Translations under genes and position numbers: made by a program
Notes under the pieces: model-generated
Told to the model about the DNA's origin: nothing
Database searches by the model: none
What the model saw: the letters and a program-made list of their open reading frames with translations, nothing else
Shown here: positions 1 to 64,000 of the stretch, in pieces
How positions within the stretch are numbered: the first letter of the stretch is position 1
How the letters are laid out: each line of letters starts with the position of its first letter
Assembly: GCA_025358925.1 (NCBI GenBank)
Contig: JANYHT010000004.1
Location: 1-64,000 of the forward strand
DNA length: 64,000 nucleotides
Reading direction: 5' to 3'
Source: Gemmatimonadaceae bacterium
Lineage (GTDB): Bacteria > Gemmatimonadota > Gemmatimonadetes > Gemmatimonadales > Gemmatimonadaceae

Positions 1-3387
<3,387 letters not shown>

Positions 3388-3390
3388 GAT

Positions 3391-6300
3391 TTAGTCCTCC
3401 CCGCCGTTGCCGTTGACGCCACCATCAACCACATCCACGCCGTTTCCATCGGTTGCTCCGAGCGTGACCTTGATGCCCAGCGCCTGCAGTTCCTTCACGA
3501 GCACGTTGAACGACTCCGGGATGCCGGGCTCGGGCAAATTCTGCCCCTTCACGATGGCTTCGTATACACGGCTGCGGCCATTCACGTCGTCGGATTTGAC
3601 GGTGAGAATTTCCTGCAACGTGTGCGCAGCACCGTACGCTTCGAGCGCCCACACTTCCATCTCTCCGAAACGCTGACCACCGAACTGCGCCTTACCGGCG
3701 AGCGGTTGCTGCGTTACCAGCGAGTACGGTCCGATGGACCGCGCGTGAATCTTGTCGTCGACCAAGTGCGAAAGCTTGAGTACATACACTTCGCCGACCG
3801 TGACGGGTGCGGCAAATTCTTCACCGGTACGACCATCCCGCAGTCGCACCTTACCCGCAGTCGTGAGGCCGGCGAGACTGAGCAGTTCCATGCCCGCCAA
3901 CTCCACATCGGCATCACTCTTCGAACCGAGCATGTTGGCGAGCGCCGGCAGACCAATACGCTTGAGCGTTTCCGCGGTGGTCATTGCCGCTTGTGCTTCG
4001 AGCGCCGCCACAGCGTCCGCCGCATCAGCTGGGCTATGATCCATCGCACGATTGACGGCAATCGCCGACTGCAGCGACTCCATCTCCCGCGCCGCAATGG
4101 TCTTCGCACTGGTCACCAAGAATTCGCGAATGCGCGTGAACACACCCTTTGATTCCGGCGACATCGCTTTCGCGCCTAAATCGTTCAGGCTCGCATCGTG
4201 CAACAACTCCACCTTGTCCGGCGCAGTCCGTTCTGGACGCACATCCGCCAACAAGTTGCGCACATCCTGCGGCGTTGCATCCGACTCCGCGCCACCGAGG
4301 GACAGCGTTTCGCGCGCCCAACGCAATCCAGCAAGCTTCATCAGCATGCCAATTTCACGTTCGTTCGCGCCTTGAAATACGGGCGTCTTCGCGTAGAAAC
4401 GCAGCAGTTTTGCAGCCCATCCGAGATGGGTCTCCAAGATCTGACCGACGTTCATACGTGACGGTACGCCCAGTGGGTTGAGTACGATGTCGACTGGCGT
4501 TCCATCCGGCATGAACGGCAAGTCTTCTTCAGGTACGATGCGCGCAACAATACCCTTGTTGCCGTGACGGCCGGCCATCTTGTCGCCCACCGAAATTTTG
4601 CGCTTTTCGGCGAGATACACTTTGACCAACTGAATCACGCCCGGCGGCAATTCGTCAGGCTGCAGAATGCGATCAATACGCTCTTCCGCACGTTCTTCGA
4701 TATGCGCTTTCTCTTCGTTGCCGGCGTCGATAATGGCACGCACCGCATCGTTGGCCTTCTTATTCTCAACGCGAAACGTCTTGAGGTCGAGCGTTGCGAA
4801 CTTGAGATCGGTGAGCACATCCGCTGTGAGCTTTGTGCCCGCAGCGATGGCTTCTTCGACGGTGCCCGAGCGCAGCGCCAGCGACACCGTCTCGCCCTCG
4901 AGCAACCGCGCGAGTTCGATATCGCGCACTTCGTTGACGCGTATTTTCTCTTCGCCTTCTTGGCGACGCACATCACCGATGCGCTCACCGCGATCCTTCT
5001 CGACGACTTGATCTTCGACCCGCGAGAAGATCTTTACGTCAATGACGACGCCTTCCATACCCGGCGACACCTTCAGCGACGAGTCCTTCACGTCTTTCGC
5101 TTTCTCGCCGAAGATAGCGGTGAGCAGTTTCTCTTCTGGTGAAAGCTCGGTCTCACCCTTTGGCGTAATCTTGCCAACGAGGATGTCGCCTGCCTTGACG
5201 TGTGCGCCGATGCGCACGATGCCGCGCTCATCGAGATCCGTCAGCGACTCTTCCGCGACGTTCGGGATTTCACGCGTAATTTCTTCCTGCCCGCGCTTGG
5301 TATCGCGCACGTGCAGTTCAAGCTCTTGAATGTGAATCGATGAGTACACATCGAACTTCACCAAGCGCTCTGAAAGAATGATGGCGTCTTCGAAGTTGTG
5401 ACCATACCACGGCATGAACGCCACGCGCACGTTGGCACCGAGCGCAAGCTGGCCCATTTCCGTTGCGGCACCGTCGGCCAAGACTTCGCCCTTCACAACC
5501 TTCTGGCCCATACGAACCATCGGACGCTGGTTGATCGCGGTGTCTTGGTTGGTGCGCCAGTATTTCTTGATTTTATATCGATCAAGTTGTGTCAGGCGCG
5601 CCAGCGGACGATCACTTTCAATGCCGCCGTCAACGAGTCCCGCGTCGACGATAATCTCATCGGCCGTCACACTCGTCACCACACCAGCACGACGCGCGAT
5701 GATCACGGCGCCCGAGTCCACAGCAACGGTGGCTTCGAGACCGGTACCAACGAACGGCGTTTGTGGATTGAGCAGCGGTACGGCTTGTCGTTGCATGTTT
5801 GAGCCCATCAACGCGCGGTTGGCGTCGTCGTGCTCAAGGAATGGGATCAGCGCCGCGGCGATAGAGACCAGTTGCTCCGGCGCCACGTCCATGTAATCGA
5901 TGTTGTCCCGCTGCGTGAGCGGAAGGTCGCCACGTTTGCGGCAGAGCACCAAGTCATCGACGAACGTTCCGTCTGAATGAAGTTTGGCGTTGGCCTGCGC
6001 GATGATGGCGTCTTCTTCCTTGTTCGCATCGAGCCACACCAGATCGGACAACACGCGGCCGTCCTTCACCACGCGATACGGCGTCTCGATAAAACCGAGA
6101 TCGTTGACACGCGCGAAACAGGCGAGTGACGTAATCAGTCCGATGTTCGGACCTTCTGGCGTTTCGATCGGGCACATACGCCCGTACTGCGAATAGTGCA
6201 CGTCACGGACTTCGAAACCGGCGCGCTCACGTGTGAGTCCGCCCGGTCCAAGCGCCGACAACCGACGCTTGTGCGTCAATTCGGCGAGTGGATTGGTTTG

Positions 6301-7953
6301 ATCCATGAACTGCGACAATTGCGACGAACCAAAGAACGCTTGAATGACCGCCGACACGGTACGCGCGTTGACGAGGTCATCGAGTGAAATCTTTTCTGGA
6401 TCGGTGTTGATCGACATGCGCTCTTTGACCAATCGCGCCATACGCGACAGACCAACCGAGAACTGATTCGCAATCAGTTCGCCGACAGAGCGAATACGAC
6501 GATTGCCGAGTTGATCGATGTCATCCACATCGCCGCGTCCTTCGTGCAACTCCACCAGCTGACGCATGATCTCCACGAAGTCTTCCTTCGTGAGCACGGT
6601 GGTCGACATCGGCGTATTCAGACGCAACCGCTGGTTGATTTTGTAGCGACCAACGCGACCCAAGTCATACCGCTTCGGCGAAAAAAACAAACGCTCAAGC
6701 GCTTGCTTCGCGGTCTCACGGTTCGGCGCATCACCCGGACGAAGGAGCGCATAAATCTGCTTCAGCGCTTCTTCTTCGGCCTTGGTGGGATCTTTCAGCA
6801 ACGTGTTTTTGATCAGTGTAGACTCGGCGCGACCTGATGCAACAAACACATGCACCTTGGTGGTCTCGGCCTTACGAATCTTCTTGATCACGGCGTCGGT
6901 GAGAACGTCGCCCTTTTCGGCAACAACTTCGCCGGTGTTCGCGTCGATGATGTCGCGCGCCAGCGTGCGACGTTCTTCGCGCTCACCACGATCAATCGCA
7001 TCCTGCTCGTCACGCAAATCAATCTGCGTATACGATGCGAACACCTTGACCGTCTCAAGTCCCTGACGCACGAGGCGATTCATCACCTCTTCTGTCAGCT
7101 CATCCCCTTCGCGCACCAAGAGGTCCGACTCCGCGCGTTCGCGCTCGGCCTTGGCCTTCTTGGTTTTGGGCTTTGGTGCATCGGCCGCCGCCGCTTCGCC
7201 ATCAAGCGTGACGTCTTCGGCGATGATCGCGCCGAGAATTTCACGTTGATCGTTGCGCGTTTCACGTTTCTTCAGCAGGTCGAGACTGCGCTCCGCGAAG
7301 AACAAACGCAGGATGTCGCGATTTTCGCCGTAGCCGAAAGCGCGCAGTAACGCGGTCGCGGGAAATTTCTTTTTCTTGTCGATGTGGACATAGATCACGT
7401 CGTGGATGTCCACGGTGAACTCCACCCACGATCCACGAAACGGGATGATGCGCGACGAAAGCAAACGTTGTCCGTTCGGATGCGTCGACTCCTCGAACAC
7501 CACACCGGGCGACCGGTGGAGCTGCGAGACGATGACGCGCTCGGCTCCGTTGATGACGAAGGTGCCGAGTTCGGTGAGCAGGGGCAACTCGCCGAGATAG
7601 ACTTCTTTCTCGATGATGTTGCGCGGCCGCTTGCCGTCGCCGGTGTCTTCAAAGATGACCAGCTGCAGCGTCGCTTTGAGCGGCGCTGAGTACGTCATAT
7701 CGCGCTCGATACATTCGGCGACCGTGTACTTCGGTTCACCGAGGCTGTAGCGCACGAATTCCAACGAGAAGTTTTCGTGGACGTCCGTAATCGGGAACAG
7801 GTCCTTGAAAACACGTTCGAGGCCGACGTCTTCACGCTCCAACTGCGCTGCATCAAGCTGAAGCAGCGACTCGAAGGCACGCGTCTGGATGTCGAGGAGA
7901 TGGGGCATATCCATGCCCGTCTCGAGCTTCGCAAACGAGATCTGGTTCATCAT
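3391..7953 (-). CDS. rpoB: RNA polymerase beta subunit
   Basis: This is the RNA polymerase beta subunit, 1520 residues, longer than the usual 1150-1400. The rifampicin region (about residues 540-590) contains FMDQTNPLAELTHKRRLSAL, so the Asp, His and Ser positions usually mutated in resistance are wild type. Downstream are RMCPIETPEGPN, GDKMAGRHGNKG (about 1121-1133) and the C-terminal KAQFGGQRFGEMEVWALEAYG. Extra length sits in a Lys/Ala/Glu-rich stretch near residues 245-275 and in about 150 residues between FQGANEREIG (about 1193) and LRDGRTGEEF (about 1370). AAGGA lies five bases before the first of two adjacent ATG codons; either could initiate. A 238-base gap separates it from rplL. Confidence 0.98.
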   Translation of the reverse strand: MMNQISFAKLETGMDMPHLLDIQTRAFESLLQLDAAQLEREDVGLERVFKDLFPITDVHENFSLEFVRYSLGEPKYTVAECIERDMTYSAPLKATLQLVIFEDTGDGKRPRNIIEKEVYLGELPLLTELGTFVINGAERVIVSQLHRSPGVVFEESTHPNGQRLLSSRIIPFRGSWVEFTVDIHDVIYVHIDKKKKFPATALLRAFGYGENRDILRLFFAERSLDLLKKRETRNDQREILGAIIAEDVTLDGEAAAADAPKPKTKKAKAERERAESDLLVREGDELTEEVMNRLVRQGLETVKVFASYTQIDLRDEQDAIDRGEREERRTLARDIIDANTGEVVAEKGDVLTDAVIKKIRKAETTKVHVFVASGRAESTLIKNTLLKDPTKAEEEALKQIYALLRPGDAPNRETAKQALERLFFSPKRYDLGRVGRYKINQRLRLNTPMSTTVLTKEDFVEIMRQLVELHEGRGDVDDIDQLGNRRIRSVGELIANQFSVGLSRMARLVKERMSINTDPEKISLDDLVNARTVSAVIQAFFGSSQLSQFMDQTNPLAELTHKRRLSALGPGGLTRERAGFEVRDVHYSQYGRMCPIETPEGPNIGLITSLACFARVNDLGFIETPYRVVKDGRVLSDLVWLDANKEEDAIIAQANAKLHSDGTFVDDLVLCRKRGDLPLTQRDNIDYMDVAPEQLVSIAAALIPFLEHDDANRALMGSNMQRQAVPLLNPQTPFVGTGLEATVAVDSGAVIIARRAGVVTSVTADEIIVDAGLVDGGIESDRPLARLTQLDRYKIKKYWRTNQDTAINQRPMVRMGQKVVKGEVLADGAATEMGQLALGANVRVAFMPWYGHNFEDAIILSERLVKFDVYSSIHIQELELHVRDTKRGQEEITREIPNVAEESLTDLDERGIVRIGAHVKAGDILVGKITPKGETELSPEEKLLTAIFGEKAKDVKDSSLKVSPGMEGVVIDVKIFSRVEDQVVEKDRGERIGDVRRQEGEEKIRVNEVRDIELARLLEGETVSLALRSGTVEEAIAAGTKLTADVLTDLKFATLDLKTFRVENKKANDAVRAIIDAGNEEKAHIEERAEERIDRILQPDELPPGVIQLVKVYLAEKRKISVGDKMAGRHGNKGIVARIVPEEDLPFMPDGTPVDIVLNPLGVPSRMNVGQILETHLGWAAKLLRFYAKTPVFQGANEREIGMLMKLAGLRWARETLSLGGAESDATPQDVRNLLADVRPERTAPDKVELLHDASLNDLGAKAMSPESKGVFTRIREFLVTSAKTIAAREMESLQSAIAVNRAMDHSPADAADAVAALEAQAAMTTAETLKRIGLPALANMLGSKSDADVELAGMELLSLAGLTTAGKVRLRDGRTGEEFAAPVTVGEVYVLKLSHLVDDKIHARSIGPYSLVTQQPLAGKAQFGGQRFGEMEVWALEAYGAAHTLQEILTVKSDDVNGRSRVYEAIVKGQNLPEPGIPESFNVLVKELQALGIKVTLGATDGNGVDVVDGGVNGNGGED

Positions 7954-8151
7954 GTCCTTAGGGGCTCACCCGCAGAGGGGCGCACCGAGTCCGGAAAGAC
8001 CGGAGGCGCAAAAGCGCCCCGCCCCCGACGATGCCAATCGCAAAAAGCGACGGATTCAGCGGGGCGGAGCGATACAGCAACGAGAAAAACGGAATGGTCG
8101 ACTGGGGCACGGAGACGTCGAGGGAAAGTGAGGAAGTCGGAACCCGGTGGG

Positions 8152-8177
8152 CCGGACACCGCCGCAGCGGCATCCGG
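8152..8177 (-). promoter_or_regulatory. Hairpin in rplL-rpoB spacer
   Basis: An interrupted inverted repeat pairs CCGGA with TCCGG and GCCGC with GCGGC around a single A. It starts 14 bases after the rplL stop. No T-run follows on the coding strand, so it is unlikely to be a complete terminator. In other bacteria this spacer holds a partial attenuator or RNase III site that lowers rpoBC expression relative to the ribosomal proteins; that role here is inference from position. Confidence 0.45.
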
Positions 8178-8191
8178 TCCGGGACCGATCC

Positions 8192-8578
8192 TTACTTCAC
8201 TTCGACGGTTGCGCCTTCGGCTTCGAGCTTAGCCTTCAATTGCGCCGCCTCATCCTTCGAGACGTTTTCCTTCACGCTCTTCGGTGCACCGTCAACCAAG
8301 TCCTTGGCTTCCTTCAAGCCGAGGCCCGTGATTTCGCGGACGACCTTAATAACCTGAATCTTCTTCGCGCCGGCTTCCTTCAGCACGACAGCAAATTCGG
8401 TCTGCTCTTCAACCACAGCGGCCGGAGCCGCCGGGCCAGCCGCCGGGGCCGCAGAAGCGACCGCGATGGTGACGTTGAACTTCGTCTTGAATGATTCGAT
8501 CAGCTCGGCGAGGTCGAACACCGACATGTTGCCGATCGCGTCGAGGATCTCGTCCTTGCTCATAGTTGCGTTAGCCAT
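8192..8578 (-). CDS. rplL: 50S ribosomal protein L7/L12
   Basis: This is the stalk protein of the 50S subunit, which recruits translation GTPases. At 128 residues it has the family's three parts: an N-terminal dimerisation helix pair (residues 1-40, with [13 protein letters not shown]), an Ala/Pro hinge (about 43-58) and the C-terminal factor-binding domain with [20 protein letters not shown]. The outer ATG at 8578 has GGAG nine bases upstream and is preferred; a second in-frame ATG five codons on would give a more classical N terminus beginning MSKDEIL. It sits between rplJ and rpoB in the standard order. Confidence 0.98.
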
Positions 8579-8602
8579 GGTACTCGTCTCCGGATGGAAT
8601 CT

Positions 8603-8618
8603 CCCAGGGCGTCCTGGG
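8603..8618 (-). promoter_or_regulatory. Hairpin upstream of rplL RBS
   Basis: CCCAGG and CCTGGG form a perfect six-base stem around a four-base loop in the 69-base rplJ-rplL spacer, just 5' of the rplL ribosome-binding site. L7/L12 is made in several copies per ribosome, so a structure affecting mRNA processing or re-initiation here would make sense, but function is inferred only from position. Confidence 0.35.
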
Positions 8619-8647
8619 GCGTTGGATCAGGCAATACGCCTGGGGGA

Positions 8648-9181
8648 TTAAGCGGCTTCCTTTTGAACTTTCAGCGCGTCGAGCGCGCCAACAAACGTGG
8701 TCAACAGACCATTTAGCGCACCAACGAACTGACCGAGCGGCGCTTGCATCGTGGCGCCGAGTTCGGAGAGCAACTGCTCGCGTGTTGGCATGTTCGCCAG
8801 TTTCTTGACTTGATCGAGATCGATATGCTGACCGTCGAACAATCCGCCTTTGATAGCGGGCTTCGAGTCAAATTCTTTTGCGAATTCCGTGAGCACCTTC
8901 GCACCAGCAACAGCGTCTTTCGCGACGACGATACCAGTGGGGCCCTTCAAACGCTGGGACACCAAGCCGCTCTCGTTCACGGCGCGGATGGCCAGCGTGT
9001 TCTTGATCACGACGTACTCCACGCCCACTCGGCGAAGCCGACGACGCAGTTCGGTCATGCGCTTCACGTTTAATCCCGTGAAGTCAGTGTAGTACAGCGC
9101 GCTCGCCGTACCGAGCTTCTCGCGCAGGCTGTCGACAAGCACTTGCTTATCGGCCTTCTTGGCCTTGGCTTTGATTTTCAT
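8648..9181 (-). CDS. rplJ: 50S ribosomal protein L10
   Basis: L10 anchors the L7/L12 dimers to the 50S subunit. The 177-residue product shows the family N-terminal pattern SALYYTDFTGLNVKRMTELR and VEYVVIKNTLAIRAV, then a mid-region GPTGIVVAKDAVAGAKVL, and ends in the Ala/Leu-rich helix (GALNGLLTTFVGALDALK) that binds L7/L12. Length is typical. Only 12 bases separate it from rplA, so the long L10-binding leader known in enterobacteria cannot be present immediately upstream. Any autoregulation would have to use the rplA coding end or act elsewhere in the operon. Confidence 0.98.
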   Translation of the reverse strand: MKIKAKAKKADKQVLVDSLREKLGTASALYYTDFTGLNVKRMTELRRRLRRVGVEYVVIKNTLAIRAVNESGLVSQRLKGPTGIVVAKDAVAGAKVLTEFAKEFDSKPAIKGGLFDGQHIDLDQVKKLANMPTREQLLSELGATMQAPLGQFVGALNGLLTTFVGALDALKVQKEAA

Positions 9182-9193
9182 GGTCGCGTCGCC

Positions 9194-9883
9194 TTACCGG
9201 TACGGCGTGGTGTCGACGGTGACGCCGGGTCCCATGGAGCTTGAGATCGCGACGTTGCGGATGTACACGCCCTTAGCTGCAGACGGCTTCGAGCGAACGA
9301 TCGTATCCATCAGCGCGGCGAAGTTGGTTTCAAGCTGATCAGGCGCGAAGGAGATCTTGCCGATCGGAGCGTGCACGTTGCCGCCCTTGTCAACACGAAA
9401 CTCAATCTTACCGCCCTTCGACTCACGAACCGCTTTGCTCACATCAAACGTGACGGTGCCGGCTTTTGGATTGGGCATCAGACCGCGGGGACCAAGCACA
9501 CGACCGAGCTGGCCGATCTGGCCCATCTGGTCAGGCGTGGCGATCATGACGTCGAAATCGAGCCAGCCTTCTTTAATTTTGGCGAGGTACTCGGTGCCGA
9601 CAAAGTCAGCACCCGCGTCCAACGCTTCCTGCACCTTGGCACCAGCAGCGATCACGAGGACACGCATCGTTTTGCCGGTACCGGCTGGCAAGACCACAGT
9701 GCCACGTACGACTTGATCGGCGTGTCGTGGATCGACACCGAGGCGAATGGCGACTTCGACGGTTTCGTCGAATTTCGCGAACGCCATGGCTTTGACAATC
9801 TCGATGGCCTTGGTCGCCGCATACGGCACGCCGAGTTCGCGGCGCTCACTCGCGCTGCGATACTTCTTCCCGTGTGTCAGCAT
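9194..9883 (-). CDS. rplA: 50S ribosomal protein L1
   Basis: L1 forms the mobile stalk by the E site and is a translational repressor of its own operon in several bacteria. The family core is evident: [20 protein letters not shown], a [20 protein letters not shown] segment, [18 protein letters not shown] and [21 protein letters not shown] place the start at the ATG at 9883 ([11 protein letters not shown]), which has AAGGA six bases upstream. An in-frame TTG two codons earlier would overlap the rplK stop and has no comparable site. That gives 229 residues, normal for the family. Confidence 0.97.
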
Positions 9884-9885
9884 GC

Positions 9886-10308
9886 TCAATCCTTGACCGT
9901 GACGCCCATCGATCGCGCAGCACCCGCCATCATGGCGATTGCACTCTCGATCGACTCTGTATTCAGGTCCGGCATCTTGATCTCGGCAAGCTTTTTCAGC
10001 TGTGCGCGGGTGATCGTTCCGACCTTGACCTTGTTTGGCTGACCCGACCCCTTATCGACACCGAGTTCTTTCTTGATCAACTCTGCCGCTGGCGGAGTTT
10101 TCAGAATGAAGGTGAACGACTTGTCGCCGTAAATCGTGACCTCGACCGGGATCACCATATCGCCACCCTGCGTCCGAGCGTTGAACTCTTTGCAGAAGGC
10201 CATAATGTTGATACCCTGGGGGCCGAGGGCCGTACCCACGGGCGGTGCCGGGTTCGCCTTGCCGCTTGGAATCTGCAGCTTAACGAATCCAACTACCTTT
10301 TTTGCCAT
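9886..10308 (-). CDS. rplK: 50S ribosomal protein L11
   Basis: L11 helps form the GTPase-associated centre with 23S rRNA. The 140-residue protein opens with [20 protein letters not shown] followed by [22 protein letters not shown], the conserved N-terminal domain with its proline-rich helix, and ends in the RNA-binding domain ([20 protein letters not shown]). It is first in the rplKAJL-rpoBC series, two bases before the preferred rplA start. The 174-base gap to nusG contains a GGGATTA-type heptad repeat, and a promoter for this unit is expected in it, though I cannot pick one out. Confidence 0.98.
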
Positions 10309-10400
10309 GCTACTTCCTCATCGCAGGTTGCACTGACGGAGAATCCGAAAGTGATCGTGCTTCCACGGAGTCTTTAACGTCGGTGTGGTAGGCGACGGAC

Positions 10401-10435
10401 TAGGGATTAGGGGGTAGGTGTTAGGGATTAGGGAA
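10401..10435. repeat. TAGGGAT-type heptad repeat, nusG-rplK spacer
   Basis: Five seven-base units follow one another: TAGGGAT, TAGGGGG, TAGGTGT, TAGGGAT, TAGGGAA. The motif matches the cleaner array at 11702-11743. Genes on both sides run on the minus strand, so the G-rich strand is the transcription template. Four or more GGG runs with short loops could form a G-quadruplex; this is inference. Confidence 0.8.
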
Positions 10436-10482
10436 AGGAACCGCTAACCAAACACCAGAACCTCAACCCCCAACAACGAAAC

Positions 10483-11034
10483 TCAGTAACCGCGAAGTTG
10501 CAGGTAATCGAGTTCGACACTGGTTGGGCGGCCAAACAGGCTGACGGAAACGCGAACCTTACCTTTGTCTGACAAGACTTCTTCGACGGTGCCGTTGAAA
10601 TCCGCAAACGGGCCTTCGGTGATTGCCACCGCTTGTCCGATGAGGAATGGAATTTCTTCCTTCAATGGCGAGTCGTCTGCCGAATCCGTGACGCCGAGCA
10701 AGCGACGAACTTCGTCTTCGCGCAACGGTGTGGGATCTTTCTCTTTTCCGACAAACTTGATCACGCCTTGAATGCCGCTGATCTCGTGCAGGGTGTCTTG
10801 GCTAGCCACCATGTCCACGAGGACGTATCCGGGATAGATCTTTTTTTCGACCGTAACTTTTTTGCCGTTCTTGATCTCGACAACTTGTTCGGTAGGTACG
10901 AGTGCCTGCCGCACGAGTCGATCTTCGGGCGCTGCCGTATCCATATCGATTTTCCGTTGGATAAGGCGCTGCACCTTGTTTTCGTGCCCAGAGGTGGTCT
11001 GGACGGTATACCAACGGTGTTCGAGCGTGAACAC
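10483..11034 (-). CDS. nusG: Transcription termination/antitermination protein NusG
   Basis: NusG binds RNA polymerase beta', controls pausing and couples transcription to Rho or to the ribosome. The 183-residue protein begins WYTVQTTSGHENKVQRLIQR (NGN domain) and has the conserved KIYPGYVLVDMV. It ends with a KOW domain: GPFADFNGTVEEVLSDKGKV, then LDYLQLRGY. The start is a GTG at 11034, eight bases after the secE stop, with no strong ribosome-binding site, which suggests coupling to secE. Gene order secE-nusG-rplK is the common bacterial one. Confidence 0.97.
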   Translation of the reverse strand: MFTLEHRWYTVQTTSGHENKVQRLIQRKIDMDTAAPEDRLVRQALVPTEQVVEIKNGKKVTVEKKIYPGYVLVDMVASQDTLHEISGIQGVIKFVGKEKDPTPLREDEVRRLLGVTDSADDSPLKEEIPFLIGQAVAITEGPFADFNGTVEEVLSDKGKVRVSVSLFGRPTSVELDYLQLRGY

Positions 11035-11042
11035 GTGCGGGC

Positions 11043-11273
11043 TCAGCGACCGATGAGCATAGCGGGCAGCCGCACGAGCAGCGCCTGCAACGCGACGTCA
11101 AGCAGCGCGATCACCGCGCCCAGCAACAGCACAAAAATGATGATCTGGATGGTCGCGGACTGCAGCTGTGCGCGATCAGGCCACGTCACCTTTTTCATTT
11201 CAGCTATCACGTCATGATAGAACGTGACGAGGCGCGTGCCGAGCCCGGGCCGGGCAACTTCGACCGAGCTCAT
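11043..11273 (-). CDS. secE: Preprotein translocase subunit SecE
   Basis: SecE is the small clamp subunit of the SecYEG channel in the inner membrane. The product has 76 residues with one C-terminal transmembrane helix (IQIIIFVLLLGAVIALLDVA). This is the minimal single-helix form rather than the three-helix enterobacterial one. The amphipathic segment before it, YHDVIAEMKKVTWPDRAQL, carries the KVTWP signature. It begins two bases after the rpmG stop and ends eight bases before nusG, so rpmG-secE-nusG looks like one transcript. Confidence 0.97.
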   Translation of the reverse strand: MSSVEVARPGLGTRLVTFYHDVIAEMKKVTWPDRAQLQSATIQIIIFVLLLGAVIALLDVALQALLVRLPAMLIGR

Positions 11274-11275
11274 GA

Positions 11276-11428
11276 TTACTTCGTTTCCTTATGCGTCTGG
11301 TGCAGGTTGCAACGTGGGCAGTACTTCTTCCATTCCACGCGCTCTGGGTGCAGGCGCTTGTTCTTGGTGGTGAAGTAATTGCGGTTTTTGCACTCGGTGC
11401 ATCCGAGGATGATTTTCTCGCGTGCCAT
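11276..11428 (-). CDS. rpmG: 50S ribosomal protein L33
   Basis: A 50-codon protein begins [20 protein letters not shown] and continues through [19 protein letters not shown], ending HQTHKETK. The two CxxC pairs make this the zinc-binding (C+) form of L33, a small protein of the 50S subunit near the E site. It immediately precedes secE with a two-base gap, an arrangement seen in many bacteria. The neighbouring tRNA-Thr is separated from it by a terminator, so this gene should start a new transcript, although no clear promoter stands out. Confidence 0.96.
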
Positions 11429-11701
11429 GATTCCCGACTCCGTGCTTCAGCATCCGACATTGGGTGCGCTGCTCGCGTTCGCTGAGCGCGCGGCCCCGAT
11501 GGGTCTCCCGACTGTGTTGCTTGCTGCCGCTCATTGAACAGCCGACGCCCTGAAACGATCCCACAGCGGTAGCTGGAGAGAGCGTTGCAGGGGGAAAACG
11601 GTACTCAGCTGCGAGCACCGTCGAATCGACCGAACCGCGAGATGAAGCGCAGTGGGGTGAGCCTTGGAACGTATCAGTGCTGGGGGAAGCACGCAAGGAT
11701 G

Positions 11702-11743
11702 GGGATTCGGGATTAGGGATTAGGGATTAGGGATTAGGGAACG
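11702..11743. repeat. GGGATTA tandem heptad array
   Basis: Six contiguous seven-base units: one GGGATTC, four exact GGGATTA, then GGGAACG. It lies in the 364-base gap between tRNA-Thr(GGT) and rpmG, which otherwise shows no gene. The array resembles a telomere-like GGG repeat and can in principle form an intramolecular G-quadruplex on the plus strand. A degenerate relative lies at 10401-10435 on the other side of nusG. Confidence 0.9.
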
Positions 11744-11775
11744 GAAAAGCCCGGCCCGCGTTGCGGGACCGGGCT
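11743..11775 (-). terminator. Rho-independent terminator after tRNA-Thr(GGT)
   Basis: AGCCCGG (11748-11754) pairs with CCGGGCT (11769-11775), extended inside by CCCGC/GCGGG, and on the minus strand the stem is followed by TTTT. It lies 17 bases past the 3' end of tRNA-Thr(GGT) and should separate the tRNA transcript from rpmG-secE-nusG. Confidence 0.85.
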
Positions 11776-11792
11776 GACCAACATTTGGAGCA

Positions 11793-11865
11793 AGCACGCG
11801 ACCGGGATTGAACCGGTGACCTCATCCTTACCAAGGATGTGCTCTACCGACTGAGCTACGCGTGC
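11793..11865 (-). tRNA. tRNA-Thr (anticodon GGT)
   Basis: The 73-base sequence folds as a full cloverleaf: acceptor GCACGCG with CGCGTGC, D-arm GCTC...GAGC, anticodon stem CATCC/GGATG around TTGGTAA, and T-arm with GGTTCAATCC. The anticodon GGT reads ACC and ACU. No CCA is encoded. In many bacteria this tRNA leads straight into tuf; here tuf is absent. A weak promoter candidate (TTGTGT, 17 bases, TAGGTT) lies upstream at about 11889-11920. Confidence 0.95.
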
Positions 11866-12099
11866 GGTGATTCGCGCGCCAATTCGCAGACGCGCAACCT
11901 AGTGTGGCTGGAGAGCGCACACAAGCGTCGGTGTCGCTCGCATCAGGCACGGCTGCTATGCGTTAAGGTTGCGCATTTCCCGCTCGACTACTTGCGGTCC
12001 CATCCATTCCTTCGTTGTTTCGCGATCAGAGTCCAGTAACGCGTGCTAGACGGGCGTTCTAACTTCGGCGCCTTCATACTAATTCCACGAGATTTGCAG

Positions 12100-12876
12100 A
12101 TGAGAGCCTGTTTTGCCAAGGTGTTGCTCGCGACATCTGTTGCGTTGTCGCCGATAACGCTGCCTGCGCTGCCGATTACCAAATCACTGACGCTGCAGGT
12201 CTATCAGGTGTGCGATAACGCTGGGTTGAATTGTGCATCGACGGGACCCGCTGGCGACACGTTTTTTAGTACGGCAACCAATACGATTTGGGCGCAGGCC
12301 GGTATCAGCGTGCTGTACAACTTTGTCGGACAGATCAAGAGTACCAACTTCAGTTTTATTGATGATAACGTTGCCGGACGCAAATTTCAGGATCTGGCTG
12401 CGGGCTACCATTTTCAAAGTACGACTATTGTCGACATGTTCCTCGTCCATTCGGTAGCTGGAGCGTATGGTGAAGGATGGTATGGTCGAGGGGGGCTTGT
12501 TATGGGTATGGATGCAATCTTGGCATATGCGGCGGGCGGGCGTATCGATACGATGGCGCACGAGTTAGGGCATAACTTCGGACTTGTCGATCCTTTGGAT
12601 CCTGAACATTCGACCACTGACCCAGGACATTCGACAAACCCCAACGAATTGATGTCCGGCGGAGCAACGCGCAACGTGCCGTTAACGGTGGCCGATATCA
12701 ATCCGAATGGCTCGGGCTACGACTTAGTGAGTGCCTATCAAGTCGCGTTCGCGCGCAAGAGTTCGTTGTTGCACGACGTTGTTGCGCCGGAGCCCAGCAC
12801 GTTTGTCTTGATGGCGGTCGGCGTGCTTGGCTTGGTGGTTATCCGTCGTCGGCGCGTTGGCGGCATCACCGCGTAA
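12100..12876 (+). CDS. Secreted metallopeptidase-like protein with PEP-CTERM anchor
   Basis: The product has 258 residues from the ATG at 12100, preferred over an upstream GTG because it places a signal peptide (MRACFAKVLLATSVALSP) at the N terminus. The centre carries HELGHNFGL, the HExxHxxG zinc site of metzincin-type peptidases. A later LMSGG could serve as the Met-turn, and a third ligand may be the His in PEHST. The C terminus is a classic PEP-CTERM signal: APEPST, a hydrophobic helix and RRRR, which directs surface sorting by an exosortase. The gene runs against its tRNA neighbours, and the DNA is visibly more AT-rich than theirs, which suggests later arrival. Substrate unknown. Confidence 0.8.
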   Translation: MRACFAKVLLATSVALSPITLPALPITKSLTLQVYQVCDNAGLNCASTGPAGDTFFSTATNTIWAQAGISVLYNFVGQIKSTNFSFIDDNVAGRKFQDLAAGYHFQSTTIVDMFLVHSVAGAYGEGWYGRGGLVMGMDAILAYAAGGRIDTMAHELGHNFGLVDPLDPEHSTTDPGHSTNPNELMSGGATRNVPLTVADINPNGSGYDLVSAYQVAFARKSSLLHDVVAPEPSTFVLMAVGVLGLVVIRRRRVGGITA

Positions 12877-12891
12877 GCAGCGGATCGCTCT

Positions 12892-13485
12892 ATGCTTCTG
12901 CACGTCTTGCGGCGAGCAACGGCGGGTTTGTACGGTGCAGTCGTTTTGTTGGCAGCTACGGTGGGCGCGGCCCGATGCGTCTGGGGACAGAAAATCCTGA
13001 CCGACGTGATCGACCTACCGCCGGTGCATCGTGAATTTACGTCGCCATCGACGCATTTCGTGTTGACAATATTGAGCAACGATCATTGGACGACTTCTGT
13101 GGCGCGGGCCGAGGTGGATGAGCGTCGCGCTGGTGTGACGCGAAATTTGTGGCGACACACCCTACCGAATATCAAGGGACCACGGCGTGCGCTGGTCACG
13201 GATCACGGTGACGCTATTTTGATTGATGATTGGATTAACAGTCCGTCGCAGCAAGCGCTTTCGCTGCTCAACGTCACTGGAAAGACAGTAGCGACCTATT
13301 CGTTCGATTCATTGGTCGCGATCTTACAAGTATCGCGTCGCGACGTGTCGTCCCTCGCGACGCTTGGCATCTGGTTGAGTAGTGAGCCGACGCTGAGTGC
13401 AAACGGGGCGACGGTGCGCTTCAGGACGGCCGGTCGAGGGTTGTTGCTGCGTGTGCGCGATGGACGACTCACGGTGACGAAGTAG
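12892..13485 (+). CDS. Secreted protein of unknown function
   Basis: The 197-residue product starts with a hydrophobic signal segment (RATAGLYGAVVLLAATVGAA) and has no further membrane helix. The rest is rich in short beta-like stretches: FVLTILSNDHW, RALVTDHGDAILIDDW and RGLLLRVRDGRLTV. These resemble the repeated strands of surface beta-proteins, but I recognise no family. It begins 15 bases after the metallopeptidase stop and is followed by a terminator, so the two plus-strand genes probably form one transcript inserted between tRNA-Gly and tRNA-Thr. Confidence 0.65.
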   Translation: MLLHVLRRATAGLYGAVVLLAATVGAARCVWGQKILTDVIDLPPVHREFTSPSTHFVLTILSNDHWTTSVARAEVDERRAGVTRNLWRHTLPNIKGPRRALVTDHGDAILIDDWINSPSQQALSLLNVTGKTVATYSFDSLVAILQVSRRDVSSLATLGIWLSSEPTLSANGATVRFRTAGRGLLLRVRDGRLTVTK

Positions 13486-13517
13486 CAACGGACGACCGCG
13501 AGGTATTACGTGAAGCG

Positions 13518-13565
13518 CGAACGCTCCCGGAATCCAATGTGGATGCGGGAGCGTTCGTTGTGTTG
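13518..13565 (+). terminator. Terminator after the two inserted plus-strand genes
   Basis: CGAACGCTCCCG (13518-13529) pairs perfectly with CGGGAGCGTTCG (13546-13557) across a 16-base loop, followed by TTGTGTTG on the plus strand. It ends the plus-strand pair 15 bases before the 3' end of the oppositely oriented tRNA-Gly. Confidence 0.75.
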
Positions 13566-13579
13566 ACGAGTGCGAACAG

Positions 13580-13652
13580 AGCGGGAGACGGGACTCGAAC
13601 CCGCGACATCAAGCTTGGAAGGCTAGCGCTCTACCAACTGAGCTACTCCCGC
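13580..13652 (-). tRNA. tRNA-Gly (anticodon TCC)
   Basis: A 73-base cloverleaf with acceptor GCGGGAG/CTCCCGC, D-arm GCTC/GAGC, anticodon loop CTTCCAA (TCC reads GGA and GGG) and T-loop TTCGAGT. The anticodon stem CTAGC/GCTTG contains one U-U opposition at the second pair. No CCA is encoded. It is third in the Thr-Tyr-Gly series. Confidence 0.93.
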
Positions 13653-13707
13653 GAACAGCACAACATCCTGCACCACCGATATACCCAGCAACGCTACAAA
13701 TGCCTGA

Positions 13708-13790
13708 TGGTGGGGGAAGGATTCGAACCTTCGAAGGCGTTAGCCGTCAGATTTACAGTCTGATCTCGTTGGCCACTTGAGTACCCCACC
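13708..13790 (-). tRNA. tRNA-Tyr (anticodon GTA)
   Basis: An 83-base class II tRNA with acceptor GGTGGGG/CCCCACC, anticodon loop CTGTAAA (GTA reads UAC and UAU), the long variable arm expected of bacterial tRNA-Tyr, and T-loop TTCGAAT. It lies between tRNA-Thr(TGT) and tRNA-Gly(TCC). Confidence 0.95.
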
Positions 13791-13825
13791 GGGGGCCGTC
13801 TCGCCGAATTGCCGAGGACCGGTAG

Positions 13826-13898
13826 AGCTGACGGTGGGATTCGAACCCACGACCTGCTGATTACAAATCAGCTGCTCTGCCAGCTGAGCTACGTCAGC
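13826..13898 (-). tRNA. tRNA-Thr (anticodon TGT)
   Basis: A 73-base cloverleaf: acceptor GCTGACG/CGTCAGC, D-arm GCTC/GAGC, anticodon stem GCTGA/TCAGC with TGT anticodon reading ACA and ACG, and T-arm GTGGG/CCCAC with TTCGAAT. It is first in the tRNA block, about 32 bases after the predicted transcription start. Confidence 0.95.
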
Positions 13899-13936
13899 GT
13901 AAAGCCCCAACCGGAGGCTTTTGAGACAAGACGTTG

Positions 13937-13965
13937 AGAATAGACCTCCCCTCGTGAGGTGTCAA
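13937..13965 (-). promoter_or_regulatory. Sigma-70-type promoter of the tRNA block
   Basis: On the minus strand a perfect TTGACA (13965-13960) is followed after exactly 17 bases by TATTCT (13942-13937). It sits between the end of cysS and tRNA-Thr(TGT), so the start point would fall near 13930. This is the clearest housekeeping promoter in the window. Confidence 0.75.
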
Positions 13966-13967
13966 CC

Positions 13968-15374
13968 TCACAACCGCTTCCAGCGTGTGCCTTGCGCACT
14001 GTCTTCGATACTAACGCCTCGGGCGACGAGTTCGGCACGGACGGCATCGGCGGCCCCGAAATCGCGCCGCTCGCGTGCGGCGTTGCGTGCCTCGATCCGT
14101 TCTTCTACCCAAGCAGCGAGTTCGGCATCGGCTTCTTGCTCGGGCACCAGGTCTAATACGCCGTCGATCATGCGGAACGCGGCGCGTGCGCGATCGAGCG
14201 CTGCGACATCGGTCCCACCGGTGTCGAGCTCGCGATTGGCGTCCGTGATGAACGTGAAGAGCGCCGCGAGGGCTTCGGGCGCGTTGAGGTCGTCGAACAA
14301 TGCTTCGATAAATGCGTGTTCGGCTTTCGACGCGGCGGCAACGAGCGCTTCCGTGCCGCCGCTTGCTTCAGCGAGACGCTTCGCGAACGTGCCGATGCGC
14401 CGTACGGCTGCGCGAGACTGTTCGAGCGAGTCTTCGCCCAAGTTGAGCTGTTTGCGGTAGTGCGCGTTAAACACAAAATGCCGATACACGGTGCCGGAGA
14501 TGCCTTGCTCTCGTAGTTCGACAACGTTGGCTACGTTGCCGACGCGTTTGGCCATCTTTGCGCCGTCGGTGAGTAAAAACTCACCGTGGCACCAGCAGCG
14601 AGCAAACGTTTTTCCGGTGGCCGCTTCGGACTGTGCGATTTCGTCTTCGTGGTGGGGGAAGATGAGATCAATGCCACCGGCATGCAGGTCAAACGTTTCG
14701 CCTAAGTACTTCATCGCCATTGCCGAACATTCCAAGTGCCACCCCGGACGGCCTCGGCCCCATGGTGAATCCCAGGCAGCGCCAGTCGCTTCGTCTTCAT
14801 CCTTCGCGGCCTTCCACAGTGCAAAGTCCTGTGCATTCTCTTTCGCGTATTCGTCTTGTGCGACGCGTGCACCGGTGCGCAGTTCGCGTTTGTCGAGTTG
14901 CGACAAGTGCCCGTAGTTTGGGAAGCGATCGATCGCGAAATAGATGGAACCGTCTTCGGCTTCGTAGGCGACGTTCTTGGCGATGAGTCGTTCGACGAGC
15001 GCTACCATTTCCGGAATGTGCGCCGTGGCTTTGGGATACCCTTCGGCGTCTTCGATGCGGAGGTAGCGACGGTCTTGGTGGAATAGCTCAGTGAACGGCT
15101 CAGTGACGTGCGAGATGGTCGTTCCTAGCGCCGCCGCTTTCCGGATGATTTTATCATCAACGTCGGTGAGGTTCATGATTTGTTCGACGCGCCAACCGGC
15201 CAATTTTAACGTGCGCCGCATCAAATCTTCGAAGAGAAACGTGCGGAAATTGCCGAGGTGGGCGGGGTTATACACGGTGGGTCCGCAAGTGTACATGCGT
15301 ACGGTGTGCCCATCAGCGGGTGCGAACGGCTCGACGCGACGCGTGAGTGTGTTGTACAGGCGGAACTCGGGCAT
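13968..15374 (-). CDS. cysS: Cysteinyl-tRNA synthetase
   Basis: This class I synthetase charges tRNA-Cys. The 468-residue chain has the zinc and HIGH region early (TCGPTVYNPAHLGNFRT, with HLGN for HIGH). A second zinc pair lies in WHLECSAMA and GGIDLIFPHHEDEIAQSE, and a C-terminal DALR-type helical domain follows. The KMSKS loop, which normally stabilises the adenylate, reads KMAKR here (in DGAKMAKRVGN). The two Lys positions that matter most are kept, so activity is likely. The gene lies directly upstream of the tRNA block; its ribosome-binding site is weak. Confidence 0.95.
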   Translation of the reverse strand: MPEFRLYNTLTRRVEPFAPADGHTVRMYTCGPTVYNPAHLGNFRTFLFEDLMRRTLKLAGWRVEQIMNLTDVDDKIIRKAAALGTTISHVTEPFTELFHQDRRYLRIEDAEGYPKATAHIPEMVALVERLIAKNVAYEAEDGSIYFAIDRFPNYGHLSQLDKRELRTGARVAQDEYAKENAQDFALWKAAKDEDEATGAAWDSPWGRGRPGWHLECSAMAMKYLGETFDLHAGGIDLIFPHHEDEIAQSEAATGKTFARCWCHGEFLLTDGAKMAKRVGNVANVVELREQGISGTVYRHFVFNAHYRKQLNLGEDSLEQSRAAVRRIGTFAKRLAEASGGTEALVAAASKAEHAFIEALFDDLNAPEALAALFTFITDANRELDTGGTDVAALDRARAAFRMIDGVLDLVPEQEADAELAAWVEERIEARNAARERRDFGAADAVRAELVARGVSIEDSAQGTRWKRL

Positions 15375-15908
15375 GCGCGGTGTTGTTGGGCTTGGAGATG
15401 GCGGGTGTGGACGTGCAACACCGTCATGTTGGAAATCTACAGAGTATGTTGTTCGTCGTGTGTCGCGCGTCCTTGCTGGTTCGCGTTCTTCCGTTGGACT
15501 GTGCGCTGAACAGCCGTTTCACTGGTCCGTTTCGTGCTCGAACGGTCGTGATGCTTGGTGTGGTCGGGCAGCTGCTTTGGTGATGGCCGCGCGACCGCAA
15601 ACACCGCCGACGGGGATGCAACGGCCCATTATGTCTGTCAGGGCTGATATGACTGCGATGTCCATGCCAGTGGCGGCGTCCGCTCGACCGAAGATTGCTG
15701 CAGCATGGCCTGTTGACGCGCGCACCGGGCAGACGCTGATCAATGGTGTGCCTGCCGTCGGGTGGGTGTTCGTGCAGAAAAACGTATAGGGTTGTGGCGT
15801 ACCGGTACGCCGATGTGTACGCAGGCGAGCCGGGCCACCCGTTGGCGCCGGTGGTGTCGACGACGTAACGCAACTCGCCACTTGCTGCAATGCGCCGAGT
15901 GCGCGGCA
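15375..15908. other. 534 bases with no supportable gene
   Basis: Open frames occur on both strands, the largest on the minus strand at 15424-16173 and 15519-15890. Their translations are rich in Arg, His, Thr and Ser without any domain, and they overlap one another. A hydrophobic stretch (DIAVISALTDIMGRC) in the second is not enough to call a gene. I see no tRNA, repeat or convincing terminator. It may be decayed coding sequence linked to the degenerate ABC gene next door. Confidence 0.4.
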
Positions 15909-16649
15909 TCATGGTGGAGGCGACGTTGTGGAGTATGAACCGGACGCGTGCAGCGCGGATGCACCAGCACTGACGGTAACAATTTTCCCGGCGACGAGTG
16001 TGAGAATGCGCACGTTGGGACGTGTTTGAGGTAGATGGTGCTCGCGTACTACCGTGGATTCTCGCAGCGCGCCGACGATGTCGGCGCGCTGCGCCGTTTC
16101 TGCTCGTGACTGTTGTACACTGAGCACGATCGTCCCGCGTCGCTGGCGCAAGGCTGCGGCCCACGTGCGCCACGCATCATGTTGTGCGTCGACGTTCGCG
16201 GTTGTGCTCGAGCGCGTACGGACGCGGAGGAGGTAGGCAACTGGCGTCTCCGCGCATCGTTGTTGTGTGTGCGGTAATGTGTATTGCTCCGACCAGCCGG
16301 CGATGATGGCGCGTGCGGCGTCTGCGCCAACACCACCGCGTCGCACGCGCACTTTTTCGGCGATGTATCGCGTGCCGCGAGCGCGCGTTCGCATTCCCGC
16401 GAAGACATCGAGGAGCGAACTCGCGCCACTCGCGACGCCGCCTTGCAGAATCACGAGCTCACCCGCGCGGATGTCGCACGAGAGTCCGTCGAGCGTGCGG
16501 ACGATGCAGCGCGCGCGGCCCAATCCGGCGGCTATTTCTTCATGAACGTTGTGCACCGACAGCAGCACTGGCGACGCGACGGCGTTGGATCGGGGTGATG
16601 AGCTGAGCATGCCGCACAGCATAGGTGGCAGATGCTGATTCGCCGTCAT
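15909..16649 (-). CDS. Degenerate ABC-type ATPase domain protein
   Basis: From the ATG at 16649 the 246-residue product begins MTANQHLPPMLCGML and then follows the ABC ATPase plan: LDGLSCDIRAGELVILQGG, then GGVASGASSLLDVFAGM where Walker A should be. The invariant P-loop Lys is Ala, no LSGGQ signature or Walker B Asp-Glu is visible, and the chain resumes with TIVLSVQQSRAETAQRADIV, which matches the H-loop and D-loop end of such proteins. The conserved middle seems to have been lost. It could be a non-hydrolysing relic or a pseudogene. Longer frames upstream run into the DUF1611 gene and are rejected. Confidence 0.45.
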   Translation of the reverse strand: MTANQHLPPMLCGMLSSSPRSNAVASPVLLSVHNVHEEIAAGLGRARCIVRTLDGLSCDIRAGELVILQGGVASGASSLLDVFAGMRTRARGTRYIAEKVRVRRGGVGADAARAIIAGWSEQYTLPHTQQRCAETPVAYLLRVRTRSSTTANVDAQHDAWRTWAAALRQRRGTIVLSVQQSRAETAQRADIVGALRESTVVREHHLPQTRPNVRILTLVAGKIVTVSAGASALHASGSYSTTSPPP

Positions 16650-16710
16650 CGGAATGTTGCGTGTGCGGCGAAAACAACGCGCTGCGTGAGACGAATGTTT
16701 AGCGCGATCG

Positions 16711-17769
16711 CTACACGTTCGCGCGCGCCATATGGAAGCTACTAATCGCGCTCGCGATGGGTGACGGATTGAAACGCACCGGATCCGTCGTGGGTAGTCC
16801 GGTTTCGTTGATCGTGCGATCAATCGCCGCTTGCGCGTCGCCATCCGACAAGTCGAACGTGTTCAACGCGATCGCAATAATCGGCGAGTGACGCAAGTAT
16901 TTCATCGCGTGTTCGTAGAGGTGCACGATGTCACCGATTGGTGGAATTGGAACCCACGGATTGCGATGAATGGTGGTGCGGGACGGTTGCGCACAGAGCA
17001 CCATTGCATGCGGTAACGCACCGTGCATCAGTCCCAGCGTGACGCCAGAATATGCGGGATGAATGAGCGAGCCCTGCCCTTCAACCAGTACAATATCCGC
17101 ATCGTGCGATGCTTCAATCGTGAGGCGTTCGGCGGCACCAGCAATAAAGTCAGCGACGACGGCATCGACGGCGATGCCACGACCTTCGATTAGAATGCCC
17201 GTTTGTCCAGTCGGAGCAAATGCCACTCGATGTCCAAGTGCGCGCACGGCGTGCTGCACCTGGAGCTGCGTGGTCATCTTGCCGATGTTGCAATCGCTGC
17301 CGACGGTCAGCACAACCGTCGCGCTGATGTCCCGCACACGTCCGTACGAGACATCAAGGTCGGCTGGCGCGCGACGCAAATCACGAATGGTCGCACCCGA
17401 TACGGCAGCCAACGCCACAAATTCCGCATCATCACCAAGCATGGTGTGCAGACCACTCCACAGGTCCAACCCAGCGCGCAACGCGTCGCACACGATCACG
17501 CGCCACTCGACTGGAAACTGACCGCCGGCGGGCGCGATACCGATCAACAACGCGTTGGGCTGGGCTCGCATTCCTTCCGCAAATGTTGCGACAACAGGAA
17601 TGTTTCCACCAAAGCCCAGCACGTCGTGCGCCGTGTGCCCAGCATGTGCACTGTCGAGCACCGCGACGACTTCCGACGCCGCGTAACGAATGCACGCATT
17701 CGCTGTCTTTGACGAGAGTGGACCGAAGTTCCCCTCGGCCAAAATCAGAAAACGCCGAGCGCCGATCAT
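16711..17769 (-). CDS. DUF1611 / DgcN-family P-loop protein
   Basis: The 352-residue protein has a DUF1611 layout: an N-terminal Rossmann-like part (EVVAVLDSAHAGH) and a P-loop domain whose nucleotide site reads TVGSDCNIGKMTTQL. Later come GQTGILIEGRGIAVDAVV and DADIVLVEGQGSLIHPAYSG. Members described as DgcN act on D-glutamate as N-acetyltransferases, usually beside a DgcA racemase-type enzyme. No such partner is visible here, so the substrate is uncertain. The gene starts inside the pspA stop codon (ATGA), indicating translational coupling with pspA. Confidence 0.8.
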   Translation of the reverse strand: MIGARRFLILAEGNFGPLSSKTANACIRYAASEVVAVLDSAHAGHTAHDVLGFGGNIPVVATFAEGMRAQPNALLIGIAPAGGQFPVEWRVIVCDALRAGLDLWSGLHTMLGDDAEFVALAAVSGATIRDLRRAPADLDVSYGRVRDISATVVLTVGSDCNIGKMTTQLQVQHAVRALGHRVAFAPTGQTGILIEGRGIAVDAVVADFIAGAAERLTIEASHDADIVLVEGQGSLIHPAYSGVTLGLMHGALPHAMVLCAQPSRTTIHRNPWVPIPPIGDIVHLYEHAMKYLRHSPIIAIALNTFDLSDGDAQAAIDRTINETGLPTTDPVRFNPSPIASAISSFHMARANV

Positions 17770-18620
17770 GACCTCGGCTTGGGCTCGCGCAGTCCTTCGA
17801 TTTCAGCGATGAGATCTACGTCAACCGATTTCGTCGCTTCGGTGGGCACACCTGCCGCGAGCTGCGCCGGTGCAGCGACGGGTGTTGCGTCCGTTGCACC
17901 CGCAGCAAGTTGACGCGACGTGGCGGGTGCAGCAGACGGCAGCATGCCCATGCGCTGCTTGAGTTGCAACAGTTGCGAGTCGGCCGTTGCCCCACCCGAC
18001 GAACGCTCGAGTTGTTTGAACTGGCTGGCCAAGCGATCGCCACTCATTTCCTCGTCGATCTCCTGCGCCGCCTGCAACTGACGTTCGTTGGTCGTGATTT
18101 TCTCTTCCATACGCGCGAACGCATCGAATGCCGAATTGTCTGACAATCCGGACATTGTCTGCGAAATGCGCGCTTGTGCTTCGGCACGGCGCTGCCGCGC
18201 GAGCAACAAGTTTTTCTTGCGCTTCGCTTCTTCAATCTTATCGTTGAGATCGCGAAGCGACTGTTTGAGCTTCTCCGTTTCGGAGCGATGCTGCTCCCAC
18301 GTTGTCGCGAGCTGTTGTCCGTGCTCGAGATGCTCTTGTCCTCGCAACAACGCCTGTTTCGCGAGATCGTCGCGGCCTTCCTGCACCGCGAGCATGGCGC
18401 GTTTTTCCCAATCGTCGGCGAGCTTGAATTCCGAGTCGGCCTGATCTTTCAGACGCTTTTCATCGGCGATCGCAGCTGCTACTTGTTGCTTGGCTTTGGC
18501 GAGTTGATTGCGCATGTCGACAATGATCTGATTGAGCATCTTTTCCGGATTTTCAGCCGTTGAGATGAGATCATTCAAGTTCGACTTGATCAGCGTCGAA
18601 AGACGGTCAAAGATGCCCAT
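17766..18620 (-). CDS. pspA: PspA/IM30 family membrane-stress protein
   Basis: A 284-residue, almost wholly helical coiled-coil protein begins MGIFDRLSTLIKSNLNDLI, the conserved amphipathic PspA start. PEKMLNQIIVDMRNQLAKAK and long Lys/Glu/Gln-rich helices follow. ESCRT-III-like PspA proteins assemble on the inner membrane under envelope stress and help keep the proton gradient. The extended Ala/Pro-rich tail (about residues 225-284) is longer than in enterobacterial PspA. Upstream by three bases is a YbjN/CesT-like gene, and downstream the DUF1611 gene overlaps; no PspF or PspBC is present. Confidence 0.93.
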   Translation of the reverse strand: MGIFDRLSTLIKSNLNDLISTAENPEKMLNQIIVDMRNQLAKAKQQVAAAIADEKRLKDQADSEFKLADDWEKRAMLAVQEGRDDLAKQALLRGQEHLEHGQQLATTWEQHRSETEKLKQSLRDLNDKIEEAKRKKNLLLARQRRAEAQARISQTMSGLSDNSAFDAFARMEEKITTNERQLQAAQEIDEEMSGDRLASQFKQLERSSGGATADSQLLQLKQRMGMLPSAAPATSRQLAAGATDATPVAAPAQLAAGVPTEATKSVDVDLIAEIEGLREPKPRS

Positions 18621-18623
18621 GAG

Positions 18624-19028
18624 TTAGCGAACCTCGCGGAAGGCGGCAAGCTCGCGCATATGCGACGTGAGCGACAGTGTCATGCTTTCGTATGATGCAA
18701 GAAATTCTTCGTAGTCGAGATGCGCGAGCTCGAGCGCCTCGGTAAGCACAATCGCGTCGGCGTCAATGCCGTACGAGCCGTGCAACAGATCTGTCGCATT
18801 GAGTTCAAGCAAACGGCGACTGATCGCCGCGAGTTCTGCGGTGTCGGCCGGAAGGGGCATCACCTTGACCCGCAGCAAGAGCACCGGCGGATTATGTGTG
18901 ATGACCACATCAAAATCGAGCGGGCCGCTGGGGCGCACAATCCAAAGGCCGGGGTCGACTTCGGCGTGCGTTGCGCCATCGGTGCCGAGGCGGTCGAGAA
19001 ATGTTTCGACGTCTTCGCGAGTAACCAT
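18624..19028 (-). CDS. YbjN/CesT-like small protein upstream of pspA
   Basis: From the ATG at 19028 the product has 134 residues. MVTREDVETFLDRLG opens a compact alpha/beta domain with strands GLWIVRPS, FDVVITHNPPVLLLRVKVM and a helix-rich second half (ELAAISRRLLELNATDLLHG). This pattern matches the type III chaperone/YbjN-like fold often found as a small partner protein. It lies three bases before pspA and probably shares its transcript, so a role in PspA function is plausible but inferred. The longer frame starting at 19112 adds an Arg-rich, unconserved-looking lead and is not chosen. Confidence 0.65.
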   Translation of the reverse strand: MVTREDVETFLDRLGTDGATHAEVDPGLWIVRPSGPLDFDVVITHNPPVLLLRVKVMPLPADTAELAAISRRLLELNATDLLHGSYGIDADAIVLTEALELAHLDYEEFLASYESMTLSLTSHMRELAAFREVR

Positions 19029-19186
19029 GTGAGCGATTCCTGTTGGTTGCAGACATTGGCCCGTACGCAGGGAGAGGCGGTTGCGTTTCGATCCACGCGT
19101 GACGCGAACCATGTCTTCAGCAAATTACGTATTTGGCGGGATGACTGCCACCATGTGTTCGCGCGAATTTACCACGCGGCGCGATG

Positions 19187-20095
19187 TTACGGGCACCACC
19201 CGACGTGCGTCGTGGATGCTCGTCCTTCGCTCACAAACAGAAGGCGTCCGTCTCGTAGCCACGTTACCCCTTCGCCTTGGGGTTCGCGGAGTGCGCGCAG
19301 GTCACAGCGCGCCTGCAAGACGCCCGGACGTGCAGAGCGTGGCTCCGTCGCGAAAATATAGACGTCGTTATTTGTTCGCACGGCGAGGCTTCGCGCACCG
19401 ATTGCATTTGGTGGGGACAATGAAGCGTCAGTAATCCAACTTCGCTGGTCAAAGCGCGACGGAACCATCGGTAGCGAGTCAATAAGCGCTGCTTGCGCGG
19501 TGACATCCGCGAGCCACGCATTTTGCGGCACGCGATACACCAACGACCTCCGTTCGCGCCCTTCGCGATCAGTCATCGGTCGTTTGGTGAACAGGAGAAT
19601 GCTCGTGTCTGGCGCAATGATCATTGATTCGACGTCGCGCGGGCCATCGACATAGCGCACGTGCAACGCAACCGCCGGTGCACTGATCGTGTCGGTCGGA
19701 AGCGGCTCGGGAATGCGGTACACGGTCACGTCATCGCGTCGCGCGCCGTTATCTCCGACGTCACCGATGTAAAGACAGGAGCCGACTGCGCACGCCCCAA
19801 TCGCGATGGCCTCCCAGTCGCGATTTTGCGCGCCAAGCACTCGCACAACGCCGAGGGATGCGCCGGTACTGTCGTAGGCAAACAGCAGCGGATCATTGCC
19901 GCTGTCGTTTTGCGACCAAAATACATTATCCGCGCGCGTGCTCTGCACGACGCCCGATGCTTCCGTCAGTAGTGGATTTGCCAGCGCACCAGTCGCGTGC
20001 GCATCGCGCAGCGACAAAATCGGCGCGACGTCTGCACGCGTACATGCCAACATCAACCACGCGAACACGGCCCGGAGTGATCGAGCGCGAGTCAA
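19187..20095 (-). CDS. Putative lipoprotein, beta-propeller-like
   Basis: I start this at a TTG (20095) overlapping the sdaAA stop. This gives MTRARSLRAVFAWLMLACTR, a lipoprotein-type signal ending in a Cys, and a 302-residue chain. Repeated strand-turn units such as VFWSQNDSGNDPLLFAYD, GSCLYIGDVGDNGARRDDV and DASLSPPNAIGARSLAVRT suggest a propeller with aspartate-rich loops. A final TWLRDGRLLFVSEG closes it. No enzyme family is evident. The lipobox is imperfect (M-L-A before Cys), so simple periplasmic export is also possible. It follows the serine dehydratase genes, but no functional link is apparent. Confidence 0.65.
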   Translation of the reverse strand: MTRARSLRAVFAWLMLACTRADVAPILSLRDAHATGALANPLLTEASGVVQSTRADNVFWSQNDSGNDPLLFAYDSTGASLGVVRVLGAQNRDWEAIAIGACAVGSCLYIGDVGDNGARRDDVTVYRIPEPLPTDTISAPAVALHVRYVDGPRDVESMIIAPDTSILLFTKRPMTDREGRERRSLVYRVPQNAWLADVTAQAALIDSLPMVPSRFDQRSWITDASLSPPNAIGARSLAVRTNNDVYIFATEPRSARPGVLQARCDLRALREPQGEGVTWLRDGRLLFVSEGRASTTHVGWCP

Positions 20096-20973
20096 GACTT
20101 TCGCTTCAATTCGTACAAACGTTCTTTCGCGAGGCGACGTCCGGTTGGTGTTGCAGCAAGTCCGCCACCTGCAGTTTCGCGATACCGAACGTCCATGCTG
20201 GCACCAATCTCTCCCATCGTATCGATCACTTCGTCGGCGGGAATCGCAAACTCGATACCGGCCATCGCCATCTCGATCGCGGCGAGCGCAATCGCCGCGC
20301 CAGTCGCGTTGCGAAACACACACGGCAATTCAACGAGGCCGCCGAGTGGATCGCACACGAGTCCGAGGGTGCCCTGTTGGGCAAGCGCCGTTGCGTGACC
20401 AACCTGTCGCGGCGAACCACCAAGCATTTCTGTTGCTGCACCAGCTGCCATGCCCGCCGCAGCGCCCGTCTCTGCCTGACAACCACCTTCGGCACCGGAT
20501 AACGACGCGCGTTCAGCAACCACCGCCCCAATAAGTCCGGCCGTCGCGAGTGCCGAAATCACCGCTTCATCGTCAATGCCGCGCGCCGCCGCGATGCCGG
20601 TGAGCACGGCCGGTAAGACTCCCGCACCACCGGCTGTTGGTGCCGCGACAATCACGCCCATCGCGGCATTTACTTCTTGTACGGCGAGTGCTCGTGCGAG
20701 CACGTCGTGAAATGCTGTGCCCGCGAGCGGACCAGCGGGGCCGGTGCGCATCTTCGCTGCATCACCGCCCACAAGTCCTGAGGCTGAGTAGAGATCGCCA
20801 ACCATTCCGCGTTCGATCGAGCTGCGCATGATCACGAGCGCACGCCCCAGCGCATCGCGAATTTCGCTGATGGGACGTCCTTGATCTTTCGCTTCAGCTT
20901 CGAGCGCGACCGTGGACAGCGGGACATTACGTGCTTCTGCATCTCGGATGGCGTCAGCGAGACTTCGATACAT
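20092..20973 (-). CDS. sdaAA: L-serine dehydratase, iron-sulfur, alpha subunit
   Basis: This is the alpha part of the two-subunit iron-sulfur L-serine ammonia-lyase, which converts L-serine to pyruvate and ammonia. The 293-residue chain carries the cluster cysteines in EGGCQAETGAAAGMAAGA and VCDPLGGLVELPCVFRNA, and the Gly/Ala-rich helices typical of the family. Its start overlaps the last base of the beta subunit gene, so the two are translated together. This split form is typical of Firmicutes and several other phyla; enterobacteria fuse the parts. Confidence 0.94.
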   Translation of the reverse strand: MYRSLADAIRDAEARNVPLSTVALEAEAKDQGRPISEIRDALGRALVIMRSSIERGMVGDLYSASGLVGGDAAKMRTGPAGPLAGTAFHDVLARALAVQEVNAAMGVIVAAPTAGGAGVLPAVLTGIAAARGIDDEAVISALATAGLIGAVVAERASLSGAEGGCQAETGAAAGMAAGAATEMLGGSPRQVGHATALAQQGTLGLVCDPLGGLVELPCVFRNATGAAIALAAIEMAMAGIEFAIPADEVIDTMGEIGASMDVRYRETAGGGLAATPTGRRLAKERLYELKRKS

Positions 20974-21641
20974 CAGGCACTCACTTTATCGAGACGAAAC
21001 GCCCACTTCACCCACGAGAGCGCGCGAATCGCGTCACGCAATGATTCGCCTGGCTGCTCATCGACTTCGATCACCATGAATGCATCACCGCCGCGTTCCT
21101 TTCGCGACAACTTCAGCGTGGCAATGTTAAGGTCGTTGTCGGCCAGAAGTCCGGCGATGCGCGCGATTGAACCCTTCACATCGCCGGCGACGAGCACCAC
21201 CGTATGCAGATTGCCCGAGATATCCACAGTGTAGCCGTCGATTTCGGTGACACGCACACGACCGGCGCCGAGTGATGCGCCGACCATTTGCGAATGCCGT
21301 TCGTCGCGCTCGAGCGTGATGCGCACGGTGTTGGGATGCGCTTCGTCACCGAGCGACGTTTTCTCAAACGTGTACTCCAACCCCTCATGCTCGGCGATAT
21401 CGAGTGCAATGCGCAGACGCTCATCGTCGGGTCGAAAGCCCATGAGTCCACCGACAATGGCTTTGTCGGTCCCGTGTCCTTCACCCGTACGAGCGAAAGA
21501 ACCGTGCAGCTCAATCGTGGCCTTTTGTGGCGTACCGCCGACGAGGCAGCGCGCCAGCAATCCGAGTCGACAGGCACCTGCCGTGTGACTGGAGCTTGGT
21601 CCAACCATGATCGGGCCGATAATGTCGAGCAGAGAGACCAT
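20973..21641 (-). CDS. sdaAB: L-serine dehydratase, iron-sulfur, beta subunit
   Basis: The beta partner of the serine dehydratase has 222 residues. It opens VSLLDIIGPIMVGPSSSHT, the conserved beta-domain motif, and ends in an ACT domain (about residues 145-222, with YTVDISGNLHTVVLVAGDV and GSIARIAGLLADNDLNIATL). An ACT domain suggests control by serine or another amino acid. It is first in the pair, followed by the alpha subunit with a one-base overlap. Confidence 0.94.
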   Translation of the reverse strand: MVSLLDIIGPIMVGPSSSHTAGACRLGLLARCLVGGTPQKATIELHGSFARTGEGHGTDKAIVGGLMGFRPDDERLRIALDIAEHEGLEYTFEKTSLGDEAHPNTVRITLERDERHSQMVGASLGAGRVRVTEIDGYTVDISGNLHTVVLVAGDVKGSIARIAGLLADNDLNIATLKLSRKERGGDAFMVIEVDEQPGESLRDAIRALSWVKWAFRLDKVSA

Positions 21642-21667
21642 AAATAGAATCTACTGGTGTGCTGCGG

Positions 21668-24580
21668 TCAGCGTTTTTGCAACAACGGCGCGAGGTACTG
21701 GCCTGTGTAACTCTGCGGCACCAGCGCCACCTGCTCTGGCGTGCCCGCTGCAACAATAGTACCGCCGCGAATTCCGCCGTCAGGACCGAGATCGACAATC
21801 CAGTCTGCAGTTTTTATGACATCAAGATTGTGCTCGATGACGAGTACGGTGTTGCCGCGGTCCACGAGCTTATGCAACACTTCGAGGAGTACGCGTACAT
21901 CTTCGAAATGCAATCCGGTGGTCGGCTCGTCGAGGATATACAGTGTGCGGCCGGTGTCGCGCTTGGACAACTCGGTCGCCAGCTTGACGCGTTGAGCTTC
22001 GCCGCCAGACAACGTCGTCGCGCTTTGTCCAAGATGGATGTAGCCCAAACCCACATCACGCAGTGTCTGGAGTTTGATCGAGATGCGCGGCTGATTTTCA
22101 AATACGGTACACCCTTCTTCGACTGTGAGGTCGAGCACGTCGGCGATGCTCATGCCACGAAAACGCACTTCCATCGTCTCACGATTAAAGCGCTTGCCCT
22201 TGCACACGTCGCACGACACAAACACATCGGGGAGAAAATGCATCTCGATTTTCACGAGACCATCACCCTGGCACGCTTCGCACCGACCGCCCTTCACATT
22301 GAAGGAAAATCGTCCTGGTCCGTATCCGCGAATTTTCGATTCAGGAAGTTCCGCGAACAACTCACGCACGGGTGTAAAAACGCCGGTATACGTGGCAGGA
22401 TTTGAGCGTGGAGTGCGACCGATTGGGCTTTGATCGATGTCGATAATCTTGTCGAGATGTTCAAGTCCAGTGATGCGATCATGAAGACCCGGAATAACAC
22501 GCGCGCGGAAAAAATATCGCGACAAGTGACGCTGTAAAATGTCGGTGACGAGCGTTGACTTGCCGGAGCCGGAAACGCCGGTGACCGCGACAAAAAGTCC
22601 TAACGGAAATTCTGCCGTGACATCGCGCAAATTGTGCTCTCGGGCGCCCTGCACTTTCAGCACACGCGCGGGGTCCATTGGACGTCGCTTTTTAGGCAAC
22701 GGAATGCTGCGTGTGCCCCGCAAATACTGACCGGTGATTGAAGCGGGCGTGTTGATGACTTCATCAACCGTGCCCTGCGCAATCACTTCTCCGCCGTGTT
22801 TGCCAGCGCCTGGCCCGAGGTCGATCAAGTAGTCAGCGTCACGAATGGTTTCCTCATCGTGTTCGACAACAATGACCGTGTTGCCGAGATCGCGCAGCTG
22901 TTTAAGCGTATTCAGTAGGCGACCGTTGTCGCGCTGATGCAAACCGATGCTCGGCTCATCAAGGATGTACAGTACGCCGACCAACCGCGAACCGATTTGC
23001 GTTGCCAATCGAATGCGCTGCGCTTCGCCGCCGGAGAGTGATTCGGCGCTGCGATTCAGCGTGAGATAGTCGAGCCCTACGTCATCGAGAAATTTGAGCC
23101 GCTCGCGTACCTCTTTCAAAATTGGTCCAGCGACGCCGGCGTCGAGTCCGGGGTGATTGGCCGAACGTACGGGGACGCTCGCAAAGAAGGCCATCGAATC
23201 GATCACGCTCAACTCTACGACTTCGCCGATATTGCGACCGTGCAACGTGACGGCCAATGATTCAGGGCGCAGGCGTCGTCCTTGGCATGATGGACACGCC
23301 GCCGCAACCATATACGCTTCAAGGTCGATGCGAACGGAATCGGAACTCGTCTCGTCGTAGCGACGCTGCACGTGTCCAACGATGCCTTCCCATGTGCTTT
23401 CGGCGCTGGCTTTTTTCGCTGCGGTTTTTGCCATCGAGCCACGCGCCGACTTTTTCACGGCCTTACGTACGCGCGGCGTGGTGCCAGCAACACCGTGCAG
23501 TAGTTCTTTGCGCACCGCGGCGGCAATTTTCCCCCACGGTGCGTTCAGGTCGAACCCTAACTGTTTGGCGAGCCCTGGCAGAATGACTTTGCGGAGGTAG
23601 CCATCGGGTTCGCCCCAAGGCAGCACAACCCCTTCGAGGATCGACAGGCTATGGTCGCTGAGGACGAGTTCTTCGCTCACCGTGCGCGTTGTGCCGAGGC
23701 CACTGCACGTTTCGCACGCACCGAATGGCGAGTTGAACGAAAAATGACGTGGCTCCAACTCTGGCATGGAGATGCCGCACGTTGGACAGCCGTATCGTTC
23801 GGAAAACATTTCGGTGGCTGGTTCTTCACCATCGTAGCGAACGACTTCCGCCAGTCCATCCGCCAGTCGCAGCGCGGTTTCGAGCGAGTCGGTAATGCGA
23901 CCACGATCGTCGGCGCGCACGACAAGTCGATCCACGACAACCGAGATCGAGTGGTTTGTGCGTCGATTCAATTTTGGAGGATCGGCCAGTTCGATCAGTT
24001 CGTCATCCACGACCGCGCGGACGAATCCTTGCTTGCGGGCGTTTTCGAAAAGTTCGCGAAATTCTCCCTTCCGTTCTTGTACAAGCGGTGAGCGAATTTC
24101 AACGCGCGTGCCCTCGGGCCACGCGAGGACAAGCTCCGCAATTTGCGCGGGACTCTGCCGCTGTACGGCGCGTCCGCAGTTGGGGCAATGCGGGGTTCCC
24201 GTGCGTGCATAAAGCAGACGGAGATAATCGTAAATCTCCGTGACCGTGCCGACGGTCGAGCGCGGATTGTGGCCCGCCGACTTTTGTTCGATCGAGATGG
24301 CGGGCGACAAACCTTCGATTGCATCAACGTCGGGCTTTTCCATGAGCCCTAAAAACTGCCGTGCGTAGGCCGACAATGATTCGACGTAGCGACGCTGTCC
24401 TTCGGCGTAAATGGTATCGAACGCCAGCGACGACTTGCCCGAGCCGGACAGTCCCGTGACGACGGTGAGCTTGTCGCGCGGAATGGTGACGCTGATGTTG
24501 CGCAGATTGTGCTCGCGCGCGCCGCGCACAATGAGCGCGTCGGACGGTTTTGGCTTTTGCTCCAGTTCAGACATAGACAT
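21668..24580 (-). CDS. uvrA: Excinuclease ABC subunit A
   Basis: UvrA is the damage-sensing ATPase of nucleotide excision repair. The 970-residue protein has both ABC modules: Walker [20 protein letters not shown] and [15 protein letters not shown], with signatures [15 protein letters not shown] and [15 protein letters not shown]. Zinc-binding pairs appear in HCPNCG, CPTCG/CETCSG and [18 protein letters not shown] Lys/Ala-rich insert lies before [11 protein letters not shown]. The start is put at the ATG at 24580 (MSMSELEQ); the frame extends further upstream with Arg-rich sequence that does not look coding. It is divergent from the ABC exporter genes. Confidence 0.97.
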
Positions 24581-24760
24581 GCAAGCTGTGAGACGCCGGG
24601 GACGGAGACAACCCCGGGTGGCACGTTCTGTCACCCTCTCGGCCTGTCTTCTTCGCATCCGTGACGATCCGAGCACCGTTAGTCGTCTACGAAGGTTAGC
24701 GAGCACGTCAAGCGCTTCACGTGCGCCCGCGCGGCGCGCCTGTCCTCCGGCTGGTTACCT

Positions 24761-25516
24761 ATGATCGAGATTTCGTCGCTCACGAAGCGCTATGGCACGT
24801 TCACAGCGGTTCGTTCGCTGGACCTCGTGGTGCCGGGGGGACAGCTCTTTGGATTTCTTGGACCGAATGGCGCGGGCAAAACAACGACGATGCGCATGAT
24901 TGCCGGCATTCTCCAACCAACGGCAGGTTCGGTGCGGATTGCGGGACACGATTTGCGCAGGGACCCAATGAGCGCAAAGCGAGCACTGGGATTCATTCCG
25001 GATCGACCGTTCATCTACGAGAAGCTCACCGGCATGGAGTTTCTACGTTTCTCCGCTGCCCTCTCCGGTGAGCATGGTGCCGATGTCGATCGTCGTGGTC
25101 AGGAGCTGTTAGCGCTGTTCGACTTAGAGGGATGGCGTGACGAACTTGTGGAGAGTTACAGCCACGGCATGCGTCAAAAGCTGATCATAGCGAGTGCGTT
25201 CGTGCATCGACCACCGGTGATTGTAGTGGATGAACCGATGGTGGGTCTTGACCCCAAGTCGGCCAAGATTTTAAGAGATCTCTTCCGCGAATACACGCGT
25301 CGTGGACACACGGTCATGATGTCAACGCACACGTTGGAAATCGCGGAGACGATGTGCGATCGCATCGGGATCATGCAGCGCGGCGAATTGGTGGCATGCG
25401 GATCGATGGAGGAATTGCGCGGCGTGTCGGGCGACGATGAAGCACTGGAAGACATCTTTCTTCGACTCACCGGCGAGAATGTAGCGCGAGAGCTCTTGGA
25501 TGTGCTCGATGCTTGA
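24761..25516 (+). CDS. ABC exporter ATP-binding protein
   Basis: A 251-residue ABC ATPase with Walker [18 protein letters not shown]-loop region [15 protein letters not shown], signature [15 protein letters not shown] (SHGMRQ rather than LSGGQ), Walker [13 protein letters not shown] and H-loop [11 protein letters not shown]. The signature variant is common in the multidrug/Nat-type exporter group. It begins the plus-strand pair and its stop overlaps the start of the permease. The cargo cannot be deduced from the sequence. Confidence 0.93.
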
Positions 25517-27215
25517 GCGTGCCTCCGCGTTTCGTTCCGCGACCGTGGGTGATGTGCTGGCGCCCAAGCGACAGATGGCTCGACATCGACTGCGTCGGTA
25601 CGAACGGGGTGACATCCAACGCACGACCGTGATTGCGATTCTCGGCGCCGCATTTTGGTTCGCGATTTTTGTGCTCGCGCTTAAATTGCTGCGCTATTTT
25701 CGCGGTACTGAAAGCATCGGGGATTTGCTCGCGGGAAAACTGTTGTCGATGATGCTGCTGTCGTTCGGGTCAATCCTGCTCTTATCCAATATTATTGCAT
25801 CGCTGTCGAATTTTTTTCTGTCCCGAGATCTCGATCAGTTCGCTGCAGCTCCCATTCGCCCACGGGTGTTGTACCTAGCACGACTGGCCGAAACGGCTTT
25901 GCATTCCAGTTGGATGGTGGGGTTGCTGCTTGTACCAATTATGGCGGCGTATGGCGTTGCCTATCAGGCGAACCTGCTGTTCATGCCGTTCATGCTCAGT
26001 GTGATTGTACCCTTCTTGGCCATACCGGCGGCTGCAGGATCCGCGATCACATTGCTGCTCGTAAACGTATTTCCGGCGCGGCGTACACGAGATTTGCTGA
26101 GCGTGATTACGGCATTGTCTGTTGCGGGACTGCTCTTGCTGTTTCGCGCGACCCGACCGGAGCAGTTAGCACGGCCGGAGGGATTTCAAACTTTCATGCA
26201 ATTTGTCGCGTCGCTTGATGCGCCGTCATCACCGCTGTTGCCGAGTGAATGGGTGAGTGGCGCGATGATGGGGTGGTTGCAGCATACGTCGGTGTGGCTG
26301 CCCATGCTTGAGCTCTGGAGTGTGGCTTTAGTGCTCGTGACGCTGGGCGGAGCGGCGCATGCGCGTGGATGGGCGCGAGGGTTCAGCCAAGCGCACGACG
26401 GTGCGAATCGTCGGGGCGGATCCAGTGTGCGTCGGTCGTGGTTTGACCGCGCGTTGTTGATGTTTGGTCCGACGCGGCGTGAGCTCGTCCTCAAAGAGCT
26501 ACGCGTATTTGCGCGTGACAGTACGCAGTGGTCACAACTGGTGATGCTCGGTGTGCTTGTTGTGGTCTATGTCGCCAATGTGCGCTACTTGCCGCTTGCG
26601 GGCGAAGGCATTACCGCGCTGCTGCGCAACGTGATTCCGTTTTTGAATCTCGCGTTGGCCGGTTTTGTCCTCGCGTCTATCGCCGCACGATTTGTGTTTC
26701 CCAGTGTGAGTCTTGAGGGACGTGCGCTCTGGTTGTTGCAATCGAGTCCATTGTCGATGCGCGACTTGTTGTGGGCCAAATTTTGGGTGGGTGCGCTGCC
26801 CCTGCTGTTCTTGGCGCTCATTCTCGTTGGTGTGACCAACGCGATGCTCGGCGTGCGACCGTTTGTGCAGGTGGTGTCGTTGAGTGCGATCACCGCATTG
26901 GTATTTCCACTCACGGCGATCGCGTTGAGTTACGGCACGTTTTACCCGCGATTTGACAGTGAAAATGCCGCGCAAATTCCGACGTCATTTGGTGGACTGC
27001 TATTTATGATGACAGCCATTGTTCTGATTGGCGCGATTGCATTTCTCACGGGAAAGCCTGCGGCGAGTTTTGTAGTCGCTGCGCATTTTGGAAGGGAGCG
27101 CGATCCGGCGGCCTTAGTGCTGCCGTTTGTCGCAGCGGCCGCACTCTGCGTGGCTGGTACGGCGGGTCCGCTAATGATGGCGCGGCGACGATTGGAGTCA
27201 TTGGAACGGGCGTGA
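25509..27215 (+). CDS. ABC exporter permease, multi-spanning
   Basis: The 568-residue membrane protein shows about twelve hydrophobic segments, for example VIAILGAAFWFAIFVLAL near the start, LLLVPIMAAYGVAY, and VLVVVYVANVRYLPLAG in the middle. It looks like a fused ABC-2-type exporter with two halves separated by a cytoplasmic region (GFSQAHDGANRRGGSS). The ATG at 25509 is chosen because it overlaps the ATPase stop with GGA about nine bases upstream; an ATG at 25500 is also possible. It must work with the preceding ATPase. Confidence 0.88.
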   Translation: MLERASAFRSATVGDVLAPKRQMARHRLRRYERGDIQRTTVIAILGAAFWFAIFVLALKLLRYFRGTESIGDLLAGKLLSMMLLSFGSILLLSNIIASLSNFFLSRDLDQFAAAPIRPRVLYLARLAETALHSSWMVGLLLVPIMAAYGVAYQANLLFMPFMLSVIVPFLAIPAAAGSAITLLLVNVFPARRTRDLLSVITALSVAGLLLLFRATRPEQLARPEGFQTFMQFVASLDAPSSPLLPSEWVSGAMMGWLQHTSVWLPMLELWSVALVLVTLGGAAHARGWARGFSQAHDGANRRGGSSVRRSWFDRALLMFGPTRRELVLKELRVFARDSTQWSQLVMLGVLVVVYVANVRYLPLAGEGITALLRNVIPFLNLALAGFVLASIAARFVFPSVSLEGRALWLLQSSPLSMRDLLWAKFWVGALPLLFLALILVGVTNAMLGVRPFVQVVSLSAITALVFPLTAIALSYGTFYPRFDSENAAQIPTSFGGLLFMMTAIVLIGAIAFLTGKPAASFVVAAHFGRERDPAALVLPFVAAAALCVAGTAGPLMMARRRLESLERA

Positions 27216-27235
27216 ATGCCGCGTACGATTGGACG

Positions 27236-27772
27236 CTACGCAGCCACCAGCTCGTCTCCGCACGCCGAGCAATAGTGCGAGCTGGCGAGGTCAATCCGCG
27301 CGCCGCAGTGCGCACACTGCGCTGGCAGATAACGGCCGCAGTTAGAGCAATAGGTGGCATCGGGTTCGCTTCGTGGTCCGCAGTCGACGCACCATTTCTG
27401 ATTCGTGCGCGCGCGACCGATTGCCGCTTCAATAGGATCGTCCACGGTAGTCGTCGCACTGCCGCCGACTTGCCCGGAGGATAGACGCAACTCTGCCAGC
27501 GCGGCCGTCGTGTAACGGGCCTTTAATTCGAGATAGTCGCTGTCGGATAATTTTCCCGTTTCGCGGTCAAACTCGATTTCGCGCAGGGCGGCCACGGCAC
27601 CATCTGTCGCCTCCACTGATTCATCACCGTCCACGCGCGATTTTGTCGGCGGCCGAATGGCTTTGTCGGAACCATCATTTACAAGCGGCGAGAGAACGAG
27701 TGTCAGGACGCCAAGTGCGAGCACGGTGCCCACCGCGAGCGGTATCGCCCCGATGGGAATGGCAATCGCCAT
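27236..27772 (-). CDS. Membrane-anchored double zinc-ribbon protein of the ccm operon
   Basis: From the ATG at 27772 the 178-residue protein has one N-terminal membrane helix (GAIPLAVGTVLALGVLTLVL). A helical segment LREIEFDRETGKLSDSDYLE resembles the SHOCT/CcmI-like linker seen after ccmH in some genomes. Two zinc ribbons follow at the C terminus (CVDCG...CSNCG and CAHCG...CSACGDELVAA). Its start overlaps the ccmH stop by one base (TAATG), so it is part of the operon. By position it may take the place of CcmI, presenting apocytochromes or sensing metal; that is inference. Confidence 0.75.
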   Translation of the reverse strand: MAIAIPIGAIPLAVGTVLALGVLTLVLSPLVNDGSDKAIRPPTKSRVDGDESVEATDGAVAALREIEFDRETGKLSDSDYLELKARYTTAALAELRLSSGQVGGSATTTVDDPIEAAIGRARTNQKWCVDCGPRSEPDATYCSNCGRYLPAQCAHCGARIDLASSHYCSACGDELVAA

Positions 27773-28491
27773 TAGCGGCTGCCGTCGCGCAATGCGGCCT
27801 CTAAGCGCGCGATTTCTTCGGGCGTCGCGTCCAAGGTGGACGTTGTTTCTACGTTGGTCGCCGCAGCGCGCGCACCAGCGGCCGCTCGCGCCGCGGCAGC
27901 AAAATCGGCATTGCGGCGCCACGAGCGCAACAGGGCACCGATGGCCACGGCGCCAATACCCATCGCAGCGAATGGCGCAAACCACGCAAGAAGGTTGAAG
28001 CCCTGCTTTCGCGGCGTCATTAAAATGAAGTCGCCATACGTCTGTATCATCGCCGCCATGATTTCGTCACCACTGTAGCCGCCGTCCACGAGGGCCTGGA
28101 CATCCTTATGCACGGCCGGCGAAATACCACAATTAAAGTCGGTGGTGCGACAGGTGTACACGTCGAGTGTGCAGGGACACGGACACGAGAGTTCACGTTC
28201 GAATGCCTCAATTTGCTTTGCGTCCATCTGCTTGATGGGATTCGCCTTGGGCGCGCGACGCACCGGCTTGTACGAATCGGACGTCATCTCGACGTTGCTC
28301 GCGGACGACTGCGTGTTTTGCGGCGCTTGATCGAAGGATGCGTTGCCAGTGGTCTGCGCGAGGACGCCGCGAACAACCAACGTGTTCGCTGCGGTCGCCA
28401 CAGCGACGATCGCCGCGCTGCGACCCATCAACGACAAGAAGTCGCGTCGCTGCATCGCACTGTCCGGCACCAACGTGTGATTGAGGCTCAC
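27772..28491 (-). CDS. ccmH: Cytochrome c maturation protein CcmH-like
   Basis: This is the thiol-disulfide partner that keeps apocytochrome haem sites reduced. The GTG at 28491 overlaps the ccmF stop (GTGA) with GGAG seven bases upstream, giving 239 residues. A twin-arginine-like leader QRRDFLSLMGRS follows 12 residues in. The redox site reads LSCPCPCTLDVYTCRTTDFN followed by another Cys, five cysteines where the family usually has LRCxxCQ. The later GYSGDEIMAAMIQTYGDFIL matches the CcmH domain, followed by a membrane helix (WFAPFAAMGIGAVAIGALL) and an Ala-rich tail. Confidence 0.85.
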   Translation of the reverse strand: MSLNHTLVPDSAMQRRDFLSLMGRSAAIVAVATAANTLVVRGVLAQTTGNASFDQAPQNTQSSASNVEMTSDSYKPVRRAPKANPIKQMDAKQIEAFERELSCPCPCTLDVYTCRTTDFNCGISPAVHKDVQALVDGGYSGDEIMAAMIQTYGDFILMTPRKQGFNLLAWFAPFAAMGIGAVAIGALLRSWRRNADFAAAARAAAGARAAATNVETTSTLDATPEEIARLEAALRDGSR

Positions 28492-30521
28492 GCGCCAGCT
28501 CCAACCAACTCAAAGTCAGTCGACGACGGCAACACCGCGACGTATCCGCTTTCACGCTCGCGCCGCGCCTGCGGCCACATCACAATAAGGCCGCCAAACG
28601 CCATCATGATGCCACCAAACCACACCCACCAAACGAGCGGATTGAAGTTGATGTGCACGGCCGCCGTTTCGTTGTCGACCGCACCGGTGAACACCATATA
28701 CACGTCTTGCGCTGGTGATTCGAGCAGCCCCACTTCGGTTGAGGCCTCGAATGATTTCTCACCGCGACTATCGACATATTGCCGCTTTTCGCTCGACAGC
28801 AATCCCATGCGCTTTCCATCACGCGTGACGTTGAACGTGACCGCCAACACACTGCGATTGAGCTGTTCGAACCGCGAAATGCCCTGGCTTGTGAACGCCC
28901 ACTGATGTCCGTAAGCATCCGTCGCCTTGATGGTTTCTCCCGTCTTCACGGTGGCCGCCAAATCTTTTTTAAACATCAGGCCGGCGAAGGCACAGAAGAT
29001 TACGACAACGCCAAAGTGAACGATATAACCACCGTAGCGACGACGATTGCGAGCGATGAGCCGCATGAACGCGATAAACAAGCCTTCGCTGTACATGCGG
29101 TGCCGCGCACCAACGCCTTTGATGAATTCCTGACCAATGGTCCCAAAAACAAATCCAGCCAGCGTATACGAGACGAGCGCGTAAAAATTGCGCATGCCCA
29201 ACGACAGGAGCACGGCCAGGACGACCAGCCCGGAAGTGACGGGCCACGTGAACTGTCGGCGCAAATTCGACATGGACGCACGGCGCCACGCGATGAGAGG
29301 ACCGATGCCAGTAAGCGCTAGCAGTAAAAGCCCGAGAGGACCGTTGACGGCGTTAAAAAATGGCGGACCGACTGTAATCTTTTCTCCTTTTACCGCTTCG
29401 GAAAGAATCGGAAAGAGCGTGCCCCATAGAGTCGCAAAGCAAATGCCGACAAGCGCGAGATTGTTGTACAGAAACGCCGCTTCACGACTAACCATGCTCT
29501 CCAGCTCAGCGTTCGCTTGCAAATCCTTCAGGCGCGTCGAGACGAGATAGATCGTGAGCGATGTGGCTACAATCAGGAAGCCTAAAAACCAGTTGCCGAC
29601 CGGCGACTGCGCAAACGCATGCACGCTTTCAATGATGCCGCTGCGCGTGATGAACGTGCCCAGAATGGACAGCAGGAATGTGGTCACCACGAGCGTGACG
29701 TTCCATTTGCGCAGCATGCCGCGCTTTTCCTGAATCATGATGGAGTGCAAGAACGCCGTACCGGTTAGCCACGGTAAGAAGGATGAGTTCTCAACGGCGT
29801 CCCACGCCCAATAGCCCGCCCATCCAAGTTCGACGTACGCCCACCACATGCCCAACACGATCCCGATAGTCAGAAAAAACCACGACAACAACGCCCAACG
29901 TCGTACAGCACTCAACCACTCAGCATCAAGTTTTCGTGAGATGAGCGCACCGATTGCAAACGCGAACGGGATCGCGGTGGCGACGAGTCCGAGGTACAGC
30001 ATTGGCGGATGGATGGCCATGCCCGGATTCTGCAACTGCGGATTCATGCCGCGTCCATCGGGCGGAATCCAGTCAAGTCGTTCGTACGGGTTGGCACCAA
30101 AACACATCGTCATCAAGAAGAACAGCGAGATGACGCCGAGCGTGCCGGTGACCCACGGCATCATTTGGCGATTCGTACGACGATTGGTGACAACAGCAAT
30201 TGCTGCGTACGTCGTGAGAATGAGCGACCAAAACAGCATGGAGCCGGACTGGCCTGCCCAGAATGCCGTAAACGTGTAAATCTTGGGCAAATTGGAACTG
30301 GTGTGCGACGCGACGAATTTTATGGAGTAGTCGTGCGAAAACAGCGCAGTCCAAATACCGATTGATGCCAGGACAGTGAAGGCCCACGTCGCATACAACG
30401 CACGCTCACCACTTTTTACCAAATCCTGGCGGCCTTGCATACCACCAGCGAACGACACGGTTGTGGTCCAAGCTGCCATTAACAACGCAACCCAGAGCGA
30501 CAGCTCACCTACAAGAATCAT
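28488..30521 (-). CDS. ccmF: Haem lyase CcmF
   Basis: CcmF takes haem from CcmE and ligates it to apocytochrome c in the inner membrane. The 677-residue protein has many membrane helices and the tryptophan-rich haem-handling segment AGYWAWDAVENSSFLPWLTG. Conserved parts before it include NPGMAIHPPMLYLGLV; LGTFITRSGIIESVHAFAQS follows. The periplasmic C-terminal region (QGISRFEQLNRSVLAVTF) precedes the last helix. It lies between ccmE (12-base gap) and ccmH (overlap). Confidence 0.95.
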   Translation of the reverse strand: MILVGELSLWVALLMAAWTTTVSFAGGMQGRQDLVKSGERALYATWAFTVLASIGIWTALFSHDYSIKFVASHTSSNLPKIYTFTAFWAGQSGSMLFWSLILTTYAAIAVVTNRRTNRQMMPWVTGTLGVISLFFLMTMCFGANPYERLDWIPPDGRGMNPQLQNPGMAIHPPMLYLGLVATAIPFAFAIGALISRKLDAEWLSAVRRWALLSWFFLTIGIVLGMWWAYVELGWAGYWAWDAVENSSFLPWLTGTAFLHSIMIQEKRGMLRKWNVTLVVTTFLLSILGTFITRSGIIESVHAFAQSPVGNWFLGFLIVATSLTIYLVSTRLKDLQANAELESMVSREAAFLYNNLALVGICFATLWGTLFPILSEAVKGEKITVGPPFFNAVNGPLGLLLLALTGIGPLIAWRRASMSNLRRQFTWPVTSGLVVLAVLLSLGMRNFYALVSYTLAGFVFGTIGQEFIKGVGARHRMYSEGLFIAFMRLIARNRRRYGGYIVHFGVVVIFCAFAGLMFKKDLAATVKTGETIKATDAYGHQWAFTSQGISRFEQLNRSVLAVTFNVTRDGKRMGLLSSEKRQYVDSRGEKSFEASTEVGLLESPAQDVYMVFTGAVDNETAAVHINFNPLVWWVWFGGIMMAFGGLIVMWPQARRERESGYVAVLPSSTDFELVGAGA

Positions 30522-30533
30522 GGGACCTCGCGC

Positions 30534-30983
30534 TTAAGCGCGCGGAGTTGCAGCGCCCTGATAGCCGGGCGTCTCGCGGTATTTGTCGGGAGCGTTCTCG
30601 TAACGCGATGCACATTTGGCCAACAATGTGGTCGCTTGAAACGTGCCGTTGGAGTCAAGTCGACCTTCGACGACCACATCGACACCATCAGTAAACGTGT
30701 CGGGCGCGATTCCCTTGTAGTGCACCATGTACTCGCGCGAACCGTCGGTCATCTTGAAATCGAGCGAACGGCCGGAGGGATCGCGCACGATGGTGCCACT
30801 GACTACGCGCGCTCCAACTTTTACTCCGGTGTTTACAAAGCGCGGATTTGACGCGACTTTCGCAGACAGCTCAGTGGGCGTGAGATAATACTGTGCCGTC
30901 TCGTTGATCGAGCTGGCCATGAGATAGCTGGCGGTGCCGAGCACCAATGCACCACCAACAAGAAACTTTGTCCGAGCTTTCAT
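30534..30983 (-). CDS. ccmE: Haem chaperone CcmE, CxxxY type
   Basis: CcmE carries haem covalently from CcmC to CcmF. The ATG at 30983 (GGAG five bases upstream) gives 149 residues with an N-terminal anchor helix (FLVGGALVLGTASYLMA) and the OB-fold core (YLTPTELSAK, VHYKGIAPDTFTDGVDVVVE). The usual haem-binding site, LAKHxxxY, is LAKCASRYE here: the His is a Cys but the Tyr four residues later is kept. That CxxxY form is known from archaea and some sulfate reducers as the System I* variant. ccmA, ccmB and ccmC are not in this window. Confidence 0.93.
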   Translation of the reverse strand: MKARTKFLVGGALVLGTASYLMASSINETAQYYLTPTELSAKVASNPRFVNTGVKVGARVVSGTIVRDPSGRSLDFKMTDGSREYMVHYKGIAPDTFTDGVDVVVEGRLDSNGTFQATTLLAKCASRYENAPDKYRETPGYQGAATPRA

Positions 30984-31056
30984 GGGACTCCGTCCTGCGG
31001 TCACGAGTTTCACGCTGCGTGCTTGCTACGAATGATACCCCACGTCGGGCGATTCG

Positions 31057-32547
31057 TCATCCGTGGCTATCGCGCGCCCAGAACAGCGCGGCGCGGACGG
31101 CTCTTCGCCACCCCCCGTGAGCGGCGCGCGCTGCTTCGCCACCTATTGCGGGGACGAACCGCGTGAACTGTCGTGCGGACAGGAACGACGCTGCATCGGG
31201 CCACACCCCGACGGCAATTCCCGCTAATCCGGCCGCGCCGAGCGCGGTGGTCTCAACGATGTCCGGGCGTTCGACCGGAACACCGAGGACGTCGGCTTGG
31301 AATTGCATAAGCCAGTCATTACGGGACGCGCCACCGTCAACACGCAGCACCGTAAAAGCGACGTCGGTGTTGGCACGCATGGCACCTAACACATCACACG
31401 TGGCAAACGCCATCGCTTCGAGCGCTGCGCGCGCAAGGTGAGCGCGAGTGGTTCCGCGCGTCAGTCCGACAATAGTGCCACGCGCGTTGGGCTCCCAGTC
31501 TGGTGCACCGAGTCCGACAAGCGCGGGCACAAAGTAAACGCCGTCGGTACCGGTAAGACTGCGCGCGAGCGCTTCGCTATCTGCCGCGTGGGCGAGCAGG
31601 CCGAGACCATCACGCAGCCACTGGATTGCGGCGCCGGCTATGAAGATGGAGGCTTCGAGCGCGAAGACCGGAAGTCCGGTGGCGTCACACGCGATCGTGG
31701 TGAGGAGGCCGGGGCGTGCGATTGGGCGACGCGTGCCAGAGTTCAGCAAGAGAAACGCGCCCGTGCCGTAGGTGTTCTTACTGCCGCCCGCGAACCAGCC
31801 GCCTTGTCCAAATAGTGCGGCTTGTTGATCGCCCGCGACGCCACGAATCGGCAGCGCGATTCCAAGATGTTCAACGCGTGTGACGCCAAAGTCCCCGCTT
31901 GACGTCCGAACATCGGGCAAGAGTGCACGTGGCACGTTAAAGAGCGTCAGCAGCTCGTCGTTCCATGCTCGCTCATTGATGTCATAGAGCATGGTACGCG
32001 ACGCGTTCGTGTGATCGGTGGCGTGCACGTCGCGTCCCGTCAGATTCCATATCAGCCACGTATCGATCGTGCCGGCAAGGAGCTCCCCGCGCACCACGCG
32101 TTCGGCGATACCGCATTGCGCGAGCAGCCACTCTAATTTCGTTGCGCTGAAGTAGGGATCGATAACCAGTCCAGTGCGGCGCGCAATCATTGCTGCGTAT
32201 GGCGCAAGTGTCGCGCACCGATCCGCTGTGCGCCGATCCTGCCAGACAATGGCGCGATGTACTGCTTGTCCCGTGATGCGATCCCAGAGCACGATGGTTT
32301 CGCGTTGATTGGTGATGCCAATCGCTACGGGTACTGCCTGCTCGCGTCGCCACGCATCGGCTAGCGCCTCGCGCGCTGCATCCAGCGTGCAGAGCAGTAT
32401 TTCGTGCGCGTCGTGCTCGACCCAACTTGGCTGCGGATAAAATTGCGAAATTTCACGATAGCCGCGTCCCACTGCGCGGCCGTCAGCAGTGACCACAAGA
32501 CATGTTGAGCCTGTAGTACCTTGATCAATGGCGAGGATGCACGTCAT
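31057..32547 (-). CDS. glpK: Glycerol kinase
   Basis: A FGGY-family kinase that makes glycerol 3-phosphate from glycerol and ATP. The 496-residue chain begins MTCILAIDQGTTGSTCLVV and contains AIVWQDRRTADRC. Further on are GVAGDQQAALFGQGGWFAGG, KNTYGTGAFLLLNSG and FTVLRVDGGASRNDWLMQFQ, the last matching the FGGY signature region. The ATG at 32547 is chosen over a TTG three codons earlier because it overlaps the mtnA stop (ATGA). No glpF or glpD is nearby. Confidence 0.95.
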   Translation of the reverse strand: MTCILAIDQGTTGSTCLVVTADGRAVGRGYREISQFYPQPSWVEHDAHEILLCTLDAAREALADAWRREQAVPVAIGITNQRETIVLWDRITGQAVHRAIVWQDRRTADRCATLAPYAAMIARRTGLVIDPYFSATKLEWLLAQCGIAERVVRGELLAGTIDTWLIWNLTGRDVHATDHTNASRTMLYDINERAWNDELLTLFNVPRALLPDVRTSSGDFGVTRVEHLGIALPIRGVAGDQQAALFGQGGWFAGGSKNTYGTGAFLLLNSGTRRPIARPGLLTTIACDATGLPVFALEASIFIAGAAIQWLRDGLGLLAHAADSEALARSLTGTDGVYFVPALVGLGAPDWEPNARGTIVGLTRGTTRAHLARAALEAMAFATCDVLGAMRANTDVAFTVLRVDGGASRNDWLMQFQADVLGVPVERPDIVETTALGAAGLAGIAVGVWPDAASFLSARQFTRFVPAIGGEAARAAHGGWRRAVRAALFWARDSHG

Positions 32548-33554
32548 CCTACACAACTCGCGAGAAATGGCGGTTCGACAAACCCGCGATCCGTGAGATA
32601 CCCCGTTACGAGGGTGTGCGGCGTGACATCAAACGCCGGGTTCCACACGCCTACGCCAATTGGTAGTTCGCCGAGTTCGCTATCGTCGCGAAACTCAATG
32701 TTTATTGTCGCACCATCTGCCGTGTGTGCATCGATCGTGCTCCATGGAGCCGTCACATAAAATGGGATCTCGTGTGCGCGCGCAGCCAATGCAATGCTGT
32801 ACGTGCCGATTTTATTCGCGACATCACCATTGGCCGCGATGCGGTCCGCACCGACGAGCACTAAATCAACTGCACCCGATCGTAGCAACGACGCTGCCGC
32901 TCCGTCGGGGAGCACAGTCACAGCAATGCCGACGCGGCGCAGCTCCCACGCGGTGAGACGAGCACCCTGGAGCAGTGGTCGCGTTTCGTTAGCATAGACA
33001 TGCACACGTCGCCCTGCTGTGTGCGCGGCATATATGGGTGCAAGCGCTGTTCCAATACCTGCGGTCGCGAGCGCACCCGCATTGCAATGGGTGAGCACGC
33101 ACACTCCATCTGGGACCAACACAAGTCCGTGCGCGCCAATTGCGTTACACATCGCGATGTCCTGCAACCGGATCGCGTCCGCCTCGGCATGCATCGCGTG
33201 ATGGAGCGTTGCGTCGGTAGCCCGTTCGGCACAGGCGCGCATGCGACCAACCGCCCACGCCAAATTCACCGCCGTTGGACGCGATGCCACCAGCCGCTCC
33301 GCGAATTCTGGCAGTAGCGCTCGCATGTGTGTTCCACTCTCGCCAGCCACTGTGCGCAACGCCACAACGAGCCCGATCGCCGCACCGACCCCGATGGCCG
33401 GTGCCCCACGAACGGCGAGAGTTTTTATCGCGTCAACCACGTCGTCAATCGTGTACAGATCGCGCACGACTTCCGCTGCGGGCAGCAGGCGTTGGTCGAG
33501 AATACGCAAGGCGCGATGATTGGGCGACCAGTCGACGGCAGGGGTGAGGAGCAC
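32544..33554 (-). CDS. mtnA: Methylthioribose-1-phosphate isomerase
   Basis: MtnA interconverts 5-methylthioribose 1-phosphate and methylthioribulose 1-phosphate in methionine salvage. I start it at the GTG at 33554 (MLLTPAVDWSPN), 336 residues, since the longer frame upstream runs into the divergent crotonase gene. Family motifs: TLAVRGAPAIGVGAAIG, VCVLTHCNAGALATAGIGTA with the catalytic Cys, VYANETRPLLQGARLTAWEL and LVLVGADRIAANGDVANKIG, in which the Asp is the general acid. It overlaps glpK by four bases; the two pathways have no obvious link. Confidence 0.94.
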   Translation of the reverse strand: MLLTPAVDWSPNHRALRILDQRLLPAAEVVRDLYTIDDVVDAIKTLAVRGAPAIGVGAAIGLVVALRTVAGESGTHMRALLPEFAERLVASRPTAVNLAWAVGRMRACAERATDATLHHAMHAEADAIRLQDIAMCNAIGAHGLVLVPDGVCVLTHCNAGALATAGIGTALAPIYAAHTAGRRVHVYANETRPLLQGARLTAWELRRVGIAVTVLPDGAAASLLRSGAVDLVLVGADRIAANGDVANKIGTYSIALAARAHEIPFYVTAPWSTIDAHTADGATINIEFRDDSELGELPIGVGVWNPAFDVTPHTLVTGYLTDRGFVEPPFLASCVG

Positions 33555-33648
33555 GGCGCAAACGTAGCGCAACGCTAGATTTCCGCACAGCCCAGCCACG
33601 TTCGGCGCTCGTTGCCCGACCATGTTTCCTCGCCTGCCCGGACTTCGC

Positions 33649-34428
33649 ATGTCCTATCAGTTTCTAACATTTGTTGTCGCTGATCGCATCGCCACCATCA
33701 CAGTGAATCGCCCCGACAAATTGAACGCGCTCAACGATGCAACGATCGCCGAGTTGGGTGTGGCTATCGATGAAGCGATTGCGCGTGACGATGTCGGTGG
33801 CGTGGTCTTGACCGGTGCCGGCCGCGCGTTCGTTGCGGGTGCCGACATCACGGAGTTGGCCGACCAAACGCCACTCGATGCCGTTCGGCGCGCCCGTGCG
33901 GGTCAACTGATCTTTCGACGGTACGAGACCTCGCCGAAGCCCACCATTGCCGTCATTAACGGTTTTGCATTGGGCGGTGGATGTGAGTTGGCGATGGCCT
34001 GCCATGTGCGTATTGCCAGCGAGTTGGCAAAGCTTGGTCAGCCTGAGGTGAAGCTAGGCATTGTGCCTGGATATGGTGGCACGCAGCGACTGCCGCGATT
34101 GATCGGCCGTGGGGCAGCCCTCCGCCTATTGCTCACGGGTGAAATTATCTCGGCGAGTGAGGCGTTTCGACTCGGACTTGTCGACCAAGTGGTCGCCGCT
34201 GATGCGTTGGTTGATACGGCAACGGGTGTGATGCGCGCAATGTTGGCGAACGCGCCGTTGGCGTTGGCGGGTTGCATCGAAGCGGTCAATCGCGGCGCAT
34301 CGCTTGATATCGAAGAAGGGTGTCGTGTTGAGTCCGATCAGTTTGGCACACTGTCCAGTACTGCCGATATGCGCGAAGGGATGCAGGCGTTTTTGGAAAA
34401 ACGCACGCCCTCTTTTGTTGGGCACTAG
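33649..34428 (+). CDS. Enoyl-CoA hydratase/isomerase (crotonase) family protein
   Basis: A 259-residue crotonase fold protein. The oxyanion-hole motif is GFALGGGCELAMACHVRIA and the second catalytic region is LGQPEVKLGIVPGYGGTQRL, which contains both Glu positions expected of an enoyl-CoA hydratase (CEL and PEV). It therefore probably hydrates short 2-enoyl-CoAs in beta-oxidation or butyrate-type metabolism. The ATG at 33649 (MSYQFLTFVVADRI) is chosen over one nine codons earlier. It is divergent from mtnA across 94 bases and three bases before recF. Confidence 0.92.
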   Translation: MSYQFLTFVVADRIATITVNRPDKLNALNDATIAELGVAIDEAIARDDVGGVVLTGAGRAFVAGADITELADQTPLDAVRRARAGQLIFRRYETSPKPTIAVINGFALGGGCELAMACHVRIASELAKLGQPEVKLGIVPGYGGTQRLPRLIGRGAALRLLLTGEIISASEAFRLGLVDQVVAADALVDTATGVMRAMLANAPLALAGCIEAVNRGASLDIEEGCRVESDQFGTLSSTADMREGMQAFLEKRTPSFVGH

Positions 34429-34431
34429 TCG

Positions 34432-35583
34432 TTGCTCACGCGCATCGTTGCGCGCGATTTTCGTAATTTCGAGCAACTCGATCTCGCGGTGCCAATCTCC
34501 GGTCTGGTGATGATTGGCGAGAACGGTCACGGCAAGACCAACTTGCTCGAAGCCGTTGCATATCTCTCACTCTTGCGTTCTTTGCGCGGCGCGCGCGATG
34601 CGGATGTCGTCCGCTTTGGCGCGAATGTGTTTCACGTGCGCGCCGAGTTGCAGGCGCCGTCGGCGTTTGACCGCGTGGGTGTGGGTTATGAACGTTCGTC
34701 GAAACGCAAACGAGCGTCGTTGGACGGTGTGGAGCAACCGCGACTCACATCGGCCCTTGGTGCGGTGCCATCCGTGTGTTTTTCGCCAGCCGACGTGGCG
34801 TTGGTTTCAGGCGGACCGAGTGAGCGACGTCGGTATCTCGATGTCGCGTTGGCGCTTTCGTCGCGCGCGTACCTGCATGCGTTGCAGCAGTACCGTGGAG
34901 CGCTTGCACGTCGCAATGCGGAGTTGCGCATCGCACAGCGTGAAGGCGCGCGCGGTGGCGGTGCGCACGACGCACGTGTGAGTGTGTGGGAGCCAGCTTT
35001 AGCGGAGCATGGCGGTGTTATTGCAGCGCTTCGGCAATCGTTTGTCCGTCGTCAGGCCGAACGCTTCACGGCACTCGCCACGGCAATTGGCGAACGGCAA
35101 ACGGTCACGATGCAGTACGTCCTGGCCCCTGGCGGCGGCGCGTTTGATGCCGCAACGGATGCCGCCGAGTACACGCGCGCTTTCCTCGATGCGTATGCAC
35201 AGCAACGCGCGCAGGAACTCCGTCGCGGTGTGACCTTCGTTGGCCCGCATCGCGACGAACTACAACTGCTGCTCGGCGGGCGTGAGCTTCGAACATTCGG
35301 CTCTGCTGGGCAGCAAAGGAGTGCGGCCATTGCGTTGCGGTTGATCGAGCTGGCAACGTTGCGTGATGCAATTGGCACTACGCCGCTGTTGCTGTTGGAT
35401 GATCCGTTTGCGGAGCTTGATACGGGACGCGCGGCTCGCGTGCTGGGCTTGCTCGAGGCGAGTGGCGTTGGTCAGGTGCTCTTAGCGGTGCCGCGGGTTG
35501 AGGATATTCCGGATGCGTTCACGCGACTCGAATGTCGCACGATGCACGACGGTGTTGTTACATCGCGTGGGGCGGCCGCGTGA
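34432..35583 (+). CDS. recF: DNA replication and repair protein RecF
   Basis: RecF is an SMC-like ATPase that helps load RecA at gapped DNA. The 383-residue protein starts at TTG (34432), MLTRIVARDFRNFEQLDLAV. It has Walker A MIGENGHGKTNLLEAVAYLS, the signature region TFGSAGQQRSAAIALRLIEL and Walker B LLLLDDPFAELDTGRAARVL. Its stop overlaps the next gene (GTGA). Gene order recF-DUF721-gyrB is common, but dnaA and dnaN, which often precede recF, are not here. Confidence 0.95.
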   Translation: MLTRIVARDFRNFEQLDLAVPISGLVMIGENGHGKTNLLEAVAYLSLLRSLRGARDADVVRFGANVFHVRAELQAPSAFDRVGVGYERSSKRKRASLDGVEQPRLTSALGAVPSVCFSPADVALVSGGPSERRRYLDVALALSSRAYLHALQQYRGALARRNAELRIAQREGARGGGAHDARVSVWEPALAEHGGVIAALRQSFVRRQAERFTALATAIGERQTVTMQYVLAPGGGAFDAATDAAEYTRAFLDAYAQQRAQELRRGVTFVGPHRDELQLLLGGRELRTFGSAGQQRSAAIALRLIELATLRDAIGTTPLLLLDDPFAELDTGRAARVLGLLEASGVGQVLLAVPRVEDIPDAFTRLECRTMHDGVVTSRGAAA

Positions 35584-35903
35584 GTTACGGTGCATCGGAT
35601 GGAAAAAAGCGCGCTGTAGCTACTTTGGGTGATGTGTTGGCCACGGTGCTCAAGAATGCGGGACTCACTGATCGCGTGGCGCAGGCGGCGGTGATTCCGG
35701 AATGGCCTCGTCTGGTTGGATTGCAAATTGCGCAGGTGACGGAGCCGGTCATGCTGCAGCAGGACGGAACGTTGGTGGTGATGGTGAAGACGAACGCGTG
35801 GATGAATGAGCTGTCATTGATGGAGCCGGAATTGTTGCGCTCGTTGAATCGCGACACGGCGCGTCTGCCGGTATTGAAGTTGCGTTGGATGCTCCGGCGA
35901 TAG
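35580..35903 (+). CDS. DUF721 (DciA-like) protein
   Basis: From the GTG at 35580, which overlaps the recF stop, the 107-residue protein begins MSYGASDGKKRAVATLGDVL. It continues through a KH-like DUF721 core: WPRLVGLQIAQVTEPVML, TLVVMVKTNAWMNELSLMEP. DUF721 includes DciA, the loader partner of the DnaB helicase in bacteria lacking DnaC. The position between recF and gyrB supports a replication role. The assignment as DciA itself is inference, since the domain is shared by other small nucleic-acid-binding proteins. Confidence 0.85.
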   Translation: MSYGASDGKKRAVATLGDVLATVLKNAGLTDRVAQAAVIPEWPRLVGLQIAQVTEPVMLQQDGTLVVMVKTNAWMNELSLMEPELLRSLNRDTARLPVLKLRWMLRR

Positions 35904-35949
35904 GCCGCGCGCGTTCCCGCAAGGCACTTGGTAAGTAATTGCGATATAA

Positions 35950-38039
<2,090 letters not shown>

Positions 38040-38061
38040 GGCGGTATGGGTGTGATGAAAG

Positions 38062-38093
38062 AACGGGTCCGTCTCGGTGGAGGCGGACCCGTT
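38062..38093 (+). terminator. Hairpin after gyrB
   Basis: AACGGGTCCG and CGGACCCGTT form a perfect ten-base stem around a 12-base loop, 23 bases past the gyrB stop. Only GCGTTAGT follows, not a T-run, so it may end transcription inefficiently or protect the 3' end. Confidence 0.55.
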
Positions 38094-38137
38094 GCGTTAG
38101 TGGTCTGGTTGTTGGTCTGCCCGTGCGCGCGTTACCA

Positions 38138-38320
38138 AACGGCAACGGCGCCGCGAATTACACGAATGACGCGAATTGGACGGTGGTATCTCGGGTGGCG
38201 TGTCAGCAGGCAGAAAGTACTGCGCATTTTTTGTTATAGAAACTGCGCGGCTGGCGTCGCGCGATCCAGCCACATCGCGTTCGGAACACATTCGCGAGAT
38301 TCGCGTCATTCGCGGTCAGC
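38138..38320. repeat. Dispersed repeat with inverted ends, copy 1
   Basis: This noncoding element of about 183 bases has a left end containing CGAATGACGCGAAT (38163-38176), exactly the reverse complement of ATTCGCGTCATTCG at its right end (38299-38312). Its right half carries GCGTCGCGCGATCCAG followed by CGTTCGGAACACATTC, which recur in the copies near 39.85-40.1 kb. The inverted ends and lack of coding capacity resemble a MITE-like nonautonomous element. It fills most of the gap between gyrB and the propeller pseudogene. Confidence 0.75.
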
Positions 38321-38446
38321 TCTTGCTTATACTTTTTTTCTAGCAAATTCCTGCAAGATTTCTAAGCCATCTGCAATTTCATGTGATCTCACTACGCTGA
38401 GAAAAATAGATCCGTCTCGACGAAGGAGGATGCGTTGCGTTGGCGA

Positions 38447-39626
38447 TCAAGCCTGGTATCGAAAAGCCGAACCGCAGCGACCTAAACCGGCGTCGGGTGC
38501 GCGCCGAGCAGCGAGTGCGGTTGGTGGAATACGCAGAATTAGCGTCGCGTTGTCGGTGCTATCGTTGCCCGGAACAATTACAGCGAACCGATCCTCATCT
38601 GCTTGAAGCGGAAAAACCGCTTCCGGCAGTCGAACCATCGCGTCCAGTGTTCCGCTCAACGAATACCTCGCGAACAATCGTTTCGCACCACGTTTGGAGT
38701 ACCATAGGCGACCGTTGCTGCCAATTATCGGACTCGCGACAATTACCGATCATGCTTTCCGCGTCCGCGCGGACGGCGGGATTCGCGACACTCGTCACTG
38801 CCCTGATCGTCATAGCGCGTCGCATCGCACTCGTTAACGGGAACGTCGGCGCAAACAATGGTTACTGCGTTTGCGTTTTTTTGTCCGCGCTATACACAAC
38901 AAGAGTATTATCGAGAGTGAGTATCATCCCCATTTTGCAGACAATGCCGACATTTGGAAATGTTGATTCGACCCCGAGCGACACAATCTTTGCTCCGTCT
39001 ATCGCGTGCACGCTGGTGACACCGCGAAGCACGAAAATGGTTTTCGGAACACTATCCGGATGGCCGACAAGCACACCCACCCAATCGGTGGTCAGCACGG
39101 TTCTGCCCAGCGTTAACCGTTTTGATATTTTCGTCAGACCCACGAGCCTTCCATCGGCGAACTGTCCCACAATTTTAAAAAATGGTTCTGTTGGCCATTT
39201 CGCGAGGGGAGTGCTTTGGACGAAGCGCGGCGAGCGATCAAGGTAGGACAATCGATGTTGCACGCTGTCCCACACGTCCAGTGTGTCACCTTTGCCGGAA
39301 ATGATGCTCGACGCACCCGTAAATTCGCCCGGACCCTGCCCGGCTCTTCCCAAAGTCGCAATCTGCTGTCGTCGATCATCAAACAGGAGAACACTGTGAC
39401 CGAATGGATCGGTCATCGCCGTGCGTCCGCTGCCCAGCAAGAGAATGGAGAGTGCCGCACCCTCAACTTCGACTCCGTCGCTTCCAAGAAAACGAGTTTC
39501 TGCAAGTGCCATGGGAGCATCGATGTTGGGTGTCGAAGCATCTGACGTTCAACGGTCACACGACAACGAGAGGAAGGTGGCAGTAAGAGCAAAAATACTT
39601 CTGCGAAAAAACCAACTCCGATTCAT
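38447..39626 (-). pseudogene. Broken 6-bladed propeller lipoprotein gene
   Basis: The frame opens at 39626 with a lipoprotein signal, MNRSWFFRRSIFALTATFLS then LSCDR, and hits TGA at 39551-39549. It continues in the same frame with propeller-type sequence (LFDDRRQQIATLGRAGQGPG, WDSVQHRLSYLDRSP) to a TAA at 38864-38862. It goes on in the same frame with PLTSAMRRAMTIRAV to about 38757, then shifts frame into SPIIGSNGRLWYSKRG and FARYSLSGTLDAMVRLPEAV, ending at 38447. Two stops and one frameshift make it inactive unless the sequence is wrong. Intact members are secreted surface proteins of unknown role. Confidence 0.8.
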
Positions 39627-39847
39627 TTGCCTCCGCTGTGAAAGCGTGCGCTTCATGTATGCTGCGCCTGGGGCCAAGATCGCTATATCAGAACTGCAAG
39701 AACGCGGATAAAAACAGAAACGAAGGAAACGCACAGATACTACAACATTGTATGTGGGTGTGGTGGTAGCCTCCGCAGAATCCGTTTCTCTTGCCGTTCC
39801 AAATTTTCGGATGAAGATATCAAATGACAAAGTGCTATGCAGACGTA

Positions 39848-39910
39848 TCTCGATCCAGCCGAAGCGCGTTCGGAACACATTCGCGTGATTCGCGGTCGGC
39901 TGTTTGTTGT
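39848..39910. repeat. Dispersed repeat, 3' half copy
   Basis: TCTCGATCCAGCC, then GCGCGTTCGGAACACATTC, then GTGATTCGCGGTC, then TTTGTTGT match the right end of the two full copies, including the tail shared with the copy just after it. The left half is missing, so this is a truncated copy lying head-to-tail with its neighbour. Confidence 0.75.
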
Positions 39911-39930
39911 GATCAAACACGAGCGAGAGC

Positions 39931-40100
39931 AAACGGCCACAGCACCACGAATGACGCGAATTGAGACGGTGCCAGCTTTAGTGGCGTGGCGACGGACAGA
40001 CAATGCTACGCAGTTTTTGTAGTAAGAAAGTTCGCTGTTGGCGTCGCGCGATCCAGTCGAATCTCGTTCGGAACACATTCTCGTGATTCGCGGTCCGCCA
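39931..40100. repeat. Dispersed repeat, copy 2
   Basis: This element of about 170 bases aligns along its length with copy 1: left end CCACGAATGACGCGAATTG, centre GTGGCGTGGCGACGGACAGA, right end GGCGTCGCGCGATCCAG and CGTTCGGAACACATTC. The right inverted end has drifted (TCGTGATTCGCGG). With the half copy before it, it fills the gap between the propeller pseudogene and the peroxidase gene. Confidence 0.78.
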
Positions 40101-40121
40101 TTTGTTGTTGAGGCGACAACC

Positions 40122-41885
40122 TCAGCGCGCAAACGGACTCGCATACTTCGCCGACGTGAGAAACTCCGTGTCCGTTAGCGCGCGTAAGTAACTCACAATG
40201 GCTGCCTTATCGCTCGTACTGAGGTTCAAGCGCTGTCCTTGTCCACCATTGCCACGAAGGCGGTTGTCGAGGTTCGGGTTGGCCTGGACGCCGACATTGT
40301 AAAACTCCACGACTTGATCGAGCGTCGCGAACCGTCCGTCGTGCATGTATGGCGTACGCACAGCGATGTTGCGCAGCGAGGGTGCTTTGAAGCGGCCCTG
40401 GCCGGCACCAACATCGGTGACCGTCGCGTCGAGTCCGGTATTGTGAATGTCGTCACTCACATGCGCATTGCTGGTGTGACAGCGCGCGCAGCCGGCTGGA
40501 CCATTGAATAACTGTTGCCCTTGAATTTCCTGTGCCGTCAAAACGGAATTAAAGTTGGGAACGCCACCGGCGAATGCTTGATCAAAACGCGACGTCCCCG
40601 ACACAAGCGAGCGCACGAACTGTGAGAGCGCCCGCGCAATCCGATCACTGCTGATGTCACTGCTACCAAACGCTGCTTGGAACAGCGGTGCATAAAACGG
40701 CTGTAACGAAAGTTTGGTGACGAGATTGTCGAGCGTCATGCCCATCTCGGTTACGTCCTGAATCGGTGCGAGCACCTGCGCTTCGAGCGTGGCAGCGCGC
40801 TCATCCCAGAAGAATCGGCCACGCTGATAGAAGCGAGCGTTCTGCAAGCCCATGCTGTGCCGTCCGGTCGACCCGCCAGCAAAACCGCGACTCAGTTTGG
40901 CTGTATCTGCAAAACCAAACTGTTGCTGATGACACGATGCGCAGGAAACGCGATCATTGAGCGAAACGCGTCGATCATAAAAGAGCACGCGTCCGAGTGT
41001 CGCACCGGCGTCGGTCGTGCGATTTGTTACGGGTGTGTTGTCGAGCGCGATGACACTGCCGCCGGGCGCATTTGCTGCCGAGAAATGCAGCGGTAACGGC
41101 GACGATGCGTCGGAGTACGCGAACGCTGCGACCGGCAGCGACGGTGCGACGAGATCGGCGGCAAAGGTGACGATGGCAAATGCATTGGTTATAGACTGAC
41201 CGTTCGCATCGGTCGCGATCACCGTGGCCATCGTGGTGCCAACGGCCGACGGCACGCCTAGGACGCGTCCATTCACCGACGACAGGCCATTTGCGTTGGG
41301 GGCAAACGTTACCGCATAGGAGAGCGACGCGCCGGTGAAGGCCGTACCACCCTTTGTTGCGTCGTAGTTAAACGTCGCGCCAACCGTTGCGCCTTGGGCT
41401 GCATTGGCCGACGCGAGCGTGACGGGTGCCGCGCTGCCAACAACAATTGTCAGCACATCCGTTGCATTGCGACCCGTCGCATCCGACGCCGTGATCGTCG
41501 CGGTAAACGTACCAGCGACAAGCGGCACACCACGAATGCGTGCACCCGCGGCACTGAGGCCATTTGCACTCGGCGCAAACGATACGCGGTACGTCAGCGA
41601 TGTCGCACGCAACGCGCGGAACGCGGTACTGGCGCGACTTGCATCGAAGGTAAATACGACGCCGACGGTGGCCAGTTGCGAACTATTTGCGATGAGCGCG
41701 ACCGTCTCGCTCGCGGACGGTGACGTGACGTTGGACCCGCTGCTAGGCTGCTCCGCGCTGGTGCAGGCAGCGAGGAGACCGCCACTACAAAACGCCAGTG
41801 CCGTCGACAGGCGACCGATGCTGTTGCTGTGCGAAATGCGTAGCGCGCGGTTGCTCACTGTCGCCCTCATGCGATCGAGTTTCAT
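40122..41885 (-). CDS. Di-haem cytochrome c peroxidase with N-terminal Ig-like domains
   Basis: The 587-residue protein starts with a lipoprotein-type signal (LSTALAFCSGGLLAACTS). Two related Ig/cadherin-like units follow, each of about 90 residues, marked by SYAVTFAPNANGLSSVNGRV and the similar TYRVSFAPSANGLSAAGARI. The C-terminal half is a CCP/MauG-type di-haem domain with CASCHQQQFGFAD and CARCHTSNAHVSD and the late TPYMHDGRFATLDQVVEFYN. It should reduce peroxide in the periplasm using cytochrome electrons, or act as a MauG-like oxidase. The Ig units may tether it at the surface. I take the ATG at 41885; 41870 is an alternative. Confidence 0.88.
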   Translation of the reverse strand: MKLDRMRATVSNRALRISHSNSIGRLSTALAFCSGGLLAACTSAEQPSSGSNVTSPSASETVALIANSSQLATVGVVFTFDASRASTAFRALRATSLTYRVSFAPSANGLSAAGARIRGVPLVAGTFTATITASDATGRNATDVLTIVVGSAAPVTLASANAAQGATVGATFNYDATKGGTAFTGASLSYAVTFAPNANGLSSVNGRVLGVPSAVGTTMATVIATDANGQSITNAFAIVTFAADLVAPSLPVAAFAYSDASSPLPLHFSAANAPGGSVIALDNTPVTNRTTDAGATLGRVLFYDRRVSLNDRVSCASCHQQQFGFADTAKLSRGFAGGSTGRHSMGLQNARFYQRGRFFWDERAATLEAQVLAPIQDVTEMGMTLDNLVTKLSLQPFYAPLFQAAFGSSDISSDRIARALSQFVRSLVSGTSRFDQAFAGGVPNFNSVLTAQEIQGQQLFNGPAGCARCHTSNAHVSDDIHNTGLDATVTDVGAGQGRFKAPSLRNIAVRTPYMHDGRFATLDQVVEFYNVGVQANPNLDNRLRGNGGQGQRLNLSTSDKAAIVSYLRALTDTEFLTSAKYASPFAR

Positions 41886-41937
41886 CGTGTGATGAATACA
41901 ACACGTCATTGCACTGGCACCCCACGCTGGTCGCAAA

Positions 41938-42180
41938 TTATGGCGTGGTGAACTGCCCCTTCGCTTGACGCGCTAATTGCCGAGAAAAATTGACGCAGAC
42001 GGTTATCAATCCGCCAGCAATGAATGTCAGCGCGAAATAACAGACGGTAGTGACCGTGGGCTCCATACCACCGGTGATGTTCGGCGTGGAGATCTTCATC
42101 AGCAACGCCCACAGCGCGACCAGCGGCAAAACGGCGGCAAGAAATACGTAGCTGAGGAGACGGTTCGTGGTCGGTGTCAT
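41938..42180 (-). CDS. Small two-helix membrane protein
   Basis: From the ATG at 42180 this encodes 80 residues with two hydrophobic helices, LLSYVFLAAVLPLVALWALL and VCYFALTFIAGGLITVCVNF, joined by a short polar loop, and a basic tail (SRQLARQAKGQFTTP). No clear ribosome-binding site precedes the ATG. I recognise no family. It lies 52 bases upstream of the peroxidase gene on the same strand and could be a membrane partner of it; this is only positional. Confidence 0.55.
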   Translation of the reverse strand: MTPTTNRLLSYVFLAAVLPLVALWALLMKISTPNITGGMEPTVTTVCYFALTFIAGGLITVCVNFSRQLARQAKGQFTTP

Positions 42181-42300
42181 CAGGAGTGCTTTTGGAGGGT
42201 GCATACGCAGCGCGCGAGGAACAGCCGAACAATTGCGATGCGATTCAATGACAAAGTTAGGCACAGCGAAGAAAAACGTCGAGGCTAACGGTCCAAGTTC

Positions 42301-43632
42301 CTAACCGTCGTAGACTTCCACACCAGCTTCGGTGACCCGATGCGAAATAAGTGGGAGGGGCGGCTCGGCGTCGTCGGCAATACGAATCGCCTCTCGCAAT
42401 ACGGCCAAACCACCGGCCACTCCGTCTCGATCCCGGGCAAATACCGTGGCCAGTGGTTCGCCGGCCCGCACAATGTCCCCCGGCCGCGCGGTGATCACAA
42501 AACCCACGCTCGGATCGACCACGTCTTCAACTTTCGTGCGCCCGCCGCCAAGCATGGTGATGCCGCGACCAATTGCGCGCGGCTCGACGTGGGCAACAAC
42601 ACCATCCCGCGGTGCGAGAAACAATTCGCATTCGACGGCTTGTGGCAACAGTGACGGATCTTCGACAACTGCTGGATTGCCACCCTGCGCGGCGATGATC
42701 TCTTCAAACTTTGCGGCGGCTTTGCCGCTGGAGATGGCGACTTCCATGCGACGTCGCGCCTCATCGCGATCGGCGACAACACCACCCAACAGCAACATCT
42801 CCGCGCCTAACGCGTACGTCACGCTCATGAGGTCTGCTGGTCCATCACCACGCAACGCCATGATGGCTTCTTCGACCTCCAACGCATTCCCGCAGGCACG
42901 ACCAAGCGGTCGATCCATCGCCGTGAGTAGCGCGACCACTGGGCAACCATAATCGGCGCCCAAATCAATCATCGTTTGCGCGAGCGCTAAACCGCGATCC
43001 AGTTCCGGAAGAAATGCGCCCGAGCCACGTTTCACATCCAGCACGAGGCCGGTCAGACCTTCAGCAAGCTTCTTCGACATGATGCTCGCACTAATGAGCG
43101 GAATGCTTTCTACCGTCGCGGTCGCGTCGCGCAATGCGTACAAGCGTCGATCAGCCGGTGCAATTTCATTCGTCTGCCCGATGAGGGCACATCCAACGCG
43201 CTCCACCAAACGTATTGCTTCATTGAGTGAGAGGTCGGTACGAAACCCTGGGATCGCTTCCAGCTTGTCGAGGGTACCACCCGTGTGACCGAGTCCGCGT
43301 CCGGACATCATCGGTACCGCAACGCCGAGGCATGCGACGAGTGGTGCCAACACCAGTGAGACTTTGTCGCCTACGCCGCCCGTCGAATGCTTGTCCACAC
43401 GACCCACGCGCAGATGCGTCAGATCCAACGATGCACCGCTGCGCAACATGGCATCGGTCATCGCGCCAATTTCGCTGCGATCGAGTCCGTTGAAGAAAAT
43501 CGCCATCGCGAGCGCCGCCATTTGATAGTCGGGAACTTCTCCCGATCCGTATCGTTGCATGAGCGTGCGCCATTCGGACGAAGTGATTCGCCCCCCGTCG
43601 CGTTTTCGTTCGATCAGTGTTCGTGCCAGCAT
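42301..43632 (-). CDS. deoA: Pyrimidine-nucleoside (thymidine) phosphorylase
   Basis: The enzyme cleaves thymidine or uridine with phosphate to give the base and (deoxy)ribose 1-phosphate. The 443-residue chain has DYQMAALAMAIFFNGLDRSE, then VDKHSTGGVGDKVSLVLAPL for phosphate binding. PMMSGRGLGHTGGTLDKLEA is the family signature, and IMSKKLAEGLTGLVLDVKRG binds the base. Length is normal. Members are either deoA (thymidine) or pdp (broad pyrimidine); the sequence alone does not settle which. It ends just before the small membrane protein gene and is divergent from the TPR gene. Confidence 0.93.
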   Translation of the reverse strand: MLARTLIERKRDGGRITSSEWRTLMQRYGSGEVPDYQMAALAMAIFFNGLDRSEIGAMTDAMLRSGASLDLTHLRVGRVDKHSTGGVGDKVSLVLAPLVACLGVAVPMMSGRGLGHTGGTLDKLEAIPGFRTDLSLNEAIRLVERVGCALIGQTNEIAPADRRLYALRDATATVESIPLISASIMSKKLAEGLTGLVLDVKRGSGAFLPELDRGLALAQTMIDLGADYGCPVVALLTAMDRPLGRACGNALEVEEAIMALRGDGPADLMSVTYALGAEMLLLGGVVADRDEARRRMEVAISSGKAAAKFEEIIAAQGGNPAVVEDPSLLPQAVECELFLAPRDGVVAHVEPRAIGRGITMLGGGRTKVEDVVDPSVGFVITARPGDIVRAGEPLATVFARDRDGVAGGLAVLREAIRIADDAEPPLPLISHRVTEAGVEVYDG

Positions 43633-43718
43633 AGTGCAGCCAAACTACCATGCGTATGTCGCTCCCGCACGATGCAGATCGATCTTCTCGTCATTCGCCA
43701 CGTCCTTCCGGTATTGCA

Positions 43719-44519
43719 ATGAACGCTTCGGCACGGTGTGTTCGCGCACGTTTCTACGGCGCGCTGGTCATCTGTTCTACACTTGGCACCACGCTGCCCG
43801 CAACACAAAGTTTCGCGCAGTCAGCAACCGAGCAAATCGCTGCCGGTGATCGAGAAAGTGTTGCGCGACATTCCGTGCTCGCACTCGATTACTACGAGCG
43901 TGCCTTGCAACTCGAGCCGCGCAACTATGATGCACTATGCAAGGCGTCGCGAGAAGCCGCCGATGTTGGCGAAGCAGATGCGAATGCTGGCCAACGTTCT
44001 TCGTTATATGCGCGCGCGACCGACTACGCCAAGCGTGCCATCGCCGTCAACCCGAACGACGCCGAAGCGCATTTCCATTTAGCACGGGCGCTTGGGCGCA
44101 CGGCGCTTACACTGGGCGCAAAGGAGCGCGTGAAATACGCGGGTGAAATTCGTACGCAAGCGTTGCGCGCCATTGAGTTACAGCCGCGTCACGCGGGCGC
44201 GTTACATGTGATGGGGGTGTGGAACGCCGAAGTCATGCGACTAAGCAAATTTGAACGGCTGTTTGCCAAGACGTTTCTTGGCGGCGCGATTTTCAGTACT
44301 GCCAGTTGGGCGGAAGCCGTGCGATACATGCAAGAGGCCGTTGCCGTAGAACCCAATCGGCTCGTGCATCGCCTCGATTTAGCTCGCGTTTTGCGCGATA
44401 GTGGACGGACTGCGGATGCGCGTCTCGCGTACCAAGCAGCCATCAAGTCACCCGATATGGACGCAACGGATGATGCGAATCGGCGCGCTGCCCAAACAGA
44501 GTTGAGCGCACTGCGGTAG
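43719..44519 (+). CDS. Exported TPR-repeat protein
   Basis: The ATG at 43719 gives 266 residues starting with a signal peptide (FYGALVICSTLGTTLPATQSFAQSA). Tetratricopeptide-like units follow: HSVLALDYYERALQLEPRNY, KRAIAVNPNDAEAHFHLARA and MQEAVAVEPNRLVHRLDLAR. A motif HVMGVWNAEVMRLS resembles the RMD (regulator of microtubule dynamics)-like TPR group found in bacteria as periplasmic scaffold proteins. Protein binding is the likely role; the partner is unknown. The longer frame from 43650 lacks a good signal peptide. Confidence 0.75.
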   Translation: MNASARCVRARFYGALVICSTLGTTLPATQSFAQSATEQIAAGDRESVARHSVLALDYYERALQLEPRNYDALCKASREAADVGEADANAGQRSSLYARATDYAKRAIAVNPNDAEAHFHLARALGRTALTLGAKERVKYAGEIRTQALRAIELQPRHAGALHVMGVWNAEVMRLSKFERLFAKTFLGGAIFSTASWAEAVRYMQEAVAVEPNRLVHRLDLARVLRDSGRTADARLAYQAAIKSPDMDATDDANRRAAQTELSALR

Positions 44520-46931
<2,412 letters not shown>

Positions 46932-47022
46932 ACATGGACTGGGCTATCACAATCTGCGACACATTGTCCTCTCGTGACCCGCTTGACGTGACGGTGCCGA
47001 TGCGCGAGCGTCGTAGGCACAC

Positions 47023-47571
47023 ATGAGCACTACACTGCCTTTTTTGACGACCCATTCCGTGGCGATGCCGGTTGAGTTTTTCGGCGCACTGCGAAACGCG
47101 GTGCAAGACGCGAGCGGCGCATCGATGCTCGTGGATTCGGTGCGTGATGCCGGCTACCACGCCGGCGCGGCATTTTATGACAGTTTTGCATTGTGGCTAG
47201 AAGATCGGGACGAGGCAGCGCCGGAGTCGCTCGCGGACGAACGTTTTGGACCACTGCTCAGCGAGTTTCTTCTCGCGTCAGGATGGGGCGAAATTGCGTT
47301 GACGCCGCTGAGCGATGCGGTCATTGCCCTTGATGCCGATGCATGGAGCGAAGCGCAAGGCGATGGTGCGGGATGCCTCGTGTCGACCGGACTGTTTGCT
47401 GGGTTTTTTGGTCGACTGGCGGAGGCACCGATTGCGGTGCTCGAAGTCGAATGCCGCACATCAGGTGATACGCACTGTCGCTTTTTGCTCGGCTCCGTTG
47501 ACGTGCTGAGTTATGTGCACGAGGCGATGGGTCGTGGTGTTTCGTATGAGACGGCAGCGAGTAGCGCGTAG
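47023..47571 (+). CDS. V4R-domain protein
   Basis: A 182-residue soluble protein whose C-terminal half is a V4R (4-vinyl reductase) domain. The segment STGLFAGFFGRLAEAPIAVL is followed by ECRTSGDTHCRFLLGSVDV, the conserved Cys pair with Gly-Asp seen in this family, which binds small hydrophobic ligands or metals. The N-terminal half (FFGALRNAVQDASGASMLVD) is helical. V4R proteins often serve as sensors or adaptors. The next plus-strand genes encode a TPR protein and a ParA ATPase, but a shared function is only a possibility. Confidence 0.8.
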   Translation: MSTTLPFLTTHSVAMPVEFFGALRNAVQDASGASMLVDSVRDAGYHAGAAFYDSFALWLEDRDEAAPESLADERFGPLLSEFLLASGWGEIALTPLSDAVIALDADAWSEAQGDGAGCLVSTGLFAGFFGRLAEAPIAVLEVECRTSGDTHCRFLLGSVDVLSYVHEAMGRGVSYETAASSA

Positions 47572-47580
47572 AGGCGCTAC
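47561..47580. terminator. Hairpin spanning two convergent stop codons
   Basis: GTAGCGC (47561-47567) pairs with GCGCTAC (47574-47580) around GTAGAG. It covers the stop of the V4R gene and the stop of the convergent phosphoribosyltransferase gene. No T-run is present on either side, so efficiency is doubtful. Confidence 0.35.
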
Positions 47581-48101
47581 AGCAATCCCTCGTACTTCGG
47601 GTTGGGCTTCAAATCGTCATCAATGAGAATTTCGCGATCCCAAGGGAGTACAATGGCGCTTTCCGTGGCAAGGGCGTGAAAGTCAGGTTCGAATGTGCCA
47701 GTGCGAAAGCTGACGGCGGTTCGGACGTCGGTGGCGCCAACATTGATCAGCGCTGCTACCGCGAGGCGCATCGTGTCGCCAGAACCACACGTTTCATCGA
47801 CGATGAGTGCACGCTTGCCGCGCACCTCAACCGGTGCGGCGCCGAAAACTGCAGGCGTCGCACGCACGCGTTCGGTGCTATACCGACGTGAAACCATGAT
47901 GGAGTGAAATGGCAAGTCGAGGATGGCCGCGACAGCGGCACCCGGAACGACGCCAGCGGTGGCGATTCCGACGACGATTTCGGGACGCCAAGCACGCGCG
48001 ACCTTGAGCGCGAGCGCGCGCGATAGTTCACCGAACAACGGCCAGTCGACCAGCAATACTCCCTTGGCAGGGTCTGGTGCATACGGTGGGCGCGACGACA
48101 T
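47577..48101 (-). CDS. Phosphoribosyltransferase family protein
   Basis: The ATG at 48101 has AGGAG six bases upstream and gives 174 residues. A type I phosphoribosyltransferase fold is indicated by EIVVGIATAGVVPGAAVAAI and the PRPP loop GKRALIVDETCGSGDTMRLA. Base specificity cannot be read; it resembles purine- or orotate-type transferases and could also be a regulator. It converges on the V4R gene with five bases between the stops. Confidence 0.85.
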   Translation of the reverse strand: MSSRPPYAPDPAKGVLLVDWPLFGELSRALALKVARAWRPEIVVGIATAGVVPGAAVAAILDLPFHSIMVSRRYSTERVRATPAVFGAAPVEVRGKRALIVDETCGSGDTMRLAVAALINVGATDVRTAVSFRTGTFEPDFHALATESAIVLPWDREILIDDDLKPNPKYEGLL

Positions 48102-48258
48102 GCACGTCTCCTGTTGGGGTGTGTCGGAGTGTAGCGCTGTGAGAGCGTAGAGGCCAGCAGCGCGCCACGTCGTGCAGCCTTGTTGGGCGCGTGCCTCACC
48201 GATACCTTTGCGCCATCCGATCGACTTCTCTTTCATTCTCCGAAACTACCGCGAGCGC

Positions 48259-48777
48259 ATGACTTGGTGGCGCCGTCTTGTCGGCGGTTCATCCGGGCGC
48301 GGATCACGCCCCACGGACTTTCTCGCTGAAGCGCTCGAACTCGAGTCGCGCGGCGATTATCCGAACGCCCTGACCTCCTATCGTCTCGCGCTACGCGCGC
48401 ATCCAGATGACGTGGGTGTATTGCAGAACATTGCGATCGCGTTTTCAAAAACAGGACAGCCGGAGGAAGCAATTCGTACGTATCGGCGTGCGTTGCAAGT
48501 TGCGCCGGACTTGTCAGGTGCGCATTACGGGCTCGCGTTTCTATTGCTCAAACGTGGTGACACCGCTCACGCTGGCATGCATCTCGAGGCTTTTTTGCGC
48601 AACAGTACCAGTACCGACGATGCGTCGGCGCGATTCCGTGAACATGCGCGACAGACGCTTGAAAAATTGCGTGGAGCGTCGAACGCGGACGAGCCGGGAG
48701 CGGATCAGTCGGTAACGGATCACGACGCGCGTCATATGGCGTCGCGCGACGCGCCGACCTTCGACCCCGAGAGCTAA
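48259..48777 (+). CDS. TPR-repeat protein next to ParA
   Basis: The ATG at 48259 gives 172 residues beginning [20 protein letters not shown]. Two or three TPR units follow: [40 protein letters not shown] and [20 protein letters not shown]. There is no signal peptide, so it is cytoplasmic. The stop is one base before the ParA start, which implies co-translation and a probable physical link to the ATPase. The C-terminal Asp-rich tail is low-complexity. Confidence 0.8.
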
Positions 48778-48778
48778 C

Positions 48779-49546
48779 GTGGGTCGGGTCCTGTCGATTG
48801 TCAGCCAGAAGGGTGGTGTCGGAAAAACCACGACTGCCGTGAACCTCGCCGCCGCATTCGCGCGCCGTGGATTGAAGACACTGCTGGTGGACGCTGATCC
48901 GCAGGGCGCGGTTCGCTACGGGGTCGGATTGCGTCGTGGTCATCCCACCGTCGGCTTCGATGACTATTTACGCGGCGATTGCTCGCTGCGCGAAGTAATC
49001 CTTCCTACCGCCCTACCATGGTTGCGCGTGATTCTCGCTGGCAGCGTGAGTGAAACGGCGGACCACACCGATTTTCAACGGCGCGTTGGTGAAAGCACGG
49101 TGTTGGCCGAACTGCTCCAGTTGGCGCGCGAGCGCTGTCACGTGGTGGTGGTGGATACGCCGCCGGGATTGGGCGCTGTCACGCGACGTGTACTGGCGGC
49201 CAGCCAACATGTCATTGTGCCGTTGCAGTGCGAGCCGTTGGCGCTACAAACGACCCCGCAAATTTTGCGCGCAATTCAAGATGTCATTCTCGAGAATGAT
49301 GAGCTGACGCTTGAGGGTATTTTGTTGACGATGTTCGAGGCCGGGAACCCGGCCTCGGAACGCGTAGTACACTATGTGCGCGAACACCTCCCGCAACATT
49401 TGGTGTTCAACGTCCCCATTCCGCGGACGCCCGCGACAGCCGATGCATTTGCGGCGGGGCAACCGGTGGTCCTGCGCGCGCCCGCTGATCCGGCGAGTCA
49501 GGCCTACGTGAATCTCGCCACGCAGTTGGCTGAGCGCTTCACGTGA
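48779..49546 (+). CDS. ParA/Soj-family ATPase
   Basis: The 255-residue deviant-Walker ATPase starts at GTG (48779): [20 protein letters not shown] contains the KGGVGKTT loop with its signature Lys. Walker A' and B regions follow: [18 protein letters not shown] and [20 protein letters not shown]. Such proteins position cargo (chromosome, chemosensory arrays, carboxysomes) on the nucleoid. No ParB is adjacent, so this is an orphan, probably working with the TPR protein just upstream rather than in chromosome partition. Confidence 0.92.
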
Positions 49547-49570
49547 AACATCAGGCGTGAGCATCGTCGA

Positions 49571-50428
49571 ATGAGTCGAGCAGTTCGTCGTCGTGGTTTA
49601 CAACGCATCGTGATCGGCGCGCTGAGTGCAGTGGGACTTGGTGTGGCGGCGGCGTGTGTCGAAATTGGCACGAGTCCGTCTGAGCCCGCGGCCATCGAAC
49701 TCTCTGCATTTCCCTCGCCATCGGTGGTGATTGGCGACACGCTGCGCGATGAGGCCGGAGTGATCGCACCCATTCGGGCGATTGTGCGCAACGTGCGCGG
49801 TGACATCATCGCGAACGCGGTGGTGCGTTACTTGTACGCGGACGTCGTCCGTGACGCCGCACTCACTATTGATTCACTGTCGGGTGTCGTGCGTGCGCTG
49901 CGCGCCTCAACCGGAGATGCGAGAATTGTGGCGCGGGCTGGCGGCTCGCTCCAGGTGCTGCGTGTGCTCGTCGTGACCACGCGACCGGATTCCATCGACG
50001 GTGGATCGCAGAGTGCAAGCCTGCCGGTTTTTACGACCACGTTGCCGGACACCGGTCGATTGCGAGCGGTGGCGAACACGACCACGGCGTTCAACGCGGT
50101 CGTGCGCCACGTGGATTCGGTCGCAACGGTGACCGGTGTTAACGCGTGGCTCGTGCGATACGAGGTGGTGAAGCCCGCCAACCCAACAAACGATACCACG
50201 AAAGCCGTCTATCTCGTGGATGATCAAGGTCGGGCGTCCGCGATCGATACAACCGACGGAAGCGGTAATGCCGGGCGCAAAGTGCGCATTCGCGCCGCAC
50301 TTTTTCCGACTGCGGTGACTACCGATTCGGTGATTGTGCGAGCCACTGCGACCTATCGCGGCAGAGCACTCAAGGGCGCGCCCGTTCGATATGCGCTGCC
50401 CGTGCTGCGTGGTACGCCGCTTCCATAG
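49571..50428 (+). CDS. Putative lipoprotein with Ig-like domains
   Basis: The 285-residue protein has a lipoprotein signal (GALSAVGLGVAAAC, with Cys at the cleavage point). It has bacterial Ig-like strands throughout: PIRAIVRNVRGDIIANAVVR, LSGVVRALRASTGDARIVAR and VYLVDDQGRASAIDTTDGSG. This 'nonnegotiable variable' pattern (NARGDTI...VRFV-like) is common in Ig-type outer-surface lipoproteins. Ligand or partner unknown. It starts 24 bases after the ParA stop and may share the transcript, although an extracytoplasmic protein is an odd companion for ParA. Confidence 0.7.
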   Translation: MSRAVRRRGLQRIVIGALSAVGLGVAAACVEIGTSPSEPAAIELSAFPSPSVVIGDTLRDEAGVIAPIRAIVRNVRGDIIANAVVRYLYADVVRDAALTIDSLSGVVRALRASTGDARIVARAGGSLQVLRVLVVTTRPDSIDGGSQSASLPVFTTTLPDTGRLRAVANTTTAFNAVVRHVDSVATVTGVNAWLVRYEVVKPANPTNDTTKAVYLVDDQGRASAIDTTDGSGNAGRKVRIRAALFPTAVTTDSVIVRATATYRGRALKGAPVRYALPVLRGTPLP

Positions 50429-50515
50429 CGGTGCCCCTGTCGGGCTGACTCAACGCAGCGCACCTTTCGGTTTCTTCCTCGCGCCGCCTGTGCGCAGTCC
50501 TCTTTGGAGGTTGCG

Positions 50516-52399
50516 ATGACTTTGGTCTCGCCGTCCGCGTTTCCTGCACTGAACGTCACGCTGTCCAGTATTCCGGCACCAATGCGCGCATCTGGTGGCC
50601 CGCGGCCCGCGCCAGGCACCGTCAATCGACTGTTCTTTGATGCAGTGGAGCGATTTGACCGTCCAGATGCGCTGTCGTCGAAAGTGCGTGGTGTGTGGGA
50701 ACCGATGTCGCATCGCACGATTCTCGAGCGCGTACGTCGGACGGCGCTCGGCCTGCTGCAGCTTGGCATCAAGCCACAGGATCGTGTGGCGATTTTATCT
50801 GAGAATCGACCCGAGTGGGTGATCGCCGACTACGCATGTTTGTGTTCGTCGTTCACGAACGTGCCGATCTATCCAACGCTTCCTGCGGAACAAATTCCAT
50901 ATTTGCTCAACGACTCAGGGGCGCGCATCATTTTCGTGTCGACGTCCGAGCAAGCGAAAAAAATTGCCTCAGTCCGAGCTCAAATTCCGTCGCTGCTCTG
51001 CATTGTCGGATTTGCAGCGACGACAGCGGATGGATGCGACTATACGCTGGCCGAGTTGGAAGCGATGGGTGCGAAGGACGACTCGGTAACACGTGCGGAA
51101 CAGTTCAAGCGCGACGCGCTGGCGGTCACACCGGACCAGTTATTGACACTGATTTATACGTCTGGCACCACGGGGAATCCGAAGGGGGTGATGCTTACAC
51201 AAGACAACGTGTACAGCAACGTGCTGGGAAGCCAAGCGTCGCTGCAATTGAATGATCACGATGTGGCACTGAGCTTTCTGCCGCTCAGTCACATTTTCGA
51301 ACGGAGTGGCGACTACTTTCTGTTCGCCAGTGGTGTGCGCATTGCGTACGCCGAGTCGATGGATACGGTGCCGGTGAATATGATGGAGATCAACCCGTCG
51401 CTAATGATGTCAGTGCCGCGATTATACGAGAAGATTTATGCGCGCGTCGTGGAGAACGCGATTAGCGGTGGTGGCCTGAAGAAGCAGATTTTCTTTTGGG
51501 CGAAGCGTGTTGGCGAACGGTGGTCTGACGTCAAACTCAGTGGACGCGAACCTGCCGGATTGTTGGCAATGCAATACCGCCTCGCGCAAAATTGGGTGTT
51601 TTCAAAACTGCAGCAACGGACCGGTGGTAAGCTACGATTTTTCGTCTCGGGTGGCGCGCCATTGTCACCCGACATTGCCAAGTTTTTTTACAGCGCGGGG
51701 CTCATCATTCTTGAAGGCTATGGGTTGACGGAGACGTCGCCCGTCATCTCGTGCAATACGATCGAGCACTACAAACTTGGCACCGTGGGACGTCCAATTG
51801 CCGGCGTCGAGGTGATGATTGCCGCCGACGGAGAGATTTTGGCACGCGGTCCGAACATCATGAAAGGCTACTACAACAATTCGGACGCCACGCGCGAAGC
51901 CATTGATGCCGAGGGGTGGTTCCATACCGGCGACATTGGCGAGTTGGACGAGGGGTTTCTGCGCATTACCGATCGCAAGAAAGATATTATCGTCACGGCG
52001 GGCGGAAAGAACATTGCACCGCAGCCCATCGAGACCAAACTCAAAACCAATAAGTACATCTCGCAAGCGGTGATGCTCGGCGACAAGCGTAAATTCCCGA
52101 TTGTGCTGATCGTGCCCAATTGGGATCAGTTAGAGAAGTGGGCTGCCACACAGAGCATTGTGTGGACGTCGCGCGCCGAGTTGCTCGCGATGCCCACGAT
52201 TCAAGCGAAGATGGAGAAGGAAGTGAATGCGCAGACGGTCGGCATGGCACATTTCGAGTCGCCGAAAAAAGTGGGCGTGTTGGAGCATGATTTTAGTATT
52301 GAACGCGGAGAGTTGACACCGAAGCTCAGCGTGAAACGGCGCGTGGTCGAGAAGACAAATCAGGCGTTGATTGAACGGTTGTATGCGGAGGCGGAATAG
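50516..52399 (+). CDS. Long-chain acyl-CoA synthetase (AMP-binding)
   Basis: The enzyme activates fatty acids through acyl-AMP to acyl-CoA. The ATG at 50516 has GGAGG five bases upstream and gives 627 residues. Motifs: LTLIYTSGTTGNPKGVMLTQ (P-loop of the ANL superfamily), ILEGYGLTETSPVIS and GWFHTGDIGELDEGFLRITD. The catalytic-Lys hinge region is RKKDIIVTAGGKNIAPQPIE. The length and pattern fit FadD15-type long-chain synthetases. It converges on the Trm112-like gene with no spacer (TAGCTA across the two stops). Confidence 0.94.
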   Translation: MTLVSPSAFPALNVTLSSIPAPMRASGGPRPAPGTVNRLFFDAVERFDRPDALSSKVRGVWEPMSHRTILERVRRTALGLLQLGIKPQDRVAILSENRPEWVIADYACLCSSFTNVPIYPTLPAEQIPYLLNDSGARIIFVSTSEQAKKIASVRAQIPSLLCIVGFAATTADGCDYTLAELEAMGAKDDSVTRAEQFKRDALAVTPDQLLTLIYTSGTTGNPKGVMLTQDNVYSNVLGSQASLQLNDHDVALSFLPLSHIFERSGDYFLFASGVRIAYAESMDTVPVNMMEINPSLMMSVPRLYEKIYARVVENAISGGGLKKQIFFWAKRVGERWSDVKLSGREPAGLLAMQYRLAQNWVFSKLQQRTGGKLRFFVSGGAPLSPDIAKFFYSAGLIILEGYGLTETSPVISCNTIEHYKLGTVGRPIAGVEVMIAADGEILARGPNIMKGYYNNSDATREAIDAEGWFHTGDIGELDEGFLRITDRKKDIIVTAGGKNIAPQPIETKLKTNKYISQAVMLGDKRKFPIVLIVPNWDQLEKWAATQSIVWTSRAELLAMPTIQAKMEKEVNAQTVGMAHFESPKKVGVLEHDFSIERGELTPKLSVKRRVVEKTNQALIERLYAEAE

Positions 52400-53035
52400 C
52401 TAGCGGCGTGTCAGCTGCATGGGCGCGCTCGGCGCCGCTTCAACCTGCGCGACCCATTCGCGGTCATCACGCGCAAGTTCACGGAGTCCACGCGGCACGC
52501 GTATAGACACTGGCGCGACAACGCGACCTCCAACGCGAACAACGCGCCTTGCATCGGCCAGTAGTGCCGCATGTGTTATGTCCAGTGCCAGCCCGTGCAC
52601 CGACGCGTTGGCGAGCGGCAACGAATCGCTGGCGAGCATCACGAGCTGATCGGCGCCGCTGCTCTCGTGCATGTGCGCTCTGGAGTTTACGGCAATACAG
52701 TGCGCGCCGGTCGCATGCTCAATCTCATCAGCGCCTACGGCATGCGCGCCGCACAACACCACGCGAAGACCAGGTTCGGTGAGGCCTAACAGCGCGGCGG
52801 TGCGCATCCCATTTGACGATGTGATCGCTGATGCGCGTTGCAACAGAGCCACGTTCGTCGTCGCCGAGGTCAGGTACACGATGCCATTCCGCATCGCATA
52901 GTCGGTACCGCACACAGGGCAACCGAGCGTCCCTGACGTCAGTCGTTCGCCATCTCGCGTGTCAGCCACCGTCACGAGCGGTGCGGACTCGTGTGTTGCC
53001 GGACAGCGGAGCAGTTCGATGGTGTCGACACGCAT
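52400..53035 (-). CDS. Trm112-like zinc segment fused to methyltransferase-like domain
   Basis: The 211-residue product begins MRVDTIELLRCPATHESAPL with a later GCPVCGTDYAMRNGIVYL, which matches a Trm112/UPF0434-type zinc segment that has lost one of its four cysteines. The remainder runs like the end of a class I SAM methyltransferase: GLRVVLCGAHAVGADEIEHA, SDSLPLANASVHGLALDITH and ADARRVVRVGGRVVAPVSIR. The usual glycine-rich SAM motif is not visible, so it may not bind SAM. It lies 38 bases after the SDR gene in the pterin cluster; a functional link is unproven. Confidence 0.6.
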   Translation of the reverse strand: MRVDTIELLRCPATHESAPLVTVADTRDGERLTSGTLGCPVCGTDYAMRNGIVYLTSATTNVALLQRASAITSSNGMRTAALLGLTEPGLRVVLCGAHAVGADEIEHATGAHCIAVNSRAHMHESSGADQLVMLASDSLPLANASVHGLALDITHAALLADARRVVRVGGRVVAPVSIRVPRGLRELARDDREWVAQVEAAPSAPMQLTRR

Positions 53036-53073
53036 CTCCGCAACTTATTGAAAGACGCTACGGGCGGGGTTGC

Positions 53074-53796
53074 TCACGCACTCGAAACCCGAATCTCATC
53101 CACGTTGACCCCTGTTGGCCGCAAGACGGCCCACAGCACCGCGTCCGCCACATCCTCCGCACGCAACATGGACGCACGTGTTGGAAAACCGGGTTGCGTG
53201 TCCGGATCGATCGGATCCCAAATGGGCGTGTCGGTGGCCGCTGGTGACACGAGTGTACTCCGCATGCCGCTCCCCCGTAATTCGGCACGCAACACCTCCT
53301 GCATGGCCCGCTGTCCGTATTTGCTCGCAGCGTAGGCGCCGTTGCCGGCAAACACGGTGCGGTCAGCCACAGAGCCAATGGTTACCACGTGCCCAGTGCC
53401 GCGTGCGCGCATGGTTGGCAAAAACGCACGCAGCACGCGAAAGGGTGCAATGAGATTCACATTGATGGTGCGTTCGAAATCGTCTACGGCCATGACGTCG
53501 AGCGCGGCGATCGGAAAGAGCCCCGCGTTATTCACCACGATGTTTGGCGCGCCACCGCAGATATCCATGACGGTCATGACCATGCGCGCAACCGCCGCCG
53601 CATCGGTCACGTCGCACGGTATCGCGACGGCGTCTTCACGAATGCTCGCAGCGACATTCTGCAACTCCTGCGCTGATCGCGCGATGAGCACGACTCGTGC
53701 ACCTGCGTGCGCCAGCGCAACGGCCGTTGCACGGCCAATGCCGCGGGATGCACCCGTGATCAGCGCCGTGCGACCATCGAGTGCCCGGCTGCTCAT
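53074..53796 (-). CDS. Short-chain dehydrogenase/reductase, sepiapterin reductase candidate
   Basis: From the ATG at 53796 the product has 240 residues with a classical SDR fold: TALITGASRGIGRATAVALA for NAD(P) binding, NIVVNNAGLF, catalytic Ser in VVTIGSVADRTVF and YxxxK in GAYAASKYGQRAM. It follows folE by 13 bases and shares strand and operon with the PTPS-type gene. GTP cyclohydrolase, PTPS and an SDR are the three steps of tetrahydrobiopterin synthesis, so sepiapterin reductase is a reasonable candidate. A general SDR of unrelated function cannot be excluded. Confidence 0.85.
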   Translation of the reverse strand: MSSRALDGRTALITGASRGIGRATAVALAHAGARVVLIARSAQELQNVAASIREDAVAIPCDVTDAAAVARMVMTVMDICGGAPNIVVNNAGLFPIAALDVMAVDDFERTINVNLIAPFRVLRAFLPTMRARGTGHVVTIGSVADRTVFAGNGAYAASKYGQRAMQEVLRAELRGSGMRSTLVSPAATDTPIWDPIDPDTQPGFPTRASMLRAEDVADAVLWAVLRPTGVNVDEIRVSSA

Positions 53797-53809
53797 CCGC
53801 GTTGTCCTT

Positions 53810-54472
53810 TCAAAAGAGCTTCCCTGAGCCGTGGGCCAACCGCAGAAACTCACTGCGCGTCTTCGCATCATCGCGAAAGAGTCCACGCATGGACGATGTG
53901 ATCGTGCGCGAACTTTGCTTCTCAACACCGCGCATCATCATGCACAGATGCACGGCCTCGATCACCACACCAACGCCACGCGGCTGCAATACCTCTTCGA
54001 GCGCATTCGCGATCTGTTCGCCGAGTCGTTCTTGCACCTGTAACCGTCGCGCAAAAACCTCGACAACGCGTGGTAGCTTCGACAACCCCACGATTTTTCC
54101 ATTTGGGATATACGCGATGTGGACGCGTCCGAAAAACGGCAGCATGTGATGCTCGCACATCGAATACATCTCGATATCACGCACCATCACCATATTTTCA
54201 TGCGCTTCCTCGAACATCGCGTCACCGATCACTTCCTTCGCGTTCAGCTCATACCCGCGGGTTAGCCACGAGAGCGATTTCGCGACGCGACTAGGCGTCT
54301 TGCGTAAGCCTTCGCGTTCGGGATCTTCGCCAAGGAATTCGAGCTGCGCGCGGATAGCGGCCTCAAAGGCGCGCATGGGCTCTCCACCCGCCACCAAATC
54401 GTCGGAGTCGACGGTCCGGTTGCGAGCCGCACCGATCGGCATCGCGCGCTTACTCACCTTCGTATTCGACAT
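53810..54472 (-). CDS. folE: GTP cyclohydrolase I
   Basis: FolE converts GTP to dihydroneopterin triphosphate, the entry to folate, biopterin and deazapurine routes. The 220-residue chain has zinc and substrate motifs [40 protein letters not shown] and [20 protein letters not shown]. The chosen ATG overlaps the upstream pterin synthase gene by 23 bases. An ATG ten codons later (54442) lies after that gene's stop, with AAGGTGAG a little further upstream, and may be the true start. Co-translation with the synthase gene is likely either way. Confidence 0.96.
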
Positions 54473-54863
54473 AGTTGTTTTCGGTTTCCCACAGTCGCAG
54501 TCGGATCAGCTGTCCAGGTTGGACTACTGGCGCGAGGACGCGCCACATCTCCACTACAATGTTTTCCGTGGTCGGATTGATCCCGCGCATGTAGTCTACG
54601 TCAATGTTGAAGTTGCGATGATCGGTTTTTTCAATCACCTCGCGCTCTACGACATCGCGCAGCAACCCGAGGTCGATGACGTAGCCGGTTCGCTCGTCGA
54701 CGGGTCCGCGTACGGCTACTTCCAGCGCGTAATTGTGTCCGTGCCCGTTCGGATTGTTGCACTTCCCGAAGATACGAACATTTTCTTCGTCGGAGAGTGC
54801 CGGATTGTGAACGCGATGCGCGGCATTGAAGCGCATGCGCCGTGTGACGGTAACAATCGCCAT
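54450..54863 (-). CDS. 6-pyruvoyltetrahydropterin synthase (animal-type motif)
   Basis: The 137-residue protein contains [20 protein letters not shown] followed by HNYALEV. The CNNPNGHGH spacing (C-x5-HGH) is that of eukaryotic and biopterin-forming PTPS, not the C-x3-HGH of QueD. Other ligands and residues fit: the AAHRV His, the Asp-His of [15 protein letters not shown], and the Glu in [15 protein letters not shown]. It should convert dihydroneopterin triphosphate from FolE, encoded just downstream, to 6-pyruvoyltetrahydropterin. Automated annotation would probably call it QueD or 6-carboxytetrahydropterin synthase. Confidence 0.88.
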
Positions 54864-54992
54864 GATTCCTCACCACCGGCAGCATCGGTACAGCACAGCA
54901 GCGTAAGGTGCCGTGTGCGCACGAGGGCCGGCCGGTGCCGCCCACGCGCTAGAGAACGGTAGCATCGGGAGAGGGGTTCCCGCCGAAACACG

Positions 54993-55015
54993 AAGACCCC
55001 GCCGGAGCGGGGCCT
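54993..55015 (-). terminator. Terminator-like hairpin before the pterin operon
   Basis: CCCCGC and GCGGGG (54997-55002 with 55007-55012), extended by AGAC/GCCT partners, surround CGGA. On the minus strand it is followed by TCTTCGTGTTT. It lies in the 371-base gap (54864-55234) that otherwise shows no gene, and probably ends the GNAT/Rad50 transcript before the pterin genes. Confidence 0.6.
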
Positions 55016-55234
55016 TCGCGAAAAAATACGGGCAGGGAGAGGGGATCTTGAAGCCCAAAGAATACAAATAAGACCCTCACCACGCTTCCGCCTTCCCCGC
55101 ACTGGGGCATGACGTGGACGCAGTTTGTTGTGCCTTCTCTATGGACTTATCGGCTCAAGAAGTAAATCTCTCCGTACCCGAGCTTAATCGAAGCTATCAC
55201 CGGCGCCGCGCGGCGCGCAATCCGAAAAACCACC

Positions 55235-55405
55235 ATGGATCCGTACATCATTGCTGCTGTTGTGATGCTTGTGGCCTGGGCTGGTGTGACGTTCACCACA
55301 GGAGCGCCAGGCTGGATGAACTTGTTCCTGACGGCCGGTGTTTTTGTCATCATCTGGCGCATTGTTGTACGTCGCACGCCATCAGGACCGAAGAGCAAAC
55401 CGTAA
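55235..55405 (+). CDS. Small two-helix membrane protein (DUF5670-like)
   Basis: A 56-codon frame encodes MDPYIIAAVVMLVAWAGVTF, a short GAPGWMNLF link, a second helix TAGVFVIIWRIVVRR and a basic tail ending PKSKP. Two hydrophobic helices with Trp at the interface and a basic end fit the small DUF5670-type membrane proteins, whose role is unknown. There is no obvious ribosome-binding site. It is the only plus-strand gene in the last 12 kb and converges on the GNAT gene 13 bases away. Confidence 0.6.
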   Translation: MDPYIIAAVVMLVAWAGVTFTTGAPGWMNLFLTAGVFVIIWRIVVRRTPSGPKSKP

Positions 55406-55418
55406 GAATTCGCGCGCC

Positions 55419-56396
55419 TCAGATTTCCCAGTTGGACAGGATCATGCCGTTCGTGGGCACGACGTCCATCCACCCGTGCGCGCTCATGCGTAGATCGGTC
55501 CAGCGCACACGGGCGCCAAGTCGCACCAACAGCCGATACGCATCGGTGTAGTCGCCTTGCAATCGAATGGCGAGACGACGCATGCCGAGGCGTTTGGTAA
55601 AGTCGGTGAGCGCACCGATCATGGGCGCAAGGTCGTCGCGCGACGCGAGCACCAGCTTCAACACACGCAACTCGTCGCGCGTGCGTCCTTCCACGAGCGA
55701 CACGGAATGACAAAGCGCAAAACCAATTGGAGCATCGACCGAGCCGAGTAGCACCGTATCGCCGAGCGCCATTCGATCTGTAAGCTCAAGTTCACGCGTG
55801 TAGTCGTAGCCGGGCATGACGCGTTCGGTGAGCGCCTTGCACTGTGCCATAGCCACTGCACGCTGGGGCCCGGGCAATCGCGAGAGCAACAACGGCGGGT
55901 GATCACCGGCATTCGCTTCCAGTGTGAGCGTGACGGTCATGTGTCCGGGCACGAATCCGAGATTCGAATAGAAACCGATGTTGTCCATCGTCCTTGGCAT
56001 GGTTTCCAAACCAATCACGCGCGCCTCGTTGCGACGCAGCCAGCTCATACCGTTTTGCACAATAATCTTGCCCAGTCCCATGCCCTGTTGATCGGGACGC
56101 ACGCAGAGCGGACCCATCCAGCCTTCGGTGCCCGAATGATGCACAATATTGAATGCTATAATGCGACCGCGTTCGTCGCGCCAACAAAGCGCACCATCAC
56201 CCGCATCTTCGATGGCATAGCGCCACACAGCGGGATTCAGCGCCGGCACACGCACACCAGTAAGTCCATCGCGCCGATACCGTTCCGTAAACGCCTCCGT
56301 GAACACTTCGTTCAGCGCGTCGATATCCGCCGTGGTTGCCGCGAATGGCCCCTCCACCGGGCGCGTCTTGCTCCACACTCTCGGCGTGACGGTCAT
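55419..56396 (-). CDS. GNAT acetyltransferase, two-domain
   Basis: The 325-residue protein has a complete N-terminal GNAT domain: acetyl-CoA site LCVRPDQQGMGLGKIIVQNG (the Q/RxxGxG motif) and NIGFYSNLGFVPGHMTV. A second GNAT-like half (about residues 175-310, with YTDAYRLLVRLGARVRW) lacks a clear CoA loop. Such tandem proteins acetylate amines or protein N-termini; the substrate is unknown. Its start overlaps the stop of the Rad50-like gene (ATGA), so it belongs to the end-resection cluster, perhaps only by transcription. Confidence 0.85.
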   Translation of the reverse strand: MTVTPRVWSKTRPVEGPFAATTADIDALNEVFTEAFTERYRRDGLTGVRVPALNPAVWRYAIEDAGDGALCWRDERGRIIAFNIVHHSGTEGWMGPLCVRPDQQGMGLGKIIVQNGMSWLRRNEARVIGLETMPRTMDNIGFYSNLGFVPGHMTVTLTLEANAGDHPPLLLSRLPGPQRAVAMAQCKALTERVMPGYDYTRELELTDRMALGDTVLLGSVDAPIGFALCHSVSLVEGRTRDELRVLKLVLASRDDLAPMIGALTDFTKRLGMRRLAIRLQGDYTDAYRLLVRLGARVRWTDLRMSAHGWMDVVPTNGMILSNWEI

Positions 56397-58831
56397 ACGA
56401 CGCTTACCAAGTCGTCGTCCGGCACGGCGGTAAGTTGACCAGCACTCACCGAACTCGTTCCGCGCTCTTCATCAAAGCGCACAACAAGCACGCGATCAAG
56501 ACCTTCGCGCACTTGTTCGATATGCGTGATAACAATGACCTGCTCAAAACGATCATTCAGTCGCCGTAATAGTTCCACCACGTTTCCGCGCCGCGTGTCG
56601 TCGAGTGAACCAAACACTTCATCAAGAATGAGCAGGGAAAATGCCTGTCCCGCACGTTCCGCAATCATCTGCGAGATCGCCAGTCGGAGCACCAGATTGC
56701 ATAGGTCTTCTTCGCCACCCGAGATCACTGGTTTCGGAAGTCCGTCCTCAAGCACGAGCAAATTGTACTCCTCGTCAAACTCAAGCGCGGCGTAGCGACC
56801 GTCCGTCAGTATGTCGAGGAAACGGCTCGCAATCTCCGCGAGTTCCGGACGCAGCTGAAAATTGAGGTCGGTGCGAAGATCCGTAAATGCACGATCGAGT
56901 TCGTCGTGCATCCGCTTGTCGGTTTCGAGTAGATCGAGCGTGTCTTGCAGACGTGCGAGTTCTCGGCGTCCACGCTCGGCAGACTCCAATTCCCCACGGG
57001 CGCGGTCTGCCTCAGCCGTCGCACTGAGGGCCTCGAGTTCCGCGCGACGCGCGTCAACCGCGGCGCGATCGTGTGCATCCCGCACCGCCGCGAACTTGCC
57101 GTCATCCATACGCAGCGATCCGTGTTGCCTGTCCGCGCCGACGACGCGTTGCCGCGCCATCTCGCACAACAGTGCGACGCGCGCATATTCCGCGCGCGTT
57201 GGCAGCTCGCGCTCGACCAATCCACCCAAGCGTGCGGCACGTGACTGCGTTTCCGCGAGATGGGCAACGTCGATGCGCAATGCCGCGTGGCGCACCGCAT
57301 CATAGCCCGTCGGCAATGCCGTGAGTGAGACGCGCGCGTGCTCCAACCGCGTCGCCGCTTGCGTACGTTGCGCGTTCACTGTCGCCAATTCCGCAATGGC
57401 CGCTTGAATGCGCATCAGTCGCCGCTCCGTGGCTGTGACTTCTTGCTGCGCGCTCCGTCGTTGTTCGTCAAGCGCGTCCACCTGCTCATGCGGCTTCGCC
57501 AACTGCTCCACCCGCTGACGATAATAATTACCGTCAATGCGCACCGTTTCCACTTGCTCGGTGAGTAAGTCCAGCACGGTGCGATACGACGCACCCAACG
57601 GTCGGCCGCAAGCTGGACACGGACTCTCTTCACCGAGTCCTTCGAGCGTTTCGCGCTGCAGCACCAGCTCCGAATATTGCGCGCGGAGTGCTTCCAGTCG
57701 AGTTTCCGCCTCTTGCTTGTCACGCACCCACGCCGTCCGCTCAACGTCCAACGACTGCTCAATCTTGGCAAATGTCGCACGCGACGCGGCGAGCTGGTGC
57801 TGCGTTTCTATTTCGAGCGTTGGCGCCGTTTCGAGTCGGGCGGCGCGTTCGGAAAGTTTGGCATCTTCTTCCGCAAGCCCACGCACGCGTTCGAGCAGCG
57901 CCTGTCGTATCGCTTCCGCTTCGCCGAGCGAATCTAACGCGACGAGCGCGGCGCGCATGGACGGCAGCGGAACAAGCGCGTGCGTGAGCGGCGCCAGTTC
58001 ACGCTGTGCGGTTTCAATCGCCTCCAGGTCATGTTCCAGTCGCTCGATATCGCGTGCGTGCGCAAGAGCTTCATTTTCCGCGATGCGCAATTCCGCCAGC
58101 AACTGTTGCGCACGCTCACGCTCCACCTGTGCATCCACCCAGCGCGGAGCAAGCTCGGCCAGCCGCGTGGCCGTGGATGCGCGCGCGAGTTCTGTCTCCG
58201 TCGCGCGCGTACGTGCGACCGCGAGTCGTGCTTCGGTCTCCGAAACCATCCGCCACACCGCGTCGCTATCGGCCATCCCCTGTTTCAAGCCATTAATTTC
58301 GGCCAACAGGGCACGCCGCCGTTCGCGCACTAATTCTTGCGCTCCGCTGATGCGATCATAGCCAAGGACTCGCGAAAGGAACCGCGCACGCTCGGCGGCA
58401 CCGAGCGCTTTCATGACGTCAAGCTCTTTCTGTTCCGTAAAGTACGTATGAAAGAACTCGACCCGCGTCATGCCTAATCGACGTTGCAGCAGCTCGGTGA
58501 CACCCGTGATCGTGTTGGCAATCGGTATCTCGCTGCCATCGAGGAAACATTCGGCGGAGTTGAGACCGCGCTTGACGCGATAGCGATGCCCCGCGAGTTC
58601 AAACTCGAGTTCAACACGCACGATCGCACGTACTTCGGCGCGTGAAAATCGAATGGAGTCGCGCTTACCGCGCGCCGCCGGGTTTCCATACAATGCCCAG
58701 GCGATCGCTTCGAGCAGCGTGGACTTACCGGAGCCATTTGGTCCGATAATGCCCGTGAGGCCGCGCTCAAACGTGATGCGCGTATCCACGTGCTGTCGAA
58801 AGTTTTGCAGTCGTAACGAAAGCAGTCGCAT
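56393..58831 (-). CDS. sbcC: Rad50/SbcC-type ATPase
   Basis: An SMC-like DNA repair ATPase, 812 residues, nearer in size to archaeal Rad50 than to 1040-residue E. coli SbcC. The N-terminal half-site is LTGIIGPNGSGKSTLLEAIA. Long coiled coils flank the zinc hook SPCPACGRPLGAS (about residue 405). The C-terminal half holds VISGGEEDLCNLVLRLAISQ and Walker B SLLILDEVFGSLDDTRRGNV, ending with FEQVIVITHIEQVREGLDRV. With the Mre11-like nuclease one base upstream it should form the end-processing complex. Confidence 0.94.
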   Translation of the reverse strand: MRLLSLRLQNFRQHVDTRITFERGLTGIIGPNGSGKSTLLEAIAWALYGNPAARGKRDSIRFSRAEVRAIVRVELEFELAGHRYRVKRGLNSAECFLDGSEIPIANTITGVTELLQRRLGMTRVEFFHTYFTEQKELDVMKALGAAERARFLSRVLGYDRISGAQELVRERRRALLAEINGLKQGMADSDAVWRMVSETEARLAVARTRATETELARASTATRLAELAPRWVDAQVERERAQQLLAELRIAENEALAHARDIERLEHDLEAIETAQRELAPLTHALVPLPSMRAALVALDSLGEAEAIRQALLERVRGLAEEDAKLSERAARLETAPTLEIETQHQLAASRATFAKIEQSLDVERTAWVRDKQEAETRLEALRAQYSELVLQRETLEGLGEESPCPACGRPLGASYRTVLDLLTEQVETVRIDGNYYRQRVEQLAKPHEQVDALDEQRRSAQQEVTATERRLMRIQAAIAELATVNAQRTQAATRLEHARVSLTALPTGYDAVRHAALRIDVAHLAETQSRAARLGGLVERELPTRAEYARVALLCEMARQRVVGADRQHGSLRMDDGKFAAVRDAHDRAAVDARRAELEALSATAEADRARGELESAERGRRELARLQDTLDLLETDKRMHDELDRAFTDLRTDLNFQLRPELAEIASRFLDILTDGRYAALEFDEEYNLLVLEDGLPKPVISGGEEDLCNLVLRLAISQMIAERAGQAFSLLILDEVFGSLDDTRRGNVVELLRRLNDRFEQVIVITHIEQVREGLDRVLVVRFDEERGTSSVSAGQLTAVPDDDLVSVV

Positions 58832-58832
58832 C

Positions 58833-60029
58833 TTAGTTCACCAACACCGGCATTGCGGCGGCCGCTGCGTCTTCGGCCTGCTGCAAGTAGCGAAGGCCCA
58901 ACGTAACGAACACTTCGCGATCAAGCCCTGGTTGCAGCGCGCGCTCCTGCAATCGCTCCGCAACAATTTCTGGTAGTGTGGCCGGACGACCAGGTGCACC
59001 GTCACCACGCTTGCGTTGCGACAAGGTGTCGGGGCGGCGCGTATCGAGATGAAAGTGCATCGCACGCTTTCGGTATTCGCGAATGGCGACGTGATCAAGC
59101 TCTCGCACCGTGTGACGCGCGACATTACGAACAAGTAGACGCACGACTCGATCATCGATGCCGCCCAGGGCACTCGCGATACGCGCGTGCAACGCGCTAT
59201 CGAGTTCCGTGGCTCCCATGCCGTTTGCATCTATTGGTTCGAGGTCGAGTAACGACCGCGCTGGAGCGACGGGGTGAAACCGATGCGTCTGCGTGCGCAA
59301 ATTTTGTTCGATAAAACCCTTGCCCGGTATGCTACGCTCACGCTGTTCGTGCAGTTCGCCCCACGGATTGGAACTCGTATAGTCGAGCGAGCCACTGTAA
59401 TACGCGTGCGGCGCCACTTCGCGATACACGTGATAGTGTCCCAGTGCGATGTAACTCCATCGTTCAGCGTGCAATTCTTCGGTGCGTATTTCAATGGCCG
59501 CGCGATCCAACGGACCGGCATGCGCGGGCAACATTCCCGCTATGGTTCCATGCAGCAGCAGCACGGTGTGCTCGAATCCATCCGGCGGCTGGAGTGGCGG
59601 ACGATCAATTCCCGGCAGATCAGGCACCGCAAGCACCGCAAGGGATCGTGTTGGAAACGTAAATAGTTCTGCCTTCGCGTCAGCAACGTAGACGCCGAGT
59701 TCTCGAAAGAGGCGCAAGATGCACCCCGTCTCCGACGTGCGCGGCGCATCGTGATTGCCCGCCACCATGACGATCGGCGTTTCCGGCAACTGATCTCGAA
59801 GCCGCGAGAAATTCCGAAATGCATGCAGGATGGCAGGGTTGGAAGGACGTACGGAGTGAAACACATCGCCGCCGACAACAATGACGTCGGGTTCAAGCGC
59901 GATAATTTGATCGACGGCCCGATTGAACGTGCCCGCAACATCAGCTTCGCGCTGATTGATGCCGGTCGGCGTGAGCCGCTGATATTGCCGAAAGCCAAGA
60001 TGAAGGTCGGCGAGATGAACAAGACGCAT
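58833..60029 (-). CDS. sbcD: Mre11/SbcD-type nuclease
   Basis: A calcineurin-like phosphoesterase with the five Mre11 motifs: LVHLADLHLGFRQ, VDQIIALEPDVIVVGGDVFH, MVAGNHDAPRTS, TVLLLHGTIAG and YIALGHYHVYREV. The 398-residue chain continues with a capping domain (SGSLDYTSSNPWGELHEQRE) and a C-terminal helical part that would bind the Rad50 coiled coil. Manganese-dependent nuclease activity on DNA ends is expected. It lies one base before the Rad50 gene and 34 bases after a gene for a secreted protein that separates it from herA. Confidence 0.95.
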   Translation of the reverse strand: MRLVHLADLHLGFRQYQRLTPTGINQREADVAGTFNRAVDQIIALEPDVIVVGGDVFHSVRPSNPAILHAFRNFSRLRDQLPETPIVMVAGNHDAPRTSETGCILRLFRELGVYVADAKAELFTFPTRSLAVLAVPDLPGIDRPPLQPPDGFEHTVLLLHGTIAGMLPAHAGPLDRAAIEIRTEELHAERWSYIALGHYHVYREVAPHAYYSGSLDYTSSNPWGELHEQRERSIPGKGFIEQNLRTQTHRFHPVAPARSLLDLEPIDANGMGATELDSALHARIASALGGIDDRVVRLLVRNVARHTVRELDHVAIREYRKRAMHFHLDTRRPDTLSQRKRGDGAPGRPATLPEIVAERLQERALQPGLDREVFVTLGLRYLQQAEDAAAAAMPVLVN

Positions 60030-60063
60030 GCACGAACTTTAGTCTCGGTCCAACGAAGCAGCG

Positions 60064-61041
60064 CTAATGCACGCGAACGCGTTGTACGATGCGAATATCA
60101 AGGAGCATTGGGATGGACGTACCGGCCGGTCCCGGCGATACCTCGGACTGCACGTTGATGTCGGTTCGCGCGTCCATAATCCAAGCACGGTCACGATCAA
60201 CGAGCAAGGTGCCGCGCATGGTGCCTGCCGTAACAACGCGCGTACCCGCCGGTAACTCTCGCGCCGCCCCGTCGCGTCGCAGGGTGCCGAGCATCGAAAT
60301 CCATGCGTTGCGCCCAGCGTGTGTGAGCGAATCCAACCGGAACTGCGCGCGCACCACGCCGTCTGCGCGAAATCCGCTCACCGGCAGCGATGGCAAGAGA
60401 ATGTCGCGTTCCCACCGGTCTCCCACGCGCACTGCGGCATCTGGCAGCATGCCGGGCATGGACGCCAGCGTGGCGCCCAGTTCCATCGCGCCCGGCGGTG
60501 GATCGTTGACTCGCATGGTACCATCGGGCGTCACGCGAACGCGTATCTGTCGCCCTTCGAGTGGCAACGGCATGGCCTGCGGCAGTCCAGCGTCTGGTCC
60601 ACTGCCGGCCCACATGGCCATGGAGTCGGTGGTGGCAAGCAGTGTGGTAGCGGAAAGATCGCTGGCTTCCACGAACGAGTGTGCATACAGTAGCACGCGC
60701 GTAATGCGGAGCGATGCGCGCGCACGACGTGGTCCGTAGTCGGGGCTGCGTGGGGCTGGTGCTGAGCGCGCGCGATTGAGTACATCGGGACCTTGTGGCG
60801 ACGGCGAGTTACCTTGGCGGCCGCTCATCTCAATGGACTGCTCCATCTGTAAATGCAGCGTATCGCCAACACGAGGACGTACGATGAGCGTGACGGCGTC
60901 GAGTTTTGGTGCTGCATTTCGCGCCGACAAGACACGAGTGGAGACAACACCGGTGGTCTGCGCGCGCAGCGCCGTACTACGCGCGCCGCTCAGCACCACC
61001 AGCGAAAACACGACGACAAATCGCGAGGTCGACTGCAGCAT
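60064..61041 (-). CDS. Secreted protein of unknown function within the repair cluster
   Basis: The ATG at 61041 gives 325 residues with a signal peptide (FVVVFSLVVLSGARSTALRA). The mature part begins DAVTLIVRPRVGDTLHLQME and has repeated beta segments such as QIRVRVTPDGTMRVNDPPPG and VRVGDRWERDILLPSLPVSG. It ends DIRIVQRVRVH. The PEGRQIRV-like 'test for product of variance' pattern resembles the DUF6263-type secreted proteins, but I cannot assign it firmly. It lies nine bases after herA and 34 before the Mre11 gene, an unexpected place for an exported protein. Confidence 0.6.
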   Translation of the reverse strand: MLQSTSRFVVVFSLVVLSGARSTALRAQTTGVVSTRVLSARNAAPKLDAVTLIVRPRVGDTLHLQMEQSIEMSGRQGNSPSPQGPDVLNRARSAPAPRSPDYGPRRARASLRITRVLLYAHSFVEASDLSATTLLATTDSMAMWAGSGPDAGLPQAMPLPLEGRQIRVRVTPDGTMRVNDPPPGAMELGATLASMPGMLPDAAVRVGDRWERDILLPSLPVSGFRADGVVRAQFRLDSLTHAGRNAWISMLGTLRRDGAARELPAGTRVVTAGTMRGTLLVDRDRAWIMDARTDINVQSEVSPGPAGTSIPMLLDIRIVQRVRVH

Positions 61042-61050
61042 CACCGGGTA

Positions 61051-63105
61051 TTATCCACCGTATTCATCGGGAGCAAAGGCACGCAAACTGCGCGGCTTGG
61101 GCGCAATCGCTTCGGCGTCAATCGCGCCGGGCCGTGCGCGCTTTCGTAATTCGCGCGCGAATGCGACTTTCACGTTTTCTGGTCGTGTGCGCAACATGGC
61201 GTTACGCGCGGAGAGGACTTCAAATTCGTCGTAGAGTAAAATCGTTTGTTGCACCCAGCCAAGGTCAATACCATCGTCGAGGCGGCGAAGATCCCGCGTC
61301 ACGGCGTTCGCGAGTGATGGCTCGGGTGCCTGCGGAAATCGTTCGACACCTTCACGGCCGCTCATTACCGCCGGCCGCGGAAAGCGCACGAAGACCGGCT
61401 GCGCAAAATGCGGATGCCGCACCATCAATTGCCCTTTGTCAAGCGTTGCCAATCGTGCCTTTACAGCAGGGCTGAGCACTTGGTAGCCGGGAGTCGCGAG
61501 TTCATCGCCATCCATGCGTCCAAACATCGACGTGGCCGCGTTTCCCACCACGCGGCGATGCACTTGGGAACGAAACTGCTGCGCACCGAACAGCACGAGC
61601 CCGAGATAGCGACCGCGCTCTGAGATATCGAGCAACATCTTTCGCACGTACGTGTCGGGACCATCACCCGGTGCATACTTATTGAGCTCGTCGACAAAAA
61701 CGATGAGGTGGTCCACCCCGAGATCGCGTCGCTCCAAATGCTCGCGCAGCTTGGATACCACGCGTGCGAACACAAGATCTTGCGCGTCTTCCTCCGTATT
61801 CGCGACATCCACCACGTACACCGTACGATCGGTGAAGCTCCCGAATGGCAGGTCCGAAACGGCGCCATCGTCGGTCACGAGCCCCGCGCAACGCGTGGAT
61901 AAATTCGACAAACGATTTCGCACTTTTCGAATCGTGGCCGCATGATGCGTGCGCCATGTGTCGCCATTCGAATCTTCAACCTTGCGTAATACTTCGCGAA
62001 ACCACGCGTCGAGATCGGCAAACGAAAGGACGCGATGCACCCGTGAAAACCCCGCCTCTGCAAAATCCCGCGCTACAACACGTTCGCGAATGAAATCAAT
62101 CAACGCATCGGCTTTCGCATCAAGATCGTCCTTGTTCAACAAGACGTCCGCAAACTGCAATACTTCACTTAGCCCCCAAGTGAGCGGTTCGACATTGCCG
62201 ACGAGATCGGGGTGCGAACGCAACGTGTTGAGCGCCAGCCCACGCGGCGTATACGGGGCGTAGTACTTCACATCGCGAAACGGTTCCGCGGGGACATCCA
62301 ACAGTTCGTAAATCTCGCGATCTGCATCTTCGATTCGTCCCGGCTGATCGAGAAAGCACAAGTCCGGACCTTTCACATTGAAGCAAACGGCAGCGACCGA
62401 TCCGCGATGTGCAGGGAAGTGCGCGAAGATGGACTGCAACACCCATTCGATCGCGCTCGTTTTCGTTGCGAGGCCCGACACACCGGAAATATTCAAGTGC
62501 GCCGCTTCGGGCCCCACCAGAAAGTCAGCGTCCAGATAAATCGGCGAACGCATGCCTCCAGCGCGATACATACCAATCGGAATCCCAGTGCTTTTTTCTC
62601 CGCCGAGATATCCATCCATGCGCAACGCGACCGCAACATCCGCGTCGTCCGCGAGAAAAACGGTCCCGAGTGGCACAGGTTGCAGCGGTTCTTCGGGAAT
62701 ATGACGTAAGACGTGCGCCGTGTAGAGTCGAATTTCGGTGCGATCAGTGGCTGCGAATGCGCCGCCTTCTGGTCGACCATCGTGACCCAGCACATCGTGA
62801 AGCGGCGACTGTAAATCGGAGTAACTGAAGCCCTCCATAACCACGCCAAATACGCGCGGAACGACGAGGCCGACAGGCACGGTGCCTTCAACGCGGACGA
62901 TGGTGCCGATGCCAATCGGGGCATCAAGCGCGGTCCAGAAATGGAATTCGTGCGTGGTGTTGGGTTTGCGCTCGGTCGCAACGACGCGACCAATCGGATC
63001 ACGCAACACATCGGACGTTGGTGTCAGAATCACAGGAGACCGAGAGAGACGGTGAACGGAAAGCAAACGCTCATGAACCAACGAGCGCTTTGAGATACGA
63101 CTCAC
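61051..63105 (-). CDS. herA: HerA-type DNA translocase ATPase
   Basis: HerA is a hexameric FtsK/VirB4-like ATPase that drives NurA on DNA ends. The 684-residue protein has an N-terminal HAS-barrel-like domain (PIGIGTIVRVEGTVPVGLVV). A P-loop follows, reading NISGVSGLATKTSAIEW, with Lys-Thr-Ser but without the usual Gly before Lys. Walker B is HLIVFVDELNKYAPGDGPD, and the later RGRYLGLVLFGAQQFRSQVH matches the HerA arginine region. The GTG at 63105 overlaps nurA by 35 bases; a TTG at 63066, just past the nurA stop, is another possible start. Confidence 0.88.
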   Translation of the reverse strand: MSRISKRSLVHERLLSVHRLSRSPVILTPTSDVLRDPIGRVVATERKPNTTHEFHFWTALDAPIGIGTIVRVEGTVPVGLVVPRVFGVVMEGFSYSDLQSPLHDVLGHDGRPEGGAFAATDRTEIRLYTAHVLRHIPEEPLQPVPLGTVFLADDADVAVALRMDGYLGGEKSTGIPIGMYRAGGMRSPIYLDADFLVGPEAAHLNISGVSGLATKTSAIEWVLQSIFAHFPAHRGSVAAVCFNVKGPDLCFLDQPGRIEDADREIYELLDVPAEPFRDVKYYAPYTPRGLALNTLRSHPDLVGNVEPLTWGLSEVLQFADVLLNKDDLDAKADALIDFIRERVVARDFAEAGFSRVHRVLSFADLDAWFREVLRKVEDSNGDTWRTHHAATIRKVRNRLSNLSTRCAGLVTDDGAVSDLPFGSFTDRTVYVVDVANTEEDAQDLVFARVVSKLREHLERRDLGVDHLIVFVDELNKYAPGDGPDTYVRKMLLDISERGRYLGLVLFGAQQFRSQVHRRVVGNAATSMFGRMDGDELATPGYQVLSPAVKARLATLDKGQLMVRHPHFAQPVFVRFPRPAVMSGREGVERFPQAPEPSLANAVTRDLRRLDDGIDLGWVQQTILLYDEFEVLSARNAMLRTRPENVKVAFARELRKRARPGAIDAEAIAPKPRSLRAFAPDEYGG

Positions 63106-64000
63106 AGGCGTACACGCCGTACGTCAGCGTATCCCATCGCGGATCCGGAAGCGAGAGCGGACGACGCTCGGCGAGAATCCACGACGAGAGCTGCGTGGCC
63201 TGCGCGCCGATAGCGTCGCGTGTGTGATCGTCAAGGTGCAGCGCGTCGCGCACCGCATTGGATGGCGCGACTTCCACGCGGACGAGTCCATGCAGCGGGT
63301 CACCGCTCGCCGTCTCTCGTAAACGCAAATACCAACTGACCACGGCACGACGCCCGCGGTGCACCACCAAAAATGTCGGCGACCGTTCCGCTTCGCGCAG
63401 CATCAACACGGCGCGCACAAGGGCAGGCGTCCCATACAACGTGCGATGTGATTTCACGACGCCGAATGCCGTGGCGTGTGCGTCGACGGCCGCGTTACCG
63501 GCAATGCCGCCATCAATCCAAAGCCATCGCTGTTCGCGACGACACCAGTCGGCCGCGAGGGCGCGTTCCATACGGTCACGTTCATTGGCTATCTGCACGA
63601 GCGCATGGGCACGAACGGCCATCGGGTGCGTGAGCGTCGCTTCAGCCAACGTATCCTCGGCGACATCGCGCAACGGCAAACCCGACGCCTCCAACTGCGC
63701 CCAAGTGTCGTCTCCAAGACCTGCGCGCGACGCGTAGAGTGCGTGGTGCACACGCGGAGCATCCCAGGTGTCCAGCCGACGCTGTTCTCGCTGTCGGATC
63801 ACCGCCGCCACACTGCCAAACACGAGTGGCGATCCACGTACATGCCCAACAACGCGACTGCGCTGAATACCGTCGAGAAACGCGGCGACCGTGGGTGTAC
63901 TCGCGGGTGCCACACGTCGCGCGCCCGGTGGCTCAACCGCATCGCACGCGGAAACGGAGGGTGGGTCGCTGCGCAGTTGTGCGCGCTCTAAGGTTGGTGC
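63071..64000 (-). CDS. nurA: NurA-domain nuclease (5' end outside window)
   Basis: The frame is open from the right edge to the stop at 63071, 309 visible residues, so the true start is outside; an internal GTG at 63913 is not needed as a start. NurA features are the metal-site region VAAFLDGIQRSRVVGHVRG and WLWIDGGIAGNAAVDAHATA followed by FGVVKSHRTLYG. The C terminus YGVYACESYLKALVGS fits less clearly. NurA is a 5'-3' exonuclease and endonuclease that works with HerA, whose gene overlaps this one by 35 bases. The pairing strengthens both assignments. Confidence 0.78.
   Translation of the reverse strand, partial: APTLERAQLRSDPPSVSACDAVEPPGARRVAPASTPTVAAFLDGIQRSRVVGHVRGSPLVFGSVAAVIRQREQRRLDTWDAPRVHHALYASRAGLGDDTWAQLEASGLPLRDVAEDTLAEATLTHPMAVRAHALVQIANERDRMERALAADWCRREQRWLWIDGGIAGNAAVDAHATAFGVVKSHRTLYGTPALVRAVLMLREAERSPTFLVVHRGRRAVVSWYLRLRETASGDPLHGLVRVEVAPSNAVRDALHLDDHTRDAIGAQATQLSSWILAERRPLSLPDPRWDTLTYGVYACESYLKALVGS

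Follow-up and report, generated by a model that had tools for sequence, protein, structure and literature searches.

Does a cysteine in place of the haem-binding histidine of CcmE mean that a bacterium uses System I*, the cytochrome c maturation variant of archaea and Desulfovibrio, or can it belong to a different arrangement? The question is raised by a ccmE gene in a 64,000-nucleotide stretch of Gemmatimonadaceae bacterium DNA (contig JANYHT010000004.1 of assembly GCA_025358925.1, positions 1 to 64,000), called the window here. In ordinary System I the thiol work is done by CcmG together with the LRCxxC pair of CcmH, and CcmI carries TPR repeats. System I*, as outlined in excerpts of a 2011 review (PMC3601427), has neither CcmH nor CcmG and is functional in E. 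coli. The window probably encodes a co-inherited cysteine-type System I module in which both CcmH and CcmI have changed.

The ccmE gene (30534 to 30983, minus strand) reads without interruption from an ATG at 30983 to a stop at 30534, giving a protein of 149 amino acids; an alternative GTG start is possible at 31013. The product matches the CcmE family profile PF03100 well above its cut-off (E 1e-28, 100 bits against 24.6), and an AlphaFold2 model predicts the CcmE fold (mean pLDDT 88.8), with 8ce8_E as the top PDB match (E 5.1e-9) and the Desulfovibrio vulgaris CcmE structure 2kct also recovered. The haem site reads LLAKCASRYE. Codon 124 is TGT (30612 to 30614, minus strand), and in HMMER alignments with E. 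coli CcmE (8ce8_E) and with 1j6q this cysteine falls on the haem-binding His, while the tyrosine of codon 128 (30600 to 30602, minus strand) falls on the conserved Tyr. The protein therefore has the cysteine-type CxxxY rather than the canonical HxxxY, bearing out the initial annotation in both the replaced His and the Tyr retained four residues on. The chance that a sequencing error or a dead gene copy lies behind the cysteine is negligible. The frame is intact, a genome search finds no second CcmE in the window's genome, and the same Cys is present in 8/8 other genomes of the genus that were read. Given that agreement, and because a His codon would take two base changes, the cysteine is not a matter of chance or of a single-base slip.

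On the minus strand ccmE (30983 to 30534) is followed by ccmF (30521 to 28488), ccmH (28491 to 27772) and a CcmI-like gene (27772 to 27236). The start of ccmH overlaps the stop of ccmF, and the ATG of the CcmI-like gene overlaps the stop of ccmH, indicating one operon. CcmF, the haem lyase, has 677 amino acids with the WWD region and the conserved periplasmic His; it matches PF16327 (CcmF_C, E 1e-55) and PF01578 (Cytochrom_C_asm, E 6.6e-41), and it aligns with Thermus thermophilus CcmF 6zmq (E 1.4e-104). CcmA, CcmB and CcmC are grouped on another contig of the genome (C25), unlinked to ccmE; with CcmF, the genome thus has four of the proteins expected of canonical System I. Since ResB of System II has no match in the genome, System I is the only visible system for c-type maturation. 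There is no CcmG linked to the window's ccm operon, and the CcmG model TIGR00385 gives six thioredoxin-like matches in the genome, none above the cut-off. Elsewhere in the window, a CCP/MauG-type dihaem peroxidase (40122 to 41936, minus strand) with CASCH and CARCH haem sites, preceded by a putative Ig domain, is a likely client of the Ccm system. The window organism's own CcmC (L140:6602-7333; L denotes a locus, G a genome with G000 the window's own, f a family-level group and g a genus) has Glu for Asp in its WWD region, WWVWEPR. This change was considered as a marker of CcmE type and rejected: it is found in the window's genus and in three of four f5 loci, Asp is usual in the remaining Cys genomes, and Glu also appears at two His loci (L040, L098).

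The CcmH of the operon is remodelled. Its gene (27772 to 28491, minus strand) begins with the GTG at 28491 that overlaps ccmF, with an inner ATG at 28455, and the product is the single match to the CcmH family profile PF03918 in the genome (E 5.9e-18). A predicted twin-arginine type signal, MQRRDFLSLMG..., was read at 28357 to 28455 (minus strand). LRCxxC is absent from the protein. In its place the class B alignment, described below, shows a five-cysteine motif, CPCPC-x6-C-x6-C (28129 to 28185, minus strand; C91, C93, C95, C102 and C109), and all five cysteines are invariant across 42 aligned class B sequences. An AlphaFold2 model built on this 42-row alignment has a mean pLDDT of 82.4, with 87 to 96 across the cysteine region; its top PDB match is Pseudomonas aeruginosa CcmH 2hl7, with a probability of 0.96 but an E value of 0.23.

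CcmH sequences from the phylum were sorted into class A with LRCxxC, class B with CxCxC-x6-C-x6-C (x5 in f5) and class C with SP[FY]CPG...C. Two assignments were made by eye: one sequence left unclassed by the patterns (L106 in G031, SPFGPHMLDMC, first Cys changed to Gly) was put in class C, and another (L320 in G023) was read as LRCPICQ. The twin-arginine signal was rejected as a general mark of the five-cysteine form, since it varies by family. In counts that take a few genomes twice and leave out genomes added later, a strict RRxF was present in 32/34 class B reading frames of f1, 5/10 of f2 (the others have RRxLL or RRxVL), 0/2 of f3 and 0/11 of f5, as well as in 1/38 class A and 0/22 class C frames. 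One genome has a second, class C-like CcmH with an internal TAG, probably a broken copy (G018:C1:3448721-3449020, L143). In two others (G086 and G124; L047, L058, L323, L325) the operon is without a class B ccmH and a class C CcmH lies elsewhere, as if replacing it.

The last gene of the operon (27236 to 27772, minus strand) is CcmI-like: its protein has a membrane anchor and a short helical piece, then zinc ribbons, with the double zinc ribbon at 27257 to 27391 (minus strand; PF12773, E 4.1e-7). Pfam finds no TPR repeats in it, setting it apart from canonical CcmI.

Both CcmE types are widespread in the Gemmatimonadota. Of 200 genomes examined from the phylum, 191 match PF03100, and the nine that do not include all five members of f10 (G001, G003, G005, G007, G009). 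The haem-site motif was read in 125 genomes, a non-random sample taken from the top-scoring genomes and supplemented with 30 from f5/f6, with 66 of the 191 CcmE-bearing genomes outside the count and G173 excluded for its short contig. Cysteine alone was found in 87, histidine alone in 34 and both in 3, and one more, with a masked motif base, was assigned to neither type (L214 in G109). The two types coexist in family f1, even within the single genera g3 and g16, and the 28 f5 genomes read comprise one His genome (G115), one with the masked base and otherwise Cys. The initial annotation called the cysteine form unusual outside archaea and some sulfate reducers; among the sampled genomes of the phylum it is the majority. 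Nor are the relatives uniformly HxxxY, the genus being all Cys and the family and phylum mixed. Six columns of an alignment of 22 Cys and 13 His sequences tell the types apart. Besides the haem position, these are the residue preceding the Tyr (R or K in the Cys type, E in the His type), the P-D-T-F turn (DT against QM), position 29 (T or N) and position 121 (L or M).

The CcmE residue is accompanied by differences in the other components. All 34 His-only genomes have a class A CcmH, and class B or C occurs in 0/34. The 87 Cys-only genomes divide into 58 with class B, 23 with class C, 2 with B and C, 2 with an LRCxxC-like class A and 2 in which none was found, so that a class other than LRCxxC is present in 83/87 and some CcmH is kept in 85/87. 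The three dual-system genomes all have classes A and B, and two of them keep each CcmE linked with the matching CcmH class (L044/L045, L070/L071). G115, the single His genome in the f5 set, carries a linked CcmH of class A; among the other 29 f5/f6 genomes, 10 have class B and 19 class C. A zinc ribbon in the CcmI-like protein is found at 53/64 Cys loci against 0/37 His loci; of four matches at His loci, the two inspected by eye are TPR-like. A CcmG-like gene lies within the searched span at 33/37 His loci against 0/64 Cys loci, though at the two f8 Cys loci one is found shortly beyond the span, just upstream of ccmE. In these f8 genomes (L104, L111) the cysteine CcmE is accompanied by a CcmH of LKCPVCR type and by a linked CcmG, in the order ccmG-ccmH-ccmE-ccmA-ccmB-ccmC-ccmF. 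This is possibly an intermediate form, and it indicates that a remodelled CcmH is not strictly required with a cysteine CcmE.

These counts bear on the proposal that the window carries System I*. One part of it stands, the cysteine-type CcmE, and the likeness to the systems of archaea and Desulfovibrio extends to the presence of CcmABC and CcmF and to the lack of a linked CcmG. The other part fails: the absence of CcmH defines System I*, and here the operon adds a five-cysteine CcmH and then the zinc-ribbon CcmI-like gene. A modified version would hold that the cysteine CcmE works with CcmF alone and that the genes for the CcmH-like and CcmI-like proteins are remnants or of minor importance. 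The Desulfovibrio and Methanosarcina systems do function without CcmH, according to excerpts of two papers (PMC3601427, PMC9084895), and CcmH was not found in two Cys-type Gemmatimonadota genomes, G121 and G194. In G121 (L092:11150-11500; genome 94% complete) ccmF runs directly into the CcmI-like gene, and this genome may represent a genuine System I* within the phylum. For the window this version is improbable, because a CcmH that is retained in nearly all Cys-only genomes, has invariant cysteines and overlaps ccmF is unlike a relic.

Like the System I of E. coli and Rhodobacter capsulatus, it has homologues of CcmABC, CcmE, CcmF and CcmH, the CcmE fold and a CcmI-like gene after ccmH. It differs from them in Cys for His, the missing LRCxxC, zinc ribbons for TPR repeats, no linked CcmG and unlinked ccmABC. 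A partial parallel is in print for the archaea Geoglobus and Ferroglobus, where an excerpt (PMC4600277) describes a Cys-type CcmE alongside CcmH without LRCXXC and with the CxC motif LX[SN]C[EDH]C. That likeness is one of printed motifs rather than of compared sequences, and the archaea have two CcmH genes flanking a second ccmF. Archaeal CcmH is described as confined to Ferroglobus in part of one paper (PMC4429474), and part of another reports that CcmH of ANME-2d resembles that of Geoglobus and Ferroglobus (PMC9012536). Searches of open-licence papers for this combination turned up no Gemmatimonadota case and no five-cysteine or twin-arginine CcmH. Judged on its sequence, the module appears to be a variant of System I that is partly paralleled in archaea; the cysteine by itself would be ordinary, and the surrounding package is what is noteworthy.

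A scan of genome contigs returned three loci, all from Gemmatimonadota, and a scan of viral contigs gave 11 pattern matches with no relative among them. A tblastn search of plasmids yielded 41 records for CcmE, of which 5 were inspected, and 9 for CcmH. Complete Cys-type Ccm clusters were found on Bacillota plasmids of Cytobacillus firmus (L151, near a quinol oxidase) and Metabacillus (L152). These share with the window a cysteine CcmE (KCPSKYE, whose K before the Tyr fits the R or K of the Gemmatimonadota Cys type), the order ccmE-ccmF-ccmH-CcmI-like and a CcmH without LRCxxC. They differ in that their CcmH has PPGC-x8-C, the CcmI-like piece is without a zinc ribbon and a TlpA-type protein is linked. 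Plasmids of Halobacterium and Natronorubrum (L153:7001-7375, L155:5001-5456) have a CcmE site VRAHEGE with neither His nor Cys, which stands against the statement, in an excerpt of one paper, that all archaeal CcmE have CXXXY.

The association could reflect common descent more than function. In the CcmF tree a single branch with support 100 separates all His rows from the rest (129 rows; 46 rows in a second tree), with the f8 and Bacillota rows on long branches on the Cys side. The CcmC tree (67 rows) has the same split with support 99, so ccmC tracks the CcmE type though unlinked to ccmE in the window's genome. When a GyrB tree (59 genomes) serves as the species tree, the CcmE type switches 11 times, at least 8 of them forced by well-supported branches. 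Across six independent pairs the CcmH class shifts in the same direction 5.6 times on average and in the opposite direction 0 times (sign test p ~0.03). Fisher p values, which take no account of relatedness, are given no weight here. There are thus two old module lineages that have been lost, gained or exchanged as sets.

The case for co-inheritance of CcmE type with CcmH class and with the CcmF and CcmC lineages is strong. That for functional coupling of CcmE type and CcmH class is only moderate, because the genes are mostly linked in f1 and f2, and with one deep His/Cys split in the gene trees the tie may go back to a single old event followed by exchange of linked operons. Pressed further, this would make CcmH class and CcmI type mere marks of two old operon lineages, different at many sites, with no functional link to the CcmE residue. 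Such a reading is unlikely. In its favour, a single His/Cys change suffices for each of the CcmF and CcmC trees, and the f8 genomes pair a cysteine CcmE with an LRCxxC-like CcmH. It has more difficulty with the unlinked parts that follow too, namely ccmC and, in f5, CcmH located away from ccmE. It would also have to accommodate the lack of class B or C CcmH in His-only genomes despite so many species-tree switches, and the Bacillota and Geoglobus Cys systems that are also without LRCxxC. The evidence that CcmE type and CcmH class go together comes from one phylum; outside it stand the two Bacillota plasmids and the printed archaeal case.

If the window indeed encodes a co-inherited cysteine-type module, it would supply the delivery and synthase half of the pathway, CcmE(Cys)-CcmF-CcmH(five Cys)-CcmI(zinc ribbon), and the CcmABC proteins of the other contig would form the export half that moves haem over the membrane. 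CcmC would load haem onto Cys124 of CcmE, probably through a thioether, with Tyr128 as an iron ligand; holo-CcmE would then hand the haem to CcmF, which would join it to CXXCH apocytochromes. The proposed haem attachment and Tyr ligation are drawn from characterised relatives. Excerpts on Methanosarcina acetivorans (PMC9084895) report that CxxxY, also present in "a few bacteria", is required for haem on CcmE. A different role, the cysteine as an axial ligand with no covalent bond, has been reported for D. vulgaris CcmE in a partial source (PMC3884852), and the predicted fold of the window's CcmE matches that very structure, 2kct. For the window such non-covalent binding seems rather doubtful, given the covalent, stainable haem on the Cys of CcmE described for D. 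desulfuricans and M. acetivorans in excerpts of PMC3601427 and PMC9084895.

In the proposed pathway, the thiol work of CcmG and the LRCxxC pair may pass to the five-cysteine CcmH, possibly helped by the zinc-ribbon CcmI, through either a relay of thiols or a thiol site held by a metal. A bolder and decidedly tentative extension is that the module belongs to a separate branch of System I with haem on the Cys. Its five-cysteine CcmH would do the thiol chemistry with a metal or Fe-S cofactor and would be exported already folded, which would account for the twin-arginine signal seen in the order to which the window's genome belongs. It would work with the zinc-ribbon CcmI, and the two would stand in for CcmG, for the LRCxxC pair and for the CcmI with TPR repeats. 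If that were true, System I* would be the reduced end of this branch and would not have arisen from ordinary System I by simple loss.

The significance of the module lies in a question posed in the 2011 review, excerpts of which ask whether the His and Cys forms of CcmE differ in mechanism, note that neither form tolerates a swap at the haem site, and report that bioinformatics had seen no compensating change in other Ccm proteins (PMC3601427). Gemmatimonadota show such changes, with CcmH class, CcmI type and CcmG linkage tracking the CcmE residue. Within the one phylum there is a graded set of His with LRCxxC, Cys with LKCPVCR and CcmG (f8), Cys with a five-cysteine CcmH, Cys with a class C CcmH and Cys with none found, along with the three dual-system genomes. 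This set makes the review's question accessible to part-swap experiments, and the apparent switch from His to Cys with rebuilt partner proteins provides a natural test of how the hand-over of haem works.

Follow-up and report, generated by a model that had tools for sequence, protein, structure and literature searches.

In Sulfolobus acidocaldarius, the rad50, mre11, nurA and herA genes are clustered and co-transcribed (PMC2288612). Bacterial HerA and NurA are less than 20% identical to the archaeal proteins, and a 2023 study described the bacterial NurA-HerA pair as restricted to few bacteria such as Deinococcus-Thermus (PMC9960219). The nuclease activity of the D. radiodurans NurA (drNurA) requires K201, R309 and D53 (PMC9960219). 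In another bacterium, Oceanithermus profundus, a nurA-hepA-sbcD-sbcC cluster has been reported, in which sbcD and sbcC lie downstream of the herA homologue (PMC5448004). Here we compare with these systems a locus at one end of a 64,000-nucleotide stretch of DNA (“the window”) from a member of the Gemmatimonadaceae, the source genome being a 4.0-Mb assembly of 72 contigs with 96% completeness. Our reading, to which we assign a probability of roughly 85%, is that the locus is a bacterial-type operon on the chromosome for resecting the ends of DNA double-strand breaks, and that it has been kept by descent in Gemmatimonadota.

All members of the series lie on the minus strand, in the transcription order nurA, herA, a gene for a secreted protein, mre11/sbcD, rad50/sbcC and a GNAT gene (Table 1). 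An earlier note on this DNA had identified NurA, HerA, Mre11/SbcD and Rad50/SbcC genes in a single minus-strand series; profiles, PDB matches and the NurA fold bear out these four calls, and the four genes are indeed co-directional at the positions that it gave. It had also proposed to look beyond position 64000 for the start of nurA, whose open reading frame is truncated by the end of the window: on the source contig (G000:C38) the full gene occupies 63071-64120 and encodes 349 amino acids. Upstream of it lies a divergent, unrelated gene. The annotated herA reading frame overlaps nurA; because the conserved sequence begins at approximately residue 38, the true start of herA is probably near 63033. 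The spacing is 6 bp between herA and the secreted-protein gene, 34 bp between the latter and mre11, and 1 bp between mre11 and rad50, and the gaps across the series range from −4 to about 40 bp. These tiny gaps, together with the overlap between rad50 and the GNAT gene, fit with an operon, and the layout of nurA-herA-mre11-rad50 is as expected of a single one. In two families, the GNAT protein (325 amino acids) accompanies the operon, and it remains where nurA-herA has been lost.

Table 1. Features of the minus-strand series in the window.
Feature	Position	Strand	Remarks
nurA (bacterial-type NurA nuclease)	63071..64000	-	C-terminal 309 of 349 aa inside window
herA (bacterial HerA hexameric DNA-translocase ATPase)	61051..63105	-	Walker A K215-T216, Walker B D472-E473
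secreted beta-rich protein, signal-like N-terminus, between herA and mre11	60064..61044	-	DUF6263 match sub-threshold
mre11/sbcD (metallophosphoesterase nuclease)	58833..60029	-	PF00149, TIGR00619, invariant metal ligands
rad50/sbcC (ABC-type ATPase, zinc-hook CPxC)	56393..58831	-	PF13476, SMC_N, SbcC_Walker_B
GNAT acetyltransferase, conserved downstream neighbor of rad50	55419..56396	-	4 bp overlap with rad50 stop

An 11-sequence HerA profile was compared with the PDB. It matched D. radiodurans HerA (PDB 7f6d, chain 7f6d_B) at E=1e-53 over most of the length of the protein, spanning both the N-terminal (HAS-barrel) and the RecA-like ATPase regions. No archaeal HerA chain appeared at E<=1 in this search, the sole other match (E=0.75) being unrelated, and the archaeal HerA model NF040937 (NCBIfam) scored 12.7 bits, below its cut-off of 800. 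The Walker A K-T and Walker B D-E residues listed in Table 1 were invariant in the alignment of homologues; with homology to the D. radiodurans protein in both regions, they mark the product as a HerA of bacterial type. The Walker A region reads GVSGLATKTS. The notion that this P-loop is aberrant was dropped: D. radiodurans HerA carries the same unusual form.

The identity of NurA was settled by a wider profile and a predicted fold, after searches with the single protein had failed. That protein had no match in Pfam, NCBIfam, PADLOC or PHROGs; a six-sequence profile found nothing in the PDB, and a search of the whole genome with PF09376 recovered no NurA. In three divergent relatives, which belong to other families of Gemmatimonadota, PF09376 was the only Pfam match (E=0.002 to 0.2), with scores of 11.5-18.5 bits that fall below the gathering score of 21. 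A 21-sequence family profile, on the other hand, matched D. radiodurans NurA (7f6d_H) at E=1e-17 and Thermotoga TM1739 (1zup) at E=1.4e-9, and it found no archaeal NurA chain in the PDB at E<=10. An AF2 model (pLDDT 84.5) was made for the relative in the first row of this alignment, L003. Foldseek placed 7f6d_G at the top (E=4.5e-12) and 1zup at E=3.4e-9; 7f6d_G and two 1zup chains were the only matches below E=0.001, and the modeled relative has the RNase H-like fold of NurA. The motifs DG, DG, GVVK and DPRWD are retained, and D83, D203, K223 and R328 (full-length numbering) are conserved. If the solved chain carries a 20-residue tag, a count along the profile-PDB alignment pairs K223 with K201 of drNurA and R328 with R309. 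The earlier note would have given up its reading if this protein failed to match NurA profiles: the single protein does miss those of Pfam, NCBIfam and PADLOC, but the 21-sequence profile and the fold match NurA. From its sequence and modeled fold, the window's nurA product is a NurA of bacterial type, a predicted nuclease and HerA partner.

Mre11/SbcD is a calcineurin-like phosphoesterase (PF00149, 4.6e-11) in which the metal ligands D8, H10, D55, N92, H93, H160, H198 and H200 are invariant among 14 homologues. Among solved chains, those of Thermotoga Mre11 and E. coli SbcD come out nearest to it, but only narrowly so, and the search profile contained divergent relatives. Rad50/SbcC has the split ABC ATPase and zinc hook CxxC of its family, with an invariant P-loop (G30-K36), hook (C405-P-x-C408) and Walker B (D737-E738). 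Its best PDB chains are Rad50 from M. jannaschii (top) and from Thermotoga, and its best NCBIfam model is archaeal. By these comparisons, neither protein points clearly to an archaeal origin. The Rad50 matches do, however, lend something to the idea that the four genes were gained from archaea en bloc by lateral transfer, as the description “archaeal-style” in the earlier note implied; so does the gene content, which equals that of the archaeal rad50-mre11-nurA-herA operon, with the same four functions, just as the note had said (PMC2288612). Yet the structures that HerA and NurA match are bacterial (the D. radiodurans pair and NurA of T. maritima). The operon is found in several bacterial phyla, and in two families it is distributed as expected under vertical inheritance (below). 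Such a transfer is therefore very improbable, and “archaeal-style” is misleading. The length of Rad50 (812 residues), which had been likened to that of the archaeal protein, is not diagnostic: it varies from ~800 to 1117 amino acids among these bacterial operons.

Relatives of the window in public collections came nearly all from Gemmatimonadota. NurA was present in 138 and HerA in 161 of 249 genomes of this phylum. Where HerA could be placed (144 genomes), nurA lay directly upstream of it on the same strand in 99, and mre11 lay no more than 2 kb downstream on the same strand in 107 (50 within 300 bp, 57 more within 2 kb). Because both adjacencies recur in this way, the four-gene series is not a chance arrangement; that the order recurs in relatives had been anticipated. 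The gene order is found across Gemmatimonadaceae and a sister family, with co-directional neighbors and with the secreted-protein gene separating herA from mre11; another, more distant family has nurA elsewhere on the chromosome. Within the window's family, no genome has just one of nurA and herA: of 87 genomes, 71 have both and 16 have neither. Two genomes from the window's genus (G019 and G068) have a locus that is otherwise collinear, with only nurA-herA gone.

A cluster of spacings between herA and mre11 lies at ~0.8-1.1 kb, leaving room for one inserted gene, which encoded a secreted protein wherever the regions were inspected. Both the window's family and a distant one in the same phylum keep this gene next to mre11; it is thus more than the mere interruption for which it had been taken. 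Its product is predicted by AF2 to be beta-rich (pLDDT 75.5). Lipid-transfer and barrel matches of the model (apoB, lipovitellin, LmcA) were weak, with a query TM of about 0.4 or less, and were set aside.

Outside Gemmatimonadota, all four profiles matched side by side in four records, from Nonomuraea, Streptomyces, Chlorohelix and Sphaerospermopsis, representing Actinomycetota, Cyanobacteriota and Chloroflexota. With the reported Oceanithermus profundus cluster (PMC5448004), these show as too strong the generalization that bacterial sbcDC normally occurs by itself, or HerA-NurA at another locus. The order is nurA-herA-sbcD-sbcC in Chlorohelix and Sphaerospermopsis; unlike in the window, it is herA-sbcD-sbcC-nurA in Nonomuraea and Streptomyces. 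The Oceanithermus cluster, likened here by its published description, has the same four genes in a bacterium of another phylum, with the secreted-protein gene unmentioned. Trees of HerA, NurA and Mre11 agreed on two deep groups; these unrooted trees comprised solely bacterial sequences, D. radiodurans figured only in that of HerA, and Chlorohelix sat on long branches. One group is the Gemmatimonadota core lineage, which includes the window, and the other is a Deinococcus/cyanobacterial/actinobacterial lineage with copies from three other Gemmatimonadota families; the four copies from outside the phylum belong to lineages other than the window's. Deinococcus/actinobacterial-type HerA-Mre11-Rad50-NurA operons of varying gene order were seen in those three families (L092:6777-13535, L093:6991-13268, L094:9850-17024), apart from the window's lineage in the three trees. 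The window's pair resembles D. radiodurans NurA-HerA (PDB 7F6D; PMC9960219) in most of the length of HerA, its modified P-loop, the NurA fold and the catalytic K and R; it differs in that NurA is only ~20% identical (by fold alignment), HerA is on a deep separate branch, and the pair has mre11-rad50 and the gene for a secreted protein as neighbors. Judged by sequence, this is a bacterial-type end-resection operon, and its kind is already known; the lineage to which it belongs is deep and poorly recognized.

Could the operon instead serve in anti-phage defense, akin to HerA-nuclease defense pairs, and not in housekeeping repair? PADLOC returned matches at the superfamily level only, namely mad8 for HerA (3e-7) and mad3 and LmuB for Rad50, and these cover just parts of shared ATPase superfamilies. 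Relatives in other phyla are located on plasmids; on one from Streptomyces (L158:1-5947), the four-gene operon adjoins TIGR02680/TIGR02678/DUF2397 genes and an ImmA/IrrE peptidase gene. The TIGR02680/TIGR02678/DUF2397 genes are presumably part of a possibly Wadjet-like defense neighborhood. Within the window's family, however, 71/87 genomes have the locus, which lies in conserved synteny on the chromosome next to folE and PTPS genes, and HerA is ~60-85% identical across the core lineage of the phylum. A defense role is consequently highly unlikely.

We thus return to end resection. The observations behind this reading are the gene identities and catalytic residues, the predicted fold of NurA, the layout and order of the genes, the fact that nurA and herA occur and disappear together, and the agreeing trees. 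By analogy with characterized homologues, from which complex formation, resection polarity, the sequence in which the proteins act and the RecA step are inferred, Mre11-Rad50 would bind and open broken or blocked DNA ends, a HerA hexamer would pump the duplex into a NurA dimer, and NurA would degrade one strand to leave a 3′ tail for RecA. Mutants of herA or nurA in D. radiodurans and Thermus have modest or inconsistent damage sensitivity (PMC9960219; PMC5448004), making the importance of the module in vivo uncertain.

The proposed role would overlap that of RecBCD/AddAB, which is missing from many members of the family. In a tally put together by hand from RecC and PDDEXK_1 searches, RecC or a strong AddAB-type nuclease match was found in 13/16 family genomes without HerA-NurA and in 25/71 with it (Fisher p=0.0015, uncorrected and with relatedness ignored), which suggests that the two kinds of system partly substitute for each other. 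The substitution is not strict, as four genomes of the window's genus have both RecBCD and HerA-NurA. Strict exclusion between HerA-NurA and AddAB was considered and rejected: the phylum-wide association (p=3e-25) is confounded by lineage, and within the family there is none (p=1.0) with strong PDDEXK_1 matches alone, the within-family association emerging only once RecC is added. The window's own genome, a 96% complete draft, yielded neither a PDDEXK_1 match nor RecC. We do not take this as typical, since RecC occurs in all nine other sampled genomes of the genus, and a RecBCD cluster from the genus was confirmed by NCBIfam; the absence may be an assembly gap. The same genome encodes a 966-amino-acid UvrD/PcrA-like helicase fused to a DnaQ-type 3′-5′ exonuclease domain (L137:5197-8097; G000:C12).

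Bacterial NurA-HerA is accordingly the rule in two Gemmatimonadota families, where it is joined to Mre11-Rad50 and its NurA is missed by standard profiles. We offer only as a tentative idea, and one that we hold to be somewhat doubtful, that this operon, with its deep lineage, unrecognized NurA and conserved secreted partner, serves as a main resection machine and has repeatedly substituted for RecBCD/AddAB. The patchy loss of nurA-herA in species with RecBCD or AddAB makes such interchangeability testable and, if the idea is true, the window's family would constitute a natural series on why bacteria use one machine or the other.
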